Assembly: GCF_011927905.1 (NCBI RefSeq) | Contig: NZ_JAATJL010000001.1 | Coordinates: 1-64,000, forward strand | Length of the DNA: 64,000 bases | Origin: Arthrobacter pigmenti | GTDB lineage: Bacteria > Actinomycetota > Actinomycetes > Actinomycetales > Micrococcaceae | Reading direction: 5' to 3' | Shown here: positions 1-64,000 of the stretch, in pieces | Numbering within the stretch: position 1 is the first letter of the stretch | How the letters are laid out: every line of letters starts with the position of its first letter | The notes under the pieces: model-generated | The model's database searches: none | Told to the model about the DNA's origin: nothing | What the model saw: only the letters and a program-made list of their open reading frames with translations | Translations under genes and position numbers: made by a program

Positions 1-195
1 GGCGTCCCTCCGCTTCACCGCGTGGTTGCCGATCCGGGTGCGGTGGCTGCTTTCGGTGGCTCGGTTGATGAGCGGGTCCACCGCGCCAAGGGGACCATCC
101 TCCAGCGGTTCACGGAACTGAGCGGATCCCGCCTCAGCAGGGTGGACATCCGGGTGACCGGCGCCCGCGTCTCGACAGGCGGCAGGGCGCAATGA
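1..195 (+). CDS. Asp23/Gls24-like protein, C-terminal fragment
   Basis: Only the last 64 codons are in the window; the start lies to the left. The tail has a charged helix followed by a short strand (RVHRAKGTILQRF, then RVDIRVTGARV), which resembles the C-terminus of Asp23/Gls24 envelope-stress proteins. The next two genes encode the membrane partners usually found with Asp23 in Actinobacteria. The stop codon overlaps the next start (ATGA), so the three genes are translationally coupled. The family call rests mainly on context. Confidence 0.5.
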   Translation, partial: GVPPLHRVVADPGAVAAFGGSVDERVHRAKGTILQRFTELSGSRLSRVDIRVTGARVSTGGRAQ

Positions 196-779
196 ACGAC
201 GAAACGTACCGCTTGACCTCCCACATCATCCGCCGCGAGATGCACTCATCGCGTGCGGTGCCCTCGATTATTGTCGCCGCCCTCCTCATCCTGCTCTGCC
301 TCTACGTGATGCTCGAGGCAGCGTTGAAGGCACTCGGCCAGGATCCGTGGCTGATCGGCCCGGAACAGGCAGCCGCCTGGGTGGGTTCCCTGCCCGGTGG
401 AGTAGCCCCGTCATTCCTCGGCGCCGCCGGGGCACTCGTTTTCCTGATGGGTCTGATCTTCTTCCTCAGTGCCGTCCTGCCGGGCCGCAGGGCCAAGCTC
501 AGCATCCCGAACGAGCGCGCCGCCGTCGTCGTTGAAGCCGAAGTCCTCGCCTCCTCGCTCGCGCGCCGGGCACGCGTGGCCGCCGGGGTAACACCGGAGC
601 AGGTGCTGGTGACCATAGGGCGACGCGTGGTCGAGGTACAGGTACGGCCGACATCGGGCATCCCCGTGGATGAGCAAGCCGTTCAGTCCGCGGTCGAGGA
701 CGAACTCCGCCGCACCGCCGTCGAACCTGTACCCGACGTGCGTGTTGCCGTGGCGCCCTCGGGGGTGATCGGGCAGTGA
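192..779 (+). CDS. DUF6286-type membrane protein of the Asp23/AmaP cluster
   Basis: A 195-residue protein with two hydrophobic segments (about residues 24-46 and 73-93). The second is followed by basic residues (GRRAK) and a soluble C-terminal domain of about 95 residues with the small alpha/beta pattern of actinobacterial DUF6286 proteins. It overlaps the upstream gene by 4 nt and the downstream gene by 4 nt (GTGA), so the three are probably made together. The likely role is membrane anchoring or partnering of the Asp23-like protein in envelope stress. No catalytic motif is visible. Confidence 0.6.
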   Translation: MNDETYRLTSHIIRREMHSSRAVPSIIVAALLILLCLYVMLEAALKALGQDPWLIGPEQAAAWVGSLPGGVAPSFLGAAGALVFLMGLIFFLSAVLPGRRAKLSIPNERAAVVVEAEVLASSLARRARVAAGVTPEQVLVTIGRRVVEVQVRPTSGIPVDEQAVQSAVEDELRRTAVEPVPDVRVAVAPSGVIGQ

Positions 780-1384
780 ATCAGACACCCCGCACAGTGA
801 ACCGTGTACTGCTCGCCATTTTTGGGCTGGTTCTCATGGTGATCGGCGCGCTTGCAGCGGCACTGAGCCTTCCCGCCGTCGCGCGCTGGTGGCAGGCAAC
901 GGCAGCCGAAATCGGCGAGGCCCTGCAGGAACTCCTTGCGGCGACCACGCTGGCGGGCCAACGCGACAGTTGGCTATGGATAGTTCTGGCCCTGCTCATG
1001 GTGCTGCTGGTGATCCTGATGATCACGTGGGTAGCGAATCAGGGCAAGGGCCGTTCGGGCGTATTGGCGTACGACGACGGCGAGTCGCCCGTCCCGGGCA
1101 GCGTCACCATCAACGGCGCGGTCGCCGAACAGGCGCTCAAAGCCGCGCTGGCAGAGCGCGTCGACCTGGTGAACTCGTCCGTTGCAACCTACGAATTCCG
1201 CCGGCGCCCGGCATTGAAGGTGCGTGTTTTCCCGCGCCAGGGTGTGGCGCCGTATGTGGTTGCCCAGGAGGTGACTGCGCTCGTCGATGCACTGGACGCT
1301 GCACTCGGCACGCAGACCCCGGTTCTGATCAGCATCGATTCGGGAGCACGCACCAGGTTCACGCGGGCGGAACGGGTCCGCTAG
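776..1384 (+). CDS. amaP: AmaP-like alkaline-shock membrane anchor protein
   Basis: A 202-residue protein starting at a GTG that overlaps the previous stop. Two transmembrane segments (about residues 11-30 and 66-87) flank an amphipathic helical linker, and a soluble C-terminal domain follows. This is the arrangement of AmaP proteins, which hold Asp23-family proteins at the inner face of the membrane. Its place as third gene in a tightly overlapping Asp23 - DUF6286 - AmaP set supports the call. The soluble domains of this protein and its upstream neighbour look distantly alike, as if from an old duplication. Confidence 0.6.
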   Translation: MNQTPRTVNRVLLAIFGLVLMVIGALAAALSLPAVARWWQATAAEIGEALQELLAATTLAGQRDSWLWIVLALLMVLLVILMITWVANQGKGRSGVLAYDDGESPVPGSVTINGAVAEQALKAALAERVDLVNSSVATYEFRRRPALKVRVFPRQGVAPYVVAQEVTALVDALDAALGTQTPVLISIDSGARTRFTRAERVR

Positions 1385-1446
1385 CTGTATCACCCATCAG
1401 AGGTCAGTCAGGGCGAATCGTCCGGTTCTGCGGCTAACCTGTGAGG

Positions 1447-2580
1447 ATGTCGATTTCCTGGTCGCAGGCCCTCGCTTGGCGGATGCAGCGGCACTTCCTT
1501 GAGCCCGTGGGGAACGAATCGATCAACGACGTGATACGGCGCCTCGGTGCCGTGCTGGCGACAGATGAGGACTTGGCCGAGCTGGCGGTCGGGGCACGGC
1601 GCGTGCAATCGCGGCGTGGCGATCTCGGGCAGGCGCTCACCGAAGGAAGCATCATCAAGGCTTTCGCCTTCAGGGGCGCGATGCACTATCTGTCACCCGA
1701 GGATGGTGGTGCGTATCTTGCACTCCGGGCGGCCGGACGGCAATGGGAGCTGCCGAGTTGGCAGAAGTACTACGGGCTGAGCGCCGCAGCATGGCCTGCG
1801 TTTCGCGAGTCGGTTCGCGAGGCGTTGAAGGAGGGACCGCTGACCACCGCCGAGCTCAGCGCGCTGGTGACACGTGATGCGGCGTACCGGCACCTGCGTC
1901 CGGTCTTCGAGGAAGGCGCCGGCACTTTGATCAAGCCGCTCACGTGGCAGGGGGACATGAGCTTCGGACCACCGCGAGATGGGCAGCGCACGTTTCAGAG
2001 CCTTGCTCACAACCCGCGATGGTCAGGGATTTGGGATCTTGAGGAGGCTGGGCCGCACGCGATCATGTCGTACTTCCGCGCCTATGGCCCGGCCACTCAC
2101 GATCACATCCACTACTGGCTGGGCGAAGGACTCAGCGCGGGCCGCCAGCGCTTGGAGGGTTGGCTCACGCAAATCAAGAGCCGGCTGGCGGCGGTAGACG
2201 TCGAGGGTGAGACTGCGTATGTGGCGAGCGAGGACGTCGACGCGCTGATGACGACGCAACCTACCCAGGCCGTGCGGCTCTTGCCTGGGCACGACCAATG
2301 GGTGATGGGGCCGGGCACCAAAGACCAGCGTGTTGTTCCATCGGCGTACCGTGCACTGGTGACACGCAAGGCGAACCTCGTGGTCGCTGGCGGCGTCGTG
2401 AGCGGCACGTGGGCGGTCAAGGGCGACGAGGTGGTGATGGTTTGGTTCGGGAAAAACGGTGCGCCGCCCCGGAAGTCCCTGGAGGAGCAGGTCGACAGAC
2501 TGGCGACGATGACCGGTCAGCCGCTAAGGCCAACCCTGCAGATGTCTGCAACATTCGGCCCGGATATGCCTCGCCGCTAG
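1447..2580 (+). CDS. Winged-helix DNA-binding protein, AlkZ/AlkX-like (HTH_42)
   Basis: About 377 residues with the features of the HTH_42 family, which contains the DNA glycosylases AlkZ and AlkX: an N-terminal region aligning with the family's QxQ site, a conserved G-A-M-H-Y-L segment, and tandem winged-helix domains. At the catalytic position the protein reads V-Q-S-R, so only the first glutamine of the AlkZ QxQ motif seems to remain. Glycosylase activity is therefore uncertain. ATG 1447 sits 6 nt behind a TAACCT -10 box with no Shine-Dalgarno, suggesting a leaderless mRNA; GTG 1441 is the alternative. Its stop overlaps the convergent neighbour by 4 nt. Confidence 0.7.
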   Translation: MSISWSQALAWRMQRHFLEPVGNESINDVIRRLGAVLATDEDLAELAVGARRVQSRRGDLGQALTEGSIIKAFAFRGAMHYLSPEDGGAYLALRAAGRQWELPSWQKYYGLSAAAWPAFRESVREALKEGPLTTAELSALVTRDAAYRHLRPVFEEGAGTLIKPLTWQGDMSFGPPRDGQRTFQSLAHNPRWSGIWDLEEAGPHAIMSYFRAYGPATHDHIHYWLGEGLSAGRQRLEGWLTQIKSRLAAVDVEGETAYVASEDVDALMTTQPTQAVRLLPGHDQWVMGPGTKDQRVVPSAYRALVTRKANLVVAGGVVSGTWAVKGDEVVMVWFGKNGAPPRKSLEEQVDRLATMTGQPLRPTLQMSATFGPDMPRR

Positions 2581-3482
2581 CTTGTCGCCTGGCTCAGCGT
2601 CAGAAGCTGCACGCCGTTGTCCTGCAGCCTGGGCAGCGCCTCGGCGAGGCCCGCACCCGTCCCGGAGCCCGGTTGGTTCCCGTGGGCGATGATGATGTCG
2701 CCGGCCCTCGCCCGCACGACCTCCTGCACGACGACGTCGGCAGGGTAAGTTGCGCCCGCGTCACCATTGATGGTGAAGCCCGCTGGGATCATGCCGAGGT
2801 CGAGGCAGATCGACCCCGCAACTTCATCGAGATGGGCTGTTCCGGACCGGAAAAAACGGGGACGGATGCCGGTGAGCTCTTCGAGCTTCTCGGCGTTGAC
2901 CATGATCTCGTCGTAAACATCAGGCACTCCTGCCGTGCCGGGGATCCCGTAGGCGTGCTGACCGGCGACGCTGAGCGGCAGGTGCCGGGTTCCATGGTTG
3001 GCGAGCTCGAAGAGCGGGTCCGCCGCCAGCTCCCTGGCCAGTCCGGGATTAGCGTCGATCCACCGCGCGTTGAGGAACAACGTTGCGGGCAGTCCATGTT
3101 TGCGCAGCGTCTCGAGGATTGACCGGTCGGACCCTGATCCGCCGGAACCGCCACAGTAATCGAGCGTGAGGGCCGCGCCGCGGGCAGCCGGCGGAAGCGC
3201 GCTCGTCACTCCGGGTACGGCGAGTCCCCAATGGCTTGGAGATCTTCCGGCGTAGGCCTGGATGATCTCTTCACGCGTGGGAAAGCCCGGCGCAGCGGTG
3301 GGAGCCGGCGCGCTGGGTGGCGCCGTCGAAGGTGACGGAAGAGCCGAAGGGGAAGGGGCCGGCGTCGTCGTTCTCGGGGGTGCGCTGGACACCGAACCTG
3401 AAGGACCGGGCACCGCACACCCGCCTAGCGCAAGGCCGAGGGCGCTGAGGAGCACAGTTCTGCGCTGCGGATCGGCGGTCAC
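2577..3482 (-). CDS. Polysaccharide deacetylase-fold lipoprotein
   Basis: A 301-residue exported protein. An RR pair and hydrophobic stretch lead to a lipobox (A-L-G-G-C22), then a Pro/Ser/Thr-rich linker of about 45 residues that would span the wall. The NodB-like domain keeps the first catalytic aspartate in T-L-D108-Y-C-G-G and the histidine motif H163-G-T-R-H167. The second, metal-binding aspartate of the usual TFDD motif is tyrosine here. The substrate could be peptidoglycan or another N-acetylated glycan, or the protein may bind without catalysis. Start is GTG with a G-rich Shine-Dalgarno. Confidence 0.75.
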   Translation of the reverse strand: MTADPQRRTVLLSALGLALGGCAVPGPSGSVSSAPPRTTTPAPSPSALPSPSTAPPSAPAPTAAPGFPTREEIIQAYAGRSPSHWGLAVPGVTSALPPAARGAALTLDYCGGSGGSGSDRSILETLRKHGLPATLFLNARWIDANPGLARELAADPLFELANHGTRHLPLSVAGQHAYGIPGTAGVPDVYDEIMVNAEKLEELTGIRPRFFRSGTAHLDEVAGSICLDLGMIPAGFTINGDAGATYPADVVVQEVVRARAGDIIIAHGNQPGSGTGAGLAEALPRLQDNGVQLLTLSQATS

Positions 3483-3506
3483 TCTGCCCCCTAAAGGATC
3501 GGTGGC

Positions 3507-3962
3507 TCAAGGGTATCCGCGGTCGGCGGCCAAATAGAAAGGGAGCGCCCTACTTCTTAGTGCAATCACGCCGGCTATGATCGCTACGGAGGCAAGCACG
3601 CCAAAAAGCATCGCGGGTCCGCCGATGTTCTCGACGGAACCGGCGTGCACGCAAACACCCGCGAGAACCAATGCCGTAAAACACAGAGACGCTGCCATCA
3701 GGTTGATCCATCGCTTCGAGCGACCCACCGAAACATCCTTGGCAGCCGCCAGTAGTCGCCATGCCGCCAGCAATGCAACCTCGAAACCGCCGATTGCAAC
3801 CACCACCGCAACCAGGTACGGCAACTCCAAATGGGCAACCTCTGGATAGCGGTCGGCGTAGTCAGCTGCGACCTGCGGAACAACCACAACCTGAGCCAGT
3901 AAGGCTCCTATTGCACATACCCCGATAAGGACGCGGAACAGTGAAATGTGCCGTGCGGTCAT
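3507..3962 (-). CDS. DUF2975 family membrane protein
   Basis: A 151-residue protein with four hydrophobic segments (about residues 7-26, 44-68, 84-102, 112-131), the layout of DUF2975 proteins. That family has no known activity and in other bacteria often sits next to a small HTH regulator; none is adjacent here. ATG 3962 (MTARHIS...) fits the family N-terminus; a TTG at 3980 would add six residues. It lies 44 nt downstream of the fucose-pathway SDR on the same strand, but I see no functional link. Confidence 0.6.
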   Translation of the reverse strand: MTARHISLFRVLIGVCAIGALLAQVVVVPQVAADYADRYPEVAHLELPYLVAVVVAIGGFEVALLAAWRLLAAAKDVSVGRSKRWINLMAASLCFTALVLAGVCVHAGSVENIGGPAMLFGVLASVAIIAGVIALRSRALPFYLAADRGYP

Positions 3963-4006
3963 GGTGCAATCATCGCCCAAGTTTGCGCGCCCCGCGATAG
4001 TGCAAA

Positions 4007-4759
4007 TCAGGCCGGGCGCAGCCGCAGTTCCTGCATGCCGCCGTCGACAGCGATCGCCGTACCGGTAGTAGAGCCCGACGACGGCGACGCCAGGTACACG
4101 ACCGCCCCCGCAACCTCATCGGCGGAGACGAGCCGGCCATGCGGCTGCCGCGCCTCGAGGGCTGCACGTTCCGCGGCGGGATCTGGCGCGGAATCGAGGA
4201 GCCGGCCGATCCACGGCGTGTCCGCAGTGCCAGGATTCACGGCGTTCACGCGGATTCCTTCGCGCAGGTGGTCAGCTGCCATCGCCCGGGTGAGCGACAG
4301 GACGGCGCCCTTAGTGGCTGTGTACAGAGCACGCTGGGGGAGTCCGGCAGTGGCTGCGATGGATGACGTGTTCACAATCGCCGCCGAGGGCGACTGGCGC
4401 AGGTGAGGAAGAGCTGCACGGCTGACCCGGACCAGTCCCACCACGTTGATGTCCCACACGCGGTGCCACTCGTCGTCGTCGTTCGTTTCCACCGTGCCCT
4501 GCGCGCCGATCCCTGCGTTGTTCACTACGATGTCCAACCGCCCGTAGGTGGAGGCAACGTGCTCGACGGCGGCGCGCACGGAGGCGTCATCGGAGACGTC
4601 GCACCGCACACCTTCAACGCCCTCGGGCGCCGCCTCCGGCCGTAGGTCGAAGGCGACCACCGACGCCCCCGCGGCTTGGAGCTTCTCGGCAATTGCGGCG
4701 CCGATCCCGGAAGCTCCACCGGTAACGATGGCTACGCTGTCCTTCAGTTCCCTGCTCAT
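4007..4759 (-). CDS. SDR oxidoreductase, probable 2-keto-3-deoxy-L-fuconate dehydrogenase
   Basis: A 250-residue short-chain dehydrogenase. The NAD(P) site T-G-G-A-S-G-I-G is near residue 14, NNAG near 85, the catalytic Ser in V-N-T-S-S, and the Tyr-Lys pair in Y-T-A-T-K. The hydrolase gene upstream overlaps it by 4 nt. With the divergent dehydratase, lactonase and fucose dehydrogenase, the expected job is NAD-dependent oxidation of 2-keto-3-deoxy-L-fuconate to the 2,4-diketo acid. The family is seen directly; the substrate is inferred from context. Confidence 0.8.
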   Translation of the reverse strand: MSRELKDSVAIVTGGASGIGAAIAEKLQAAGASVVAFDLRPEAAPEGVEGVRCDVSDDASVRAAVEHVASTYGRLDIVVNNAGIGAQGTVETNDDDEWHRVWDINVVGLVRVSRAALPHLRQSPSAAIVNTSSIAATAGLPQRALYTATKGAVLSLTRAMAADHLREGIRVNAVNPGTADTPWIGRLLDSAPDPAAERAALEARQPHGRLVSADEVAGAVVYLASPSSGSTTGTAIAVDGGMQELRLRPA

Positions 4760-5613
4760 GGAAGTTCCTTCCGGAAGTACTCCTGGCGCTGCCTGCCAAG
4801 TCCCGCGATCTCGAGTTCGACGACGTCGCCCGGCTGGATGTAGGGGAACCGCCCGGAGAGCGCGACGCCCTCTGGTGTGCCGGTGAGGATGACGTCTCCC
4901 GGCTCGAGCACCATGTACTGGCTGATGTGGTGAACCACGGTGGCGCAGTCGAAGATCAGATCCGATGTCTTTGAGTCCTGGCGGATCTCGCCGTTCACCC
5001 AGCTCTGCAGGCGCAGGTTGCCGGCGTCGATCCCGTCAGCCGGAACCAGCCACGGGCCCAGGGGAGTGGAGGCGGGAAGGGACTTGCCTTTGGTCCACTG
5101 GCCCGCATCGCCGGGGATCTGGTACTCGCGCTCGGATAGGTCGTTGGCCAGCACGTAACCGGCGATCGCCGCTGCGCCCTCCTCGACGCTGGACAGGTAG
5201 CTCGATTCCCGGCCGATGACGATGCCGAGTTCCACTTCCCAGTCGTACTTCTCTGAGGCGGGCGGAATCGGAGCCGCGTCATACGGGCCGGCAATGGTGT
5301 TGGACGGCTTGAAGAAGACCACCGGACGGGTGGGCGGCGCGGCGCCTGATTCCGCGGCGTGCGCAGCATAGTTCATTCCGACGCAGACGACGGCGGCGGG
5401 ACGGGCAACGGGCGCTCCCACCCGGAGTGCATCAGCATCGGGCAGAACCGGAAGTTCACCCGCGTCCAGCGCCCGGCGTACCCGGGCTACACCATCTCCG
5501 GCGAGGAACGCGCCGTCGATGTCTCCGGTCAGGCCGCGAAGATCATATGTGGTGCCCTCCTGAACGACTGCGGGCATCTCTGCGCCGCGCTCACCCAATC
5601 GCAGGAAATACAT
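4756..5613 (-). CDS. Fumarylacetoacetase-family hydrolase, probable 2,4-diketo-3-deoxy-L-fuconate hydrolase
   Basis: A 285-residue FAH-superfamily protein. It shows V-G-M-N-Y-A-A-H, the metal-binding D-W-E-V-E-L-G-I-V segment, a lysine in K-G-K-S and the closing I-L-T-G-T-P-E-G-V motif. ATG 5613 is supported by GAGAGG 7 nt upstream; upstream in-frame codons lack the family sequence. As first gene of the minus-strand fucose operon it would cleave the diketo acid to pyruvate and L-lactate, the last step of the route. The intergenic region on its 5' side holds two ACATCTGA sites. Confidence 0.82.
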   Translation of the reverse strand: MYFLRLGERGAEMPAVVQEGTTYDLRGLTGDIDGAFLAGDGVARVRRALDAGELPVLPDADALRVGAPVARPAAVVCVGMNYAAHAAESGAAPPTRPVVFFKPSNTIAGPYDAAPIPPASEKYDWEVELGIVIGRESSYLSSVEEGAAAIAGYVLANDLSEREYQIPGDAGQWTKGKSLPASTPLGPWLVPADGIDAGNLRLQSWVNGEIRQDSKTSDLIFDCATVVHHISQYMVLEPGDVILTGTPEGVALSGRFPYIQPGDVVELEIAGLGRQRQEYFRKELP

Positions 5614-5626
5614 AAACTGCCTCTCT

Positions 5627-5635
5627 AACATCTGA
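5627..5635. promoter_or_regulatory. Candidate GntR operator, site 1 (fucose genes)
   Basis: AACATCTGA, 14 nt before the FAH-family start. Shares the 8-mer ACATCTGA with sites at 5691 and 9608. Inferred operator for the FadR-type regulator encoded at 8911-9591. Confidence 0.55.
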
Positions 5636-5690
5636 ACTATGAAGCGTGTTGTGAAGAACGATAGCGCAAAAAACACCCATTGACACCCAG

Positions 5691-5701
5691 ACATCTGATG
5701 T
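5691..5701. promoter_or_regulatory. Candidate GntR operator, site 2 (fucose genes)
   Basis: ACATC-T-GATGT, a perfect 5+1+5 palindrome in the divergent promoter region between the hydrolase and dehydratase genes. Size and symmetry suit an FCD-class GntR operator. It is placed to control both transcription units. Confidence 0.6.
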
Positions 5702-5771
5702 TTATTCTCGAAGAAGTCAGACCTTTCCGAGTGCGGTTGCAGTAACCGCGTAAGCAGCAGGAGCCAAGGCA

Positions 5772-7091
5772 TTGAGCATCATCACAGCAGTCGAGACGTT
5801 CGACGTCCGCTTTCCCACCTCGAAGCACCTTGACGGCTCCGACGCCATGAACGCGGACCCCGACTACTCGGCGGCCTACCTCAGGATTATTACCGACGCC
5901 GCCGACGGTCATGAGGGTCACGGGTTCGTCTTCACCATCGGGCGTGGGAATGACGTGGAAACTGCTGCGATCAACGCATTAAAGGGTCACGTCATTGGAC
6001 GTAATACCGAAGAGCTGCTCGATGACATGGGAGCCACCTGGCGCCTGTTCGTCCATGATTCGCAGCTGCGTTGGCTGGGCCCGGAGAAGGGCGTCATGCA
6101 CATGGCGATCGGCGCCGTCGTCAATGCGCTCTGGGACCTCAAGGCCAAGCGTGCAGGCCTGCCGCTGTGGCAACTGCTCGGCCGGATGACGCCTGAGGAA
6201 CTAGTGAACCTCATCGACTTCCGCTACCTCACGGACGCGCTCACGCCCGAGGAAGCACTCGAAATTTTCCGTAAAGCGGAGCCGGGACGCAGGCAGCGCG
6301 AGGAAGAGCTGCTCACCGTCGGCTATCCCGCCTACACCACCACGCCCGGATGGCTTGGCTACTCGGACGAGAAGCTGGCCCGACTGTGCCGCGAAGCGGT
6401 GAAGGACGGCTTCCAGCAGATCAAGCTCAAGGTTGGCGGCGACCTTGAGGACGACCGCCGTCGTCTCAAGATCGCCCGCGAAACGGTGGGACCGGATATC
6501 CGAATCGCCGTCGATGCGAACCAGCGCTGGGACGTTGCCGAGGCCATCAGCTGGATGAAGGAGCTCGCAGAGTTCGACGTGGCCTGGATCGAGGAACCCA
6601 CCAGCCCCGACGATGTCCTGGGCCACGCGGCGATCTCCCGCGGCGTCGCGCCCATACCGGTCGCCACCGGCGAGCACGTGCAGAATCGGGTCATCTTCAA
6701 GCAGATGCTTCAGGCAGATGCCCTCCAGGTGCTGCAGATTGACGCGGCACGCGTGGCAGGCGTCAACGAGAACATTGCAATCCTCCTGCTCGCCGCGAAA
6801 TTCAATGTTCCTGTGTGCCCGCACGCCGGCGGAGTAGGCCTCTGCGAAGCGGTGCAGCACCTCTCGATGTTCGACTTCGTTGCCGTGTCCGGGACCCTTG
6901 AACGGCGCATGATTGAGTTCGTCGATCACCTGCATGAGCACTTCATCACGCCTATCGACGTACGCCAGGGACGTTACTGGCCGCCGCTCGCCCAGGGTGC
7001 CGGCGCCGAGATGCACCTGGCCTCGCTGCAGGAATTCTCTTACCCCGGCGGCCCGGCCTGGATGCCCGAAACCGTAGCGATTGCAGGATAG
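5772..7091 (+). CDS. L-fuconate dehydratase (enolase superfamily)
   Basis: A 439-residue protein very like L-fuconate dehydratases from its first residues ([21 protein letters not shown]). The enolase-superfamily site is complete: K218-L-K220, metal ligands D248, E274 and E301, and H351 in C-P-H-A-G-G. It removes water from L-fuconate to give 2-keto-3-deoxy-L-fuconate. The start is TTG, with GGAG about 9 nt upstream. It heads a three-gene plus-strand operon with the fucose dehydrogenase (2 nt gap) and lactonase. Confidence 0.9.
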
Positions 7092-7093
7092 CC

Positions 7094-8071
7094 ATGGCCT
7101 CTGAGGAATCCCCAAACAGCCTCGAGCTTCGGTTCGGGCGGCTGGGCTTTGGCGCCGCGGGCATCGGGAACCTGTACCGGAACGTGCCCGACGACGACGC
7201 CCGGGCCACCCTCGAAGCGGCCTGGGACGGCGGAATTCGCTACTTCGACACGGCACCGCATTATGGCCTGGGCCTTTCCGAACGCCGGGTCGGTGAATTC
7301 CTTCGGAGCAAACCGCGCGAAGAGTTCCTGATCTCCACCAAGGTGGGCAAGCTTCTGAGGCCGAACCCGGAGTTCAGCGGGCAGCCTGACGACGAAGGCT
7401 TCGCCGTCCCCGCCGAGTTCAGGCGCCAGTGGGCACCAGATGAGGCCGGTATCCGCGCGAGCCTGGAGGACTCGCTCGAACGGCTGGGCCTGGACAGCAT
7501 TGACATCCTCTACCTGCACGATCCCGACGTCTACAACCTCGAGGAAGGCATCAGCCAGGCGCTGCCCGCGCTGGAGAAGCTACGGGCCGAAGGGCTCGTG
7601 AAGGCGATCGGTGTTGGCGCCAACTCTTCCGAAGCCCTGCTCGCCTGCGTGGAGCGCGCGGACCTCGACCTCATCATGCTTGCCGGCCGCTACACGCTCT
7701 TGGAGCAGCCTGCTCTGGCCGACTTGCTGCCCGCCTGCCTGGAGCGCGGTGTGGGTGTGGTGAACGTCGGGGTGTTCAACTCCGGCCTGTTGGCTTCCTC
7801 GACTATCCGAGACGATGCGCACTACAACTACCAGCCGGCGCCCGAGGCCGTCCTGGAACACGCACGTCGCCTTTCCGCGCTGTGCCGTGAGTACGACGTC
7901 GAACTGCCGGCCGCCGCGATCCAGTTCAGCCTGCACCACCCGGCAGTGGAAACCGTCGTCGTCGGCGCACGTACGGCCGCGCAGATCCAGCAGAACATCG
8001 AGTCCATGAACGCCCGGATTCCACAGGGGCTCTGGGCCGCTCTCGCCCGCGAAGGCCTGGTGCCGGCATGA
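7094..8071 (+). CDS. Aldo/keto reductase, probable L-fucose (D-threo-aldose) 1-dehydrogenase
   Basis: A 325-residue aldo/keto reductase. The tetrad is visible as Asp and Tyr in Y-F-D-T-A-P-H-Y-G, Lys in S-T-K-V-G, and His in D-I-L-Y-L-H-D. The N-terminal G-F-G-A-A-G-I-G-N-L-Y pattern is typical of the D-threo-aldose dehydrogenase branch. It should oxidise L-fucose to L-fuconolactone as the first pathway step. Its 3' end overlaps the lactonase start by 4 nt. Confidence 0.85.
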   Translation: MASEESPNSLELRFGRLGFGAAGIGNLYRNVPDDDARATLEAAWDGGIRYFDTAPHYGLGLSERRVGEFLRSKPREEFLISTKVGKLLRPNPEFSGQPDDEGFAVPAEFRRQWAPDEAGIRASLEDSLERLGLDSIDILYLHDPDVYNLEEGISQALPALEKLRAEGLVKAIGVGANSSEALLACVERADLDLIMLAGRYTLLEQPALADLLPACLERGVGVVNVGVFNSGLLASSTIRDDAHYNYQPAPEAVLEHARRLSALCREYDVELPAAAIQFSLHHPAVETVVVGARTAAQIQQNIESMNARIPQGLWAALAREGLVPA

Positions 8072-8904
8072 CCGGGATTCTCGACTCACACCTGCACCTG
8101 TGGGATCTGTCCTCCGGCGGGTACTCGTGGCTCACCCCCGACGCCGGCGAGCTGTACCGGACCTACACCGCGGAGCAGGCGCGCGCGGAACTGGATGCTG
8201 CGGGAGTTGGAAGCGCCGTTCTGGTGCAGGCTGACGACACCGCAGCGGACACCGAATTTCTGCTCGCCCAGGCATCGGCGCACAGCTGGATTGCCGGCGT
8301 CGTCGGCTGGGTTCCGCTTGATAACCCCTCGTCGACTGAGGGCGCGCTGGCCGGTTACGCGGCCAACCCCGCGTTGGTAGGCGTGCGGCACCTGGTGCAT
8401 GACGATCCGCGGGACGATTTCCTCTCGCTGCCCGAGGTGCGGACGTCCCTGAAGTCGCTGGCAGCAGCAGGTCTGCCGTTCGACGTGCCGAACGCCTTCC
8501 CTCGGCACCTGCAGGCCACGGTTGAGCTGGCCCGCGACCTTCCGGAACTGAACGTGGTCCTCGATCACCTCGGAAAGCCGCCGAGAGGCGACGCGGAAGC
8601 GATGGAGCTATGGAAGGACCAGCTCAGTGAGTTGGCACAGCTGCCCAACGTCACGGTGAAGGTCTCCGGACTTGCGGTACCAGGACAGCCGCTCACCGTC
8701 GAGGCACTCCAGCCCGTCTGGGATCTTGCACTCGACGGGTTCGGGCCGGGACGGTTGATGTACGGCGGCGACTGGCCCGTGTCCGTTCTCGGGGGCACCT
8801 ATGAGGAAACGTGCGGGATTATCGCGCAACTGGCTGACCAGCTCTCGCCCGATGAGCGCACAGCTGTCATGGCAGGAACAGCGACGGCTGTCTACCTGAG
8901 ATAA
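8068..8904 (+). CDS. Amidohydrolase-family L-fuconolactonase
   Basis: A 278-residue TIM-barrel hydrolase of the amidohydrolase_2 type. The metal motif D-S-H-L-H-L-W-D is at residues 6-13, with Y-G-G-D-W-P-V near residue 233. It opens L-fuconolactone to L-fuconate and is translationally coupled to the dehydrogenase that makes the lactone. It ends 6 nt from the stop of the convergent regulator gene. Confidence 0.85.
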   Translation: MTGILDSHLHLWDLSSGGYSWLTPDAGELYRTYTAEQARAELDAAGVGSAVLVQADDTAADTEFLLAQASAHSWIAGVVGWVPLDNPSSTEGALAGYAANPALVGVRHLVHDDPRDDFLSLPEVRTSLKSLAAAGLPFDVPNAFPRHLQATVELARDLPELNVVLDHLGKPPRGDAEAMELWKDQLSELAQLPNVTVKVSGLAVPGQPLTVEALQPVWDLALDGFGPGRLMYGGDWPVSVLGGTYEETCGIIAQLADQLSPDERTAVMAGTATAVYLR

Positions 8905-8910
8905 AGACGC

Positions 8911-9591
8911 TCAGAAGCTTTCCGACGCACGACGCAGCCACTCTTCGATCCCGCTGATGTGTACAACCATAAGCGCCTTGGCAAGCTCAGCATCCTGTCG
9001 TTCAAGTGCGTCAACGATGGCAAGATGTTCGGCCAGCGTACGTTCGACAGCCTTCTCCTGCGTCAGACCGCGCCACACGCGAGCACGCACGGTGCTACTT
9101 GAGAGTCCATCCAAAAGGCTACAGAGGTAGTTGTTTCCGCCAGCAACCGCGATCAGGCCGTGAAACTCAAGGTCGTGCGCCACCAGACTCTCGACAGCCG
9201 TCTCCTCGTTCGCCGCTTTGACTGACTCTCGGAGCGCTGTCAGTTGCTCGGGGAGAATCCGTACGGCAGCCATGGCAGCCGAGGCCGGCTCAAGGATCCG
9301 GCGGACTTCGAAAAGCTCAAGGACGGAGCTGTCCTGATGAAGGTCAACCACAAAGGCAATTGCCTCGGTCAGGAGCTGCGGCTCCAGGCTGGTGACGTAG
9401 GTGCCGTCTCCACGACGGACGTCCAGAACGCGAATCAGATCGAGAGCTTTGACGGCTTCCCGCAATGAACTACGGGATAGGCCGAGCCTTTCACTCAATT
9501 CCTTCTCAGGAGGTAGACGGTCACCCGCCTTCAGCTCACCGGAGAGGAGCATCTCCTTGATTCTGATGATCGCTTCGTCTGTTACAGCCAT
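8911..9591 (-). CDS. GntR-family (FadR/FCD) regulator of the fucose genes
   Basis: A 226-residue regulator. An N-terminal winged helix (residues 5-75, with L-P-P-E-K-E-L-S and L-G-L-S-R-S-S-L-R-E-A-V) is followed by an all-helical FCD effector domain with spaced Asp/His residues that normally bind a metal and a small acid. It is convergent with the lactonase and has an ACATCTGA site just upstream, so autoregulation plus control of both fucose operons is the simple reading. The effector is probably a pathway acid such as fuconate. Confidence 0.85.
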   Translation of the reverse strand: MAVTDEAIIRIKEMLLSGELKAGDRLPPEKELSERLGLSRSSLREAVKALDLIRVLDVRRGDGTYVTSLEPQLLTEAIAFVVDLHQDSSVLELFEVRRILEPASAAMAAVRILPEQLTALRESVKAANEETAVESLVAHDLEFHGLIAVAGGNNYLCSLLDGLSSSTVRARVWRGLTQEKAVERTLAEHLAIVDALERQDAELAKALMVVHISGIEEWLRRASESF

Positions 9592-9604
9592 GAGCCCATC
9601 CTAT

Positions 9605-9616
9605 TGGTCAGATGTT
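9605..9616. promoter_or_regulatory. Candidate GntR operator, site 3 (autoregulatory)
   Basis: TGGTC-A-GATGTT; its complement contains AACATCTGA. It lies 13-24 nt upstream of the GntR gene start and abuts the GH13 stop codon. It shares the TCAGATGT half-site with the two sites at 5627 and 5691. Confidence 0.55.
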
Positions 9617-11349
9617 TAGCGTGGGAGGAGCCACACAGCGTTATCCGGCAGTAGCGAAGTGCCCTGCACCGCGTCGGGAGCACTCGCAAGCACGACGACG
9701 CCGGCAGGCAGTTCCGTGGGCTGCCGGCCCATGTTCGCAATCACCGTGACGTCCCCGTTCACGAAGGCGACCACGCCGACGTCGGGCCGGTGGGTAGGAG
9801 CCCACTCAAGGGAGCCACGGCCGGCGCGCCGGGCCGCACGTTCCCTCAGAGTGTCCTTCACAAGACTGTGTACAGAGCCCGGCTGGCCCACCTGGGCGTC
9901 CACGGCGTACTGCGCGAACGCCGGGGGCTGTGGGAGCCAGGGATCGGCGCCCGTGGAGGGTGCGTCGTCGTCGTTCTGGTTGCTGAAACCGAAGCCTGGC
10001 GCCTGGGCCTTCCAGGGAAGGGGGACGCGGCATCCGTCACGGCCCCGTTCGGCGCCATTGGTGCGGAAGAAGGAAGGGTCCTGTCGGACATCATCGTCCA
10101 GCAGAGTGTGCTCGGGAAGGCCGAGCTCGTCGCCCTGGTACAGATAGGCCGAGCCGGGAAGGGCAAGCATAGTCAGGAGTGCCGCGCGACCTCGCCGGAG
10201 TCCCAGCGCGTCATCCGGCTGCTCATCCTGCGCTCCCACGCCCTTGGGCAGGGTAGTGGGATCCGGGAGTCCGAAGCGGGTGGTGTGGCGGACGGTGTCG
10301 TGGTTCGAGAGCACCCAGGTGCTCGGCGCGCCCACCCGGCCGGCCTGTTCAAGGGACTCGGTGATGCTCGCGGTCAGACGCCGCGCATCCCAGCCTGCGC
10401 GCAGGAAATCGAAGTTGAACGCCTGCTGCATCTCGTCCGGGCGGACGTAGCGGAAGAGCCGCTCGGCCGGTTCAACCCAGGCCTCGGCAACCAGCATGCG
10501 GTCCCCGGGATACTCGGCAAGCACCCGGTTCCACTCGCGGTAGATCGCGTGCACGCCCGGCTGGTCGAAATAGGGCGGCGTGGGCTCTGTGGCCTCAGCT
10601 TCCTCAGTGGCGTCCGGCGTCTTCACTTCGCCCACCATGCTTTCGCGGCCGGACCAGTCGGGAAGACCTTCGGCCTTGACAAGTCCGTGTGCAACGTCGA
10701 TCCGGAAGCCATCCACCCCGCGGTCCAGCCAGAAGCGGAGGACGGAGATCATCTCCTCGCGGACCTCGGGGTTCTCCCAGTTGAGGTCCGGCTGCCTGGT
10801 GTCGAAAAGGTGCAGGTACCACTGGCCATCCTCCACACGCGTCCAGGCGCTGCCGCCGAAGACGGACTGCCAGTTGTTGGGCGGCAATTCACCGTTTTCA
10901 CCGCGGCCTTCGCGGAACATGTAGCGCCCGCGCTCCGGGGAGCCCTTGGGTGAGCTGATGGCAGCCTTGAACCACTCGTGCTCATCCGAAGTGTGGTTCG
11001 GAACCAGGTCAACGATCACCCTGAGACCGCGCTCATGTACCTCGGCAAGCATGAGGTCGAAATCTGCCAGCGTTCCGAAGCGCGGATCGACGTCCCGGTA
11101 GTCGGCGACGTCGTAACCGGCGTCGGCCTGTGGCGACACATAGAAGGGGGAAAGCCAGACGGCGTCGACTCCCAGGTCCGCAAGGTAGGGCAGCTTCCTG
11201 GTGATTCCGGGGAGATCACCCATTCCATCCCCGTTCCCATCCGCGAAGGATCGGGGGTAGATCTGGTAAATGACGGCGTCTTTCCACCAAGCGGCCGAAC
11301 GGGCCGTTTGATCGGAAATGAGCGAACCGGAGGGTTTGGAAGCAGTCAC
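9616..11349 (-). CDS. GH13 alpha-glucosidase (oligo-1,6-glucosidase type)
   Basis: A 577-residue GH13 enzyme. W-W-K-D-A-V-I-Y-Q-I-Y-P-R-S-F-A opens the barrel. The nucleophile Asp is in G-F-R-I-D-V-A-H, the acid/base Glu in L-V-A-E-A-W, and the third acid in L-S-N-H-D-T-V. There is no signal peptide, so it acts inside the cell on imported alpha-glucosides. GTG 11349 is chosen for its strong GAGGAG 5 nt upstream. It is divergent from the AglEFG-type importer across a LacI operator. Confidence 0.88.
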   Translation of the reverse strand: MTASKPSGSLISDQTARSAAWWKDAVIYQIYPRSFADGNGDGMGDLPGITRKLPYLADLGVDAVWLSPFYVSPQADAGYDVADYRDVDPRFGTLADFDLMLAEVHERGLRVIVDLVPNHTSDEHEWFKAAISSPKGSPERGRYMFREGRGENGELPPNNWQSVFGGSAWTRVEDGQWYLHLFDTRQPDLNWENPEVREEMISVLRFWLDRGVDGFRIDVAHGLVKAEGLPDWSGRESMVGEVKTPDATEEAEATEPTPPYFDQPGVHAIYREWNRVLAEYPGDRMLVAEAWVEPAERLFRYVRPDEMQQAFNFDFLRAGWDARRLTASITESLEQAGRVGAPSTWVLSNHDTVRHTTRFGLPDPTTLPKGVGAQDEQPDDALGLRRGRAALLTMLALPGSAYLYQGDELGLPEHTLLDDDVRQDPSFFRTNGAERGRDGCRVPLPWKAQAPGFGFSNQNDDDAPSTGADPWLPQPPAFAQYAVDAQVGQPGSVHSLVKDTLRERAARRAGRGSLEWAPTHRPDVGVVAFVNGDVTVIANMGRQPTELPAGVVVLASAPDAVQGTSLLPDNAVWLLPR

Positions 11350-11402
11350 GGAACTCCTCGACAGGGATGGTGTCACGATTCGATATCGACAACAGTGGGC
11401 AG

Positions 11403-11446
11403 CCTGAATTGTGTTGCACGCCACAACGTAAGCGCTTACATTCAGG
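11403..11446. promoter_or_regulatory. LacI-family operator in the divergent agl promoter
   Basis: GTAAGCGCTTAC at 11428-11439 is a perfect 12 bp palindrome with the central CG of LacI-family operators. It sits inside an outer inverted repeat CCTGAAT (11403-11409) / ATTCAGG (11440-11446), with TTGTG/CACAA between. It lies between the GH13 and binding-protein genes and would serve both. The LacI protein at 14913 is the obvious ligand. Confidence 0.75.
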
Positions 11447-11509
11447 ATATCAAGAGGTGAGGCGGCGGATTCCTTCTAGGTGCCTGCTGCCAGACAAAGG
11501 AGTCATTTC

Positions 11510-12853
11510 ATGGCGAATATTCGCAGCAAGAAAGCGGTGCTGCCGCTCGCAGCACTCAGCGTACTAGCGCTCACCCTCTCCGCCTGTGGCGGGAGCGAGG
11601 GCGACGGCGGTGGCGAGGAGCCCGCAGCCAACTGCTCAGCCTACGAAGAGTACGGAACGTTCGAGGGCGAAGAGGTGAGCGTCTACTCAACCATCACCGA
11701 CAGCGAACAGGACCTGCTGGAGAACTCGTGGGCGGACTTCGAGGAATGCACCGGCATCGAAGTGGCGTACGAAGGCTCCAACGAGTTTGAAACCCAGGTC
11801 CTTGTGCGGGCGCAGGCGGGCAACCCGCCGGACGTCGCAATCTTCCCGCAGCCCGGCCTTCTTGCAGCACAGGCTCGTGAGGGGTACATCAAGCCCGCAC
11901 CCCCGGAGGTTGAGGCGCTGGTCGACGAGAACTGGTCCGAGGACTGGAAGAGCTACGGCACCGTGGACGGCACGTTCTACGCCGCTCCCATGCTCGCCAG
12001 CGTTAAGGGTTACGTCTGGTACTCGCCGACAACCTTCGAGGAAAACGGCTGGGAAGTTCCGGCTACCTGGGACGAGATGATGGAACTCTCCCAGACCATC
12101 GCGGACAGCGGTATCAAGCCGTGGTGTGCAGGATTCGAGTCCGGTGAAGCAACCGGCTGGCCGGGCACCGACTGGATCGAGGACGTAGTGCTTCGCCAGG
12201 CCGGACCGGAAGTCTACGACCAGTGGGTTGCACACGAAATCCCCTTCAACGATCCGCAGATCACCGAAGCCTGGAACACTGTGGGCGACATCCTCAAGAA
12301 CGAGGAGTTCGTCAACGGCGGGTTCGGCGACGTCCGGTCCATCATCTCCACGAACGTGGATGTTGCAGGAGACCCGGTAGTCGAGGGTGAGTGCGCCATG
12401 TACCACCAGGCCACCTTCCAGGCCGCGAACTGGCCTGAGGGTACCGACATCTCGGAGAACGGCGACATCTGGGCCTTCATCACTCCCGGTGAGGAAGCCG
12501 GCTCCTCCGCGATCACCGGCGGCGGCGAGTTCGTAGCCGCTTACAACGAGGGCGAGCCGATCACTGCCTTCCTGTCCTACATGGCTTCGGCTGAGTTCGC
12601 GAACAACCGTGTGGAGCAGGGCGGTGCGATCAGCGCCAACCAGGGACTGGATGCCTCGCTGGCCTCCAGCGACCTCGACCGCCAGTCCATTGAACTGCTG
12701 CAGAGCGAAGAGACCGTCTTCCGCTTTGACGCCTCCGACCTCATGCCCGGTGCCGTAGGCGCCAACTCCTTCTGGAGCGGCATTGTGGAGTGGATCAATG
12801 GAACGCCGACCGAAGAAGTGGTCGACACCATCGAGAGCAGCTGGCCCGAGTAG
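11510..12853 (+). CDS. Alpha-glucoside ABC transporter binding lipoprotein (AglE-like)
   Basis: A 447-residue extracellular binding protein of family 1. The signal peptide ends in the lipobox L-S-A-C, followed by a Gly/Asp/Glu-rich linker. The segment G-W-P-G-T-D-W-I-E-D is typical of AglE/ThuE-type binding proteins for maltose, trehalose and other alpha-glucosides. ATG 11510 has AAAGGAG 7 nt upstream. A strong hairpin follows the gene before the permeases, which usually lets the binding protein be made in excess. Confidence 0.85.
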   Translation: MANIRSKKAVLPLAALSVLALTLSACGGSEGDGGGEEPAANCSAYEEYGTFEGEEVSVYSTITDSEQDLLENSWADFEECTGIEVAYEGSNEFETQVLVRAQAGNPPDVAIFPQPGLLAAQAREGYIKPAPPEVEALVDENWSEDWKSYGTVDGTFYAAPMLASVKGYVWYSPTTFEENGWEVPATWDEMMELSQTIADSGIKPWCAGFESGEATGWPGTDWIEDVVLRQAGPEVYDQWVAHEIPFNDPQITEAWNTVGDILKNEEFVNGGFGDVRSIISTNVDVAGDPVVEGECAMYHQATFQAANWPEGTDISENGDIWAFITPGEEAGSSAITGGGEFVAAYNEGEPITAFLSYMASAEFANNRVEQGGAISANQGLDASLASSDLDRQSIELLQSEETVFRFDASDLMPGAVGANSFWSGIVEWINGTPTEEVVDTIESSWPE

Positions 12854-12864
12854 TTCCTTCGTCA

Positions 12865-12898
12865 GGCCCGGCGTGTCACCCAGGTGACGCGCCGGGCC
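12865..12898 (+). terminator. Intercistronic hairpin after the binding-protein gene
   Basis: Two 15-nt arms (12865-12879 and 12884-12898) pair fully with one G-U and a 4-nt loop. There is no long T run, so partial termination or 3'-end protection of the upstream message is likelier than a full stop, since the permeases must still be transcribed. Confidence 0.7.
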
Positions 12899-12979
12899 TT
12901 ACCTGACTTTCTCCGGCAACGTCCGCGCGCGGAGAAACTTTCATTCCGAAGGAAACTTCACACTTTAGGAGGCTCCGCT

Positions 12980-13945
12980 ATGGAGGATGTCGGCGAGAAG
13001 TTCCTGCAGGTGGTGATCGCCCTGGCCATCTTTGCGGCCATCATCGGGCTCATCATGCTGCTGGTCGACCGGGCGCCAAAGTCTTTCCGCGACAAGGCAA
13101 CGATCATCGGGTTCCTTGCACCCGCCGGCATCCTGCTTACGGTCGGGATGGTCTGGCCCGCGGTGCAGACCACGTTCCTTGCGTTCACGGACCGTGACGG
13201 CAACGTCAACGGCCTGGATAATTTCATCTGGATGTTCACTGAACCCACGGCCCTGGTGACGCTCCGCAACACCGTCCTGTGGGTAATCCTGGTTCCCACG
13301 ATCTCCACGATCGTGGGCCTGGTGTACGCGGTCTTCATCGACAAGGCACACGGGGAACGCGTGCTGAAGGCGCTCGTCTTCATGCCGATGGCCATCTCGA
13401 TGGTGGGCGCAGGCATCATCTGGAACTTCATGTACGCCTACCGCGGCACCGAGCAGGATCAGATCGGCCTCGTGAACCAGATCCTGGTGTGGTTCGGCGG
13501 CGAACCACGGCAGTTCCTCCTCGACGCGCCCTGGAACACGTTCTTCCTGATCGTGGTGATGGTGTGGATCCAGGTGGGCTTTGCAATGGTGGTTCTCTCC
13601 GCCGCGATCAAGGGAATCCCCGCGGATATCGTCGAGGCGTCCAGGCTTGACGGCGCGACGGCGTGGCAACAGTTCTGGTCCGTCACCATTCCCTCAATCC
13701 GGGGGGCCCTGATCGTGGTGGTCACCACTATCACGATCATCACACTGAAGGTCTTCGACATCGTGCGCACCATGACGGCGGGTAATTACGACACGTCCGT
13801 CGTCGCCAACGAGATGTACACGCAGGCATTCCGGGCAAACGAACCGGGACGCGGCGCGGCACTGGCGCTGGTGCTGTTCCTGATGGTGCTGCCCGTAGTG
13901 CTCTACAACGCACGGCAGCTGAAGAAGCAGAAGGAGATCCGATGA
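12980..13945 (+). CDS. Alpha-glucoside ABC transporter permease (AglF-like)
   Basis: A 321-residue inner-membrane permease of the MalF type. Six or more hydrophobic segments are present and the EAA loop reads V-E-A-S-R-L-D-G-A near residue 218. ATG 12980 is preceded by AGGAGG with 7 nt spacing; upstream in-frame codons do not look coding. It overlaps the next permease by 4 nt. No ATPase is encoded in the operon, so a shared MsiK/MalK-type ATPase elsewhere is expected, as usual in Actinobacteria. Confidence 0.85.
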   Translation: MEDVGEKFLQVVIALAIFAAIIGLIMLLVDRAPKSFRDKATIIGFLAPAGILLTVGMVWPAVQTTFLAFTDRDGNVNGLDNFIWMFTEPTALVTLRNTVLWVILVPTISTIVGLVYAVFIDKAHGERVLKALVFMPMAISMVGAGIIWNFMYAYRGTEQDQIGLVNQILVWFGGEPRQFLLDAPWNTFFLIVVMVWIQVGFAMVVLSAAIKGIPADIVEASRLDGATAWQQFWSVTIPSIRGALIVVVTTITIITLKVFDIVRTMTAGNYDTSVVANEMYTQAFRANEPGRGAALALVLFLMVLPVVLYNARQLKKQKEIR

Positions 13946-14895
13946 CCTCGACCCCAGCCGTGCCGGCCATGGGCACGGATACTACGCCGGATACCACCCG
14001 GGAGGCGCCCATCACCCGGCGGGTGAAGAACAAGCTCACCTCGCGTGGGGCGACGATCGCCGCGATCATCATCGCGGTGCTCTGGACCATTCCCACCTTC
14101 GGGTTGTTCATCTCCTCCTTCCGTTCCGAGGAGGTCATCAACGACACCGGTTGGTGGACAAGCTTCACTCAATTCAACTTCACGCTGCAGAACTACGTGG
14201 ATGTGATCGGCGACGAGGGTAGTTCGTCATCCAACCTCGGCCAGTACTTCGTCAACTCGCTGGCGATCGTCATCCCGGCCACCCTGATTCCGCTGGTGGT
14301 GGCGGCGATGGCAGCGTACATCTTCGCCTGGGGACGGTTCCGCGGCAAGGACACCCTGTTTGTGTTCATCTTCGCCCTGCAGATTGTGCCGTTGCAGATG
14401 GCGCTCATTCCGCTGCTGAGCCTGTTCGTCAACCTGCAGATCGGTGAGTTCCAGCTGATTCCGCCGGGCTCCTACGCTCAGCTGTGGATTGCGCACACCA
14501 TCTTCGCGCTGCCGCTGGCCATCTTCCTGCTGCACAACTTCATCGCCGAAATTCCCGGCGAGGTTATCGAGGCAGCGAGGGTGGACGGCGCCGGCCACAC
14601 GACCATCTTCTGGCGCATCATCGTACCGCTCTCCGTCCCCGCGCTCGCTTCCTACGGGATCTTCCAGTTCCTCTGGGTCTGGAATGACTTGCTGGTGGCT
14701 CTCGTCTTCTCGGGCGGAACTGCCGACGTCGCTCCCATCACCCAGCGGCTGGCGGAACTGACGGGAACCCGCGGTGGCGAGTGGCACCGGCTTACGGCGG
14801 GAGCCTTCGTGTCGATGATCGTCCCGCTTTTGGTCTTCTTCGGACTGCAGCGCTACTTTGTTCGCGGTTTGCTGGCTGGTGGCCTCAAGGGCTGA
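13942..14895 (+). CDS. Alpha-glucoside ABC transporter permease (AglG-like)
   Basis: A 317-residue MalG-type permease. It has an N-terminal cytoplasmic tail, about six membrane segments and the EAA loop I-E-A-A-R-V-D-G-A. It forms the second half of the channel with the overlapping upstream gene (ATGA). The LacI regulator begins 17 nt after its stop, so regulator and importer are likely co-transcribed. Confidence 0.85.
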   Translation: MTSTPAVPAMGTDTTPDTTREAPITRRVKNKLTSRGATIAAIIIAVLWTIPTFGLFISSFRSEEVINDTGWWTSFTQFNFTLQNYVDVIGDEGSSSSNLGQYFVNSLAIVIPATLIPLVVAAMAAYIFAWGRFRGKDTLFVFIFALQIVPLQMALIPLLSLFVNLQIGEFQLIPPGSYAQLWIAHTIFALPLAIFLLHNFIAEIPGEVIEAARVDGAGHTTIFWRIIVPLSVPALASYGIFQFLWVWNDLLVALVFSGGTADVAPITQRLAELTGTRGGEWHRLTAGAFVSMIVPLLVFFGLQRYFVRGLLAGGLKG

Positions 14896-14912
14896 TGCAC
14901 GGATGATTAAGA

Positions 14913-15923
14913 GTGACTAGCATCGAGGATGTTGCGGTAGCCACGGGGGTCTCGACGGCGACGGTGTCGCGAGCCCTTCGCGGGCTCGCGGGGGTTTCGG
15001 AGGGCACGCGTGCCCGGGTACTCAGTGCTGCGCAGGAACTGGGGTACGTGCCGTCGTCGGCCGCTTCCGGACTCGCCTCCGGACGCACCATGGCGATGGG
15101 AGTGCTGCTGCCGTCCATCGAACGCTGGTACTTCTCGGCGGTCCTCGAGGGAGTGGACCGGCAGCTGCGTGCAGCCGGCTATGACCTGATTGTCTTCAGC
15201 CTGGGCGGGAGGGGAGCCAACCGGGAACGGGTATTCCACCGCTCGATCCTCCGCAAGCGGATCGATGCGCTCCTGGTGATGTGCATGGAGCTCACCGAGG
15301 AGGAACACCGTTCGCTGCGCGAACTGGAATCGCCCACCGTGGTGGTGGGCGGTTCCGTCCAGGGGGTGCGGCACGTCGGCATCGACGACCGGGTGGCTGT
15401 GCGTGACGCCGTCGAGCATCTGATCTCCCTCGGCCACACGAAGATCGGCCATGTGCGCGGGAGCGGATCCGACGGGCTCTACTTCGAGGTGCCGCGCATC
15501 CGCGAGGAGTCCTTCCTGGAGACAATGGCATCGCGCGGCCTTCCGGTCCGCTCCGAGTGGTGTGTGTTCGGTGATTTCCGGTTCAACGAATCCAAGCATG
15601 CGGTGACGCAGATGCTCTCCACTGTCGCGGAACGGCCGACGGCGTTGTTCTGCTCCTCAGATGAGATGGCCTTCGGTGCGCTCACCGCTGCCACGGAGCT
15701 CCGCATCCGGGTGCCTGAGGAGCTGTCCGTCATCGGCATTGACGACCACGAATTTGCGGAGCCGATGGGGCTGACCACTGTACGCCAGGTGCCGGAGGAA
15801 CAGGGGGCATTCGCCGCAGACCTCCTGCTGGGTGAGTTGGAAGGCAGGACGCCCCTGCAGTGCCCGCCCACGCAGCCGCACACGCTGGTCGAGCGGGCGT
15901 CAACCGGCCCGGCGCCGTCGTAA
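14913..15923 (+). CDS. LacI-family repressor of the alpha-glucoside operon
   Basis: A 336-residue LacI protein. The N-terminal helix-turn-helix reads S-I-E-D-V-A-V-A-T-G-V-S-T-A-T-V-S-R-A-L and a hinge (residues 45-60) follows. The sugar-binding core ends near E-R-A-S-T-G-P. It starts at GTG 14913. By position it should bind the GTAAGCGCTTAC site at 11428 and release it on binding an alpha-glucoside or metabolite. An inverted repeat follows the stop codon almost at once. Confidence 0.88.
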   Translation: MTSIEDVAVATGVSTATVSRALRGLAGVSEGTRARVLSAAQELGYVPSSAASGLASGRTMAMGVLLPSIERWYFSAVLEGVDRQLRAAGYDLIVFSLGGRGANRERVFHRSILRKRIDALLVMCMELTEEEHRSLRELESPTVVVGGSVQGVRHVGIDDRVAVRDAVEHLISLGHTKIGHVRGSGSDGLYFEVPRIREESFLETMASRGLPVRSEWCVFGDFRFNESKHAVTQMLSTVAERPTALFCSSDEMAFGALTAATELRIRVPEELSVIGIDDHEFAEPMGLTTVRQVPEEQGAFAADLLLGELEGRTPLQCPPTQPHTLVERASTGPAPS

Positions 15924-15924
15924 G

Positions 15925-15992
15925 CTTCATCGAGCGGCCAGATATAGCGGTGTTCTCGTAAGATTTTCGTCATAAGTGGCCGGTCGATGAAG
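15925..15992. repeat. Imperfect 16 bp inverted repeat behind the LacI gene
   Basis: CTTCATCGAGCGGCCA (15925-15940) and TGGCCGGTCGATGAAG (15977-15992) match at 15 of 16 positions around a 36-nt AT-richer spacer, 1 nt after the LacI stop. It may be a transcription end or 3' structure; no T run follows the second arm. Confidence 0.6.
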
Positions 15993-16029
15993 AGGCTGCG
16001 AGGGTACCCTGCCGATAGTCTTAACCACT

Positions 16030-16758
16030 ATGGCTACGGAACTCCTTTACCTCGACGACTTCGATGTCCTCACCGCCCAAGCGACCGTCATGCAGGTCAG
16101 CGAGCTCGATGACGGACGGCTCGACGTCGAACTCGACCGCACCTGCTTCTACCCGCGTGGCGGCGGCCAGGACTGGGACACCGGCGTCATCCGATCGGGC
16201 GGGGACGCGTTCACCGTCGATGAGGTCCGGCTCGATGAGAACGGGGTGGTCCACCACCTGGGTGCGGGCGCGGTGTCGGAGGGTGCCGGCGTCGTACTCG
16301 AAGTGGACGGCGAGCGGCGTTCGATGAACACGAGGCTGCACTCGGCGGGCCATATCGTGGACCTTGCAGTGGAGCGGCTGGGACTGCCGTGGGTGCCGGG
16401 CAAGGGTGCGCATTACCCGCACATGTCCTTCGTCGAGTACTCCGGCGAGGTGCCCGGAGACATCGAGGAGACGCGGCAGCGCATCGAGCGCGAGGTGGCC
16501 GCAGTCATTGCGACGGGCAGCAGTAATGAGATCCGCTTCATGCCGGTTTCGGAGATGGACGCCTACTGCCGCCACGTGCCGGAGAACATTCCCACGAACA
16601 AGCCGGCGCGGATTGTGCTCTACAACGAGACGTTCGGCGTGCCGTGCGGCGGAACCCACGTGCGGGACGTTGCGGACGTCGGGACCCTCACGATCACCAA
16701 GATCAAGTCCAAGAAAGGTGTCACCAAGGTGTCCTACGCCGTGGAAGGCCTGAACTAG
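16030..16758 (+). CDS. AlaX-type alanyl-tRNA editing protein
   Basis: A 242-residue free-standing editing domain related to the C-terminal half of alanyl-tRNA synthetase. An N-terminal beta-barrel region (F-Y-P-R-G-G-G-Q-D) leads to the zinc site H-S-A-G-H and C-G-G-T-H. It hydrolyses mis-charged Ser- or Gly-tRNA(Ala). Length fits AlaX forms with the barrel domain. It stops 6 nt from the convergent MFS gene. Confidence 0.88.
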   Translation: MATELLYLDDFDVLTAQATVMQVSELDDGRLDVELDRTCFYPRGGGQDWDTGVIRSGGDAFTVDEVRLDENGVVHHLGAGAVSEGAGVVLEVDGERRSMNTRLHSAGHIVDLAVERLGLPWVPGKGAHYPHMSFVEYSGEVPGDIEETRQRIEREVAAVIATGSSNEIRFMPVSEMDAYCRHVPENIPTNKPARIVLYNETFGVPCGGTHVRDVADVGTLTITKIKSKKGVTKVSYAVEGLN

Positions 16759-16764
16759 CGCACC

Positions 16765-18048
16765 TCAGTGGGACGCTTCGACCGGGAAGTCCGCGTCCGA
16801 GGCCACCCGGAACGGCGAAAGCGCCAGCACCAGGGCCGAGACGAGCATCACCGCCGCGGCCACACCCAGCGCGGCGACGCTCCCGAAACCCGTCGCAATA
16901 ACGCCACCCAACGGCGCCCCGACCACGATCATGCCGCGGTTCACCGACCGCCGCGTCGCATTCATCCGGGCGATCAGCGCGTCGGGCGTGACCGCCTGCC
17001 AGTAACCCATCTCGACCGGGCCCTCCGCCCCGAGCGCACACCCGTACAGCACCTGCCCGAGAACGGCCAGCGCGAACGCTGCCCACACCGGCGCCGGCCA
17101 ACTTCCCATACTCCCGTCCCCCGTCGCACCGCCGGCAGCGAGGGGCGCCAGGAGAACGACGACGACGGCGGGTGGTTGCGCGAGCCGCGCCGCGACCACC
17201 ACCCGGCCGGTACCCCAGCGTTCTCCCCAGCGCTGGGACAGGGTGGTTCCGATTACGGCGCCGATTCCGGCGCCGCCGAGGACCAACCCGAGGCCGAGTG
17301 CGCCGAGGCGCAGGTCATTCAGGATCAGCGCCGGCAGCACCGCGCCAAGCATCGCGGAGCCGATGAACCAGAGGTGCGAGCTGAGCGCGAGGGGCCGCAG
17401 CATCCGGTGCCCGTAGATCCAGCGCAGGCCTTCGGCGATGCGGGTGCGTACCGGCGTGGTACTCCGTGCAGGCCGATCACCGGCGGGAACGGTGAGGAGG
17501 GTGAGGCCCGAGAAGAGGTAGCTCGCGGCGTCGAGCAGGAGCGCGAACGGCGCGCTGAGCAGCGCCACTATGCCACCGGCGACTGCGCCGCCCGAGGTTT
17601 GCGCGACGGTCTCGCTCTGCTGGAGGCGTGCATTCGCACGAACCAGCTGGGAGCGCGGCACGAGTTGCGGCAGGAAGGACTGGTAGGCGGCGTCGCTCAT
17701 CAGCGCGAGCGTCCCGAACGCGAACATCAGGATCAGAAGCGCGGGGAGGCCGATGACGCCGGTCGCCCCGAGGAGACAGAGCACAGCCAGGATGGTTGCC
17801 CGGCCGAGGTCCCCGGTGATCATGACGGTGCGTCGCCGGAACCGGTCCACCCAGATTCCCGCGAGCAGCCCGAAGAGCAGATACGGCAGCCAGCGGGCGG
17901 CGTTGACCAACCCCTGATCCAGTGCGGTGCCATCCATCGTGACGAGGATGAGCACCGAGAGCGCAACGGTGGTCAGGTAGGTCCCGAAGTCCGAGACCGA
18001 CGACGCCGCCCAGAACCGTACGAACGCTGGATTCCGGCGCAGCTGCAT
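16765..18048 (-). CDS. MFS transporter (EntS-like)
   Basis: A 427-residue major facilitator with about 12 hydrophobic segments. It opens with the M-Q-L-R-R-N-P-A-F-V-R-F-W-A-A motif common to the MFS_3/EntS-like branch and carries G-I-W-V-D-R-F-R-R-R in the loop between helices 2 and 3. Such proteins export siderophores, macrolides or other small molecules; no substrate can be named. ATG 18048 lies 4 nt after the upstream stop. An alternative start at 18099 would overlap that gene. Confidence 0.8.
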   Translation of the reverse strand: MQLRRNPAFVRFWAASSVSDFGTYLTTVALSVLILVTMDGTALDQGLVNAARWLPYLLFGLLAGIWVDRFRRRTVMITGDLGRATILAVLCLLGATGVIGLPALLILMFAFGTLALMSDAAYQSFLPQLVPRSQLVRANARLQQSETVAQTSGGAVAGGIVALLSAPFALLLDAASYLFSGLTLLTVPAGDRPARSTTPVRTRIAEGLRWIYGHRMLRPLALSSHLWFIGSAMLGAVLPALILNDLRLGALGLGLVLGGAGIGAVIGTTLSQRWGERWGTGRVVVAARLAQPPAVVVVLLAPLAAGGATGDGSMGSWPAPVWAAFALAVLGQVLYGCALGAEGPVEMGYWQAVTPDALIARMNATRRSVNRGMIVVGAPLGGVIATGFGSVAALGVAAAVMLVSALVLALSPFRVASDADFPVEASH

Positions 18049-18052
18049 GACG

Positions 18053-18901
18053 TCAGGACGCGCGGGCGAGCTGGCGGATTGGGATCCAGCGCGAGGCAAG
18101 GCGGCGGTAAGCGGCGGCGGCGCCGGTCATGTCCGCTTCCGCGAGGCATTCAATGCCCATCCGCACGTCCATGGGTGATTCATCGGGGAAGACTAGGTCA
18201 GCGACCGGGCCGTAGTCCAGCTCGACGACGGCGTCCCGGCGGAACAGTTCCAGCCACTCGGTGAGCTCGGTGAGGTCCTCCAGCAGGTCCAACTCGGGCG
18301 CGGCGATGGCGAGGCTCGCGACCGCCCGGCGCGCGCGGTCGATGCACTCGCTGATGGTGACTGCTACGCGCACGGTGTGGACTTCGCCGTCGTCGTCCAC
18401 TACGTCCGTGAGATCGTCCTCGTGGATCAGGACGAACCAGGAAAACGGCACACCCCACGTGGCGGAGCGCGTGTGCAGCTTCGCGGTGGACTCAGAGAGT
18501 GTTTCGGGGTCCAGGCGGGCCTGCTGCGCCTCACGGGCAACTTCGGGGAGCAACACGTCCATGAGGGGCCCGCGGATGGTCTGCTCAAGTGACTCCGCGG
18601 CCAGCGAAGTGCGGACCGCCAACTGGTTGGGGCAGTAATACGGGGCCGTAGTCCCATTGCTGCGCGGGTAGTGAAGCACGCGCACCAGATCCGGTTCGTG
18701 GTGCGGGAACGGATCCGAGACGAGCCTGGTGATCCGCCGGAGGGCATCGACGCGGTCGAGGTCCTCGGTGACGTGCCGTTCACGCGTCCGCTGCTCCAGG
18801 ATGGCAAGCTGCTGGGCGTCACTGAAGGCGTCAAGCGGCTCATAGACCCGCAGGAAGGAAACGTAGGGGAAGCTCCGGCCCGAGCCCGGTGCGCTTGCCA
18901 C
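18053..18901 (-). CDS. Conserved actinobacterial protein of unknown function
   Basis: A 282-residue soluble, acidic protein with no signal peptide or membrane segment. It contains S-N-G-T-T-A-P-Y-Y-C-P-N-Q and W-G-V-P-F-S-W-F-V-L, and many helical stretches. I recognise it only as a conserved Micrococcales hypothetical, possibly DUF8083. It sits 3 nt after xthA and 4 nt before the MFS gene on the same strand, so the three probably form one transcript. No catalytic motif is evident. Confidence 0.6.
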   Translation of the reverse strand: MASAPGSGRSFPYVSFLRVYEPLDAFSDAQQLAILEQRTRERHVTEDLDRVDALRRITRLVSDPFPHHEPDLVRVLHYPRSNGTTAPYYCPNQLAVRTSLAAESLEQTIRGPLMDVLLPEVAREAQQARLDPETLSESTAKLHTRSATWGVPFSWFVLIHEDDLTDVVDDDGEVHTVRVAVTISECIDRARRAVASLAIAAPELDLLEDLTELTEWLELFRRDAVVELDYGPVADLVFPDESPMDVRMGIECLAEADMTGAAAAYRRLASRWIPIRQLARAS

Positions 18902-18904
18902 TGG

Positions 18905-19705
18905 TCAGTCCAGCTCTACGACGACGGGAGCGTGGTCCGACGCGCCCTTGCCCTTGCGCTCCTCGCGGTCGATCGAGGCGCCGCTGACCCGCTGTGCAAG
19001 GGCGGGGGAGGCAAGCACGAAGTCGATGCGCATGCCCATCTTCTTCGGGAAGCTGAGCTGCTTGTAGTCCCAGTAGGTGTAGACGCCGGGGCCGGGGGTG
19101 TAGGGGCGGACGACGTCGGTGAAACCGGAATCCTCGAAGGCCGCGAACGCTGCGCGTTCCGGAGGGCTGACGTGTGTGTATCCGTTGCGGAGGAAAAGTT
19201 CGTTGTCCCAGACATCCTCTTCGCGCGGTGCGATGTTCCAGTCGCCGGTGAGGGCAACCTGCGCGGTGGGGTCAGCTTCGAGGACCCCGACGGCGTGCTT
19301 GCGCAGGAGTTCGAGCCACTCGATCTTGTACGGCATGTGGGGATCATCCAGCGCACGCCCGTTCGGCACGTACAGACTCCAGACGCGCACCCCGCCGCAG
19401 GTTGCGCCGATCGCGCGGGCCTCCTGTACCGGATCCGCGTCCTTGCCGAAGACCGGCTGATCCGGGAAGGTACGCTCGACGTCCTCAAGCCCCACCCGGG
19501 AGGCGATCGCGACGCCGTTCCACTGGCTCACACCAAAATGCGCAACCTCGTAGCCGCTCTTCTCGAACAGTTCCCAGGGGAAATTATCGTCCTTGCACTT
19601 GGTTTCCTGGATGGCGAGGACATCGACGTCGGAGCGGCCCAGCCAGGCCTCAACACGGTCTGCACGGGCTCGGAGGGAATTAACGTTCCAGGTGGCAATC
19701 TTCAC
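18905..19705 (-). CDS. xthA: Exodeoxyribonuclease III
   Basis: A 266-residue EEP-fold nuclease. K-I-A-T-W-N-V-N-S at the N-terminus, the metal-binding Glu in I-Q-E-T-K, G-D-W-N, and the closing S-D-H-A-P-V-V are all present. It cleaves at abasic sites and trims 3' ends in base excision repair. GTG 19705 gives the family N-terminus and lies 7 nt behind TAACGT (19713-19718), so the mRNA is probably leaderless. It is divergent from the histidine kinase gene. Confidence 0.9.
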   Translation of the reverse strand: MKIATWNVNSLRARADRVEAWLGRSDVDVLAIQETKCKDDNFPWELFEKSGYEVAHFGVSQWNGVAIASRVGLEDVERTFPDQPVFGKDADPVQEARAIGATCGGVRVWSLYVPNGRALDDPHMPYKIEWLELLRKHAVGVLEADPTAQVALTGDWNIAPREEDVWDNELFLRNGYTHVSPPERAAFAAFEDSGFTDVVRPYTPGPGVYTYWDYKQLSFPKKMGMRIDFVLASPALAQRVSGASIDREERKGKGASDHAPVVVELD

Positions 19706-19788
19706 AGACGCTACGTTACCGAAGATGGCTGGCATTCCCTGATGCGCCCAGACACGCGTTCTCATCCTGCACAGATAACCTTGCGCTT

Positions 19789-21213
19789 ATGTCGAGCAGC
19801 ATCGGGGCCAGGGCGTGGGCCTCCAGCATCCGGGTCCGCATCATCGCCGTCGTGGCCGGCCTGCTGGCGCTGTCCTCAATCGGCTCGGTGCTGCTGCTGC
19901 GCGTGGTCCTGTTCGAACGGCTCCAGGAAGAGATCGCCACCAGCCTCGATCGCGAGGCCGAGGAGTTCCAGCTGCTGGCCGGTGGACTGGATCCGCGCAC
20001 CGGCCAGCCGTTTGGAAATGACCTGACGGCCATCTTCGATGTCTACTTCTCGCGGGAAATTGCCGACGAGGGAGAGACGCTGATGGCCTACATCGACGGG
20101 GAACTCTATGAATCCAGCCGCGCCGCAGCGGTGCCGGACCTCGAGGACTTCTCTCCCGCCGTCGACTACTGGCTTTCCCGGACCGAGGTTGAGCGCGGGC
20201 GCCGGGATACAGAGGCGGGGGAGGCACAATACGTGGTCATCCCGCTGATGGGTGAGCCGAACAACGGCGTCATGGTGATCGCGAACTTCCCGGCCTTCGA
20301 GCAGAGCGAGATCGACAGTGCGGTGCAGACCCAGCTCGTGGTGCAACTGGGAACAGCTGTCCTGGCGACCCTGCTTGGAATGGCGCTCGCGGGGCGGATC
20401 CTTCGTCCGCTGCGCTCGCTCGCGGAGACCGCACTGAGCATCTCGGAAACCGACCTGACCAAGCGGATCGACATCCGTGGGCGGGATGAGGCATCCCGCA
20501 TCGCGGAGGCCTTCAACGACATGCTCGAGCGCCTCGACCAGGCCTTCACCACGCAGCGCCAGTTCCTGGACGACACGAGCCACGAACTGCGTTCACCGCT
20601 CACGGTGATCCGCGGGCACATTGAACTGCTGGAACTGGACGAGACGCCTCAGGAGCGTGCGGCGACAATCGCTTTGGTGACCGATGAGATCGACCGGATG
20701 AACCAGATTGTCTCCGACCTCTTCCTGCTGGCGAAAGCTGAGCAGCCCGACTTCCTGCACCTCGAAAGCATCAACCTGCGCGACCTCGTGCTGAGCATGC
20801 ACCGGAAGATGACCGCCCTCGGCAAACGGGACTGGCAGGTGCAGGTCCCGCCGTCAACGCGCTTCACCGGCGACCGTCACCGGCTCACCCAGGCGATGCT
20901 CCAGCTCGCGGACAACGCCGTGAAACATACCGACGACGACGCCGCCATCCGGTTGGGCGCCGACGTCGCCAAGGGGCAGATCCGCCTGTGGCTTGCGGAC
21001 AGCGGGGCGGGAATTGCCGACGTCGACGCCGAGCACATCTTCACAAGGTTCCGGAAAGGGACGGTGAATGTGCCGGGAGGTCATCCGAACCGTGGTGGGG
21101 CGGGCCTGGGGCTTTCGATCGTGAGCGCGATTGCCGAGGCGCACCACGGCTCGGCGGCGCTCGTGGAGAAGCCGGGCTGGGGTGCCTGCTTCCAGATCAC
21201 GCTGCGGCGGTAA
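19789..21213 (+). CDS. Orphan sensor histidine kinase
   Basis: A 474-residue two-pass membrane kinase. TM1 is about residues 16-40, then an extracytoplasmic domain of about 140 residues, TM2 about 184-205, and HAMP. The HisKA helix has the phospho-accepting His265 in D-T-S-H-E-L-R-S-P-L, and the ATPase has an N box (A-D-N-A-V-K-H-T), D-S-G-A-G-I and G-L-G-L-S-I-V. No response regulator gene is next to it on either strand. The ATG is 7 nt behind TAACCT (19776-19781), pointing to a leaderless mRNA. Confidence 0.9.
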   Translation: MSSSIGARAWASSIRVRIIAVVAGLLALSSIGSVLLLRVVLFERLQEEIATSLDREAEEFQLLAGGLDPRTGQPFGNDLTAIFDVYFSREIADEGETLMAYIDGELYESSRAAAVPDLEDFSPAVDYWLSRTEVERGRRDTEAGEAQYVVIPLMGEPNNGVMVIANFPAFEQSEIDSAVQTQLVVQLGTAVLATLLGMALAGRILRPLRSLAETALSISETDLTKRIDIRGRDEASRIAEAFNDMLERLDQAFTTQRQFLDDTSHELRSPLTVIRGHIELLELDETPQERAATIALVTDEIDRMNQIVSDLFLLAKAEQPDFLHLESINLRDLVLSMHRKMTALGKRDWQVQVPPSTRFTGDRHRLTQAMLQLADNAVKHTDDDAAIRLGADVAKGQIRLWLADSGAGIADVDAEHIFTRFRKGTVNVPGGHPNRGGAGLGLSIVSAIAEAHHGSAALVEKPGWGACFQITLRR

Positions 21214-21229
21214 CTCCTCAGAGGGCTGC

Positions 21230-22051
21230 TCAGCGCCACCAGTTGTCGAGGATGCTGACCGGTACGGTGCGCTTGTGGCGGGTCATCGTGTACCGGCGTT
21301 CGATGGCGTGTGCAGCCTCCTCGGGCACTTCGCGGCCCTCGAGGTAGTCATCGATCTGCTCATAGGTGAGGCCGAGTTCATGCTCGTCGGTCTGGCCGGG
21401 ATTCTCGTCGAGCAGGTCCGCCGTCGGAATCTTGTTGTAGAGGCGTTCCTCGGCGCCGAGCTCCTTGAGGACCTGCCGGTTCTGGCGCTTGTTGAGGCCG
21501 AACAGGGGCAGGACGTCCGCGCCGCCGTCGCCGTACTTGGTGAAGAATCCGGTCACTGACTCGGCGCCGTGGTCCGTGCCGATGACCAGGAGGTTGTGTT
21601 CACCGGCTACGGCGTACTGGGCGATCATGCGGGCACGGGCTTTGACGTTGCCCTTGTTGAAGTCGGACATTTCGACGCCGGCCGCGCTGGCAAACTCGTT
21701 CTCGAATCCGTCGACGGCCGGGGCGACGTTGTACACCACGGACTCACTCGGCTGGATGAATGCGAGGGCTGCCTGGGCGTCGTCCTCGTCGTGCTGGACC
21801 TTGTAGGGAAGCCGGACGGCGACAAACCGCGCATCCGTTCCTTCTTCCTTCAACTCGTCCACCGCGAGCTGGGCAAGCTTCCCCGCCAGCGTGGAATCGA
21901 GCCCGCCGCTGATGCCGAGAACGAAACCTTTCGTGCCGGTCGCCTGAACGTAATCCTTCAGGAAGCCAACGCGGCGGCGGATCTCCTCCTGCGGGTCAAT
22001 GGTGGGGCGTACGCCCATTTCCTCGATGATTTTCGCCTGGAGTTCGCGCAT
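21230..22051 (-). CDS. nadE: NH3-dependent NAD synthetase
   Basis: A 273-residue NadE of the short ammonia-dependent class, without a glutaminase domain. The pyrophosphatase loop is S-G-G-L-D-S-T near residue 49, and [20 protein letters not shown] is nearly complete to the family pattern. It adenylates and amidates nicotinate adenine dinucleotide to NAD. The ATG is 7 nt behind TACCCT (22059-22064), so it is probably leaderless. Its stop faces the kinase stop 16 nt away. Confidence 0.92.
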
Positions 22052-22078
22052 GGGCTTTAGGGTACTACGCGAGGAAAG

Positions 22079-23077
22079 CTACTGCTTGAACGCCGAATCG
22101 AACGACGACGACGACGGCGCGAAGTCGAACTTCTTCAGGAACGCCAGCGCCTCCGGAGCGCCCTCAAGCCGGTCCATCCCGGCGTCCTCCCACTCCACGG
22201 AGATGGGGCCGTCGTAGCCAATAGCGGTCAGGGCACGGAAGCTGTCCTCCCACGGGACGTCTCCGCGGCCTGTCGAGACGAAGTCCCAACCCCGCCGCGG
22301 GTCGCCCCATGGCAGGTGTGAGGACAGGATCCCGTTCCGTCCGCCGCCCATTCGCATCTTCGTGTCCTTGCAGTCCACGTGGTAGATGCGGTCCGCGAAG
22401 TCGGAGATGAACGCCACCGGGTCAATCTGCTGCCACAGAAAGTGGCTCGGGTCCCAGTTCAAGCCGAACGCGGGCCGGTTCCCGACGGCGTCGAGCGCCC
22501 GCCGGGTGGACCAGTAGTCGTAGGCGATCTCTGACGGGTGAACCTCGTGCGCGAACCGGACGCCGCACTCGTCGAAGACGTCGAGGATCGGGTTCCAGCG
22601 GTCCGCGAAGTCGGTGTAGCCGGCGTCGATCACGTCCTGGCCCACGGGAGGAAACATTGCCACGTACTGCCAGATGGAGGAACCGGTGAACCCGACGACG
22701 GTCTTCACACCAAGCCTCTGCGCAAGCCGTGCGGTGTGCTTCATTTCCTCCGCGGCGCGTTGCCGGACGCCCTCCGGTTTGCCGTCGCCCCACACCCTCG
22801 GGCCAACGATCGGCTGGTGCCGGAAGTCAATGGGATCATCACACACCGCCTGGCCCTTGAGGTGGTTGGAGATGGCCCAGACTTTAAGCCCGTTGCGTTC
22901 CAGGATGTCGAGGCGGTCCTGGATGTACGCGTCGTCGTCCCAGCGCCACGCATCCAGATGGTCACCGGATACTGCGATCTCCAGCCCGTCGTAACCCCAC
23001 TGACCGGCGAGCTCGGCCACCTTCTCGAACGGCAGGTCGGCCCACTGGCCGGTGAAGAGCGTGAAGTTTCGTCTCAT
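22079..23077 (-). CDS. Sugar phosphate isomerase/epimerase-like TIM barrel (AP_endonuc_2)
   Basis: A 332-residue xylose-isomerase-like barrel. Likely metal ligands are Glu in H-E-V-H-P-S, Asp/His in N-W-D-P-S-H-F, His in Y-H-V-D-C-K-D, and Glu in V-E-W-E-D. This subfamily usually travels with Gfo/Idh/MocA oxidoreductases in catabolic clusters and includes inosose dehydratase-like and keto-glycoside lyase-like enzymes. GGAG precedes the ATG. It ends the minus-strand operon that begins with the importer ATPase. The substrate is unknown. Confidence 0.8.
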   Translation of the reverse strand: MRRNFTLFTGQWADLPFEKVAELAGQWGYDGLEIAVSGDHLDAWRWDDDAYIQDRLDILERNGLKVWAISNHLKGQAVCDDPIDFRHQPIVGPRVWGDGKPEGVRQRAAEEMKHTARLAQRLGVKTVVGFTGSSIWQYVAMFPPVGQDVIDAGYTDFADRWNPILDVFDECGVRFAHEVHPSEIAYDYWSTRRALDAVGNRPAFGLNWDPSHFLWQQIDPVAFISDFADRIYHVDCKDTKMRMGGGRNGILSSHLPWGDPRRGWDFVSTGRGDVPWEDSFRALTAIGYDGPISVEWEDAGMDRLEGAPEALAFLKKFDFAPSSSSFDSAFKQ

Positions 23078-23125
23078 GGGTGTCTCCTTGCGGCGGCGGT
23101 TCAGGATTCGGCGGCGGTTCAGGGT

Positions 23126-24295
23126 TCAGAGTACGACGGCGGCGCCGGACTGCGCCGCAGACGTTTCGATCGCGGCGAGGACCTTCTGAACCTCCAGGCC
23201 GTCCTCGAACGACGGCGACGGTGCGGTTCCGGTCCGGATGGCGGTGAGGAAGTCGGCCGCCTGGTTGGTGAAGGTGGAGTCCCAGCCAAGAATGTGACCG
23301 GCCGGCCACCATGCCTCAAGGTAGGGGTGTTCGGGCTCGGTGACCGGAATGGTGCGGAACCCCTGGGTTGCGGCGTGCTCGGTTGCGTCGAAGAACTGCA
23401 GCTCGTTCAGCCGCTCGAGGTTGAAAGAGAGGCTGCCGGCCGATCCGTAGATCTCAATCTCGAGCGAGTTCTTGCGCCCGGTGGCGAACCGCGAAACCTC
23501 CAGGCTGGCCACAGCACCGGAGGCAAGGTGCAGGGTGGCCCAGGCGGCGTCGTCGACGGTTACTTCTTCCGGGCCGTCCGGGCCGGTGCGGGTCTTCACG
23601 AAGGTATTCACGGTGCCGGTGAGAGATTCGATGGGCGATCCGCACAGGTACCGCACCTGGTCCGCGGCATGGGACGCGAGGTCGCCCAGCGCCCCGGAAC
23701 CGGCCGTTTGCTGGCGGAGGCGCCAGGTCATGGGCGCGTCCGCGTCGGCGAGCCAATCCTGCAGGTAGCTCACGCGAACCTGCCGGACCTCACCCAGGCG
23801 GCCCTCGGAAATGAGCTTCTTCGCCAGTGCGAGCGCCGGCACCCGGCGGTAGTTGAAGCCCACCATCGACTGGACGCCACGTGCCTGTGCACGCTGGGCG
23901 GCGGCCACCATGAGTTCGGCCTCGGCAAGGGTGTTGGCGAGCGGCTTCTCGACGATCACGTGTTTGCCGGCGTCGAGTGCTGCGATGGCAATCTCGGCGT
24001 GAAGGTGCCCGGGGGTACAGATGTCGACGATGTGAATGTCGTCCCGATCGAGGACCTGGCGCCAGTCGGTGAGGCTTTCCTCCCAGCCGTACTGCTGGGC
24101 AGCCTCTTTGACGTGCCCGGCGTCGCGTCCGACAAGCACTTTCTGTGCAACCTGCGGGGACGGATGGAAGGCGTTGACGTTGCGCCACGCGTTCGAGTGG
24201 GCCTTGCCCATAAACGAGTAACCGAGCACCGCCACACCGAGAGGGCCCGCCTGCACAACGTCCGGGGCAGAGGGGGCCGGCGCCGTCGTCGTCAT
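23126..24295 (-). CDS. Gfo/Idh/MocA-family sugar oxidoreductase
   Basis: A 389-residue NAD(P)-dependent dehydrogenase. The Rossmann motif V-A-V-L-G-Y-S-F-M-G-K-A-H is near residue 20, the catalytic lysine in E-K-P-L-A-N near 128, and the C-terminal substrate domain includes G-D-L-A-S-H-A-A-D. It would oxidise a sugar or cyclitol, often at C2 or C3. It overlaps the epimerase-like gene upstream by 4 nt, so the two steps are probably coupled. Confidence 0.85.
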   Translation of the reverse strand: MTTTAPAPSAPDVVQAGPLGVAVLGYSFMGKAHSNAWRNVNAFHPSPQVAQKVLVGRDAGHVKEAAQQYGWEESLTDWRQVLDRDDIHIVDICTPGHLHAEIAIAALDAGKHVIVEKPLANTLAEAELMVAAAQRAQARGVQSMVGFNYRRVPALALAKKLISEGRLGEVRQVRVSYLQDWLADADAPMTWRLRQQTAGSGALGDLASHAADQVRYLCGSPIESLTGTVNTFVKTRTGPDGPEEVTVDDAAWATLHLASGAVASLEVSRFATGRKNSLEIEIYGSAGSLSFNLERLNELQFFDATEHAATQGFRTIPVTEPEHPYLEAWWPAGHILGWDSTFTNQAADFLTAIRTGTAPSPSFEDGLEVQKVLAAIETSAAQSGAAVVL

Positions 24296-25170
24296 AACTG
24301 CATCTCCTTGATGGTGCTGTTCTGCATGATGCGGAGGAAAGCCAGGCCGTCCTCGGCAAGTTGGTCCTGCGTCTCGGCCAGTGGCCGCCAGATCGAAGCG
24401 GCCGTCGCAATGCTGGCGTTCAGTGCGGTGAAACTCTCGATATTGAGCGCGCCCTTGTACCGGATGCGGTCCAGGGCGTCGAAGATGCCGTCCCAGTCGG
24501 TCTGGTCGCCGCCGGGTGCACCGCGGTCGTTCCCGCAGACCTGCAGGTGGACCAGGTGCTCCCCGGCGGTTTCGATCGCCAGTGCCGAGGACCGCTCCTC
24601 GATACCCAGGTGGTAGGTGTCCAGGGCCAGGCCCACGCCGTGGCCCAGTAGCGGCTCAAGCGCTTCCAACGCCTGGGCAGTGGTGTTGATGAGGGAGGTC
24701 TCGTACCGGTTGAGCGGTTCAATACCCAGTACGACGCCGGCGCTTAGCGCTTCCGCGGCAAGGGGAGCCAGGTTGCGGCGCAGTTCGGCGTAGGCTTCCT
24801 GCCGTTCGGTTTCGCTCATCCGCCACACCCGGCCGGTGGAGGAGTAGAACGGGCCGCAGACGGCGGAAGCACCGACGTCGTGCGCCAACTCGATGCAGGC
24901 GCTCAGATAACGCTGCGTCTCCGCGATGGTCGCAGGGTCTGCTCGCACCAGGTCCCGACCTGGAGCCATGGCCCCGACCACATAGGGCTTCAACCCGGTA
25001 TAGGTCAGGACATCCCGAACTGTTGCCGCTGAAAAGTCCCCAATGTTCTCCAGGGGCAGCTCGACGGCGTCGAAACCCAGGTCCGCGATCCGCCGGAGCA
25101 GGTCCGGCAGGTTTGCGTCCGTGAGTGGGGATGCCCAGACCCAGGTGTTGACGCCGATCGAGCGATGCAT
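24292..25170 (-). CDS. Ketose 3-epimerase-like TIM barrel enzyme
   Basis: A 292-residue barrel that fits the D-tagatose/D-psicose 3-epimerase family well. The motifs are I-E151-P-L-N-R-Y-E-T, D184-T-Y-H187, H-L-Q-V-C-G-N-D-R-G-A-P-G and N-I-E-S-F, which together supply the two catalytic Glu and the metal ligands. ATG 25170 is preceded by AAAGG at 7 nt; ATG 25185 is the alternative. It overlaps the oxidoreductase by 4 nt and follows the inverted repeat at 25189. Confidence 0.82.
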   Translation of the reverse strand: MHRSIGVNTWVWASPLTDANLPDLLRRIADLGFDAVELPLENIGDFSAATVRDVLTYTGLKPYVVGAMAPGRDLVRADPATIAETQRYLSACIELAHDVGASAVCGPFYSSTGRVWRMSETERQEAYAELRRNLAPLAAEALSAGVVLGIEPLNRYETSLINTTAQALEALEPLLGHGVGLALDTYHLGIEERSSALAIETAGEHLVHLQVCGNDRGAPGGDQTDWDGIFDALDRIRYKGALNIESFTALNASIATAASIWRPLAETQDQLAEDGLAFLRIMQNSTIKEMQL

Positions 25171-25188
25171 GTTGTTGCCTTTCATTGC

Positions 25189-25259
25189 ATCGACTCTCCC
25201 CAAATGGTTGTTCTGGACGCCGAATACGGGCTGGGAAGCGCCATTTGGGGAGAGTCGAT
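25189..25259. repeat. Dispersed inverted repeat, copy A
   Basis: ATCGACTCTCCCCAAATGG (25189-25207) and its exact complement (25241-25259) form perfect 19 bp arms around 33 nt. It starts 17 nt behind the binding-protein stop codon on the minus strand, before the epimerase gene. The same arms recur at 48885-48952. In RNA it would be a strong hairpin protecting or ending the binding-protein message. Confidence 0.85.
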
Positions 25260-25276
25260 ACAGGGTGAACCGGTGG

Positions 25277-26509
25277 TTACGGAATGATGCGTTCCTGCCA
25301 GACCTCCGGGTAACCCGGGAGGTCTTCGCCGCCGAACTTGGCGTAGTGGCCGTCAGGCATACCCTCGTTCGCCGCGAGGAAGTCAGCACGCTGGTCCTCG
25401 GTGATCGGCTCCTGCGGCAGAACCCACTCAGCCGGAATCTCTTCGCCGGCAAAGATCTTCTCGAGCGCCAGCAGCGGAGTGCGCCACTGGAAGTTCGAGT
25501 AGACCGGAGCCAGTCCGTTCAGGCCCGTCTCTTCCCACTTGCGCAGGAAGCTCATCTCGTCCTCACCGGTCATGACCGGGTAGTCCACACCGGCGTCCTC
25601 GAACGCCTCGATCGCCGCGACGGCGCCGTCGCCCGCATCCATCCACACGCCGTGGACGTCGCCGGTGGCAAGCTCATCGGAGATGATCTTCTTGATCTCG
25701 GTGGGGTCGGCGCCGGTGAAGTAGTCCACCGCTTCAATCCCGTTCTCCTCGAAGATCTTCTCAGCCGCTGCCCAGCGCTGCTCCAGGACGTCCACGCCCG
25801 GAAGAATCCTCAGGGCCACAACCTTGTTGCCTTCTTCCAGGTTCTCCACCAGGAAATTCGCGCTGTCGATGCCCCAGGCGAAGCCGCCGATCGGGTGGAT
25901 GAACGTGGTGGCGCAATCAGTGTCCACACCGCGGTCGAAGACGACAACGGGCTTGCCGGTTTCACACGCACGCTCAACTGCCGGAGTCAGGGCCGCCGTT
26001 GAGTTCGGGGAAATGACGAACGCGTCGCAGTTGCCTTCAGCGATGAAGTAGTCGAGGTCGGCGATCTGCGTGTTGTCATCCGCTTGCGCGTCACGGGTCT
26101 CCATCTCGGAGATGACGCCGGACTCCTGCAGCACCTTGAGCTGTTCGTTCATGGTGATCCAGCCGGTCTGCCGCCACGGGTTGTTGATCGAGGCATTGGA
26201 GAAGCAGACCTTCTGCGGGCCGTCCGCGGTGTACTCGGCAGTTTCGACCATCTCACCGTCGATGTATTGCAGCCACGGCGTTTCCGCGTCACCCTCGAAG
26301 GTTGCTGAGCGCTGTTCGAACTGCTCGTCATACTCCTCCTGGACAAACCATTCGTCGCTGCTCTCTCCCGCTGGGGTTGCCGCGGGCTCTCCACCGGCGT
26401 CCGCGGACGGCGGATTCTCGATGGATGAATCGGTGGTGCAGGCGGTCAGGGCGAGCAGCGCTGTTGCTGCCACCACAGTGACCTTCGTTGGGATGCTTCG
26501 ACGCATCAT
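25277..26509 (-). CDS. Sugar ABC transporter substrate-binding lipoprotein
   Basis: A 410-residue periplasmic-binding-protein-like lipoprotein. The signal peptide ends in L-T-A-C, followed by an acidic linker and an unusually long N-terminal extension (to about residue 95) before the type I fold (V-C-F-S-N-A-S-I-N-N-P-W-R). It belongs to the ribose/xylose-type binding proteins. The start overlaps the permease stop by 4 nt and has GGGAGG in front. The substrate cannot be read from sequence. Confidence 0.82.
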   Translation of the reverse strand: MMRRSIPTKVTVVAATALLALTACTTDSSIENPPSADAGGEPAATPAGESSDEWFVQEEYDEQFEQRSATFEGDAETPWLQYIDGEMVETAEYTADGPQKVCFSNASINNPWRQTGWITMNEQLKVLQESGVISEMETRDAQADDNTQIADLDYFIAEGNCDAFVISPNSTAALTPAVERACETGKPVVVFDRGVDTDCATTFIHPIGGFAWGIDSANFLVENLEEGNKVVALRILPGVDVLEQRWAAAEKIFEENGIEAVDYFTGADPTEIKKIISDELATGDVHGVWMDAGDGAVAAIEAFEDAGVDYPVMTGEDEMSFLRKWEETGLNGLAPVYSNFQWRTPLLALEKIFAGEEIPAEWVLPQEPITEDQRADFLAANEGMPDGHYAKFGGEDLPGYPEVWQERIIP

Positions 26510-27615
26510 TTTCCTCCCTCATTGGTGCCCACGGCGGGCTTTGGTGCATCTGTTTCTGCTATTGGGTGTTGCGGTTCATGGGTGGTGCTGCTCCGGCCGC
26601 GCCTGCGGCGCTGCCACGTCTGCGCTCCCGCGGCTACGGCGAGAATGATGATCAGGCCCTGCACTGTGTCGCGCCAGGTTGACTGGACGCCGACGAAGTT
26701 CAGCAGGGTGAAGAGCATTTCCAGGGCAAACGCGCCGGCTGCTGCCGACAGGACCCAGCCGCGACCGCCACCGAGTAATACGCCGCCCAGTACGACGGCG
26801 GTGATCGCCGTGAACTCGTAGCCGCGCCCAACCGACGGATGGACGCCGGCGTAGCCCACCAGGATCACACCGGCCACCGTCGCTGCCAGTGAGGAGAGCA
26901 TGAACGCGCGGGTCCGCACCCACCAGACGCGTGCGCCGGTCAGCGCGGCCGCTCCGGCGTTGTCTCCGACCGCCATGAGGGTGCGTCCGTACGGGCGGCG
27001 CATGAGCAAGAAGGCGCCGGCGCCCAGTACCGCCAGGATGATGACGGGGTAGGGGAGGACCTCCAGCACGGGAATTCCCTCGATGCCGCCGCGGCCGATC
27101 TGGCGGAAGCTATCCGCCGGGTTGCCGGTTGCAGCGCCGCCGGTCCAGTAGAGAACCAGGCCGAGGAGGGCGAGCATCATCCCGAGCGTGACGATGAAGC
27201 TGGGCACTTTCAGGAGTGTGGTGAGCAAGCCGTTCACGAGACCGACGAACGCGCCGAACACCAGCATGAGGAGCAGGACAGGGATGGCCAGACTGTCATT
27301 CTCGCCGATCAGGTTGCCCGCGATGATGACCTGCGCGGTCACCAGAGAGCCCATCGAGAGGTCGAACTCGCCGCAGACAATTACGAAGTACTGTCCGATG
27401 GCCGCGATGGCGATCGGGGCGGTGCGGCCGATGAAACGGATCAGCGATCCGGGCTCCCCGAAGGACGGGTTGACCGCGATGACAGCGATCAGCAGGACGA
27501 CGAGCAGCACGAAGACGGCCCCGCTGGGCGTCCGCAATGCGCGGAGTATTCGCTCGCCTCGAGTCGACCGGTTCTGCTCAAGGGCCTTGTTTCGGGGTGT
27601 GGTCGCGGTGCTCAT
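26506..27615 (-). CDS. Sugar ABC transporter permease (RbsC-like)
   Basis: A 369-residue BPD_transp_2 permease with about nine or ten hydrophobic segments, G-E-F-D-L-S-M-G-S-L near residue 87, and A-I-T-A-V-V-L-G-G-V in the region that contacts the ATPase. The tail is basic and Pro/Ser-rich. It overlaps both neighbours by 4 nt. Paired with the next gene it should form a hetero-dimeric channel. Confidence 0.85.
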   Translation of the reverse strand: MSTATTPRNKALEQNRSTRGERILRALRTPSGAVFVLLVVLLIAVIAVNPSFGEPGSLIRFIGRTAPIAIAAIGQYFVIVCGEFDLSMGSLVTAQVIIAGNLIGENDSLAIPVLLLMLVFGAFVGLVNGLLTTLLKVPSFIVTLGMMLALLGLVLYWTGGAATGNPADSFRQIGRGGIEGIPVLEVLPYPVIILAVLGAGAFLLMRRPYGRTLMAVGDNAGAAALTGARVWWVRTRAFMLSSLAATVAGVILVGYAGVHPSVGRGYEFTAITAVVLGGVLLGGGRGWVLSAAAGAFALEMLFTLLNFVGVQSTWRDTVQGLIIILAVAAGAQTWQRRRRGRSSTTHEPQHPIAETDAPKPAVGTNEGGK

Positions 27616-28625
27616 GCGGCAACCTCCTGCCTGGCGGCGCTCTTCGACTCAGGGCGCGGGGTGCTGGGGAATCTGTCCGTCCGGCTGGCGGATTTCCGGC
27701 GGGCGTAGATGGCAACCGCTACGACGATCACGATGCCGCGGACCACGTCCTTGAGGAACGGGTTGATCTGCATGACGCTCATGATGTTGTCGATCATCGC
27801 GAAGATCAGGACTCCGCCGAGGGTTCCCACCAGGGATCCCTTACCTCCGGCGAGTAGGGTGCCGCCGAGTACGACGGCGGCGATGGACAGCAGGTCATAG
27901 CCGCCCTGGGTGCCGATCGTCGGGCTCCCGACGCCGAGCCGAGCGGCAAGGAGCAATCCGGCGAGGCCTGCCATGACCGAACAGATGACGTGAGCTGCGA
28001 TGATCGGGGTGCGGGTCTGGATACCGGACATGCGGGCCACCGCCATGTCGCCCCCAACAGCGTAGATGTGGTGTCCCAGCCGGGTCCGGGTGAGCATGAG
28101 CAGCACGACGGCGGCGCACACCAGCATGATGAGCGTCGAGATGGGCACGGGCCCGATCCCGGTGGCGCCGAGCAGCCGGAACTCGATGGGAGCCTGTCCG
28201 GAGCTGCCCTTGTAGTTGGTTGCGAGGTACCCGCTGACTATCAGTCCCACGCCGAGGGTGGCAATGAAACCGTGCACCTTGAGACCGGAGACAATCAGCC
28301 CGTTGACCAGCCCGATAGCCGCCGCGACGAGCAGCGCCAGGAGTACGCCCGGCAGTATATTGACCGCCTGGTTCGCCATGATCCCTGCGGAGACTAGGCT
28401 GCTCAGGCTAACCACGTAGGGCACCGAAAGGTCGAGGCTTCCCACAAGGATCACCAGGGTCTGGCCGATGGCGATGAACCCCAGCACGCTGGTGCCCGTG
28501 AGAATGGCGGAGATGTTGCCGGTGCTGAAGAAGCTGCGCCCGGCGGCACCCACCAGGATGGCTCCGGCGATGATGGTCAGGAGCACTACTGCGTAGACGA
28601 CGTGCGTTGAGGTCAGACGCTTCAT
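27612..28625 (-). CDS. Sugar ABC transporter permease (RbsC-like)
   Basis: A 337-residue RbsC-type permease. V-G-S-L-D-L-S-V-P-Y-V near residue 65 and S-I-A-A-V-V-L-G-G-T-L-L match the family. It has eight to ten hydrophobic segments. It is translationally coupled to the ATPase gene upstream and to the second permease downstream (4 nt overlaps both sides). Confidence 0.85.
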   Translation of the reverse strand: MKRLTSTHVVYAVVLLTIIAGAILVGAAGRSFFSTGNISAILTGTSVLGFIAIGQTLVILVGSLDLSVPYVVSLSSLVSAGIMANQAVNILPGVLLALLVAAAIGLVNGLIVSGLKVHGFIATLGVGLIVSGYLATNYKGSSGQAPIEFRLLGATGIGPVPISTLIMLVCAAVVLLMLTRTRLGHHIYAVGGDMAVARMSGIQTRTPIIAAHVICSVMAGLAGLLLAARLGVGSPTIGTQGGYDLLSIAAVVLGGTLLAGGKGSLVGTLGGVLIFAMIDNIMSVMQINPFLKDVVRGIVIVVAVAIYARRKSASRTDRFPSTPRPESKSAARQEVAA

Positions 28626-30127
28626 GAGAGGGCCTCCGTCCGGGCCCCGGTTGCGAGTTGGAGGACCTGTTCCTCGGTGCTGTGGGGGGCAACTTCGCCG
28701 GCAATCCGGCCGTCGCGCATGACGACGACGCGGTCCGACATCCCGAGCACCTCGGGAAGTTCACTCGAAACCATCAGAATGGCCTTTCCTTCCGCTGCGA
28801 GGGAACGCATCAGGTTGTAGACGGCTACCTTCGCGCCGACGTCGATGCCGCGGGTTGGCTCATCCAGCAGGACAATCTGCGGGTCGATCGCGAGCCACTT
28901 GGCAAGGACGACTTTCTGCTGGTTGCCACCGGAGAGGTACTGGACTTCCTGGTCGAGGTCGCGCGCAACCACTTCCAGGGATGAGAAAACTCCGGGGACG
29001 CCGGCCCTGGCAGTCGAGGTCTTCTGGGGGAACACTGACCGGATTACCCCGAGCGCGTTGTCCAGGATCGACTGGTTCAGGCTCAGTCCCTGGGATTTCC
29101 GGTCCTCGGTGATGAGAGCGACGCGGCGGCGGATGGCCTGCCGCGGACTGGAGACTTCATACGGCGAACCGTCCAACTCCATACGTCCGCGTGTGAAGGG
29201 CTGGGCGCCGAAGATCGCTTCCACGAGTTCAGTGCGTCCCGAGCCCTGCAGCCCCGCAACGCCGACAATCTCACCGGCGTGAAGCGAAAGGCTGATGGAA
29301 TCGAGCTGGTGGTTGCCGCCGTCGTCGATTGTGAGCAATGCCTTTCCGCGCTCGGTGCCTGGCAGTTTTTCCGGGAAGAACGCCGAGATGGGGCGACCCA
29401 CCATCATGCGCACCAGCGCGGCGTCATCCATGCTCGACGCCGGTTGGGTGCCGACAATCTCGCCGTCCTTGAGGACGGTGATGGTGTCGCACAGATCGAA
29501 GATTTCCTTCAGCCGGTGCGAGACATACAGGATGGCGGTGCCGCGCTCCTTCAGGCGGCGGATGATCGCGTACAGCAAATCGACTTCCGGGCCGGCGAGC
29601 GCAGCCGTTGGCTCATCCATGGAGATGATTTGCGCGTCATAGCTGACCGCCTTCGCGATCTCCACGATTTGCTGCTGGGCTACGGAGAGGGAGCGCACTT
29701 CGGTCGAAGGCTCAATGCTGGTAATTCCCAGTTGCGCCAGCAGTTCTGCGGTGTTGGACTGCATGGCCTTGCGATCCACAAGCGGGCCCCTGCGAGGTTC
29801 CCTACCGAGATAGATGTTCTCGGCGACGGTGCGGTCGGGCAGGAGGTTGAACTCCTGGAAGACCGTTGAAAGACCGGCTTTCTGCGCCTGCGTGGGGTGG
29901 TGGAAATCCACCTCTTCGCCATTGATCTCGATGGTTCCGGCGTCCCGCTGGTAGACGCCGGCAAGCAGTTTCATCAGTGTTGACTTACCGGCACCGTTCT
30001 CACCGACGAGGCCGTGCACTTCTCCTGCATGCAGTTCCAGATGCGCGTCCTTGAGTACCTGCACACCGAAAAACGCCTTAGTGAGCCCGGTGACCCTGAG
30101 AACAGGTTGGTTGACTTCTTTATCCAC
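28622..30127 (-). CDS. Sugar ABC transporter ATP-binding protein, two ABC domains (RbsA-like)
   Basis: A 501-residue double ATPase. Domain 1 has Walker A G-E-N-G-A-G-K-S-T, signature L-S-V-A-Q-Q-Q and Walker B I-I-S-M-D-E-P-T. Domain 2 has the degenerate Walker A G-L-Q-G-S-G-R-T-E typical of RbsA proteins and signature L-S-G-G-N-Q-Q-K. It heads the minus-strand operon and is divergent from the ROK regulator; the shared promoter region holds two palindromes. Confidence 0.9.
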   Translation of the reverse strand: MDKEVNQPVLRVTGLTKAFFGVQVLKDAHLELHAGEVHGLVGENGAGKSTLMKLLAGVYQRDAGTIEINGEEVDFHHPTQAQKAGLSTVFQEFNLLPDRTVAENIYLGREPRRGPLVDRKAMQSNTAELLAQLGITSIEPSTEVRSLSVAQQQIVEIAKAVSYDAQIISMDEPTAALAGPEVDLLYAIIRRLKERGTAILYVSHRLKEIFDLCDTITVLKDGEIVGTQPASSMDDAALVRMMVGRPISAFFPEKLPGTERGKALLTIDDGGNHQLDSISLSLHAGEIVGVAGLQGSGRTELVEAIFGAQPFTRGRMELDGSPYEVSSPRQAIRRRVALITEDRKSQGLSLNQSILDNALGVIRSVFPQKTSTARAGVPGVFSSLEVVARDLDQEVQYLSGGNQQKVVLAKWLAIDPQIVLLDEPTRGIDVGAKVAVYNLMRSLAAEGKAILMVSSELPEVLGMSDRVVVMRDGRIAGEVAPHSTEEQVLQLATGARTEALS

Positions 30128-30152
30128 GCCTTCACTGTGACACAGATCGCAG

Positions 30153-30196
30153 ACTTTTGTCGAGCATCAGTCAAAAGTATTTGGTTTGAGATCAAA
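30153..30196. promoter_or_regulatory. Candidate ROK operators in the divergent sugar-operon promoter
   Basis: ACTTTTG (30153-30159) and CAAAAGT (30172-30178) form an inverted repeat. A second perfect palindrome, TTTGA-GA-TCAAA, is at 30185-30196. The region is AT-rich in a GC-rich genome and lies between the ATPase and ROK genes, where a ROK repressor would act on both. Confidence 0.55.
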
Positions 30197-30243
30197 TAGT
30201 TACCTGCATGGCGAATGGAAGTGCCGCGTGATTTACTAAAAGG

Positions 30244-31458
30244 GTGGCCAAATCAGTGATGGAATCAGTAATCCAGCGGGCGTCCGGAGTGCCGGCACCG
30301 GGGGCCAGTGAGGTGTTTCAGCTCCTGCGCGACGGTCATCCCCGCACCCGCGCCGAACTGGCGTTGCTGACCGGACTGGCGCGTTCCACAGTCGCCTCGC
30401 GTGTTGACTGGCTCATGCGCACGGGGCTCATAGCGCCCTATGGGGGAGCCGTGTCCACCGGCGGGCGGCCGCCGTCATTGTTCGCCCTCAATCCGGGGGC
30501 GCGCGTGGTGATCGGCGCGGACATCGGAGCCACGCACGCCATCGTCGTCCTGACCGATCTCTCGGGGCGGGAGATCGTCAGTGAACGCGAGGAAATCACC
30601 ATCTCCGACGGTCCGGAGGCTGTGCTCGGCTGGTTGGCTAAGGCCGTCGAGGCGCTCCTGGACAAGGGGAAGCGCGGATCGTTCGAGCTGGCGGCAATCG
30701 GCATCGGGCTTCCCGGTCCGGTTGAACACGAAACCGGCATGCCGATCAATCCGCCGATCATGCCGGGCTGGGACCGGTTCGATGTTCCGCACTTCGTGCA
30801 GCGCAGTTTCAACGTGCCGGTCCTCGTGGACAACGACGTGAACATCATGGCGCTCGGTGAACAGACCGGAAGCTGGCCGGAGGTCGCTGACCTGATGTTC
30901 ATCAAGGTCGCTACGGGTATTGGCGCAGGGATCATTTCCGGGGGACAGTTGCAGCGGGGCGCGCAGGGTACGGCGGGCGACCTTGGACATGTCCGCGTTC
31001 CACGGGGCGGAGAGGTGCTCTGCCGCTGCGGAAACACCGGCTGCCTGGAGGCCCTTGCGGGTGGGCCCGCGCTCGCCTCGGCTCTGAACGAGCTGACCGG
31101 AGGGTCCCTGGTGACAAGCCGCGACGTGATCGATCTGGTTCGCTCGGGCGATGCGACCGCAATCCAGGTCATCCGGCAGGCGGGCAGGGACATCGGTGAC
31201 GTTCTGGCCACGTGCGTGAACCTCATCAACCCATCCGTTGTAGTTATCGGCGGGTCCCTCGCGCAGGCCGGCGAGCATTTGCTGGCCGGTATCCGGGAGG
31301 TGGTGTACCGGCGTTCACTGCCGCTGGCCACCGAACACCTGCGGATCGTGCCGTCAGTTGCCGGCGAGCGCGCGGGTGTGATGGGTGCGGCGTCGATGGC
31401 TATTTCGCACGTGCTCTCGCCCGAGGCAATCGAAGCGGCGAGCCTGCAGACGGGGTAG
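30244..31458 (+). CDS. ROK-family transcriptional repressor
   Basis: A 404-residue ROK protein with an N-terminal winged helix (R-A-E-L-A-L-L-T-G-L-A-R-S-T-V near residue 45). The kinase-like fold follows, with G-A-D-I-G-A-T-H in place of a clear phosphate loop and the zinc motif C-R-C-G-N-T-G-C-L-E near residue 262. The HTH plus a weak D-x-G-x-T marks a regulator rather than a sugar kinase. GTG 30244 is the likely start. It should control the divergent importer operon. Confidence 0.88.
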   Translation: MAKSVMESVIQRASGVPAPGASEVFQLLRDGHPRTRAELALLTGLARSTVASRVDWLMRTGLIAPYGGAVSTGGRPPSLFALNPGARVVIGADIGATHAIVVLTDLSGREIVSEREEITISDGPEAVLGWLAKAVEALLDKGKRGSFELAAIGIGLPGPVEHETGMPINPPIMPGWDRFDVPHFVQRSFNVPVLVDNDVNIMALGEQTGSWPEVADLMFIKVATGIGAGIISGGQLQRGAQGTAGDLGHVRVPRGGEVLCRCGNTGCLEALAGGPALASALNELTGGSLVTSRDVIDLVRSGDATAIQVIRQAGRDIGDVLATCVNLINPSVVVIGGSLAQAGEHLLAGIREVVYRRSLPLATEHLRIVPSVAGERAGVMGAASMAISHVLSPEAIEAASLQTG

Positions 31459-31606
31459 CCGGGGACGGCAAGCGGCGGCGCGCGTCGTCGTCGTTCCTTT
31501 GTTCGCGGCTTTGCGGTGCGGGAAGGCGTGTCGGAGCCCAACACGCCGGGAAAATGGTGGCTTCCAAACTCAAACCCGCGAGGGTTGGAACGGCCCGGAT
31601 TTAGGC
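31459..31606. other. Intergenic region between convergent ROK and DUF559 genes
   Basis: About 148 nt with no ORF I can support. GGCGTGT/ACACGCC (31525-31531 and 31541-31547) can form a 7 bp hairpin. A second weaker hairpin, AACCC/GGGTT with bulged flanks, lies at 31562-31590. Either could end the facing transcripts. A GTCGTCGTCG run at 31485 shows that this common oligomer also occurs outside genes. Confidence 0.4.
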
Positions 31607-32434
31607 TCAGCGGACAACCCGCCCGGAAAGCACAGTCCGTACCTGCTCCAGGACGTCATCGCGGCGGAACGTGACGTCGCCATAACCGAAGCGGAGGTAC
31701 AGGTAGCCTCGCGCGATCAGTTCGTTGTTCCTCCGGCGGTCCCGGTTGCGCGCCTCCCGGGTCGAATGGAATTCATCGCCGTCCACCTCAACCACCAGGA
31801 AACCTTCCAGGACAAAGTCGACCCGCCCCACGTCGTCGATGCGCACCTGGGTCTCCACAAAGTAGCCCGTCCGTCGGAACATGACCCGTGCCACCACTTC
31901 AATAGCCGACTCTGCGCATCCGCTGACCAGCTCAAGCGCGGCACGTGCCTTCCCGTTCCGGTTTCCCTGCAACCTGTCGAGAAGGAAGGTGCGGACAGTG
32001 TCTCCCCGGCGCAGCGAACTCTCCACCACAACTGCTGCCTCCACCGGCGGTAGGCAGTGAAGAGCGTGAATCAGAACATCCACGAGCCCCACGACCGGCA
32101 AGCGTCGATCCACCGGAACACTCCGCCGTCGGTGGTGGTTGAGATGGGGAGCACATCTGCCGCCCGGACAGGTGAGGTGATGAGCGGTGGGTTCATGAAG
32201 GAGCCAGAGGCCGTAGTGTCGGGCGGCAGACGCGCAGGTGACCAGCGAATTGGTAGTGAGCGCGGCGACGAATTCCGGCGGGGCATCGGGTAGCGCGAAC
32301 ACGCCGCGCTGTACCTGCTGTATCTCACCCGTTTGAACGGCCGCGGCGAGTGTCCTCCTGGTCAGGCCTCGTTCGAGCAGTTGGGCTGTCCGGGCAACAG
32401 AACCGGCACTACGCAGCAGAGCGACTGGATCCAT
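31607..32434 (-). CDS. AbiEi-type HTH plus DUF559 (PD-(D/E)XK-like) protein
   Basis: About 275 residues. The N-terminus (S-V-A-R-T-A-Q-L-L, then Q-V-Q-R-G-V-F-A-L-P) resembles the AbiEi antitoxin winged helix. The C-terminus is a DUF559 domain of the Vsr/PD-(D/E)XK fold, with V-D-F then V-V-E-V-D-G-D-E-F-H and R-R-N-N-E-L. No toxin, methylase or helicase gene is adjacent, so a toxin-antitoxin or restriction role is unproven. A close paralogue is at 63410. The start is uncertain: ATG 32434 (M-D-P-V-A-L-L) is preferred; 32458 and TTG 32494 are possible. Confidence 0.75.
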   Translation of the reverse strand: MDPVALLRSAGSVARTAQLLERGLTRRTLAAAVQTGEIQQVQRGVFALPDAPPEFVAALTTNSLVTCASAARHYGLWLLHEPTAHHLTCPGGRCAPHLNHHRRRSVPVDRRLPVVGLVDVLIHALHCLPPVEAAVVVESSLRRGDTVRTFLLDRLQGNRNGKARAALELVSGCAESAIEVVARVMFRRTGYFVETQVRIDDVGRVDFVLEGFLVVEVDGDEFHSTREARNRDRRRNNELIARGYLYLRFGYGDVTFRRDDVLEQVRTVLSGRVVR

Positions 32435-32770
32435 CACCCTAGTCCAGTCGATTCGCATCTGGCGCTTGGCGGTAGGTCCGGAATCTGTGGACAACTAGGT
32501 ACTATCAACCTTTTGTGGAGGACGAGTCGCTGCAAAATCGGGTCCCGCTTGCGCCGCAAGTTTCACTCCCCGCCGGTTGGGGTATGCCAATTGCGCGGCT
32601 TTGGAGTCAACAGGAGCGAGTCGGACGGCGACACGCCGTCACATCACGGCATCCGGGACGCAAAGCCGCGACATCTGGAACAGGACGCTTACGCCGCGAG
32701 CCAGGACGGCCGGACCGTCACGCCCCGGACCGTCACACCTCGCAAGCAAGCCACTACTAAACTGGTTCGC
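32435..32770. promoter_or_regulatory. Upstream control region of pyrE with palindromes and a direct repeat
   Basis: This longest gene-free stretch contains CTTGCG-C-CGCAAG (32548-32560), GACGGCG-ACA-CGCCGTC (32624-32640), and a 15 bp tandem unit whose core CGGACCGTCAC repeats at 32711 and 32726. A -10-like TAAACT (32758-32763) ends 7 nt before the pyrE ATG. If transcription starts at that ATG, these are DNA sites rather than leader RNA. No conserved small ORF is evident. Confidence 0.5.
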
Positions 32771-33334
32771 ATGACCGATATTGCCGCTGCCCGCGCCCGC
32801 CTGAAAGAACTCATCCTGGAACTGGCGGTGGTGCGGGGGAGGGTCACTCTCTCCAGCGGCAAGGAAGCGGACTACTACATCGACCTCCGGCGCGTCACCC
32901 TGCACCATGAGGCGTCCGCGCTGGTGGGCCAGGTAATGCTGGCAATGCTCGACGACGCCGGCATCAGCTTCCAGAGCGCAGGCGGGCTCACAATGGGCGC
33001 GGATCCGGTGGGCACTGCCCTTATGCACGCGGCAGGCCGCGACAACAGGAACATTGACGCCTTCGTTGTCCGCAAGGCGCAAAAGACCTATGGCATGGGC
33101 CGGCAGGTGGAGGGTCCGGAGGTGGCGGGGCGGAACGTCGTCGTACTCGAAGACACCTCCACCACCGGTGGCTCCGCGCTCACCGCGGTGGAGGGTGTCC
33201 GCAGGGCGGGCGCCAAGGTGCAGGCCGTGGCTGTGATTGTGGACCGCGATACGGGTTCAAAGGAGCGTATCGAGGCCGAGGCGGGTGTGCCGTACCTGTT
33301 CGCGTTCGGCAAGGACGAGCTCGGCCTGGAGTAA
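32771..33334 (+). CDS. pyrE: Orotate phosphoribosyltransferase
   Basis: A 187-residue PyrE. S-S-G-K-E-A-D-Y-Y-I-D-L-R near residue 28 and the PRPP-binding loop V-V-V-L-E-D-T-S-T-T-G-G-S near 123 are complete. It joins orotate and PRPP to give OMP in pyrimidine synthesis. The in-frame region upstream of ATG 32771 lacks family sequence. TAAACT 7 nt upstream and no Shine-Dalgarno suggest a leaderless mRNA. TAATG joins it to the next gene. Confidence 0.93.
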   Translation: MTDIAAARARLKELILELAVVRGRVTLSSGKEADYYIDLRRVTLHHEASALVGQVMLAMLDDAGISFQSAGGLTMGADPVGTALMHAAGRDNRNIDAFVVRKAQKTYGMGRQVEGPEVAGRNVVVLEDTSTTGGSALTAVEGVRRAGAKVQAVAVIVDRDTGSKERIEAEAGVPYLFAFGKDELGLE

Positions 33335-34329
33335 TGACCAACGATCCGAAGCGGCTGCTCAACTACGCGCATGGGCTGAAGGGGATGTCGCGCCGGCGCT
33401 TCCTCACGGGCTCTGCCCTGGGGTTGGCGTTGGCGACGGATCTCTATGTCACACGGCAGATCCAGGAAGCCCGCGAGGAATTCACCATCATCCCCGTAGA
33501 GGATGAGTACGCCGACGCCGCCTTCCCCCACGCCCGCTGGATCCTCTTTCCCGGCTACAAGACCAGTTGGGAGGAGGGCGTCTGGATCATGAATTCACTG
33601 CGCCCCGTCCTGAGCCGCCGCGGGGGAATGGCCGTGATGGGGTACTCGAACCGGGGCCTCGATGTCGCGAGCATCGTTGGCTCGCTGCGCCGGTACATCC
33701 GTATCCAGCAGATCAACACACTGTATTTCTATGGCCACAGCTTCGGCGGGATGGTCGCTGTGGAGGTGGCGTCCCGGCTGCGCGAAGTGGGCGTGGACGT
33801 GCGGTTCGTCCTCCTCGATTCAAGCCCACACGATCGCTTCGACGTGGTGGACCAGGCCATGTTCGACGGCGTTGTCTACCTTTATGAGGCCGGTGCGCGC
33901 GTGCCGTCGGTACTGCGGGGCACGTATGAACTCGCTGAGCGCATTGTGAACAAGGACGAGCGGACCTGGTCCCAGATCATCGATCAGACGCTCGCGCAGC
34001 TTTCGCCGCTGGCGCCGTCGAGCGTGCTGATCCAGTCGCAGGCGTCCTATATCTTCCACTTCAACGTTGCCCGGTTCAATCTCGGCAAAACAGAGCTCGC
34101 GTTCATCGGAAACCCGAATGACGGCACCGTCGACTATTCAATGGCGCGCCCCGGCTGGGCTGGTGCCTTTCCGGACAATATGGTCTCCGCGGACCTGATC
34201 ACTGAAGGCGCCCTGCCCGCGCACGCCAGCCCTCAGTGGAACCCGCGCATTTACCAGGAGGTTGTGCGGGAGCTGCAGCGGGAATTCCTGCCCCTTCCCG
34301 TTGGGGGTTCAAGAAAGAGCTACTTCTAA
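33334..34329 (+). CDS. Tat-exported alpha/beta hydrolase-fold protein
   Basis: A 331-residue protein with a twin-arginine signal (S-R-R-R-F-L-T-G-S-A-L-G-L-A-L) at about residues 19-33. A serine-hydrolase nucleophile elbow G-H-S-F-G-G is near residue 132; candidate acids are in L-L-D-S-S-P-H-D and N-D-G-T-V-D. It may be a cell-surface lipase or esterase; the substrate is unknown. Its ATG overlaps the pyrE stop (TAATG), so it is translationally coupled to a pyrimidine gene with no obvious functional link. Confidence 0.7.
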   Translation: MTNDPKRLLNYAHGLKGMSRRRFLTGSALGLALATDLYVTRQIQEAREEFTIIPVEDEYADAAFPHARWILFPGYKTSWEEGVWIMNSLRPVLSRRGGMAVMGYSNRGLDVASIVGSLRRYIRIQQINTLYFYGHSFGGMVAVEVASRLREVGVDVRFVLLDSSPHDRFDVVDQAMFDGVVYLYEAGARVPSVLRGTYELAERIVNKDERTWSQIIDQTLAQLSPLAPSSVLIQSQASYIFHFNVARFNLGKTELAFIGNPNDGTVDYSMARPGWAGAFPDNMVSADLITEGALPAHASPQWNPRIYQEVVRELQREFLPLPVGGSRKSYF

Positions 34330-34359
34330 CGGAGGTCGAAGCTGCCTAGAGTGTTCAGC

Positions 34360-35004
34360 ATGGTTGATGAGGAACGTCCGGGCGCCCAAGGTTGGGTGCC
34401 TGACAGCAGGTCACTGAAGGCACTGGCTGACGCGGCGCCGGAGTGCCGCGGATGTGAACTCTATGCTGATGCAACGCAGGTGGTGTTCTCCGCCGGTCCG
34501 AAGAGCGCGGGCCTCATGCTGGTTGGCGAGCAGCCCGGCGACCAGGAGGACCAGCGCGGCCGTCCCTTCGTGGGCCCCGCTGGACGCCTGCTCGCCGAAG
34601 CATTGACCGCCGCCTCCATTGAGACGAAGTCGGTCTACCTCACCAACGCCGTGAAGCACTTCCGGTTTGAACGCCGCGGGAAGGCCCGGATCCACAAAAC
34701 GCCCGACGTCGGGCACATCACCGCCTGCCGGCCCTGGCTGGAGGCTGAGCTGCAGGCGGTGCGTCCCGCCGTCGTCGTCTGCCTGGGCGCGACCGCAGGA
34801 CGGGCTGTCCTGGGCCGACCGGTGCGGGTGGGCGCCGAACGCGGGAAGCTCATGCCGGACCCGGCTGAGCTAGCAGCGAAAGGGGTGCTGCTCACCACGC
34901 ATCCCTCGGCGCTGCTGCGGCTTCGTGACGCAGCGGACCGCGATCCGGCGTTCGCGCAGCTCGTTGCGGACCTGGAAGTAGCGCGGGACGCCGCGAAGGG
35001 TTAG
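34360..35004 (+). CDS. udgX: UdgX-type uracil-DNA glycosylase/cross-linking protein
   Basis: A 214-residue family-4-like UDG. C-R-G-C supplies two iron-sulfur cysteines. Motif A is G-E-Q-P-G-D-Q-E-D and P-F-V-G-P-A-G follows. The UdgX-specific loop is K-A-R-I-H-K-T-P, whose His (about residue 112) bonds covalently to the abasic sugar in Mycobacterium smegmatis UdgX; that enzyme has K-R-R-I-H-K-T-P. ATG 34360 lies 7 nt behind TAGAGT (34347-34352), giving a leaderless reading; GTG 34351 is the alternative. Confidence 0.88.
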   Translation: MVDEERPGAQGWVPDSRSLKALADAAPECRGCELYADATQVVFSAGPKSAGLMLVGEQPGDQEDQRGRPFVGPAGRLLAEALTAASIETKSVYLTNAVKHFRFERRGKARIHKTPDVGHITACRPWLEAELQAVRPAVVVCLGATAGRAVLGRPVRVGAERGKLMPDPAELAAKGVLLTTHPSALLRLRDAADRDPAFAQLVADLEVARDAAKG

Positions 35005-35723
35005 GCGCGCAGGCCCGAGCGCAACGCGGCGACGTCGGCCTCGCTCATCCCGACACCCAGCAGGTAGTCCTCGATCGAACCGAAATCCCGCCGCACGCCC
35101 GCGAGGAACGTGGCCATTGCCTCGCCCGGCGCGGTCATGATGACGGGCAGATCCTTCGGCACATCGTGGGCGGGCAGCTGCCCCGACCACAGCTCGGCCA
35201 GCGCGGGCAGAATCTGCGGCAGGGCGCCGGTGGTGTGGGCGTAATCCTCGATGATCAGCTCATCCTCAACGCCTGCCACCAACAGTACGACGGCGGTGAT
35301 CACCCCGGTGCGGTCCTTGCCCGCGGCGCAGTGCACGAGCGTGGTCCGGCCGTCGATGATGGGCTGCAGCGCGTTGAGAACGGCGTCCGGCCGGGCGGAG
35401 AGCCAGCTGAGGTAGTAGTTGCCGAGATCCTCCGCCGTCTGGAGGGACATCGTGGCGGCCGGGTCAGCATCCGTTGGGTCCAGCGGCGCGGCGATCACGT
35501 CGATCCCGGCATCGTGAGCCACCTGCCACGGCACCATGCCCGCTTCGCGCTCACTCCGGAGGTCTACGATCGTCTCGATGCCCTGGCGGCCGAGGAAGTC
35601 CATGGTGGCTTCCGCATCCCACCCGAAGGGCTGGCTGGACCGGTAGACCTTGCCGCGGGCCGGTGCGTGAGGGCTTCCGGCGGTGACTTCCGCGATGTCC
35701 CGCAGATTCAGGATGCCGGCCAT
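35001..35723 (-). CDS. Protein tyrosine/serine phosphatase (MptpB-like)
   Basis: A 240-residue phosphatase. The P-loop is H-C132-A-A-G-K-D-R138-T-G, and the N-terminal Y-R-S-S-Q-P-F plus I-V-D-L-R-S-E-R-E match the MptpB/lipid-phosphatase branch, in which the loop lysine is typical. No signal peptide is seen, so it is cytosolic or exported without a leader. It overlaps the HAD gene by one base and the convergent UdgX gene by 4 nt. Confidence 0.85.
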   Translation of the reverse strand: MAGILNLRDIAEVTAGSPHAPARGKVYRSSQPFGWDAEATMDFLGRQGIETIVDLRSEREAGMVPWQVAHDAGIDVIAAPLDPTDADPAATMSLQTAEDLGNYYLSWLSARPDAVLNALQPIIDGRTTLVHCAAGKDRTGVITAVVLLVAGVEDELIIEDYAHTTGALPQILPALAELWSGQLPAHDVPKDLPVIMTAPGEAMATFLAGVRRDFGSIEDYLLGVGMSEADVAALRSGLRA

Positions 35724-36502
35724 CAGACCTGCTCAATCAGGTCTTGGACCGAATCGACGATCTGCGCGGGCCGGAAGGGGTAGGCATCCACATCTGACCG
35801 CTGGGTGATTCCGGTGAGGACCAGAACCGTGTGGAGCCCTGCCTCCATGCCTGCGATGATGTCGGTGTCCATGCGGTCGCCCACCATGGCGGTGGTCTCA
35901 GAGTGTGCGTCGATCTGGTTCATGGCAGAGCGGAACATCATGGGGTTCGGCTTGCCCACCACGTACGGTTCCCTGTTGGTTGCCGCGGTGATGAGGGCCG
36001 CGATGGACCCGGTGGCAGGCAGCGGCCCTTCCTTGGAGGGGCCCGTCACATCCGGGTTGGTGGCGATGAAGCGTGCGCCGTCCAGGATCAGGCGGATGGC
36101 CTTGGTGATGGCCTCGAAGGAGTACGTGCGGGTTTCGCCGAGGACCACGTAGTCGGGCTTCTGGTCGGTGAGGACAAAACCGGCTTCATGGAGCGCCGTC
36201 GTCAGTCCGGCCTCGCCGATAACGTACGCACGGCCTCCGGGCATCTGGTCGCGGAGGAACTGCGCGGTGGCCAGCGCGGAGGTCCACAGGTTCTCCTCGG
36301 GCACTTCCAGTCCCGATGCCTTCAGGCGCGCGGCGAGGTCCCGGGGCGTGAAGATGGAGTTGTTGGTGAGCACGAGAAACCGCCTCGAGGTGGCAACCCA
36401 GCGGTCGATTAGCTCGGCAGCTCCGGGAATCGCCTGGTTCTCGTGCACCAGAACGCCGTCCATATCCGTCAACCAGCACTCGATGTGTTCGTTCTCGCGC
36501 AT
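35723..36502 (-). CDS. HAD-IIA family hydrolase (NagD-like)
   Basis: A 259-residue HAD phosphatase. Motif I is D-M-D-G-V-L, motif II L-T-N-N-S, the motif III lysine is in V-G-K-P-N-P, and motif IV is V-G-D-R-M-D-T-D. The cap is the IIA type seen in NagD and related nucleotide or sugar phosphatases. Start M-R-E-N-E-H at 36502 is chosen because upstream codons lack family sequence. It shares a TGATG junction with the phosphatase gene, so the two are probably co-translated. Confidence 0.85.
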   Translation of the reverse strand: MRENEHIECWLTDMDGVLVHENQAIPGAAELIDRWVATSRRFLVLTNNSIFTPRDLAARLKASGLEVPEENLWTSALATAQFLRDQMPGGRAYVIGEAGLTTALHEAGFVLTDQKPDYVVLGETRTYSFEAITKAIRLILDGARFIATNPDVTGPSKEGPLPATGSIAALITAATNREPYVVGKPNPMMFRSAMNQIDAHSETTAMVGDRMDTDIIAGMEAGLHTVLVLTGITQRSDVDAYPFRPAQIVDSVQDLIEQV

Positions 36503-36563
36503 ACGCTTCTTTCTGAAGATCAGGTGGAAATCCAAGGTAAGTCTTTCACCTTAGGCTTGGGGG

Positions 36564-37205
36564 GTGAAAGAAACGGTGGAAAACGCTCCGGGAACCGTGG
36601 GAGTGGGCCCGTGGGAGGGCGAGTGGCCAACGGGCCTGCACTGGGACCCGGAACTTCTCGCCAACGGTGATACCCGCAACGTTGTGGACGAATACCGCTA
36701 CTGGACGCACGAGGCCATCGTTGCTGACCTTGACTCGAAGAGGCACGAATTCCACGTGGCCATCGAGAACTGGCAACACGACCTCAATATCGGCTCCGTA
36801 GTGCGCACGGCCAACGCCTTCCTCGCCCGTGAAGTCCACATCATCGGACGACGGCGGTGGAACCGGCGCGGCGCGATGGTCACCGACCGCTACCAGCACG
36901 TGCGGCACCATGCCACTGTCGAGGAATTCGTTGCCTGGGCCGGAGGGGAGGGTCTCGCCGTCGTCGGGATCGACAACTTTCCCGATTCCGTGCCGCTTGA
37001 AACCTACGCGCTTCCGCGGAAGTGCGTGCTCGTTTTCGGCCAGGAGGGGCCGGGTCTGACGCCCGAGGTTCATGCCGCCGCAGATGCCACCCTGTCCATC
37101 GCCCAGTTCGGGTCCACGCGCTCCATCAACGCTTCAGCAGCGGCTGCGATCGCGATGCACGGTTGGGTGCGCCGCCACGTGTTCAACCAGCCGGTGGTTC
37201 GTTAG
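36564..37205 (+). CDS. SpoU/TrmH-family RNA 2'-O-methyltransferase
   Basis: A 213-residue knotted methyltransferase. N-I-G-S-V-V-R-T-A-N is near residue 76, F-G-Q-E-G-P-G-L near 157 and S-I-N-A-S-A-A-A-A-I near 190, the three SpoU motifs. It uses S-adenosylmethionine to methylate tRNA or rRNA ribose; the target cannot be told. The start is GTG, 5 nt behind TAGGCT (36553-36558). Its 3' end overlaps the convergent MarR gene by 23 nt. Confidence 0.85.
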   Translation: MKETVENAPGTVGVGPWEGEWPTGLHWDPELLANGDTRNVVDEYRYWTHEAIVADLDSKRHEFHVAIENWQHDLNIGSVVRTANAFLAREVHIIGRRRWNRRGAMVTDRYQHVRHHATVEEFVAWAGGEGLAVVGIDNFPDSVPLETYALPRKCVLVFGQEGPGLTPEVHAAADATLSIAQFGSTRSINASAAAAIAMHGWVRRHVFNQPVVR

Positions 37206-37722
37206 CGTCCTGTTCCGGCTGGTGGGTGTCGATCTTGTCCACGGCCTCGCGCATGCGGGACAGAAAGCCGACGACGACGGCGGCCTCCTCCTCCGAGAGG
37301 GAATCCGCGACATCCTTCATGCGCTTGTGCATTTCGCCGAGTGTTGCGCGCACCTCACAGTCGGAGTTGCGGGTTGCCTCCAGAATGAGCGCCCGCCTGT
37401 CCTTCGGATGCGGCTTGCGGACCACATGCCCGGTCTTCGCGAGGCGGTCGATCAGCGTGGTGGTGGAGGCGGAGGAGATCCCCAACCGGATGGACAGTTC
37501 CTTGGGGGTCACTTGCCGCCCGGCCTTCTGCGCTTCCAGGAGGTACCGGAGGGCGAGCAGATCGGTTTCCCCCATGCCCATGGATGAGCGGGTTCGACGG
37601 CGCATTGCCGCCTCAGCCGCGCGGTAGTCGCGCAGAGCGTTCAGAACGCCCACTGCTCCGACGCCGCCCTCATACCAGTACCCCGAAGGGTGGTTCAAGG
37701 GCGGGGGCGCCGAGATGCTCAT
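37183..37722 (-). CDS. MarR-family regulator
   Basis: A 179-residue MarR protein. A winged helix (T-P-K-E-L-S-I-R-L-G-I-S-S-A-S-T-T) and wing (H-P-K-D-R-R-A-L-I-L) sit between dimerisation helices. ATG 37722 is 7 nt behind TAGAGT (37730-37735), so it is probably leaderless. Palindromic DNA just upstream may be its own operator. No efflux pump or degradative gene is adjacent; the divergent neighbour is fba. Confidence 0.82.
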   Translation of the reverse strand: MSISAPPPLNHPSGYWYEGGVGAVGVLNALRDYRAAEAAMRRRTRSSMGMGETDLLALRYLLEAQKAGRQVTPKELSIRLGISSASTTTLIDRLAKTGHVVRKPHPKDRRALILEATRNSDCEVRATLGEMHKRMKDVADSLSEEEAAVVVGFLSRMREAVDKIDTHQPEQDANEPPAG

Positions 37723-37775
37723 GCGAACAACTCTAGTAGACAGCCTTTCTACTGTCACAAACAACTGGTTATTAG

Positions 37776-37788
37776 TTTGCCTAGCAAA
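37776..37788. promoter_or_regulatory. Candidate MarR operator
   Basis: TTTGC-CTA-GCAAA, a perfect 5+3+5 palindrome in the AT-rich gap between the divergent marR and fba genes. A looser AGTAGA...TCTACT pair lies nearer the MarR start. The assignment rests on position. Confidence 0.4.
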
Positions 37789-37858
37789 ATGCAGGTTGTC
37801 GTCTCGCAGTGACCCAAGGTTTCCGCGGTCTAGGGCGCCTCGATAGGATGGGGGAAGC

Positions 37859-37896
37859 GGGAGGCTCGAGGGTTCGGTGTGCCTCCCATCACCGAA
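37859..37896 (+). promoter_or_regulatory. Mutually exclusive hairpins in the fba leader
   Basis: GGGAGGC (37859-37865) pairs with GCCTCCC (37881-37887). TTCGGTG (37873-37879) pairs with CACCGAA (37890-37896). Each is a perfect 7 bp stem, but the pairings interlock and cannot both form as simple hairpins. The region is just behind a TAGGAT -10-like box and about 20 nt before the fba ATG. Confidence 0.5.
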
Positions 37897-37918
37897 GCGT
37901 CCACACTGAGGAGTTGCC

Positions 37919-38938
37919 ATGCCCATCGCCACACCTGAGATTTACAACGAGATGATCGACCGCGCGAAGGCAGGCGGCTTCGCCTACCCAGCGGTCAACG
38001 TCACGTCCTCCCAGACCCTCAACGCAGCGATGCGCGGTTTCGCTGAAGCCGGCTCCGACGGCATCGTGCAGGTTTCCACCGGCGGCGGCGCCTACTGGTC
38101 CGGCGCTTCGGTGAAGGACATGGTGGCAGGATCGCTCGGTTTCGCGGCGTTTGCGCACCAGGTTGCGAAGAACTACAACGTTAACATCGCCATCCACACC
38201 GACCACTGCCCCAAGGACAAGCTGGACGGCTTTGTCCTCCCGCTACTGGCTGCCTCGGAGGAAGCTGTGAAGCGCGGCGAGAACCCGCTGTTCCAGTCCC
38301 ACATGTGGGACGGCTCGGCCGAGACGCTGGAGGAGAACCTGCGCATTGCCAAGGATCTCCTGCCGCGTGCGGCCGCCGCGAAGATCATCCTCGAGGTGGA
38401 AATCGGCACCGTCGGTGGCGAAGAGGACGGCGTCGAGAACGCCATCAATGACAAGCTGTACACCACGGTTGATGACGCCATGGCCACCATCGAGGCACTT
38501 GGTGCCGGCGAGAATGGCCGTTACCTGACCGCCCTGACCTTCGGCAACGTCCACGGCGTGTACAAGCCGGGCGGCGTGAAGCTGCGTCCGGAAATCCTGA
38601 AGGACATCCAGGAGCAGGTCGGTTCGAAGATCGGTAAGGACAGCCCCTTTGACCTCGTGTTCCACGGTGGGTCCGGCTCCAGCGAGCAGGAAATTGCCGA
38701 CGCGGTCTCCTACGGCGTGATCAAGATGAATATCGATACCGACACCCAGTACGCGTTCACCCGCCCGGTCGCGGACCACATGCTCAAGAACTACGACGGC
38801 GTCCTCAAGGTGGACGGCGAGGTGGGCAACAAGAAGACCTATGATCCTCGCGTTTGGGGCGCTTCCGCCGAAGCGGGCCTCGCTGCACGCATTGTCGAGG
38901 CGGCGCAGTCCCTGGGTTCGGCAGGCAAGAAGCTCTGA
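37919..38938 (+). CDS. fbaA: Class II fructose-bisphosphate aldolase
   Basis: A 339-residue zinc aldolase of the long FbaA type. A-I-H-T-D-H-C holds the catalytic Asp and zinc His, and the other ligands are near E-V-E-I-G-T-V-G-G-E and F-H-G-G-S-G-S. It cleaves fructose 1,6-bisphosphate in glycolysis and reverses this in gluconeogenesis. GAGGAG precedes the ATG. The TGATG junction couples it to the DUF3151 gene. A second, shorter class II aldolase (57592) belongs to the tagatose branch. Confidence 0.94.
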   Translation: MPIATPEIYNEMIDRAKAGGFAYPAVNVTSSQTLNAAMRGFAEAGSDGIVQVSTGGGAYWSGASVKDMVAGSLGFAAFAHQVAKNYNVNIAIHTDHCPKDKLDGFVLPLLAASEEAVKRGENPLFQSHMWDGSAETLEENLRIAKDLLPRAAAAKIILEVEIGTVGGEEDGVENAINDKLYTTVDDAMATIEALGAGENGRYLTALTFGNVHGVYKPGGVKLRPEILKDIQEQVGSKIGKDSPFDLVFHGGSGSSEQEIADAVSYGVIKMNIDTDTQYAFTRPVADHMLKNYDGVLKVDGEVGNKKTYDPRVWGASAEAGLAARIVEAAQSLGSAGKKL

Positions 38939-39360
38939 TGTCGGACGAATTCCGCAAGAACCTCCTCGGCCCCGAGCCCACCCTGCTGCCGGAAGAGCCG
39001 GAAGTTGTCTCCCGCCTGGCCGCGGGGGATGAGGCCGTGGACCTGGCAGCCAAGCACCCGACGTCGTCGTTGGTCTGGGCCATCCTTGCCGACGAAGCGT
39101 ACGCGGAAGGCCGAACCATCGAGTCCTACGCCTACGCTCGCACCGGCTACCACCGTGGGCTGGATGCGCTTCGGCGTAACGGCTGGCGCGGCGCGGGCCC
39201 GGTCCCGTACTCGCACGAACCGAACCGTGGCTTCCTGCGGTCGCTGAATGCGCTGGGTCGTGCGGCGGCGTCGATCGGTGAAATCGATGAGGCTGAGCGC
39301 ATCGCGAAGTTCCTCCGCGAATCGGATCCCGAGGCAAGCGAGAAGCTGAGCGGGTCCTAG
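38938..39360 (+). CDS. DUF3151 family protein
   Basis: A 140-residue soluble protein of the actinobacterial DUF3151 family (N-L-L-G-P-E-P-T-L-L-P, then A-Y-A-R-T-G-Y-H-R-G-L-D-A-L-R-R-N-G-W). Its helical C-terminal half looks TPR-like. It overlaps the fba stop by one base, and this gene order is common in Micrococcales. The function is unknown; a link to the aldolase or purine synthesis is only suggested by neighbourhood. A clear terminator follows. Confidence 0.85.
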   Translation: MSDEFRKNLLGPEPTLLPEEPEVVSRLAAGDEAVDLAAKHPTSSLVWAILADEAYAEGRTIESYAYARTGYHRGLDALRRNGWRGAGPVPYSHEPNRGFLRSLNALGRAAASIGEIDEAERIAKFLRESDPEASEKLSGS

Positions 39361-39371
39361 GCTGTAACCGT

Positions 39372-39415
39372 CGAAGGGTCGTCCTCCTCAAGGGAAGGGC
39401 GGCCCTTCGCGTTTT
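39372..39415 (+). terminator. Rho-independent terminator of the fba-DUF3151 operon
   Basis: Arms 39372-39385 and 39396-39409 pair over 14 bp with two G-U pairs and a 10-nt loop, followed by CGTTTT. It starts 12 nt after the DUF3151 stop. Confidence 0.8.
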
Positions 39416-39463
39416 CAGGAACTTTCGTGCAGTTCTGGTGACTTCCTGGGGTTGGAAGTCGCG

Positions 39464-40093
39464 TTAGGTGCCCGAAACCTCCGACGGAACGACGACGGCG
39501 ATGGTCGTCACGTCCACAACCTGCGGCTTCTTCGGCACTGAGCTGAACCCGAACCGAACCCGCGGTCGAACGGACGACAGCTCACCGAGGTCGTCTCCGG
39601 CCCAGGACACCCTGGCTGATGTGATGAGCCGCGCGCCGGTCACGCCGTAGTACTGCCTGCGCTGGTCGCGGGTAGCGCCAACGGTCCGGACGCCGGGCAT
39701 GAGGACCTTCGCTACCGGGTTGATCGCGGTGAGCCAGCGCGGATGCGTTGCGACCGCCGTCGGAATGAGGCCAAGCAGCCGTCCGACGCCGGTTGTTGCG
39801 CCCAGTTCAGCCTCCACGCTGAGCGGGCCGGCGTCGAGGCTCAGCGAATCCTCGCCCATACTCACGCTCAACGGCTCCACCCGCACGACGTCGAACGAAT
39901 AGGCGCCGGACACATAGTCAGCGATCGACGACGACGGCGCCAGCAGCGTCCGCGTGCCCTCAGCGCTCTGCACCATCACATCCGTGAAGGCGCCAAAGGG
40001 CGACGACGCCCACATGCCGATCACAATCCGCACCCCCGAGGTCGTGCCCAGGCCCGCTATGTGTCCTACGAATCGTTCCGTACCGGCGCTCAT
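39464..40093 (-). CDS. Conserved hypothetical protein
   Basis: A 209-residue soluble protein rich in beta-strand with no signal peptide. I do not recognise a family; R-R-Q-Y-Y-G-V-T-G-A-R-L and G-V-R-I-V-I-G-M-W-A look conserved. ATG 40093 is 6 nt behind CATAAT (40100-40105), so a leaderless mRNA is likely. Start sites further upstream run into the GntP promoter region. It is divergent from the GntP permease. Confidence 0.6.
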   Translation of the reverse strand: MSAGTERFVGHIAGLGTTSGVRIVIGMWASSPFGAFTDVMVQSAEGTRTLLAPSSSIADYVSGAYSFDVVRVEPLSVSMGEDSLSLDAGPLSVEAELGATTGVGRLLGLIPTAVATHPRWLTAINPVAKVLMPGVRTVGATRDQRRQYYGVTGARLITSARVSWAGDDLGELSSVRPRVRFGFSSVPKKPQVVDVTTIAVVVPSEVSGT

Positions 40094-40141
40094 GGGTCCA
40101 TTATGTACGGACTTGTTCCGCCCCAACACTTGACTCACATG

Positions 40142-40157
40142 GTGAGCACGTGCTCAC
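40142..40157. promoter_or_regulatory. Perfect 16 bp palindrome upstream of the GntP operon
   Basis: GTGAGCAC-GTGCTCAC, about 60 nt before the permease start. Symmetry and position make it the best candidate operator for the IclR protein encoded at the far end of the module (43887-44678). Confidence 0.65.
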
Positions 40158-40217
40158 ATTGTAAGGAAGCAAGTGTGTCACACATCACCAACCGTTCGTC
40201 CGTGGAGGTTCTTCAGC

Positions 40218-41660
40218 GTGGAAGACTGGCAAATACTCACCATCACCGGGGTGGCAATTCTCGCCATCGTCGTACTGATCATCCGGTTCAAAGTGAACCC
40301 CGTACTCGCCCTTGTACTTGGCGCGGCCTTCCTCGGCCTGGCCACCGGGCTCGGCGCGAACACCACTACCGAGACGATCATGCAGGGCTTCGCGGACATC
40401 ATGTTCGAGGTGGGCCTGCTGATCGGCTGGGGCGTCCTGATGGGTGCCCTGCTCAATGAGATGGGCGCGATCCGGCGCCTGGTCGACAAACTGATGCACG
40501 TCTTCGGTCCCAAGGGCATCCCCTACGCCCTCGGCCTCACCATCGGAACCGCGCTGCAGTCCATCTTCCTCGACGTGCTGCTGGTGATGAGCGCGCCGCT
40601 GGCCCGCCGCATCGCCCCGCGTCTTGGCAAGTACGGCACGGCGAAGATCGCCACCGCAATGGCGATCAGCCTCGAATGCGGCATTGTCCTCATGGTTCCC
40701 GGCGTTGCGACCGTTGCGCTGGCCGGACTCCTGAGCGTCCCGCTCGGCGAAATGCTCATCTTCGGGCTGCTGGTCATCATCCCGACCATCGTCACTTCCA
40801 TCTTCATCATGAACTTCTTCATCACCCGCGGCCTGTGGAAGATCGACAAGGATCAGCAGCCGTTCGAGGAAGCCGAAGAGCCCTCCGACGGCAACGGCGC
40901 TCAGGGCAGCCTCGCCCAGACCCCCAGGGACCAGACAACCCCCAACGACGACGGCGGCAGCGGCCACGTGCGCGTCGCCGCCCCGGCGAAGACCGGCGTG
41001 GAAACCAGCGGCCGCGAGCCCGGACTGTTTGTGATGTTCGCCCCGATGCTGCTCTCGCTGGTCCTGATCGGCACCGGTGCCATCCTGAAGATGGTCAACT
41101 TCAGCTCACCGGTCATGGACTTCCTCTCCACACCGGTGATCTCCCTGCTGATCGGCCTGGTCGGCACGGGAATCGTTGCGCGGATGACCATCGGCACACC
41201 GCGCGTTGAGAAGGCAATTGCCCGCGGCTTCAGTGAGTCCGGCCAGATCCTGCTCCTCACCGGTGCCGGCGGATCGCTCGCCGCCATTGTTGCCACCAGC
41301 GGCATGGGTGACATCCTTGGCCAGTACTTCACGGCCAGCACCGTCGCCCCGCTCGTTGTGGTCTGGGCCATCGCCGCGGTGCTGCACATCGCCGTCGGCT
41401 CCGTCTCAATCTCGGCCATCACCGCCGCGGGTATCCTTGCACCCGTAGCGCCGGCCATGGGACTGAATCCGGTGCTCATCGCCCTCGCGGCAGGTGCGGG
41501 TTCGCTGTTCCTGGTGCACGCGACGTCCAACACGTTCTGGCTGCTGCAGTCGCTGCTGGGCCAGACCACCCGCGGAACGCTCAAGTCCTGCTCGCTCGGC
41601 GTCTCGGTGGCCTCCGTGATGGCACTCGGATTCACCCTCGTACTCAGCCTGTTCCTGTAG
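40218..41660 (+). CDS. GntP-family organic acid permease
   Basis: A 480-residue permease of the gluconate/GntP superfamily with about 12 hydrophobic segments, interrupted by a 60-residue hydrophilic Pro/Gly/Asp-rich loop (about residues 215-275). G-A-G-G-S-L-A-A-I and the repeated G-x-G pattern fit the family. GTG 40218 has GGAGG 9 nt upstream. It heads a plus-strand module with a CoA-transferase and a lyase, so the likely cargo is a hydroxy-acid or diacid rather than gluconate; no gluconate kinase is nearby. Confidence 0.82.
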   Translation: MEDWQILTITGVAILAIVVLIIRFKVNPVLALVLGAAFLGLATGLGANTTTETIMQGFADIMFEVGLLIGWGVLMGALLNEMGAIRRLVDKLMHVFGPKGIPYALGLTIGTALQSIFLDVLLVMSAPLARRIAPRLGKYGTAKIATAMAISLECGIVLMVPGVATVALAGLLSVPLGEMLIFGLLVIIPTIVTSIFIMNFFITRGLWKIDKDQQPFEEAEEPSDGNGAQGSLAQTPRDQTTPNDDGGSGHVRVAAPAKTGVETSGREPGLFVMFAPMLLSLVLIGTGAILKMVNFSSPVMDFLSTPVISLLIGLVGTGIVARMTIGTPRVEKAIARGFSESGQILLLTGAGGSLAAIVATSGMGDILGQYFTASTVAPLVVVWAIAAVLHIAVGSVSISAITAAGILAPVAPAMGLNPVLIALAAGAGSLFLVHATSNTFWLLQSLLGQTTRGTLKSCSLGVSVASVMALGFTLVLSLFL

Positions 41661-41708
41661 CAAGTGCCTGCTGGAAAGCTTGCTGGAAGACCGCATGAAA
41701 GGAACTTT

Positions 41709-42983
41709 GTGGAACACCCCCAGAGGAACAATGACATCGCGCCGCTGAAGGGAGTCCGGGTTCTCGAACTCGGCAACTACATCGCCGCCCCGACAGCCGG
41801 CCGCATGCTGGCAGACTTCGGAGCGGAGGTCATCAAGATCGAGCGGCCGCGCACCGGGGACGAGTTGCGGAACTGGCGCCTCTACGCCGGCAACACCTCG
41901 ATGCTGTACCGGACGGTGAACCGGAACAAAAAGTCCATGGTGCTGGACCTGCGTACCGAGGAGGGCCGGGACATTGTGCTGGAACTCGCCGCGAAGTCCG
42001 ACATTGTGCTGGAAAACTTCCGCCCGGGAACCCTGGAGAAGTGGGGTATCGGGCCGGAGCAGCTCAACATAGCGAATCCTGATCTAATTTTGACTAGGAT
42101 TTCCGCGTTCGGCCAGACTGGACCGCTCTCGGCACGGCCCGGTTTTGCCGCCGTCGCCGAGGCTTTTGGTGGCTTCCGGGAGCTCGTGGGGGATCCCGAC
42201 CGGCCGCCCGTACGCGTCGGCGTCTCCATCGGCGACTCGATCGCGGGCATCTACGCCGCGTTCGGTGCCGTGATGGCGCTGTTTGAACGCGAGGTGAAGC
42301 GCGGCGGCCCGCCCATCCCGCTGGACCACCGCACCATCGACGTCGCGTTGAACGAGGCCATGCTCTCCGTCATGGAATCGCTGGTCCCCGATTACACGGC
42401 CTACGGCATCAAGCGCGAACGCACAGGCGGGCGCATGGAGGGGATTGCGCCATCGAACGCGTATCTCTGCAAGGGCGGCGGGAGCATCGTCGTCGCCGGC
42501 AACGGCGACGGAATCTACAAGCGCTACATGGAAGCGATCGGGCGGCCGGACCTCGGAGACGATCCCGGGCTGCAGTCCAACGCTGCCCGTTGGCAGCGGC
42601 GTGAGGAACTGGACGCCGCGATCGGCGAGTGGAGCGCGAAGCTCACTGTTGCGGAGGCGCTCGCAGTGCTCGACGACGCCGGTGTCCCCGCCGGACCGAT
42701 CTACACGGCCGAAGACATCGTGAAGGACGATCAGTACGCATCGCGGAACATGATCCAGCGGTTCAGCGTCTCAACGGGCGAGGAAACGCTCGACGACGTC
42801 GCCTTCCCGGGCATCACGCCCGTCATCGGTGGTGCTTCGCTGCCCATCCGCAACCTCGGACCGGACCTGGGAGAGAACACGGCGGAGATCCTCCGAGACC
42901 TGCTCGACCGGTCCCCGGGAGACGTGGACCGCATCCTGGAAGACATGGGGCTGACCCCGGCCCTTGAGAAGGAGATCCGATGA
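41709..42983 (+). CDS. Class III (CaiB/BaiF) CoA-transferase
   Basis: A 424-residue family III CoA-transferase. V-L-E-L-G-N-Y-I-A-A-P near residue 19, N-F-R-P-G-T near 101, and the probable nucleophile Asp176 in V-S-I-G-D-S-I-A-G. It should move CoA, probably from succinyl-CoA, to an acid imported by the upstream permease. GTG 41709 follows AAAGGA. The stop overlaps the lyase start by 4 nt, so the thioester is likely handed straight to the lyase. Confidence 0.88.
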   Translation: MEHPQRNNDIAPLKGVRVLELGNYIAAPTAGRMLADFGAEVIKIERPRTGDELRNWRLYAGNTSMLYRTVNRNKKSMVLDLRTEEGRDIVLELAAKSDIVLENFRPGTLEKWGIGPEQLNIANPDLILTRISAFGQTGPLSARPGFAAVAEAFGGFRELVGDPDRPPVRVGVSIGDSIAGIYAAFGAVMALFEREVKRGGPPIPLDHRTIDVALNEAMLSVMESLVPDYTAYGIKRERTGGRMEGIAPSNAYLCKGGGSIVVAGNGDGIYKRYMEAIGRPDLGDDPGLQSNAARWQRREELDAAIGEWSAKLTVAEALAVLDDAGVPAGPIYTAEDIVKDDQYASRNMIQRFSVSTGEETLDDVAFPGITPVIGGASLPIRNLGPDLGENTAEILRDLLDRSPGDVDRILEDMGLTPALEKEIR

Positions 42984-43894
42984 CCCGCACAACCGCGCTC
43001 CGCGACGTAACCTTGCGCGACGGACTGCAGCTGACCGGCGGCGTCCTTGCCACCGACCGCAAGGTCAGCATTGTCCGTTCCCTCCTTGCCGCCGGGGTGC
43101 CCGCCCTCGAAATCGGTTCCATGGCGCGGCCGGACCTGGTACCGCCCATGGCCAACACCCTTGAGGTCATCGAGGCGCTCACGCCTGAGGAACTTGAGAA
43201 GTGCTGGATCTGGGTGGCCACCCCGCGCCACGTACAGAAGGCCACCGCAGCAGGCGCCAAGAACGTCCAGTACTGCCTCAGCGTCTCCGATGCCCACAAC
43301 CAGGCCAACATCGGGCGCACCACCGAGGCGAGCATGGCCGCACTGCCGGAGGCCGTGGGGTACGCGAACGACGCCGGAGCCACCATCCAGCTCTGCCTGG
43401 CGACGTCGTTCACCTGCCCCTTCGAAGGGCGCATCGACCCGGAACGGGTGCTCGCGCTGGTAGCCGACGAGCGCTCGGCTGGAACCAACGACGTCGTCAT
43501 CTGTGACACCCTCGGCCACGCCGTCCCGCAGGAAGTCGGCAGCCTGATCCGCAGGACCACTGAGCTATCCCCGGAGCGCGGGGTGGTGTACCACGGGCAC
43601 GACACCTGGGGGATGGGGGTCGCCAACGCACTTGCCGCGATCGACGCCGGCGCCTACATGGTGGACGGGGCGCTCGCCGGCCTGGGCGGTTGCCCGTTCG
43701 CACCCGGCGCCTCGGGCAACACCTCGAGTGAGGACATCCTGTTCGCTACGCGCCCGGGGTGGCTCACGCCGTCGTCGTTCGCTGAACTGGTCACCCTCGG
43801 CGAAGGCGTCATCGCGGAACTGGGCGAGGACAACCGGTCCAAGGCCGCCCAGGGCGCACGCTCCAAGGCCAGCGCCTTCGAGTGGGTTATCTAA
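42980..43894 (+). CDS. HMG-CoA lyase-family enzyme (HMG-CoA or citramalyl-CoA lyase)
   Basis: A 304-residue HMGL-like barrel. The N-terminal T-L-R-D-G-L-Q carries the catalytic Arg-Asp, H-G-H-D-T-W-G the metal ligands, and G-L-G-G-C-P-F-A-P-G-A-S-G-N the active-site cysteine loop. Substrates in this family include HMG-CoA and (R)-citramalyl-CoA. No leucine-degradation genes are nearby, and pairing with a class III CoA-transferase favours the latter type. It overlaps the convergent IclR gene by 8 nt. Confidence 0.85.
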   Translation: MTRTTALRDVTLRDGLQLTGGVLATDRKVSIVRSLLAAGVPALEIGSMARPDLVPPMANTLEVIEALTPEELEKCWIWVATPRHVQKATAAGAKNVQYCLSVSDAHNQANIGRTTEASMAALPEAVGYANDAGATIQLCLATSFTCPFEGRIDPERVLALVADERSAGTNDVVICDTLGHAVPQEVGSLIRRTTELSPERGVVYHGHDTWGMGVANALAAIDAGAYMVDGALAGLGGCPFAPGASGNTSSEDILFATRPGWLTPSSFAELVTLGEGVIAELGEDNRSKAAQGARSKASAFEWVI

Positions 43895-44678
43895 GCGTTT
43901 TCTCGCCGGGCAGCCGCCCACCGATCATGCGGGTGATGCGCTCGGTTGCCTCGAGGAGGTTCTCGACCCAGGACTCACAGAGTTCGGGAGTCATACGCAA
44001 GGACGGCCCCATGATCGTCAGGGCGCCCATGATGTCCGCCTGCGCGTTGAAGACCGGCGCGGACAGGCCGCTGGAGCCGGATTCGCGCTCGCCGATCGTA
44101 ATCGCGTAGCCATCCACGCGGGTCTTCTCTATCGCGTCGCGGAGAATCTCCCGGTCGGTGATGGTTCCGGCGGTCAGCGGATCAAGGTCCATGGCGAGGA
44201 TGCGATCGGCAAGTGGCCGGTCATAGGCCAGGAGCACCCGGCCGGCGGAGCCTGCGTGGAGCGGCAGGATGTCGCCAACGTGCATGGCGCGGCGCAGCAT
44301 GTGGTGGGTCTCGGCCATCGCCACGCACACGCGGTACTCCAGCGACGACTGGTAGAAGCAGACGGTTTCGCCGAGGGAATCCCGCAGTTCCTTCATGACC
44401 GGCTTCAGGGTCTCGAGGATTTCGACGCCGTGCGCGGCCGGAGCTGCCCAGTACGCCATCTTCACGCCAACCCGGTAGCCGTCCTGGGTGCGGTCGAGGA
44501 AGCCGTTGGCCACCAGGTTGCCGACGAGCCGCTGCACGGTGGAGGTCGGCAACCCCGTGGCCTTGCGGATGTCCGCGAGGGTGAGTTCGGGCCTGCTGAG
44601 CGAGAAGGCGTCAAGGATGCTCGTGATCTTGTTGAGGACCAGCAGGGGAGCGGGTCCCGTGTCAGCAGTTGCAGGCAT
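43887..44678 (-). CDS. IclR-family regulator of the GntP/CoA-transferase module
   Basis: A 263-residue IclR protein with an N-terminal winged helix (T-L-A-D-I-R-K-A-T-G-L-P-T-S-T-V-Q-R-L-V) and a GAF-like effector domain (L-H-A-G-S-A-G-R-V-L-L-A-Y). ATG 44678 is 6 nt behind TAGGAT (44685-44690), so it may have its own leaderless transcript. Its most likely target is the palindrome at 40142; the effector should be the imported acid or its CoA ester. Confidence 0.85.
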   Translation of the reverse strand: MPATADTGPAPLLVLNKITSILDAFSLSRPELTLADIRKATGLPTSTVQRLVGNLVANGFLDRTQDGYRVGVKMAYWAAPAAHGVEILETLKPVMKELRDSLGETVCFYQSSLEYRVCVAMAETHHMLRRAMHVGDILPLHAGSAGRVLLAYDRPLADRILAMDLDPLTAGTITDREILRDAIEKTRVDGYAITIGERESGSSGLSAPVFNAQADIMGALTIMGPSLRMTPELCESWVENLLEATERITRMIGGRLPGEKTLR

Positions 44679-44698
44679 ACCCCAATCCTAGGATGGAC

Positions 44699-44926
44699 TC
44701 ACTTGCCATCCTGTTCGCCGTCCTGCTCGTCTTCCTCGTTGACCGGCCGGTCATCGTCCGCTGCATCGGTTGCGGCGCCCGACGGCGTTGCCCCGCCTTC
44801 GCCGCTCCAGTCGCTGGAATCGCTGGCGTCGTAGGCGGGATCGGACTGGACATCCGGGTCGGTGTCGGGCTTGCCCGGCAGGTCCTCATCGATTTCCTGT
44901 GGTTCGTCCGAGGTGCTCTGGCTCAT
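44699..44926 (-). CDS. Small acidic, disordered hypothetical protein
   Basis: 75 residues, more than a third Asp or Glu, with almost no hydrophobic residues and no cysteine. It looks intrinsically disordered. A good Shine-Dalgarno (AGGAGG, 6 nt spacing) supports it as a real gene. It is 20 nt upstream of iclR on the same strand, and three TGCA-type palindromes lie behind its promoter. No function can be assigned. Confidence 0.6.
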   Translation of the reverse strand: MSQSTSDEPQEIDEDLPGKPDTDPDVQSDPAYDASDSSDWSGEGGATPSGAATDAADDDRPVNEEDEQDGEQDGK

Positions 44927-45012
44927 GATGTCCTCCTGGGGTTTGTTGCCGTACTTGATTCCTACTTGGCTCGCGTGGTCTCCGTCAAGGAACCGGTACT
45001 GTTTCAGGATCC

Positions 45013-45061
45013 GCCTGCACTGCAGGCGTTGCCTGCAACGAGTGCGATCTGCACTCTGCAG
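45013..45061. repeat. Three adjacent short palindromes
   Basis: GCCTGCA-C-TGCAGGC (45013-45027), CGTTGC-CT-GCAACG (45027-45040) and CTGCA-CTC-TGCAG (45049-45061) lie end to end in the gap between the DUF72 stop and the small acidic gene. They may be operator sites for that gene or DUF72 3' structure. Confidence 0.55.
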
Positions 45062-45080
45062 GCACCGCTGAGAGAGATAC

Positions 45081-45938
45081 CTACCGCCGCATGGTGCTCA
45101 ACCGCCCAGCCAGGGCGATTGCATTGAACGGCGCATGTACCTTCACGTCATTGTCGAAATAGACGTGCACATCCCGGCCCTGCCCGTCCGGGCAGCCGCT
45201 GCCCGTAAGCCAACCGTGGACCAGTCCCGCCCACTCATCCAGTTCCTTGTCGGAGTAGCCACTCGTATACAGCTCCGTGCTGCCGTGCAGGCGCACATAA
45301 ACGACGCCGCCGGTCACCTCCCGGAACTGCGGCCACTTTTCGGCGGAGTCGGCCACCACCATGGCCACCGAATGCTTCCGGAGAATCTCGTAACACGCTT
45401 CGTCCCGGAAGCTCTCGTGGCGGACCTCGAGGGCGTGGCATAGCGGCCGATCAGCGTCGGTCTCTGTCCAGTTGCGGTCCTTGAGGCGATCGTCGTGGCC
45501 TTTGGCGAGAGAGGCGGCGGCCGTCGTCGTCGTTGGCAGTTGGGAAAGGAAGCCCTCGAGAAGTTCCGCGTCGAAGCGGCGGGTGGCGGGCAGCTGCCAG
45601 AGGATAGGTCCAAGCTTGGAGCCGAGGGCGAGAACACCCGACGCGAAGAAGTTCGCGAGAGCCGTTTCCGCGTTCCGCAGGCCCAGCATGTGCGTGATGA
45701 AGCGCGGGCCCTTGACGGAGAAGCGGAAAGCATCCGGTGCTGTGTCCCGCCACTGAACAAAGCTGGTTGGTCGCTGTAAGGAGTAGAAGGTGCCGTTGAT
45801 TTCGATCGTGTCGAGATGCTGGGAGGCGTACTCGAGCTCGAGCCGCTGCGGCAGCCCAACCGGATAGAAGTTTTTCCGCCACGGTGCGTATCGCCAGCCC
45901 GAAATGCCGATGCGGGCTGTCGGGACTGACGGGCTCAT
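45081..45938 (-). CDS. DUF72 (YecE-like) TIM-barrel protein
   Basis: A 285-residue DUF72 protein. G-I-S-G-W-R-Y near residue 12, E-I-N-G-T-F-Y-S-L near 46, F-S-V-K-G-P-R-F-I-T-H near 72, and Y-V-R-L-H-G near 215 are family landmarks. The fold is a TIM barrel; no reaction is established. ATG 45938 is 6 nt behind TACGTT (45945-45950), so it is probably leaderless. It lies 12 nt downstream of the lipoprotein gene. Confidence 0.85.
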   Translation of the reverse strand: MSPSVPTARIGISGWRYAPWRKNFYPVGLPQRLELEYASQHLDTIEINGTFYSLQRPTSFVQWRDTAPDAFRFSVKGPRFITHMLGLRNAETALANFFASGVLALGSKLGPILWQLPATRRFDAELLEGFLSQLPTTTTAAASLAKGHDDRLKDRNWTETDADRPLCHALEVRHESFRDEACYEILRKHSVAMVVADSAEKWPQFREVTGGVVYVRLHGSTELYTSGYSDKELDEWAGLVHGWLTGSGCPDGQGRDVHVYFDNDVKVHAPFNAIALAGRLSTMRR

Positions 45939-45950
45939 GAACTGAACGTA

Positions 45951-46640
45951 CTACTCAAACGTGACTTCGTAATAGTCAATGAGCAGGTAATCGCCGCCTT
46001 CGAGAATGACGTGAAGCTCTACGGGTTGTCGGGTGTCACCGTACCTGAGCCCGACGACGTTGCGGTCACCGTTGTGAACGAAGTCGGCGCTGATGAGCAG
46101 ATTGAGCGCGGCGCCTTCCGATTCGCTGCCGAGCAACTCCCTGAACTCATAGCCCATGGAGTATGGCTCTTCATTCGGCCGGTCAGAACGGCTCTCCAGC
46201 GTGGAGTAATGCAGCGTGAGGTTGCTTGCGTGGAACTCGCCCGCTTTTCTGAGGAACTCCTGGTGGGAGATGTCGCTGGAAGCGACGATTTCGTCGGTGA
46301 AGAGCGCCTCGACGTGGGTGGGCTGCATTTGCGCGACCACTTCGTGGGCGAAGGCACCGACGCTGATACTTCCGTCATAGTGCTCATAAACCTCGGCGCT
46401 CGCCCCGGCATTTATCCATGCGGTAAGACGGTCGACGACGGCGCGTCCTGTCTCTTCGTCGGTGCCCGACGACGGGATACGAAGCGACTCAACCGTCGGC
46501 ACCATCTCCGCTGGGAGCGGGCCAACAGCTTCAACGACGGCGCCGCCCCCAACGTGGCTGCCGCCGTCGTCGGGATTGCTGCAGCCTGAAACGAGAAGGA
46601 GCGCTGCAAAAAGCAGAGACAAACGCCGGACCGGATGCAT
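45951..46640 (-). CDS. Hypothetical lipoprotein
   Basis: A 229-residue exported protein. The signal peptide (M-H-P-V-R-R-L-S-L-L-F-A-A-L-L-L) ends in the lipobox V-S-G-C, followed by a Gly/Asp-rich linker. The rest is a mixed alpha/beta domain with no family I recognise. AGGGGG precedes ATG 46640; longer readings begin in non-coding-like sequence. It faces the membrane-protein gene at 46835 across a 194 nt gap. Confidence 0.65.
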   Translation of the reverse strand: MHPVRRLSLLFAALLLVSGCSNPDDGGSHVGGGAVVEAVGPLPAEMVPTVESLRIPSSGTDEETGRAVVDRLTAWINAGASAEVYEHYDGSISVGAFAHEVVAQMQPTHVEALFTDEIVASSDISHQEFLRKAGEFHASNLTLHYSTLESRSDRPNEEPYSMGYEFRELLGSESEGAALNLLISADFVHNGDRNVVGLRYGDTRQPVELHVILEGGDYLLIDYYEVTFE

Positions 46641-46834
46641 GGTTCCCCCTGGAAGCCGGCGACCGCTGCCCTTGCGAGCGGTTCCTGAACCGGTGAGGAA
46701 ATCATAAGTTCCCGTCCGACCAATTCCTTGTGAAGACCTGCAACGAGGCGTAAAATTCCTCACCTCAGCTCGTGTGGGGGTTGGCAGGAAAGGAGTCCTT
46801 CACCCATATTAACCCGGCGCCGTGCACGCCCCGA

Positions 46835-47419
46835 ATGAAGCTGACCGTCATGACATCCGCAGTTTCGAGCGTCTCTTTACGAACCAGCTATTCCCTTCCT
46901 CGAATCGCGTTCCTCTCGTTGGCCGCGATTGCCGCCTGGATCGCGTCGGTCACCATAGGCTCAGTAGTACGGGTCGAGCCGCCCGTGGAGCAAGTGGCAC
47001 TCACCTTTCACACCCTCTCCGTTGTTGCCGCCTTCGGTGCCGTCCTGCTGGTCGACTGGGTGGGTTTCCTCTGGCTCATCACACGCCGCCAACTCCACGA
47101 GACGAGCCGCATCGAATCGGCGGCTCTGCCCATCATCTGGGCAGGCATCGGTGGATTGCTGATCACGGGTGCGCTCATCAACCCCGACATGCAGAACCCC
47201 TTCACCGTGGTGAAGACGGCCGCCGTGCTGATCCTTACGCTGAACGGCATCCTGCTGATCCCCTGTATGCGCCGGCTGAACTCCAAGCCGCGCCACACCC
47301 GTTTCGTGGACCTCGACGTTGGAATGCGCACGCACCTGCTGATCTGCCTCGGCATCTCGCAGGCGTGCTGGTGGACGGCGATGATCGTAGGCTTCGTCAA
47401 CGGCGCGCAGGGCGGCTGA
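46835..47419 (+). CDS. Small multi-pass membrane protein
   Basis: About 194 residues with five probable membrane segments (roughly residues 24-45, 56-80, 97-114, 125-145, 168-188) and short loops. The family is not recognised with confidence. No heme or metal motif is convincing. The start is uncertain: ATG 46835 and ATG 46850 are both possible and neither has a clear Shine-Dalgarno, although an AAAGGAG without a usable start lies at 46789. Confidence 0.6.
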   Translation: MKLTVMTSAVSSVSLRTSYSLPRIAFLSLAAIAAWIASVTIGSVVRVEPPVEQVALTFHTLSVVAAFGAVLLVDWVGFLWLITRRQLHETSRIESAALPIIWAGIGGLLITGALINPDMQNPFTVVKTAAVLILTLNGILLIPCMRRLNSKPRHTRFVDLDVGMRTHLLICLGISQACWWTAMIVGFVNGAQGG

Positions 47420-47484
47420 AGCAAAGCGTTCGCGTAACGCTCCCGGGCGCTGAACGGGGAGTCCGCTAAACTTGGGTGGTAAGA

Positions 47485-47512
47485 GCCCCGGACTTCTTAC
47501 AAGTCTTGGGGC
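47485..47512 (+). other. Hairpin in the purA 5' leader
   Basis: GCCCCGGACTT (47485-47495) pairs with AAGTCTTGGGGC (47501-47512) with a small bulge and a 5-nt loop. It is about 14 nt after a TAAACT -10-like box (47466-47471) and 77 nt before the purA start. It does not match a known riboswitch that I recognise. Confidence 0.45.
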
Positions 47513-47589
47513 ATTCTCATGCACGGCGGCACCTTGCGCGCGGCACGCGGCGCGCTAAAGAATGCGGCCAACAAATGGGGGAGGATCCC

Positions 47590-48879
47590 ATGCCAGCAAT
47601 TGTGATTGTCGGAGCCCAATGGGGCGACGAAGGTAAAGGCAAGGCCACAGACCTGCTCGGCGGTCGCGTCGATTACGTCGTAAAGCCGAACGGTGGCAAC
47701 AACGCCGGGCACACCGTCGTCGTCGGCGGTGAAAAGTACGAACTCAAGCTCCTTCCCGCAGGCATCCTCAGCCCCAACGCAATCCCGATCATCGGTAATG
47801 GCTGCGTCATCAACCTGGAGGCATTGTTTGAGGAGATTGACGGACTCGTTGCCCGTGGTGCAGATACCTCCAAGCTCCGCGTCTCCGCGAACGCCCACCT
47901 CGTGGCCCCGTACCACCAGGTCCTGGACAAGGTCACCGAACGCTTTCTCGGCAAGCGCGCGATCGGAACTACCGGGCGCGGCATCGGCCCTGCCTATATG
48001 GACAAGGTCGCGCGCCTCGGCATCCGCGTGCAGGACGTGTTCGACGAGTCGATCCTGCGCCAGAAGGTCGAGGGCTCACTGGAGCAGAAGAATGAACTGC
48101 TGGTCAAGGTCTACAACCGGCGTGACGTCCAGGTCGAAGAGATCATCGAGTACTTCCTGTCCTTCGCCGAGCGCTTGCGGCCACTGGTCATCGACTCCAC
48201 CTATGTGCTCAATGAAGCACTCGACGCCGGCAAGGTGGTCCTCATGGAGGGCGGCCAGGCAACGTTCCTCGACGTGGATCACGGCACGTACCCGTTCGTG
48301 ACGTCGTCGAATCCCACCGCGGGCGGCGCCTCCGTGGGGTCAGGTATTGGCCCGACGCGCATCAGCCGGGCAGTCGGCATCATCAAGGCGTACACCACAC
48401 GTGTGGGCGCGGGTCCGTTCCCCACCGAACTCTTCGACGACATGGGAATCTACCTGCAGAAGACCGGCGGTGAATACGGTGTGAACACCGGCCGGCCGCG
48501 CCGCTGTGGCTGGTACGACGCCGTTCTGGCGCGGCATGCTGCCCGCGTGAACGGCTTCACGGACTACTTCGTGACCAAGCTCGACGTCCTGACCGGCATC
48601 GACCGCATCCCCGTGTGCGTGGCGTACGACGTCGACGGCGTCCGCCACGACGAAATGCCCATGACGCAGACCGAGTTCCACCACGCCAAGCCCATCTTCG
48701 AGTACTTCGAGGGCTGGAGCGAGGACATCACGGGCGCACGGACCATCGGCGATCTCCCCGAGAATGCGCAGACCTACGTGCGGGCGCTGGAGAAGATGTC
48801 CGGCACCCGGTTCTCGGCGATCGGCGTTGGCCCGGACCGCGACCAGACCATCGTGATCAACGACCTGATCGCCGGTTAA
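47590..48879 (+). CDS. purA: Adenylosuccinate synthetase
   Basis: A 429-residue PurA. The GTP loop G-D-E-G-K-G-K with catalytic Asp is at residues 12-18, followed by [20 protein letters not shown], and [12 protein letters not shown]. It joins IMP and aspartate using GTP, the first committed step to AMP. GAGGA precedes ATG 47590. An inverted repeat begins 5 nt after the stop, shared with the convergent lipoprotein gene. Confidence 0.95.
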
Positions 48880-48884
48880 CTACC

Positions 48885-48952
48885 TCGACTCTCCCCAAAT
48901 GGGCTTTCTCAGCGGGTTTTCAGCCTGAGAAGCCCCATTTGGGGAGAGTCGA
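48885..48952. repeat. Dispersed inverted repeat, copy B (bidirectional terminator position)
   Basis: TCGACTCTCCCCAAATGG (48885-48902) and its exact complement (48935-48952) are the same 18 bp arms as copy A at 25189. Here the stem extends inward with small bulges to about 28 bp around a T-rich loop. It lies between the stops of two convergent genes, 5 and 12 nt away. Confidence 0.85.
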
Positions 48953-48964
48953 TGCGGATGGGGT

Positions 48965-49702
48965 CTAGAGGTTGCTGGTTACCTCGCCGCTTTCGCGGAG
49001 CTTTTCCACCAGGGCAGCTGCCGCTTCATTCTGCTTCTGGGCGACGGCCTGCTGCTCGAGCTGGGGGCGGACCTCCTCGAACGGCGGTATTTCGCCGCCC
49101 TGGGCCGCTGCGCCCTGTGCCTTCGCTTCCTCGTAGGCTGCCTTCAGTTCTTCCTCGGTGGGCGTGACGTCGCCGGTTTCTTCCGCGAGCAGGGTGTTCA
49201 GCCGGACCTGCTGTTCAATCTGGGTGGTGGCCTCCTCCTTGGGGATGCCCTGCACCTCCTCGAGTTTCGCGAACAGCTCTTCCGCGTCGGCGAAGTTGTT
49301 GGACTTCACGAGCTTGTCGGTCTCGGCTGCGACGGCCTCTTCGGATGCTTCGATCCCGCGCTTGTCCGCTTCCTGGATGAGCAGCTTATTGCCGATCAGG
49401 TTATCCAGCGTCTGCGTCTTCAGCTGTTCCTGGTTGACCTCCTGGCCGGTCATCTGCGACTGCATGGACATCTGCTGAAATGCGCCCTCATACGAGGTGA
49501 TGAACTCGTCTTTCGGGATTTCGAGGCCGTTGACGACGGCGACGACGTCGGGGATCCCCTCAAGGTCCGGCGTCGGTGCTTCGGCCGGGGTGCTGGAGGC
49601 GCTTTCCTCCGGAGCCGGTTCCGCCTCGGTATTTCCCGCGCAGCCCGTCGCAAACGCGAGCGATCCGGCTAAGCACAGGCCGATCAGCCACTTCTTCTTC
49701 AC
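48965..49702 (-). CDS. SurA-N-like lipoprotein chaperone
   Basis: A 245-residue lipoprotein. The signal peptide ends in the lipobox F-A-T-G-C21, followed by a Glu/Pro/Ser linker. The helical region V-V-A-V-V-N-G-L-E-I-P-K-D-E-F is the SurA/PrsA N-terminal chaperone motif. The parvulin isomerase domain is absent and the protein ends in an Ala/Gln/Glu-rich helix. It probably acts as an extracytoplasmic holdase without isomerase activity. Confidence 0.78.
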   Translation of the reverse strand: MKKKWLIGLCLAGSLAFATGCAGNTEAEPAPEESASSTPAEAPTPDLEGIPDVVAVVNGLEIPKDEFITSYEGAFQQMSMQSQMTGQEVNQEQLKTQTLDNLIGNKLLIQEADKRGIEASEEAVAAETDKLVKSNNFADAEELFAKLEEVQGIPKEEATTQIEQQVRLNTLLAEETGDVTPTEEELKAAYEEAKAQGAAAQGGEIPPFEEVRPQLEQQAVAQKQNEAAAALVEKLRESGEVTSNL

Positions 49703-49804
49703 AAGATTCTCCTACTGATTGACGATCGCCAGCGAGCTTAGCAGCCCCTGATGAGGTAAACCTTGGCGCCCGCTGTACGTACGCTGGACGGTAGGATTCC
49801 GAAG

Positions 49805-50914
49805 ATGCCGAACCTCAACGGACACCTCCCCCTGCAAAGCCTCCCGCAACTGCTGCTGGATGTTGCGGCTATCGACTCCAACATCGCGTTGAAGGAACGG
49901 TGGGCGGCAGAACGGTCAATGGTCCTCGCGCCGCACATCAAAACCACAATGACCCGCGAGATTGTGCACAGGCAACTGCCCGGCGCGTGGGGCGTAACGG
50001 TTGCGACCGCGGGCCAGGCGGTTCACGCTGCTGCGTGGGGCGCTCGCCGGATCCTGATCGCCAACGAGGTGGTGTTCACACCGCAGGTCCTGCAGCTGCG
50101 GCGGTTGCTGGAGGCGGACCACACACTGGACATCTTCTGCCTTACCGATTCGGTGGCGGGCGTGACCGTGCTGGCAGAGGTTTTCGACGGCGCCGGTCCG
50201 CGACTCAACGTGCTCATCGACGTCGGCGTCGCGGGGGGTCGGACCGGCATCAGGACAGCGGACGAAGCCCCGGCACTGGCTGATGAGATCCACCGGCACC
50301 CAGGACTCCGGCTGGCGGGCGTCAGTGCCTACGAGGGAATTGCGCCGAACCTCCGCACGGCGGAGAACCTTGAGCAGGTGGACTCGCACTGCCGGATGGC
50401 CCGGACCATCTTCGAAGGGCTTCGGGAACGGTTCGGGGAGCAGCCGATTTTCTCGATCGGCGGCTCTGCCTTCCAGGATCGGGCTGCGCAGTTCCTGCCC
50501 GCCGGAGCGATCAATGTCCTCCGCTCGGGCTGCTACGTCATCCACGACCACGGGACGTACGCCGACGTCTCACCGCTGCCGGGGCTGCGGCCCGCGGCGG
50601 TGGTGCGCGCCGTCGTTCTCTCCGTGCCAGAGGAAGCCAGGGCGGTGCTCGGGGCAGGCAAGAGGGAGCTGGCGTACGACGCCGGCCTGCCCACCCTTGT
50701 TGCGCATCACCGGAACGGCGAGGCGCAGGTGGAGCCGGCCGGCGTCGTCGTCAAGCTCTTCGACCACCACGCCATCGTGGAGAGCGCGGACGGGCTGGTA
50801 GTCGGTGACACGGTGGACCTTGGGATCTCGCACCCGTGCTCGGTGTTCGACCGGTGGCGGTCAGTGCTGGCGGTGCACGGCAACGCGACGGAACTGTGGC
50901 ACCCGCAGTTCTAG
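49805..50914 (+). CDS. D-threonine aldolase / D-serine dehydratase-like PLP enzyme
   Basis: A 369-residue alanine-racemase-fold protein. The PLP lysine is in A-P-H-I-K-T-T near residue 46. The C-terminal metal-binding pair H-P-C, after V-V-G-D-T-V-D-L-G-I-S, is the mark of the D-threonine aldolase/D-serine dehydratase group. It would act on D-beta-hydroxy amino acids. ATG 49805 is 7 nt behind TAGGAT (49792-49797), giving another leaderless reading. Confidence 0.82.
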   Translation: MPNLNGHLPLQSLPQLLLDVAAIDSNIALKERWAAERSMVLAPHIKTTMTREIVHRQLPGAWGVTVATAGQAVHAAAWGARRILIANEVVFTPQVLQLRRLLEADHTLDIFCLTDSVAGVTVLAEVFDGAGPRLNVLIDVGVAGGRTGIRTADEAPALADEIHRHPGLRLAGVSAYEGIAPNLRTAENLEQVDSHCRMARTIFEGLRERFGEQPIFSIGGSAFQDRAAQFLPAGAINVLRSGCYVIHDHGTYADVSPLPGLRPAAVVRAVVLSVPEEARAVLGAGKRELAYDAGLPTLVAHHRNGEAQVEPAGVVVKLFDHHAIVESADGLVVGDTVDLGISHPCSVFDRWRSVLAVHGNATELWHPQF

Positions 50915-50971
50915 CTCCTTGGGGTTCGGTACGCTTGAATCAGCCCCAGTTCCTACCCGAAAGGGCTCACG

Positions 50972-51778
50972 ATGAAGATCAGCGTCGGACAGTTCAGGCC
51001 GGGCGGCGATGTCCTGGCCAACATCGAAACCATGCGGGAACTTGCGCGGCAGGCCAGCGCTGATGGATCGCAGCTGATCGTCTTCCCCGAGGAATCAATG
51101 TTCTCCATCGGCAAGGTGGACGGGGATCTGGCCGTTGCGGTGGAAGCGAACTGGTCCGGTTTCGTGCAGCAGCTATCCTTCCTTGCGGCGGAACTGAACA
51201 TCGCCGTCGTCGCCGGCGGTTACGAAGCCAGCGGCGAGGAGCGCCCGTACAACACGCTCGTGCTGATTGACTCGACCGGCAAGATCGTTGAGACGTACCG
51301 CAAGCTTCACCTCTATGACGCCTTCAGCTACCACGAGTCCAAGCGCATCAAACCGGGCGACGGCGGCATCAAGGTGGTGCCGGTGGGCGACCTTACCGTT
51401 GGGCTGATGACCTGCTATGACCTGCGCTTCCCGGAACTCGCGCGGGCGCTCGCGGACCAGGGGGCCGACGTCGTGCTGGTGCCCGCCGCCTGGTTCAAGG
51501 GCGACCACAAGATTGAACATTGGGAGACCCTGCTGCGTGCGCGGGCGATCGAAAACACGGTCTGGGTTGCGGCAGCCGGCACCTCCAGCGCTCACACCAT
51601 CGGCCACTCCGTCATCCTCGATCCAATGGGCGTGCCGCAGGTCTTCCTGAACGACGAGGAACGCGGCGTGGTCACTGCTGATGTGAACCGGCGCCGGATC
51701 GATGAGGTGCGTGAGTTCCTTCCCGTGCTGCGTAACCGCCGGTTCGCCCGCAACGAGGACATCGTCGAGTCCCACTAA
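50972..51778 (+). CDS. Carbon-nitrogen hydrolase (nitrilase superfamily)
   Basis: A 268-residue nitrilase-fold amidase. The triad is Glu in F-P-E-E-S, Lys in Y-R-K-L-H-L-Y-D and Cys in T-C-Y-D-L-R-F-P-E. Members hydrolyse small amides such as deaminated glutathione or omega-amides; this one has no distinguishing neighbour. GAAAGG precedes the ATG. It is on the same strand as the D-threonine-aldolase-like gene, 57 nt downstream. Confidence 0.88.
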   Translation: MKISVGQFRPGGDVLANIETMRELARQASADGSQLIVFPEESMFSIGKVDGDLAVAVEANWSGFVQQLSFLAAELNIAVVAGGYEASGEERPYNTLVLIDSTGKIVETYRKLHLYDAFSYHESKRIKPGDGGIKVVPVGDLTVGLMTCYDLRFPELARALADQGADVVLVPAAWFKGDHKIEHWETLLRARAIENTVWVAAAGTSSAHTIGHSVILDPMGVPQVFLNDEERGVVTADVNRRRIDEVREFLPVLRNRRFARNEDIVESH

Positions 51779-51831
51779 GGCGACGGGAACCGCTCCCGCC
51801 ATGGCGAGGTTCCTGCTATTTAGCTGTACCG

Positions 51832-52599
51832 CTAGCGCTTCCGGGTGCGCTGGAACAGCACAGCTGCGCCGGCATGCGCTGCCACGCCCAAGGGAATCCA
51901 CCACGCGAGAGCCAGCCAGACGTCGTCGTACGCGGTGTTGCCCATCAGGTTGGACCGCACGGCTTCAATTACCGGTGTGAGCGGCTGGTGCTCGGCAATG
52001 CCGCGGATCCACTCCGGAAGCGTATTGACCGGGACAAACCCGCTACTGATGTAGGGCAGGAAGATCATCAGGAAGGTGGAGCCGCTGGCTGCTTCCGGGC
52101 TGAGCAGTAGGCCAAGGAGGCAGGCTATCCAGGTCATCGCGACTACGAACACGAGCAGGATGCCGACCGCCGTCAGCCAGCCCGCCACGTTCCCGGAGGG
52201 CCTGAAGCCGAGCGCAAAGGAGACACCGACCACCACGGCCGAGGAAGCAAGGTTGCGTAGGACGCTGGTTATGACGTGGCCCACGAGGACGGCGGAACCG
52301 TAGGTAGGCAGGGTGCGGAACCGGCCGATGGTGCCGGTGGTCATATCGGTTGCCACGGAGACTGCCGTGTTCGCGGCACCGTACCCCGCGCACAGGACAA
52401 TCACAGCGGGCACCACGTAGTCCACATACTCCGTGCCGGTGTTCATGGCGCCGCCGAAGATCACCACGAAGGACAGCAGGATCATCGCGGGCAGCACGAT
52501 CGAGAGCACCAGGCCGTCAATGCTGCGGACTGTGCGGCGGAGTTCCCGGCCCACCATGACGGCGGTTCCGGAGCGGACGTTCAGCGTGGTGGTGGTCAT
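51832..52599 (-). CDS. ABC-2 type permease (DrrB-like)
   Basis: A 255-residue ABC-2 membrane subunit with six hydrophobic segments and the conserved pattern around I-V-L-C-A-G-Y-G-A-A-N-T-A and T-D-M-T-T-G-T-I-G-R-F-R-T-L-P. It overlaps the ATPase gene by 4 nt. Together they form a DrrAB-type exporter for drugs or lipids. Confidence 0.86.
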   Translation of the reverse strand: MTTTTLNVRSGTAVMVGRELRRTVRSIDGLVLSIVLPAMILLSFVVIFGGAMNTGTEYVDYVVPAVIVLCAGYGAANTAVSVATDMTTGTIGRFRTLPTYGSAVLVGHVITSVLRNLASSAVVVGVSFALGFRPSGNVAGWLTAVGILLVFVVAMTWIACLLGLLLSPEAASGSTFLMIFLPYISSGFVPVNTLPEWIRGIAEHQPLTPVIEAVRSNLMGNTAYDDVWLALAWWIPLGVAAHAGAAVLFQRTRKR

Positions 52600-53597
52600 T
52601 GGACCTGCTCCTTTGCGGGCCGGGCGGGCTGGTTCACTCGCTCCGCATGGGCAGGCTGAGTGAGGGTGAGGAAGACGTCGTCGAGCGTTGGTTGCAGGAT
52701 GGCGATGTTCGCCACGGTTACATCCGCAAGGTCGCCGAGGATCCGGCGGATGGTGGCGGCGGTATCGGTGGTCGATACGGTGAGTGACCAGGAATCAGGA
52801 TCAACAGCGGTTGGCTGCGTCAGGGCGGCGGCCCTGTCGAGGTCCTCCTGGCTGCCGAAGGAAAACCGGACCTGGTGGATGTTTCCAAGCAAGCCTTTCA
52901 GCTCCCGGGCTGTGCCCTCTGCAATAAGAGCGCCGCCGTTCAAAATGAGGATCCGGTCCGCGAGCTGGTCCGCTTCCTCGAGGTACTGGGTTGTCAGCAG
53001 GATCGCCGTTCCGTCCTGCGCCAATTGCCGGATTTCCTGCCAGAGCCTGTGCCGGCTCTGCGGATCGAGACCGGTGGTCGGTTCATCGAGGAAGAGCGCG
53101 GCCGGCCGTGCAGCGATGCCGGCCGCGAGGTCCAGCCGACGCCGCATGCCACCGGAATAGGTGGAAACCCGCTTAGTGCCTGTCCCCGTGAGGTCGAAGG
53201 CTTCGAGGAGCCCGGTTGCCCGCTCCCGTGCCTGCCCCTTCGTCAGCCCGGAGAGCCGCGCCATCATGATGAGGTTCTCCTGGCCTGACTGGAAATCGTC
53301 CAGCGCAGCGTACTGCCCGGTGAGGCTGAAGTGCCTGCGGGCGCTGGTTGGGTTAGCCAGCAGGTCGATCCCCGCAATCGAGGCTGTTCCCTGATCGGGC
53401 TTGATGAGCGTGCTGAGGATGTTGATCAACGTTGTCTTTCCGGCACCGTTGGGGCCGAGCAGGGCGACAACTTCGCCGCTGGAGAGGTCAAGATCCACGC
53501 CGCTGAGCACACTGTGGGCGCCGAAACGTTTATGGATCCCGTGCGCCCACAGGACGGGATCCTGCGAATGCCTTCCGGTGCTGGCGAGAGCGGACAT
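52596..53597 (-). CDS. ABC transporter ATPase (DrrA-like)
   Basis: A 333-residue ATPase. Walker A is G-P-N-G-A-G-K-T-T, the signature Y-S-G-G-M-R-R-R-L-D and Walker B A-A-L-F-L-D-E-P-T-T-G-L-D. The C-terminal extension of about 90 residues is typical of daunorubicin-resistance DrrA proteins. GGAG precedes the ATG. It is divergent from a TetR gene, the usual arrangement for an inducible efflux pump. Confidence 0.88.
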   Translation of the reverse strand: MSALASTGRHSQDPVLWAHGIHKRFGAHSVLSGVDLDLSSGEVVALLGPNGAGKTTLINILSTLIKPDQGTASIAGIDLLANPTSARRHFSLTGQYAALDDFQSGQENLIMMARLSGLTKGQARERATGLLEAFDLTGTGTKRVSTYSGGMRRRLDLAAGIAARPAALFLDEPTTGLDPQSRHRLWQEIRQLAQDGTAILLTTQYLEEADQLADRILILNGGALIAEGTARELKGLLGNIHQVRFSFGSQEDLDRAAALTQPTAVDPDSWSLTVSTTDTAATIRRILGDLADVTVANIAILQPTLDDVFLTLTQPAHAERVNQPARPAKEQVQ

Positions 53598-53617
53598 GAG
53601 AGGCTCCTTTTGGGAGG

Positions 53618-53650
53618 TGTGTATTTGATATACAGTTTATATAATACACA
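53618..53650. promoter_or_regulatory. Candidate TetR operator between drrA-like and tetR genes
   Basis: TGTGTAT (53618-53624) and ATACACA (53644-53650) form a 7 bp inverted repeat. A tighter TGTAT-TTGAT-ATACA lies inside it. This is the most AT-rich part of the divergent promoter and a natural site for the TetR protein. Confidence 0.6.
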
Positions 53651-53713
53651 TTTACGCTTACGCCGCACACTGTTTGTTAGGATCGATTTGCAAGCAACTG
53701 AAGGGGTTGGCCG

Positions 53714-54466
53714 TTGGAGCAGAACGAACTGGCCGCTTCCGCCCTGCCCGACGGCGTTCTTCCACCGGGTTTCCTCAAGGCGTGGGGCCTTCAGAAGCAG
53801 GCGGCCCGTGGACCCAAGGCGGATCTGAACGTCGAACGGATTGTGCAGGCCGGTATCGACGTTGCGGACGCTGAGGGGCTTGGGTCGCTGACTATGGCCC
53901 GCATCGCCAAGGCCTTGGGATTCACCACGATGTCGCTATATCGACACGTGGAGTCGAAGGAAGAACTGCTGGTCCTGATGCAGGACGCCGCCTTTGGAGC
54001 CCCCACGCCGTCCACCTCTGCAGGCTGGCGAAACCGTTGCCTCGAATGGGCCGCACAGGCCAGCGCGCGGTATCGACGGCATCCCTGGGTGCTGGATATT
54101 CCCATCAGTCACATGCCATCCACGCCAGGCCAGCTGAAGTGGCTGGAGCAGCTGCTTGGCGCTTTGCGGGAAACAGGCTTGAGGGCTCCGGACAAGCTCG
54201 GTGCGGCCTTGATGATCAGCAACCTGGTGGCCACAACGTCCAGGCTTGAACGGGACCTCGCCACCAATCCTATGAATCTGACCGATGAGGGCGGGGACGC
54301 GTACGTGCGCGCGCTCTTCAGTGTTTTGGATCCGAAAGTCTTCCCCGAAGTGTTGAGTGTGTTCGCCGACCCCGAAATGGCTGCGTCTACGGACCCCAAC
54401 TACGAAATCAACTTCGCGCTGCCGCGGGCGCTCGACGGCATTGAGCGGTTGATCGACCGCGTGTAA
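53714..54466 (+). CDS. TetR/AcrR-family regulator
   Basis: A 250-residue TetR regulator. A 38-residue N-terminal extension precedes the helix-turn-helix (M-A-R-I-A-K-A-L-G-F-T-T-M-S-L-Y-R-H-V near residue 70), and the C-terminal ligand domain resembles TetR_C. TTG 53714 gives the longest reading; a shorter start is possible since the extension has no known motif. It should repress the divergent exporter. Confidence 0.82.
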   Translation: MEQNELAASALPDGVLPPGFLKAWGLQKQAARGPKADLNVERIVQAGIDVADAEGLGSLTMARIAKALGFTTMSLYRHVESKEELLVLMQDAAFGAPTPSTSAGWRNRCLEWAAQASARYRRHPWVLDIPISHMPSTPGQLKWLEQLLGALRETGLRAPDKLGAALMISNLVATTSRLERDLATNPMNLTDEGGDAYVRALFSVLDPKVFPEVLSVFADPEMAASTDPNYEINFALPRALDGIERLIDRV

Positions 54467-54607
54467 CCGCTCGGTGCGGCCAGCAGTGCAGGCAAATGTG
54501 CGTGCAACTGCCATCACGTTCGATCACGGGGCGCAGCCGGTAGGCTCCATCCAACTTGCCGGGATCCCTGCGAGTTACAGTTTTCCGGCGGTCCAACAAC
54601 ACGATTT

Positions 54608-54621
54608 GATGAAGTTTCATC
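54608..54621. promoter_or_regulatory. Candidate DeoR operator upstream of the SIS operon
   Basis: GATGAA-GT-TTCATC, a perfect 14 bp palindrome. The sequence TTTGATGAA here (54605-54613) recurs at 58438-58446 just before the DeoR gene. GAAATG/CATTTC (54638 and 54685) form a further inverted pair nearer the start codon. Confidence 0.5.
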
Positions 54622-54703
54622 TACGTGCGGTAGACTAGAAATGATTGATACGGCAGACTAATAACCAGTTTCGATCATCCGTCACATTTCTTCAGGAGAA
54701 CCT

Positions 54704-55627
54704 ATGACCCAGCAGACTGCTCCACTTTCTGCAGTGCAGCCCGGCGCACACATGGAAGCTGAACTCCTTTCCCAGCCGGACGTCTGGAAGACTGCTGCCC
54801 GGCAGTCAGCCGAAGAGAATCTGCTGCCCGCCGACGGTGCGCGCATCGCGGTCATTGGCTGCGGGACGTCCTGGTTCATGGCACAGGCCTACGCTGTGGC
54901 ACGTGAGGCCGCGGGCAAGGGTGTGACTGACGCCTTTGCAGCCTCCGAAGCACCGGATCTCGCCGTGCGCGGCTATGACGCAATCGTGGTGATTACCCGT
55001 TCGGGAACTACCACCGAGGTCCTGCACCTGCTTGACAAGTATCGCGGCGCCATCCCCAGCGTGGCGATGATCGGGGACGTCACCTCGCCTATCAATGGGC
55101 TCGCGGACCGCGTGATCGGCCTTCCGTACGCGGATGAGCAATCGGTGGTGCAGACGCGCTTCGCAACCTCGGCACTGGTCTACCTGCTGGCCTCCCTCGG
55201 TGAGGATATTGATCGTGCGATCGTTGACGCCCAGGCCGTGCTCGCGGAGGAGACGTCCAGCGACCTCCTGAACGCCGAGCAGTTTTCCTTCCTCGGCACC
55301 GGCTGGACTGTGGGGCTGGCGCACGAGGCCGGGCTGAAGATGCGGGAAGCCGTGCAGGGCTGGACCGAATCCTATCCGGCAATGGAGTACCGCCACGGGC
55401 CCATTTCCATTGCTTCGCCTGGGCGGGTTGTCTGGTTGTTCGGCGCCGCCGTGGATGGTCTGGCAGCAGATGTGGTGGCCACCGGAGCCCAGTTCATCTC
55501 CTCAGCACGCCACCCGCTGGCCGAGCTCGCCCGCGTCCACAAGGTCACCCTTGACCGCGCGCTTGCCCGCGGCCTTGATCCTGACCGACCCCGCAACCTC
55601 ACACGCTCGGTTATCCTGGATGGCTAA
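54704..55627 (+). CDS. SIS-domain sugar isomerase/deaminase (AgaS-like)
   Basis: A 307-residue protein with two SIS domains (I-G-C-G-T-S-W-F near residue 50, T-R-S-G-T-T-T-E near 98, and E-Y-R-H-G-P near 228). This group includes AgaS, which turns galactosamine-6-phosphate into tagatose-6-phosphate and ammonia, and glucosamine-6-phosphate deaminases. The kinase and aldolase genes downstream favour the galactosamine/tagatose reading. AGGAGA precedes the ATG. It overlaps the ROK gene by 8 nt. Confidence 0.8.
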   Translation: MTQQTAPLSAVQPGAHMEAELLSQPDVWKTAARQSAEENLLPADGARIAVIGCGTSWFMAQAYAVAREAAGKGVTDAFAASEAPDLAVRGYDAIVVITRSGTTTEVLHLLDKYRGAIPSVAMIGDVTSPINGLADRVIGLPYADEQSVVQTRFATSALVYLLASLGEDIDRAIVDAQAVLAEETSSDLLNAEQFSFLGTGWTVGLAHEAGLKMREAVQGWTESYPAMEYRHGPISIASPGRVVWLFGAAVDGLAADVVATGAQFISSARHPLAELARVHKVTLDRALARGLDPDRPRNLTRSVILDG

Positions 55628-56603
55628 ACTTGCCTGGGTGATCCCTTCTGAACCGACGAGTCCTCATCAGGGGCCGGTCCTGGCCCCTGACGAAGCCATT
55701 TTGGCCATCGACGTCGGAGGTACTGACACGAAGTCAGCCCTGCTTGATTCGGCTGATCAGCTCCAGGGTGTCCAGCGCCGGCCAACAGTGCTGCGGCCCG
55801 GGGAAGCCGGGGACTCGGTGGTTGAGAACGTCGTAGCGATCCTCGGAGAATACCGTGCGGCCTGGCCGCACAAGCGGGTCCGCGCTATTGGCCTCATTGC
55901 TCCGGGGCTCGTCGATGAACGCAAGGGCGTCGGCATCTTCTCCGCGAATCTGGGCTGGCGTGACTACCCCTTCACGGAACGCCTGGAAGCCGCCACCGGC
56001 CTGCCCGTGACCTTCGGGCACGACGTCGGTGCCGCCGGTGATGCCGAGGTCCGAATTGGTGCGGCACGGGGGCTGGCCGACGTCGTCGTCATGATTATCG
56101 GTACAGGCGTTGCAGGCGCCGTCTTCTGCGGTGGTCAGCGGATCCTCGGAGGCGGATATGCCGGGGAAATCGGGCACGCGGAGGTGCCCGGCGGGGAACC
56201 ATGCCGGTGCGGTGCGCACGGATGCCTTGAAACAGTTGGCGCAGCCGGCGCGATAGCCCGCAGGTACGCAGAACGGTCCGGGAGAGCAGTTAATGGTGCG
56301 CGCGAAGTGCTGCAGCTGCAGGCTGCCGGAGATGCTCAGGCCCAGGCGGTTGTTGACGACGCCGTGAACGCCCTTGCCTTCAGTATCTGCCAGCTTGCCG
56401 CCACCCTGGGCACCGAGGCCGTGGTGATCGGCGGCGGTTTGGCGCAGGCCGGTGAGCAACTCTTCGCGCCGCTGAGGGCTGCGGTGGATGAGCGGCTTTC
56501 GTTCCATCGCCGGCCGCGCCTGTTGGCGGCGAGCATGGGTCAGGACGCCGGGTTGATCGGCGCAGGATTGCAGGCCCAGGACCTGCTCGGAGCGCGTCCA
56601 TGA
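55620..56603 (+). CDS. ROK-family sugar kinase
   Basis: A 327-residue ROK kinase without a DNA-binding domain. The phosphate loop is A-I-D-V-G-G-T-D-T-K-S, the catalytic Asp in F-G-H-D-V-G, the zinc site C-R-C-G-A-H-G-C-L-E and the C-terminal V-I-G-G-G-L. Its place after the SIS gene suggests it phosphorylates galactosamine or GalNAc at O6, taking the place of a PTS. No PTS genes are present. Confidence 0.83.
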   Translation: MAKLAWVIPSEPTSPHQGPVLAPDEAILAIDVGGTDTKSALLDSADQLQGVQRRPTVLRPGEAGDSVVENVVAILGEYRAAWPHKRVRAIGLIAPGLVDERKGVGIFSANLGWRDYPFTERLEAATGLPVTFGHDVGAAGDAEVRIGAARGLADVVVMIIGTGVAGAVFCGGQRILGGGYAGEIGHAEVPGGEPCRCGAHGCLETVGAAGAIARRYAERSGRAVNGAREVLQLQAAGDAQAQAVVDDAVNALAFSICQLAATLGTEAVVIGGGLAQAGEQLFAPLRAAVDERLSFHRRPRLLAASMGQDAGLIGAGLQAQDLLGARP

Positions 56604-57595
56604 ACGGTGCCGACAACCTCCGCGGACCGGTAGTCACTGTGACGCCCAATCCCGCGGTTGACCTCACCTACGCGGTGAATGGCATCAGCGCAGGAGGCTC
56701 ACACCGCGTCTCCCGCCCGCTTAGCCGGGCCGGCGGGAAGGGAATCAATGTCGCCAGGGTCATCCATCAGGCCGGGCACTCCACCCTCGCCATTACGACG
56801 GTGGGCGGCGGTTCGGGCACCGAGTTCGCGGCCGAGCTGGACGGCAGCGGCGTCCCGCACCGGCTGGTGCCGGTGGACGGGCCAACCCGGCGCTCGATGG
56901 CCTTCGTGGACTCCGCGGACGGCGAAACGAGTATCTTCAACGAGCAGGGCGCACCGCTCACCGACCCTGAGTGGAGCGAACTACGCGCCGCCGTCGAGGA
57001 GGCGCTTCCCGCGGCCGGATGCCTTATAGGGTCAGGGAGCCTGCCGGAAGGGGCGCCCGAGGACTTCTATCCGTGGCTGGCTGCCCGTGCGGCGTCGTAC
57101 GCCGTGCCCTGCATCATCGACACCTCCGGCAGCGCGGTTCTGGCAGCGGCCGACGCCGGGGCCGATGTGCTGAAGCCCAACAACCACGAGCTGCTGGAAG
57201 CCACTGGAGTCACGGATATCAGCACGGCCGCCGGCATGCTGCTGGACCGCGGAGTGAAGCTGCTCTTCGTCAGTTGCGGAGCCGACGGACTCCGGCTCTA
57301 CACCGCGGAAGACCGCCGCACCATGTGGCACGCGAAGTTGCCGGAGCGCCTGGCGGGCAACCCCACCGGAGCGGGCGATGCCGCGGTCGCCGCCATCGCC
57401 GTTCTCCTGGCAGCCAACATCACAGACCCAGAGGCCATGTTGAGGTACGCCACCTCCTGGTCAGCCGCGGCAGTACTCATGCCTGCGGCCGGAGAAATCC
57501 ACCCCAGCCACCCACAGCTTGCCGGCCAGGTGGAGATCAGCAGAATCTCCCTCGCGGACGTCAGCTCGCAGGAAGAGACGGAGCACGTTACGTGA
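56600..57595 (+). CDS. PfkB-family kinase, probable tagatose-6-phosphate kinase
   Basis: A 331-residue PfkB kinase of the LacC/FruK branch. The opening T-P-N-P-A-V-D-L-T is typical, A-G-G-K-G-I-N-V-A is the substrate loop, and G-N-P-T-G-A-G-D-A carries the catalytic Asp. It would make tagatose 1,6-bisphosphate for the aldolase whose GTG overlaps its stop. 1-Phosphofructokinase is the alternative, but there is no fructose PTS nearby. Confidence 0.83.
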   Translation: MNGADNLRGPVVTVTPNPAVDLTYAVNGISAGGSHRVSRPLSRAGGKGINVARVIHQAGHSTLAITTVGGGSGTEFAAELDGSGVPHRLVPVDGPTRRSMAFVDSADGETSIFNEQGAPLTDPEWSELRAAVEEALPAAGCLIGSGSLPEGAPEDFYPWLAARAASYAVPCIIDTSGSAVLAAADAGADVLKPNNHELLEATGVTDISTAAGMLLDRGVKLLFVSCGADGLRLYTAEDRRTMWHAKLPERLAGNPTGAGDAAVAAIAVLLAANITDPEAMLRYATSWSAAAVLMPAAGEIHPSHPQLAGQVEISRISLADVSSQEETEHVT

Positions 57596-58434
57596 CACTG
57601 ACACCTACATTCGACCTCATGAAGGCGGCAAGCGCAGCAGGGACCGGCATCGGCGCGTTCAACGTGCTTCATCTGGAAACCGCTGAGGCAATTGTTGCCG
57701 GTGCCGAAGTTGCCGGCCTGCCCGTGATCCTGCAGGTCTCGGAAAACTGCGTGAAGTACCACGGCGGTCTTGAACCGGTGGGACTCGCCACGCTGGCGGT
57801 GGCGCGCGCCGCCGTCGTTCCCGTGGCCGTACACCTTGACCACGCCGAGGATCCTGACCTGGCGATGGCAGCAGTGGATCTTGGATTCGGTTCAATCATG
57901 TACGACGGCGCCCACCTTGAGTTCGCGGAGAACGTCGCCACTACGGCGCGGGTGGCGGAGTATGCGCGCCAGAATTCGGTCTACGTTGAGGCCGAGCTCG
58001 GCAAGGTGGGCGGCAAGGACGGTGCGCACGCGCCCGGAGTCCGGACGGACCCGCAGGAAGCCGCGGACTTCGTGGCCGCGACGGGCGCGGATGCACTCGC
58101 TGTCGCAGTCGGTTCCTCGCACGCCATGACAGAGCGCAGCGCTGAACTGGATCTTGAACTGATCGGACGTCTCCGGGACGCACTGTCGGTGCCCCTGGTA
58201 CTCCACGGATCGTCCGGGGTGGCGGATGCCAACATCGCTGCGGCCATCCGCGCGGGCATGACCAAGATCAACGTCTCGACCCACCTCAACGGTTTCTTTA
58301 CGCGGGCGGTTCGCGAAGCGCTCGCAAATGACCCGGGCATGGTTGACTCTAGGAAGTACCTCGGAGCCGGCCGTGCGGCCATGGTCTCTGAAGTATCCCG
58401 CTTACTGACCCTGTTCGCCGAGCCCGCGCAGTGA
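57592..58434 (+). CDS. Class II aldolase, probable tagatose-bisphosphate aldolase
   Basis: A 280-residue zinc aldolase of the short GatY/KbaY type. V-H-L-D-H-A-E-D holds the catalytic Asp and zinc His, then M-Y-D-G-A-H-L, E-A-E-L-G, and L-H-G-S-S-G. It should split tagatose 1,6-bisphosphate into dihydroxyacetone phosphate and glyceraldehyde 3-phosphate. GTG 57592 overlaps the kinase stop. The housekeeping fructose-bisphosphate aldolase is separate (37919). Confidence 0.83.
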   Translation: MTLTPTFDLMKAASAAGTGIGAFNVLHLETAEAIVAGAEVAGLPVILQVSENCVKYHGGLEPVGLATLAVARAAVVPVAVHLDHAEDPDLAMAAVDLGFGSIMYDGAHLEFAENVATTARVAEYARQNSVYVEAELGKVGGKDGAHAPGVRTDPQEAADFVAATGADALAVAVGSSHAMTERSAELDLELIGRLRDALSVPLVLHGSSGVADANIAAAIRAGMTKINVSTHLNGFFTRAVREALANDPGMVDSRKYLGAGRAAMVSEVSRLLTLFAEPAQ

Positions 58435-58457
58435 ACATTTGATGAAAGGCCCCGTCG

Positions 58458-59258
58458 ATGAAGAGAGCCGAACGGCTCAGCGCCATTCTGGACCTGCTCG
58501 CTGAGTCGAACCAGGTTGAGGTTGAGGACATCGTGGAGAAGCTCGCGGTCTCCCCGGCCACGGCGCGGCGCGACCTCGACAGCCTTGCATCCCAACGCCT
58601 GCTGACGCGTACCCGGGGTGGCGCCACCATCGAGACGGTGGCCTACGATCTACCGGTCCGCTACAACAAGGACAACCAGACCGAGCACAAGCGGGCCATC
58701 GCCCAGGCAGCCAGCGAACTGATCCCGCGCGGGGCCGTCATCGGACTGTGCGGGGGAACCACCAGCACGGCGATCGCGTCGGTACTCAGCACGCGGCGTG
58801 ACCTCATGGAGCCCTCCAACAAGCCCACCCTCACGGTCGTCACGAACGCCATCAACATTGCCGCCCAGCTGGCCGTGCGTCCCAACATTAAGATCATGGT
58901 GACGGGTGGCATCGTCAACCCGAGATCCTACGAACTGGTGGGCCCTTACACAGACATCATCCTGCAGAATGTGGCCCTTGACTTCGCTTTCGTGGGCGTG
59001 AACGGCCTGGACCCGGAAGTGGGTCCGACGGTCAGCGACGAGGGTGAGGCTGCGGTGAACGCACTCGTGGCACGCCGGGCATTCGCTGCGTACGTGGTCG
59101 CTGACTCCTCGAAGATCGGCGTGCGGTCCTTCGCCACCATGAACGGGTATGTGTTCAGCAACCTCATCACCGATAGCGGCATCACCCAGGAGCAGATCAG
59201 CGCCTTCGAGGAGCGGGGGACAAACGTGATTGTCGCCCCGCCCGTCGAAGTCGACTAA
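58458..59258 (+). CDS. DeoR-family regulator (AgaR-like)
   Basis: A 266-residue DeoR protein. The winged helix (V-E-V-E-D-I-V-E-K-L-A-V-S-P-A-T-A-R-R-D-L) is followed by a sugar-phosphate-sensing DeoRC domain with G-G-T-T-S-T. It closes the five-gene operon and should respond to a tagatose or galactosamine phosphate. GAAAGG precedes the ATG; the shared TTTGATGAA motif just upstream suggests self-control. A terminator follows. Confidence 0.87.
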   Translation: MKRAERLSAILDLLAESNQVEVEDIVEKLAVSPATARRDLDSLASQRLLTRTRGGATIETVAYDLPVRYNKDNQTEHKRAIAQAASELIPRGAVIGLCGGTTSTAIASVLSTRRDLMEPSNKPTLTVVTNAINIAAQLAVRPNIKIMVTGGIVNPRSYELVGPYTDIILQNVALDFAFVGVNGLDPEVGPTVSDEGEAAVNALVARRAFAAYVVADSSKIGVRSFATMNGYVFSNLITDSGITQEQISAFEERGTNVIVAPPVEVD

Positions 59259-59272
59259 GTCCTCCACGAAAG

Positions 59273-59302
59273 AAGCCCCTGCCGCTCGGCTGGGGCTTTT
59301 TT
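59273..59302 (+). terminator. Rho-independent terminator after the DeoR gene
   Basis: AAGCCCC-T-GCC / GGC-T-GGGGCTT with a 4-nt loop (59273-59298), followed by TTTT and C. It separates the sugar-phosphate operon from the GH31 gene, which must have its own promoter in 59303-59407. Confidence 0.85.
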
Positions 59303-59407
59303 CGCGTCCACTATTGACCCAGATCACATTTTGAGTGACTATTAATGCATCAAGGGCACCACAAACAATCAGTAAAGATCAAACCGTCCGCACCGAGAGT
59401 TGAGATT

Positions 59408-62400
59408 ATGACCATGAGCACTACATGGGGCGCGAGGAAGCGCACCCGGAGTGCCGGCGTCGTCGGTCTGTCAGCGTTGCTTGCCTTTGGCAGCATCCCG
59501 GCAATCGCCACGGCACCCGCACTTGCCAACGAAACGGAGCCGACGACGACGTCGGTTACCACCCCGATTGCCGTCAAGCCAGTCACGCCGGAAGTAGCGG
59601 TCGACGACGGCGGCACCCCGATCGGCGCCATCACCGACGTGGTGCACGAAGGTTCGGTTGTCACACTGACCGCCGCGAACGGCGCCATGCGCGTGACCTT
59701 CCTGGACAACCGGAACTTCCGCCTCGAAGCGGATCCCAGTGGGGAGTTCACCGATCCGGCAAACACGCCGCAGAATGACCCCGCCCGCACGGCGAACATC
59801 GTGGTCGGCGCCGAGACGTTCGACGGCGCCGCGGTCAGCGTTGCCGACGGTGACGTCATTACGCTCAAGACCGCCGACATCACGCTGAGCATCGAAAAGG
59901 CAACCGGCAAGACCACGCTGAAGCGGGCAGACGGTTCAGTGGTCTGGGCAGAGGCGGTCCCGATTACCTTCGGCGGCAACTCCGCAACGCAGCACCTTGC
60001 TGACAACGAGGGTGAGCAGTTCATCGGCGGCGGTATGCAGAACGGGCGTTCCGTCCACACCGATGCCACCATCAACATCGCCCGCAACTTCGACTGGGAC
60101 GACGACGGCTACCCCAATGCGGTGCCGTATTACATGTCCTCGAACGGTTACGGCGTTCTCCGCAACACCTTTGCCCGCGGCAGCTACGACTTCAAGAACA
60201 ACACCACCACCCACGAAGAGAAGCGCTTCGACGCCTATTACTTCGTCGGTGACTACAAAGAGTCACTGGAGTCCTACACCCAGCTGACCGGCCGCCCCAT
60301 GCTTCCCCCGATCTACGGGCTGGAGTACGGCGACGCCGACTGCTACAACCGCGGTAACAGCACCTACACCGCTTACAAGGATCCGGCCAAGCTGCGTACC
60401 CCGCAGGCGCTGGACTTCGCGAAGGAATTCGTGGAGCACGACATGCCCGCCGGCTGGATGCTCGTCAACGACGGCTACGGCTGTGAGTACGTCGAACTTC
60501 CAGAAACCGTGGATGCGATCAAGGAAGAAACGGGCCTCGTCACCGGCCTGTGGACCCAGCGCTCGCTGACCAACCAGGAGTTCGAGGTCGGCGAAGCCGG
60601 TGTGCGCATGCGCAAGCTCGACGTCGCCTGGGTTGGCCAGGGCTACCGCCAGGCCCTCACCGGCTGCGAGTCTGCGTACAACGGGATCGAGCAGTACTCC
60701 GATGCCCGCGGCTACTCGCTGATGGTCGAAGGCTGGGCAGGGTCGCAGCGCTGCGGCATGCAGTGGACCGGAGACCACTCCGGAAACCTCGACGCCGTCC
60801 GCTGGCAGATTTCCGCGCTGACCGGCGCAGGTAATTCCGGACTCGCCTTCACTACCGGCGATGTTGACGGAATCTTCGGCGGCTCCACTGAGAGCTACGT
60901 CCGTGACCTGCAGTGGAAGGCCTTCGCTCCCGCGCTCTACTCGATGAGCGGCTGGGCCTCGACGGACAAGCGGCCTTACCTGTACGGCGAGGAAGCAACC
61001 GAGATCAACCGGAACTACCTGCAACTGCGTCAGCGCCTGATGCCGTACATCTACACTCTGGCCCAGGAGTCCCACGCCACCGGTATGCCGATGATGCGCT
61101 CCATGGCGCTTGAGTACCCGCAGGATCCGAACTCCTACAGCGCCGAAGCCAACAACCAGTTCCTCCTTGGGGAGGATTACCTGGTGGCTCCCGTGTTCAA
61201 GGATTCGGACATCCGCAACGGCATCTACCTGCCCGCAGGGGAACAGTGGGTGGATTACTGGACCGGCAAGATCTACGAGGGCGGCCAGGTACTGAACGGT
61301 GTTGCCGCTCCACTGGAGCAACTGCCGATCTTCGTCCGTTCCGGTGCCCTGGTTCCGCAAGGAATCACGGCCCGCAACGCGTCGCTGGTCCCCGAGGATT
61401 CCCCGATCACCCTTGAGGTGTACCCGGAGGGCGAGAGCAGCTTCACCCTGTATGAGGATGAGAAGATCACCCGCGAGTACAAGGACGGCGAGTTCAGCAA
61501 TCAGCAGTTCGACGTGAAAGCGCCGAATGCAGGCAAGCGCGGAACCGTGAGGATCACGATCGGTGAGCGCGAAGGCACCTACGACGGCATGGCTGAAGCC
61601 CGTCCGTACATGGTCAAGGCCCACAGCGGGTCCGAGCCGCGCGGAGTGCAGGTAGGCAGGGACAAGCTGGCGAAGGTCGCTTCCCAGGCTGAGCTGGATG
61701 CTGTCGAGTCCGGCTGGTTCTACGACGCCGAGACCGCGGGCGGAGTGGTTGTAGTCAAGACTGCACCGATCGCCTCCGGAGCCAGCGAAACCATCAACCT
61801 GTTGAACACCAGTGCGGTGGGCGGCCAGGATGCTGACTCCTTCGCCGCCCAGGTGAACGTCGGACTCGAGGAGCAGGTCTTCCAGGGCAACAACACCACC
61901 GTGACCGCGACGTTCGTCAACGCAGGCACCAAACCCAAGTTCGACGTCGTACTCACCCCAGAGCTGCCCGAGGGCTGGGAGGTTCTGGAGAGCTCCGGTA
62001 CCGAAGCGCGCAAGGTCGACCCCGGTAAATCCGTGACGGCGGAGTTCGTGGTGACGCCATCGTCAGACGCCGCAGCCGGGCTGCAGACCCTTCGGGTAAG
62101 CGCCGATTACAAGGACGTCAGCAAGACAGAGCGGTCCGTATCCGGAGCGAACCAGTTGGACGTTGCGTACGGTTCGCTGCAGGGTGCATTCAACGCGGTG
62201 TCCATCACAGATCTGAACACCGCGGCGAACGGCAACTTCGACGGCGGCGGGGCTACCTTCTCCGCTGATGCGCTCGCTGCAGCCGGTGCGACGCCGGGGG
62301 CGACCATCACTGTCGGCGAAGGTGATTCGGCGATCAACTACACGTGGCCTACACCAGTTGGCGAGCCGAACTCGGTTGAACCTGCAGGTCAGACCATTGC

Positions 62401-63214
62401 GCTGCAGGGTCAGGGCACGCACCTGGCGATCCTCGGTACCGCTGCGAGCGGTTCGGGTGTGAATCCCGAACTCACCCTGACCTACACCGACGGCACGGTC
62501 CAGAAGGCTAACGTCTTCTTCCCGAACTGGCTTCCGCAGGGATCCCTTGGTGGAGCGCAGGTTGCCATCAGGTCAATGGGCAGGAACAACTCGAACAACC
62601 CCGATGTGTACGAGTACCCCACTTACGGGTATCAGGTTTACTCGAACCTCGTTAGGCTGAACCCGGGCAAGGAGCTGGCCTCGGTGGACCTTCCCACCGA
62701 AAGCAGGGTGAAGTTGTTCGACTGGCAGATTGTTGAGCAGCCGTTGCCGCCTGCACCGGAGTCCACAGCCTTCATCTCGGACCTCAACTGGATCAGTGCA
62801 ACGAACGGCTACGGAGTCATCGGCAAGGATGTGGTGAACAAGGATTCGGCGTCGTCCCCTGACAAGCCGCTGAAGATCAACTACACCGATCCGGCCACGG
62901 GTACGCAGCCCACCTACGAGAAGGGCCTGGGCGTGCACGCACTGTCCAAGATCACCTACTACGTTGGCGGCAAGTGCTCCTCCTTCACCTCTGAGGTTGG
63001 CCTCGAAGCAGGATTCAACGGAAACGTGATCTTCAAGGTGGACACGGACGGCGCGAACCAGTACCAGTCACGGACCTTTACCCCTGGCTTTGCGCCGGAA
63101 TCCGTGAACGTTGACCTGACCGGCGTGCAGTACGTGGACCTGATCGTCCAGGCGCCGGGCAGCATCAACGGAGCCCACGGCGTGTGGGGCGACGCGAAGT
63201 TCAACTGCGGATAA
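59408..63214 (+). CDS. Secreted GH31 glycosidase with NEW3 and NPCBM modules, probable alpha-N-acetylgalactosaminidase
   Basis: A 1268-residue secreted enzyme. The signal peptide ends about A40 (P-A-L-A/N-E). An N-terminal beta-sandwich is followed by a GH31 barrel (about 290-620) with G-D-A-D-C-Y-N-R-G, nucleophile D405 in K-L-D-V-A-W-V-G and acid/base D456 in W-T-G-D-H-S-G. A NEW3 domain (about 815-905), a beta-rich domain found in other actinobacterial glycosidases (about 920-1115) and a C-terminal NPCBM/CBM51-like module (about 1117-1268) follow. Barrel motifs resemble GH31 alpha-N-acetylgalactosaminidases as I recall them. The upstream galactosamine-type operon fits; alpha-galactosidase is the main alternative. 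No sorting signal is seen. Confidence 0.8.
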   Translation: MTMSTTWGARKRTRSAGVVGLSALLAFGSIPAIATAPALANETEPTTTSVTTPIAVKPVTPEVAVDDGGTPIGAITDVVHEGSVVTLTAANGAMRVTFLDNRNFRLEADPSGEFTDPANTPQNDPARTANIVVGAETFDGAAVSVADGDVITLKTADITLSIEKATGKTTLKRADGSVVWAEAVPITFGGNSATQHLADNEGEQFIGGGMQNGRSVHTDATINIARNFDWDDDGYPNAVPYYMSSNGYGVLRNTFARGSYDFKNNTTTHEEKRFDAYYFVGDYKESLESYTQLTGRPMLPPIYGLEYGDADCYNRGNSTYTAYKDPAKLRTPQALDFAKEFVEHDMPAGWMLVNDGYGCEYVELPETVDAIKEETGLVTGLWTQRSLTNQEFEVGEAGVRMRKLDVAWVGQGYRQALTGCESAYNGIEQYSDARGYSLMVEGWAGSQRCGMQWTGDHSGNLDAVRWQISALTGAGNSGLAFTTGDVDGIFGGSTESYVRDLQWKAFAPALYSMSGWASTDKRPYLYGEEATEINRNYLQLRQRLMPYIYTLAQESHATGMPMMRSMALEYPQDPNSYSAEANNQFLLGEDYLVAPVFKDSDIRNGIYLPAGEQWVDYWTGKIYEGGQVLNGVAAPLEQLPIFVRSGALVPQGITARNASLVPEDSPITLEVYPEGESSFTLYEDEKITREYKDGEFSNQQFDVKAPNAGKRGTVRITIGEREGTYDGMAEARPYMVKAHSGSEPRGVQVGRDKLAKVASQAELDAVESGWFYDAETAGGVVVVKTAPIASGASETINLLNTSAVGGQDADSFAAQVNVGLEEQVFQGNNTTVTATFVNAGTKPKFDVVLTPELPEGWEVLESSGTEARKVDPGKSVTAEFVVTPSSDAAAGLQTLRVSADYKDVSKTERSVSGANQLDVAYGSLQGAFNAVSITDLNTAANGNFDGGGATFSADALAAAGATPGATITVGEGDSAINYTWPTPVGEPNSVEPAGQTIALQGQGTHLAILGTAASGSGVNPELTLTYTDGTVQKANVFFPNWLPQGSLGGAQVAIRSMGRNNSNNPDVYEYPTYGYQVYSNLVRLNPGKELASVDLPTESRVKLFDWQIVEQPLPPAPESTAFISDLNWISATNGYGVIGKDVVNKDSASSPDKPLKINYTDPATGTQPTYEKGLGVHALSKITYYVGGKCSSFTSEVGLEAGFNGNVIFKVDTDGANQYQSRTFTPGFAPESVNVDLTGVQYVDLIVQAPGSINGAHGVWGDAKFNCG

Positions 63215-63231
63215 CGCGTTCCCTTGAGACT

Positions 63232-63268
63232 CAGCGGCCGGTTGCCCGAACAGGGTGGCCGGCCGCTG
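63232..63268 (+). terminator. Hairpin behind the GH31 gene
   Basis: CAGCGGCCGG (63232-63241) and CCGGCCGCTG (63259-63268) pair perfectly over 10 bp around 17 nt, 18 nt after the stop. It lacks a T run but is well placed to end the GH31 message. Confidence 0.6.
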
Positions 63269-63314
63269 CAGTTAACCGCCCGGGTGCTTCTTGGTTAGGC
63301 GGTTGGTTCGATTA

Positions 63315-63395
63315 CGTGCAGGTCTGGACTGGTCCAGCGGCGTGTCTGTCGCGACACGCCGCTGGATGTGCCCCTCCGGCCGGCAGACCTGCACG
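63315..63395. repeat. Nested double palindrome between GH31 and DUF559 genes
   Basis: Outer arms CGTGCAGGTCTG (63315-63326) and CAGACCTGCACG (63384-63395) enclose inner arms TCCAGCGGCGTGTC (63333-63346) and GACACGCCGCTGGA (63353-63366) with a 6-nt loop. Both pairs are perfect. The 81 bp unit ends 15 nt before the DUF559 stop codon. Confidence 0.75.
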
Positions 63396-63409
63396 GAATC
63401 GTCTCTGCG

Positions 63410-64000
63410 TTACCGGATTACACGCCCCGACAACACCGTTCCGACTCTCGAAACGACGTAATCCCGGTTGAACATGATGTCCTCGTAGCTGAAGCGGAGG
63501 TACGAGTATCCGCGTGCGGTCAGCTCGTTGTTCCGCCGTCGGTCCCGGTTTCGAGCCTTCCGATCGGAGTGGAACTCATCGCCGTCGACCTCCACGACCA
63601 GGAAACCTTCAAGCAGGAAGTCCACCCTGCCGACGCCGTCGATCCGGACCTGCGTCTCCACATGAAAGCCCGCCTGACGGAACAGAATGCGAGCGACGAC
63701 TTCGATCGCAGACTCCGCGCACCCCGTCACGAGGCTCAAGGAGGCCCGGGCTTTGCCGTTCCGGTTGCCTTGCAGGCGTTGTTCGATGAAGGACTTGACC
63801 GTATCGCCGCGCCTGAGCGAACTTTCGACGACGACGGCGGCATCGATCGGGGGCAGGCACTGCAGGGCGTGGACCAGAGTATCGACGACACCCAGCAAGG
63901 GAAGGGATGGATGCGTTTTGACTGTGCGGAACTGGTGGTTCACGTTGCCGCCCGAATTTCGTCCGATTCCGCTGATGTGCAATTTCGGAGGTGGTGTGAG
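63410..64000 (-). CDS. DUF559 (PD-(D/E)XK-like) protein, partial
   Basis: The last 196 codons of a gene whose 5' end is beyond the window; the frame stays open to the edge. The DUF559 part (V-D-F-L-L-E-G, V-V-E-V-D-G-D-E-F-H, R-R-N-N-E-L) is very close to the protein at 31607, with long identical runs such as R-L-Q-G-N-R-N-G-K-A-R-A. Upstream residues also align to the linker of that protein, so an AbiEi-type HTH outside the window is expected. Confidence 0.75.
   Translation of the reverse strand, partial: LTPPPKLHISGIGRNSGGNVNHQFRTVKTHPSLPLLGVVDTLVHALQCLPPIDAAVVVESSLRRGDTVKSFIEQRLQGNRNGKARASLSLVTGCAESAIEVVARILFRQAGFHVETQVRIDGVGRVDFLLEGFLVVEVDGDEFHSDRKARNRDRRRNNELTARGYSYLRFSYEDIMFNRDYVVSRVGTVLSGRVIR

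Follow-up and report, generated by a model that had tools for sequence, protein, structure and literature searches.

Which sugar is degraded by the five-gene operon found in the window (the whole 64-kb stretch of DNA analysed), and does the GH31 enzyme encoded beside it supply that sugar? Judged from its sequence, the locus is highly likely to be the catabolic core of an actinobacterial, PTS-free system for GalNAc utilisation by the tagatose route, with enzyme substrates assigned by prediction. The bacterium very probably releases GalNAc extracellularly from mucin-like glycoproteins and catabolises it intracellularly via this route. In the proposed pathway, the secreted GH31 enzyme would cleave alpha-linked GalNAc from O-glycoproteins; GalNAc would be taken up by an importer, the ROK kinase would add a phosphate at O6, and a NagA encoded elsewhere would carry out deacetylation. 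The SIS protein would convert galactosamine-6-phosphate to tagatose-6-phosphate and ammonia, the PfkB kinase would form tagatose-1,6-bisphosphate, from which the class II aldolase would yield DHAP and glyceraldehyde-3-phosphate. Both the SIS operon and the GH31 gene would be repressed by the DeoR protein via a shared operator.

All six genes, i.e., the five-gene operon and the GH31 gene, were found with intact motifs (Table 1). Between 54704 and 59258, the operon genes (SIS, ROK kinase, PfkB kinase, class II aldolase and DeoR) each overlap or adjoin the next: the ATG of the ROK gene lies within the end of the SIS gene (8-bp overlap), the ROK/PfkB and PfkB/aldolase overlaps are 4 bp each, and 23 bp separate the aldolase gene from the DeoR gene. 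These coordinates, together with the Pfam matches over cut-off (SIS, ROK, PfkB, F_bP_aldolase and DeoRC/HTH_DeoR in the operon), confirm the layout given in a preliminary description, namely five overlapping or abutting genes followed by a GH31 gene with NEW3 and NPCBM modules. The same SIS-ROK-PfkB-aldolase-DeoR order recurs in relatives, where the DeoR gene is conserved at the last position; thus, the order is not due to chance. No operon protein reached the cut-off of an equivalog model of GalNAc-pathway enzymes. The ROK protein has an intact phosphate motif, EIGH, and a CxCGxxGC zinc motif. The PfkB protein exceeds the cut-off of the TIGR03168 hexose kinase subfamily (242 versus 216), and among solved structures it is nearest to tagatose-6-phosphate kinases (2jgv and 2awd); against the LacC tagatose-6-phosphate kinase equivalog (TIGR01231), it scored 120 versus 410 bits. 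The aldolase, with the motifs HLDHA and HGSSG, exceeds the cut-off of the TIGR00167 ketose-bisphosphate aldolase subfamily (219.5 versus 215.6) and scored 210 versus 444 bits against the tagatose-bisphosphate aldolase equivalog TIGR01858. The top NCBIfam match of the DeoR protein is AgaR (NF040755), under the cut-off (149.5 versus 260). The combination of ROK, PfkB and aldolase requires no PTS, in agreement with the PTS-free route suggested previously.

Table 1. Features of the locus, with positions in the window
Feature	Position	Strand	Basis
Operator-like motif upstream of SIS, TATCAATCATTTCTAGTC	54633..54650	-	matrix match
SIS-domain protein, proposed galactosamine-6-phosphate deaminase/isomerase, non-AgaS	54704..55627	+	Pfam SIS
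ROK sugar kinase, proposed GalNAc (or GalN) 6-kinase	55620..56603	+	Pfam ROK, 173 bits
PfkB-family kinase, proposed tagatose-6-phosphate kinase	56600..57595	+	TIGR03168 over cut-off
Short class II ketose-bisphosphate aldolase, proposed tagatose-1,6-bisphosphate aldolase	57592..58434	+	Pfam, 280 bits
DeoR-family regulator, proposed local repressor of SIS operon and GH31	58458..59258	+	HTH_DeoR, DeoRC
Terminator-like hairpin between DeoR and GH31	59268..59304	+	-26.3 kcal/mol, z -6.1, six-U run
Promoter-like element before GH31: TTGACC, ~17-18 nt, AT-rich box	59314..59343	+	TTGACC recurrence
Operator-like motif before GH31, AAACAATCAGTAAAGATC	59363..59380	+	20.7 bits
Secreted GH31 alpha-N-acetylgalactosaminidase candidate (subfamily 18 type)	59408..63214	+	phmmer and profile versus solved enzymes
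GH31 architecture: signal peptide, GH31 core, DUF5110, NEW3, unnamed module, NPCBM	59408..63214	+	
Putative catalytic nucleophile Asp426 (numbered from 59345)	60620..60622	+	aligns with E. faecalis D455
Putative catalytic acid/base Asp477	60773..60775	+	WTGD motif; aligns with E. faecalis D508
Unnamed beta module between NEW3 and NPCBM	62129..62767	+	conserved in relatives

Although the GH31 gene is adjacent to the operon, it most likely lies outside the operon transcript, because the terminator-like hairpin, found by folding and missed by the promoter/terminator scan, separates it from the DeoR gene; it probably forms a separate transcript. The promoter-like element before it was not picked up by a consensus promoter scan; its TTGACC is found at a similar place upstream of GH31 in Agromyces and Arthrobacter loci. 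The operator-like motif is common to the SIS operon and the GH31 gene. Its matrix was learned only from GH31 upstream sequences of other genomes, with the window excluded, and within 54400-63400 it gave just two matches above 12.5 bits, one before SIS, with a modest score of 13.2 bits, and one before GH31. The local DeoR protein may be the repressor that binds this motif.

In two genome samples, alpha-GalNAc enzymes were never found without the operon. Among 345 genomes of the same family, the SIS gene was present in 93; it was present in all 25 genomes bearing the GH31 gene and in all 38 bearing a GH101 endo-alpha-GalNAcase (Fisher 4e-16 and 3e-25, respectively; kinship ignored). The order-wide sample gave 21/21 with SIS versus 104/396 overall (1e-13, again with kinship ignored), including 15/15 outside the own family, and this co-occurrence spans 12 genera. 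Among the named genomes carrying a GH31 of this type, SIS was present in 43 of 45. In 30 of the 38 genomes, a GH101 gene is located no more than 10 kb from SIS, usually at approximately 2 kb, and GH31 is syntenic with the operon in one relative (L057) and nearby in another (L066). The operon in relatives also adjoins a CUT1 ABC importer and a NagA over its cut-off. Many SIS-positive family genomes are without GH101 (55/93) or without this type of GH31 (68/93); therefore, the operon would also serve other GalNAc sources or another sugar.

For the steps of the pathway (importer, kinase, deacetylase, deaminase/isomerase, ketose-6-phosphate kinase and aldolase), candidates are present in this genome for all but the importer. 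The preliminary description had placed the deacetylase and the importer outside the window. The former was found, as a NagA at C1:2057113-2058237 (206 bits, below the model cut-off of 226), but the latter was not: the best match in this genome to the binding protein of relatives is just 29% identical, and a motif scan around its own binding-protein genes gave a LacI-type palindrome only (at approximately C1:2828808), so that no importer candidate is named. In relatives, the gene at L115:13703-15028 and its kin encode NagA, and the NagA of Streptomyces accepts GalNAc-6-phosphate (PMC12680351). Two other amidohydrolases, whose genes are conserved neighbours in relatives (L119:13897-16475), were rejected as deacetylases, since they are an imidazolonepropionase (HutI-like, just under cut-off) and a formimidoylglutamate deiminase, both of histidine catabolism. 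The 64-kb window itself contains no deacetylase gene, as would be expected if the operon served free galactosamine, with the ROK kinase phosphorylating GalN, no deacetylation and GH31 as an unrelated neighbour; some Firmicutes and Proteobacteria have a form of the pathway for GalN alone (PMC5583593). However, this possibility, already mentioned as an alternative in the preliminary description, is unlikely for the main substrate, because the clusters of relatives hold NagA-type deacetylase genes and GH101, and this genome has its NagA. Furthermore, GH101 and GH31_18 enzymes liberate the acetylated sugar and always co-occur with the operon in the genomes sampled, and the operator-like motif is also found before GH31. 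This genome also encodes GH35 and GH101, which constitute a second entry route for GalNAc.

A Pfam match, together with LKxxE and RHG motifs of the catalytic type, places the SIS protein in the SIS phosphosugar isomerase/deaminase superfamily, and K212, E215 and H231 are invariant across 13 orthologues. It had been described as AgaS-type, which does not hold: it scored 21.6 bits against the 529-bit cut-off of AgaS (TIGR02815), and no AgaS over cut-off was found in 84 genomes of the family. In both the family and the structure comparisons, it matches GlmD and related glucosamine-6-phosphate enzymes best, and it might be a GlcN-6-phosphate deaminase (GlmD/NagB-II type) in an operon for glucosamine or chitosan. 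However, this is very improbable. The scores against the GlmD and NagB-II glucosamine-6-phosphate deaminase models are below the cut-offs (75 versus 580 and 44 versus 430 bits, respectively), and Arg301 stands in place of the C-terminal lysine of GlmS, which we take to be Lys603 in the GlmS numbering. A separate NagB over cut-off is encoded elsewhere in this genome, so glucosamine catabolism can do without the SIS protein; for fructose-6-phosphate, glycolysis would already cover the steps of a dedicated ketose-6-phosphate kinase and bisphosphate aldolase. The PfkB protein is nearest to tagatose-6-phosphate kinases, and the operon associates with alpha-GalNAc enzymes. The SIS protein is likely to be an additional galactosamine-6-phosphate deaminase/isomerase distinct from AgaS, defining an actinobacterial GalNAc pathway missed by AgaS-based annotation, in approximately one quarter of the species of the order (104/396 sampled). 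A published survey treated AgaS as the diagnostic gene for GalNAc use (PMC5583593); such a rule would miss this system, as none of the 84 family genomes is over the AgaS cut-off, yet the SIS marker is present in 93 of 345. The five-gene operon yields one directly assayable prediction, namely that the SIS protein acts on galactosamine-6-phosphate.

The GH31 reading frame begins at 59345, and the ATG at 59408 is the likelier start; a putative signal peptide of approximately 40 residues, read by eye, ends at ALA/NETE. The proposal that the enzyme is of the alpha-N-acetylgalactosaminidase type is supported by ranking, as a candidate distantly related to the characterised enzyme: the Enterococcus faecalis GH31 alpha-GalNAcase scored 409 bits versus 196 for the next solved enzyme by phmmer, and 551 versus 265 bits in a profile search, the assignment to subfamily 18 being the best match among solved structures. 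We take D508 of the E. faecalis enzyme to be its catalytic acid/base. The two enzymes share the core, the catalytic aspartates and neighbouring motifs (6m76, 6m77, 7f7q and 7f7r; subfamily 18); D455 is the residue replaced by A and N in 7f7q and 7f7r, and D426 and D477 are invariant in 23 relatives. A fold search with the AlphaFold model also gave the E. faecalis enzyme as the best match, which we regard as supportive only, because the barrel is poor in the model of the whole protein (mean pLDDT 68). The characterised GH31_18 enzymes to date all act on alpha-GalNAc (PMC13096917). The gene was probably gained horizontally, from Microbacteriaceae, and is present in 1 of 38 genomes of the genus. 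That the enzyme has another specificity (e.g., alpha-galactosidase or dextranase) and stands beside the operon by accident, as its distance from the characterised enzyme, its placement by best match and this probable gain might suggest, is hardly probable, given that the runner-up, the FjDex31A dextranase, has under half the score, that homologues occur solely in SIS-positive genomes in both samples (the other GH31s of the genus in 0 of 8 other SIS-positive genomes), and that the operator-like motif is common to GH31 and the SIS operon. In Arthrobacter and Paenarthrobacter, the GH31 neighbours include a penicillin-binding protein, an FtsX-type permease and an ABC ATPase, with no sugar-catabolic genes among the neighbours scanned.

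Sequence comparison thus places the locus with the known GalNAc-tagatose pathway, as an actinobacterial variant that needs no PTS and whose deaminase/isomerase candidate is not AgaS. The Shewanella system, in which the AgaP permease and AgaK kinase stand in for the PTS (PMC12118421), is likewise PTS-free and continues with a deacetylase, a deaminase/isomerase and the tagatose branch; however, it is proteobacterial and has AgaS, whereas here we found a non-AgaS SIS protein, a PfkB tagatose-6-phosphate kinase candidate and, in relatives, an ABC importer. The E. coli aga/gam system (AgaS, KbaY and AgaR; PMC3668189, PMC12118421) likewise has a DeoR-family repressor, a SIS enzyme and a class II aldolase, but it uses PTS uptake and an enzyme of the AgaS family without a linked glycosidase; the AgaR, KbaY and AgaS cut-offs were not reached here. 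Bacteroides thetaiotaomicron (BT4240-50 and BT3169-GH31; PMC11992087) also combines a GH31 alpha-GalNAcase with a GalNAc kinase and no PTS; its kinase is of the APH type and anomeric (O1), whereas a ROK kinase and a 6-phosphate/tagatose route are proposed here. If our reading is correct, many actinobacteria are able to break down mucin-type O-glycans and to use the GalNAc, and the GH31 and GH101 enzymes of these bacteria would be a source of tools to remove Tn and core-1 glycans.

Unlike the E. faecalis enzyme, the present candidate adjoins an operon for an intracellular pathway, and its C-terminal modules differ (NEW3, unnamed and NPCBM). Pfam matches over cut-off were Gal_mutarotas_2, Glyco_hydro_31_2nd/3rd, DUF5110, NPCBM_assoc (NEW3) and NPCBM, and the unnamed module matched no family in the Pfam search. 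The predicted structure of this module (pLDDT 85) matches AziU2-U3 (Z 21.7), a similarity of fold that says nothing of function. A second GH31 match in this genome, at 98.5 kb, was set aside as a melibiase-like protein.

The forward strand from 54704 to 63214 holds six genes, encoding an SIS protein, a ROK kinase, a PfkB kinase, a class II aldolase, a DeoR regulator and a secreted multi-modular GH31 enzyme, as in the preliminary description. That the first five overlap or nearly abut was also found here, with overlaps of 8 bp (SIS/ROK), 4 bp (ROK/PfkB) and 4 bp (PfkB/aldolase), and a gap of 23 bp from the aldolase to the DeoR gene. The observed sequences, linkage, co-occurrence and motif lead us to read the locus as an actinobacterial GalNAc-to-tagatose system that needs no PTS and has an apparently horizontally gained alpha-GalNAcase candidate linked to it, in keeping with the PTS-free galactosamine/tagatose route proposed earlier; all enzyme activities of the locus are predicted ones. 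The chemistry is known, the gene combination is new, and the deaminase/isomerase is a candidate non-orthologous enzyme.

Using the SIS gene as a marker, we surveyed the operon in 345 genomes of the same family and found it in 93. SIS was present in all 38 genomes with the GH101 endo-alpha-N-acetylgalactosaminidase and in all 25 with a close relative of the GH31 enzyme (Fisher p = 2.8e-25 and 4.1e-16, respectively, with kinship ignored). In 30 of the 38, SIS had a GH101 gene no more than 10 kb away, mostly as a divergent neighbor at about 2 kb. Across the order (396 genomes sampled), SIS was found in 21/21 GH31 carriers versus 104/396 overall (kinship ignored), and 15 of these 21 genomes were outside the family. 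Close GH31 relatives occurred in 45 named genomes (Agromyces, Microbacterium, Arthrobacter, Paenarthrobacter, Oerskovia, Cellulosimicrobium and others), 43 of which have SIS, most without SIS adjoining GH31. As a control, other GH31 enzymes were found in 16 of the 37 other genomes of the genus (G001-G037): 0/8 SIS-positive versus 16/29 SIS-negative genomes (Fisher p = 0.006, kinship ignored). This mutual exclusion may reflect lineages or habitats.

Among all solved structures, the GH31 enzyme best matched the alpha-N-acetylgalactosaminidase of E. faecalis (409 bits; the runner-up, a GH31 dextranase, 196), and a profile built on 23 sequences gave 551 versus 265 for the next. These best matches suggest membership of the alpha-N-acetylgalactosaminidase group, which agrees with the candidate function first proposed. 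The nucleophile D426 and acid/base D477 (numbered from the frame opening at 59345) are conserved; in chains 7f7q and 7f7r of the E. faecalis enzyme, D455 is mutated to A and N, respectively. A module between NEW3 and NPCBM had no family in Pfam. Its predicted model (pLDDT 85) closely matches AziU2-U3 of Streptomyces sahachiroi (Z 21.7, 183 residues, 19% identity), far above CBM6/35 folds (Z about 6-7); it was unexpected that a glycosidase module should share its fold with a protein of antibiotic biosynthesis. Among 38 genomes of the genus, only that of A. pigmenti has this GH31 type. Its family is Micrococcaceae, and GH31 sequences from same-family genomes proved identical to those of named Arthrobacter. 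In the GH31 tree, the A. pigmenti sequence falls apart from those of Micrococcaceae, in a 97/96-supported group otherwise of Microbacteriaceae and one Propionibacteriaceae MAG, and the operon SIS is closest to same-family genomes (73%); thus, GH31 appears to have been acquired by horizontal transfer and to have landed downstream of an operon that was already there.

Upstream of GH31 are a hairpin resembling a terminator (-26.3 kcal/mol, z -6.1) and a promoter-like TTGACC, found again in relatives, so this gene probably has its own transcript, separate from the operon. A start at 59345 would lie within the promoter region, and the ATG at 59408 gives a clean predicted signal peptide. A motif matrix (AAACGnTCAcATAnnATC) trained on GH31 upstreams from 26 other genomes scored 11.5 bits on SIS upstreams of 20 relatives versus 4.8 bits in AT-matched control upstreams (p = 9e-7). 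Between 54400 and 63400 it had two matches above 12.5 bits, before SIS and before GH31. Taken alone, the SIS-side match is weak because two others in the 64-kb window exceed 13 bits. DeoR may bind this shared operator-like motif.

Features of the locus and related loci
Feature	Coordinates	Position or remark
Further motif matches	1212; 1978	
TetR gene		upstream of operon
ABC exporter, as read from sequence		upstream of operon
Motif match	54633-54650	before SIS
Motif match	59363-59380	before GH31
GH31 module	62129-62767	between NEW3 and NPCBM
AbiEi-type N-terminus fused to DUF559/MTES_1575 nuclease-like domain	63410-64000, continuing outside the window (L144:411-1235)	opposite strand, directly behind GH31
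Second O-glycan locus, A. pigmenti	C1:706270-713735 (L147:4271-11736)	LacI-type regulator, GH35, GH101
Near-genuine AgaS	G055:C13:48797-49876	same family
997-residue protein, Cellulosimicrobium composti	L066:6514-9504	between aldolase gene and GH31

The earlier AgaS-type assignment of the SIS protein was ruled out by its AgaS model score, which was under the cut-off; none of the 84 family genomes searched had an AgaS over the cut-off. The sole near-genuine AgaS among them (503 bits, cut-off 529) is in a genome, G055, that is not SIS-positive, and replacement between the two types is possible. The nearest solved relatives of SIS are GlmD-like proteins. In 13 orthologues, Lys, Glu and His of the GlmS-type active site are invariant, and all 13 have an arginine in place of the lysine at the C-terminus of GlmS. 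AgaS and AgaI are listed as a non-orthologous pair for the deaminase/isomerase step (PMC5583593); if our assignment is true, SIS would be another such enzyme beside them.

The deacetylase and importer had been expected elsewhere in the genome; a deacetylase candidate was found there, and the search of the genome for an importer found none. A CUT1-type ABC importer adjoins SIS in nine loci, eight of same-family relatives and one (L057) with GH31 near the operon. An amidohydrolase gene of one cluster is near the operon in four relatives; the amidohydrolase of stretch L115 is a NagA, over the cut-off, and in L048 a related gene is beside permeases, upstream of GH31. A. pigmenti has NagB over the cut-off. 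Its single strong NagA match scores 206 bits (cut-off 226) and shares 34-39% identity with the cluster-linked NagAs. This housekeeping NagA can plausibly serve GalNAc-6-phosphate deacetylation, since Streptomyces coelicolor NagA deacetylates GalNAc-6-phosphate at about a tenth of its efficiency on GlcNAc-6-phosphate (PMC12680351) and NagA is able to replace AgaA in E. coli (PMC12118421).

In the second O-glycan locus of A. pigmenti, a divergent LacI-type regulator, assigned by inspection of the sequence, is in a row with a GH35 beta-galactosidase gene adjoining that for a GH101 endo-alpha-GalNAcase; this locus could supply GalNAc from the core-1 disaccharide. The protein of C. composti is apparently secreted and ends in a CBM32-like domain; its first 765 residues matched nothing in Pfam or, by sequence, among solved structures, and it may be a glycosidase, as yet unnamed, that acts on GalNAc glycans.
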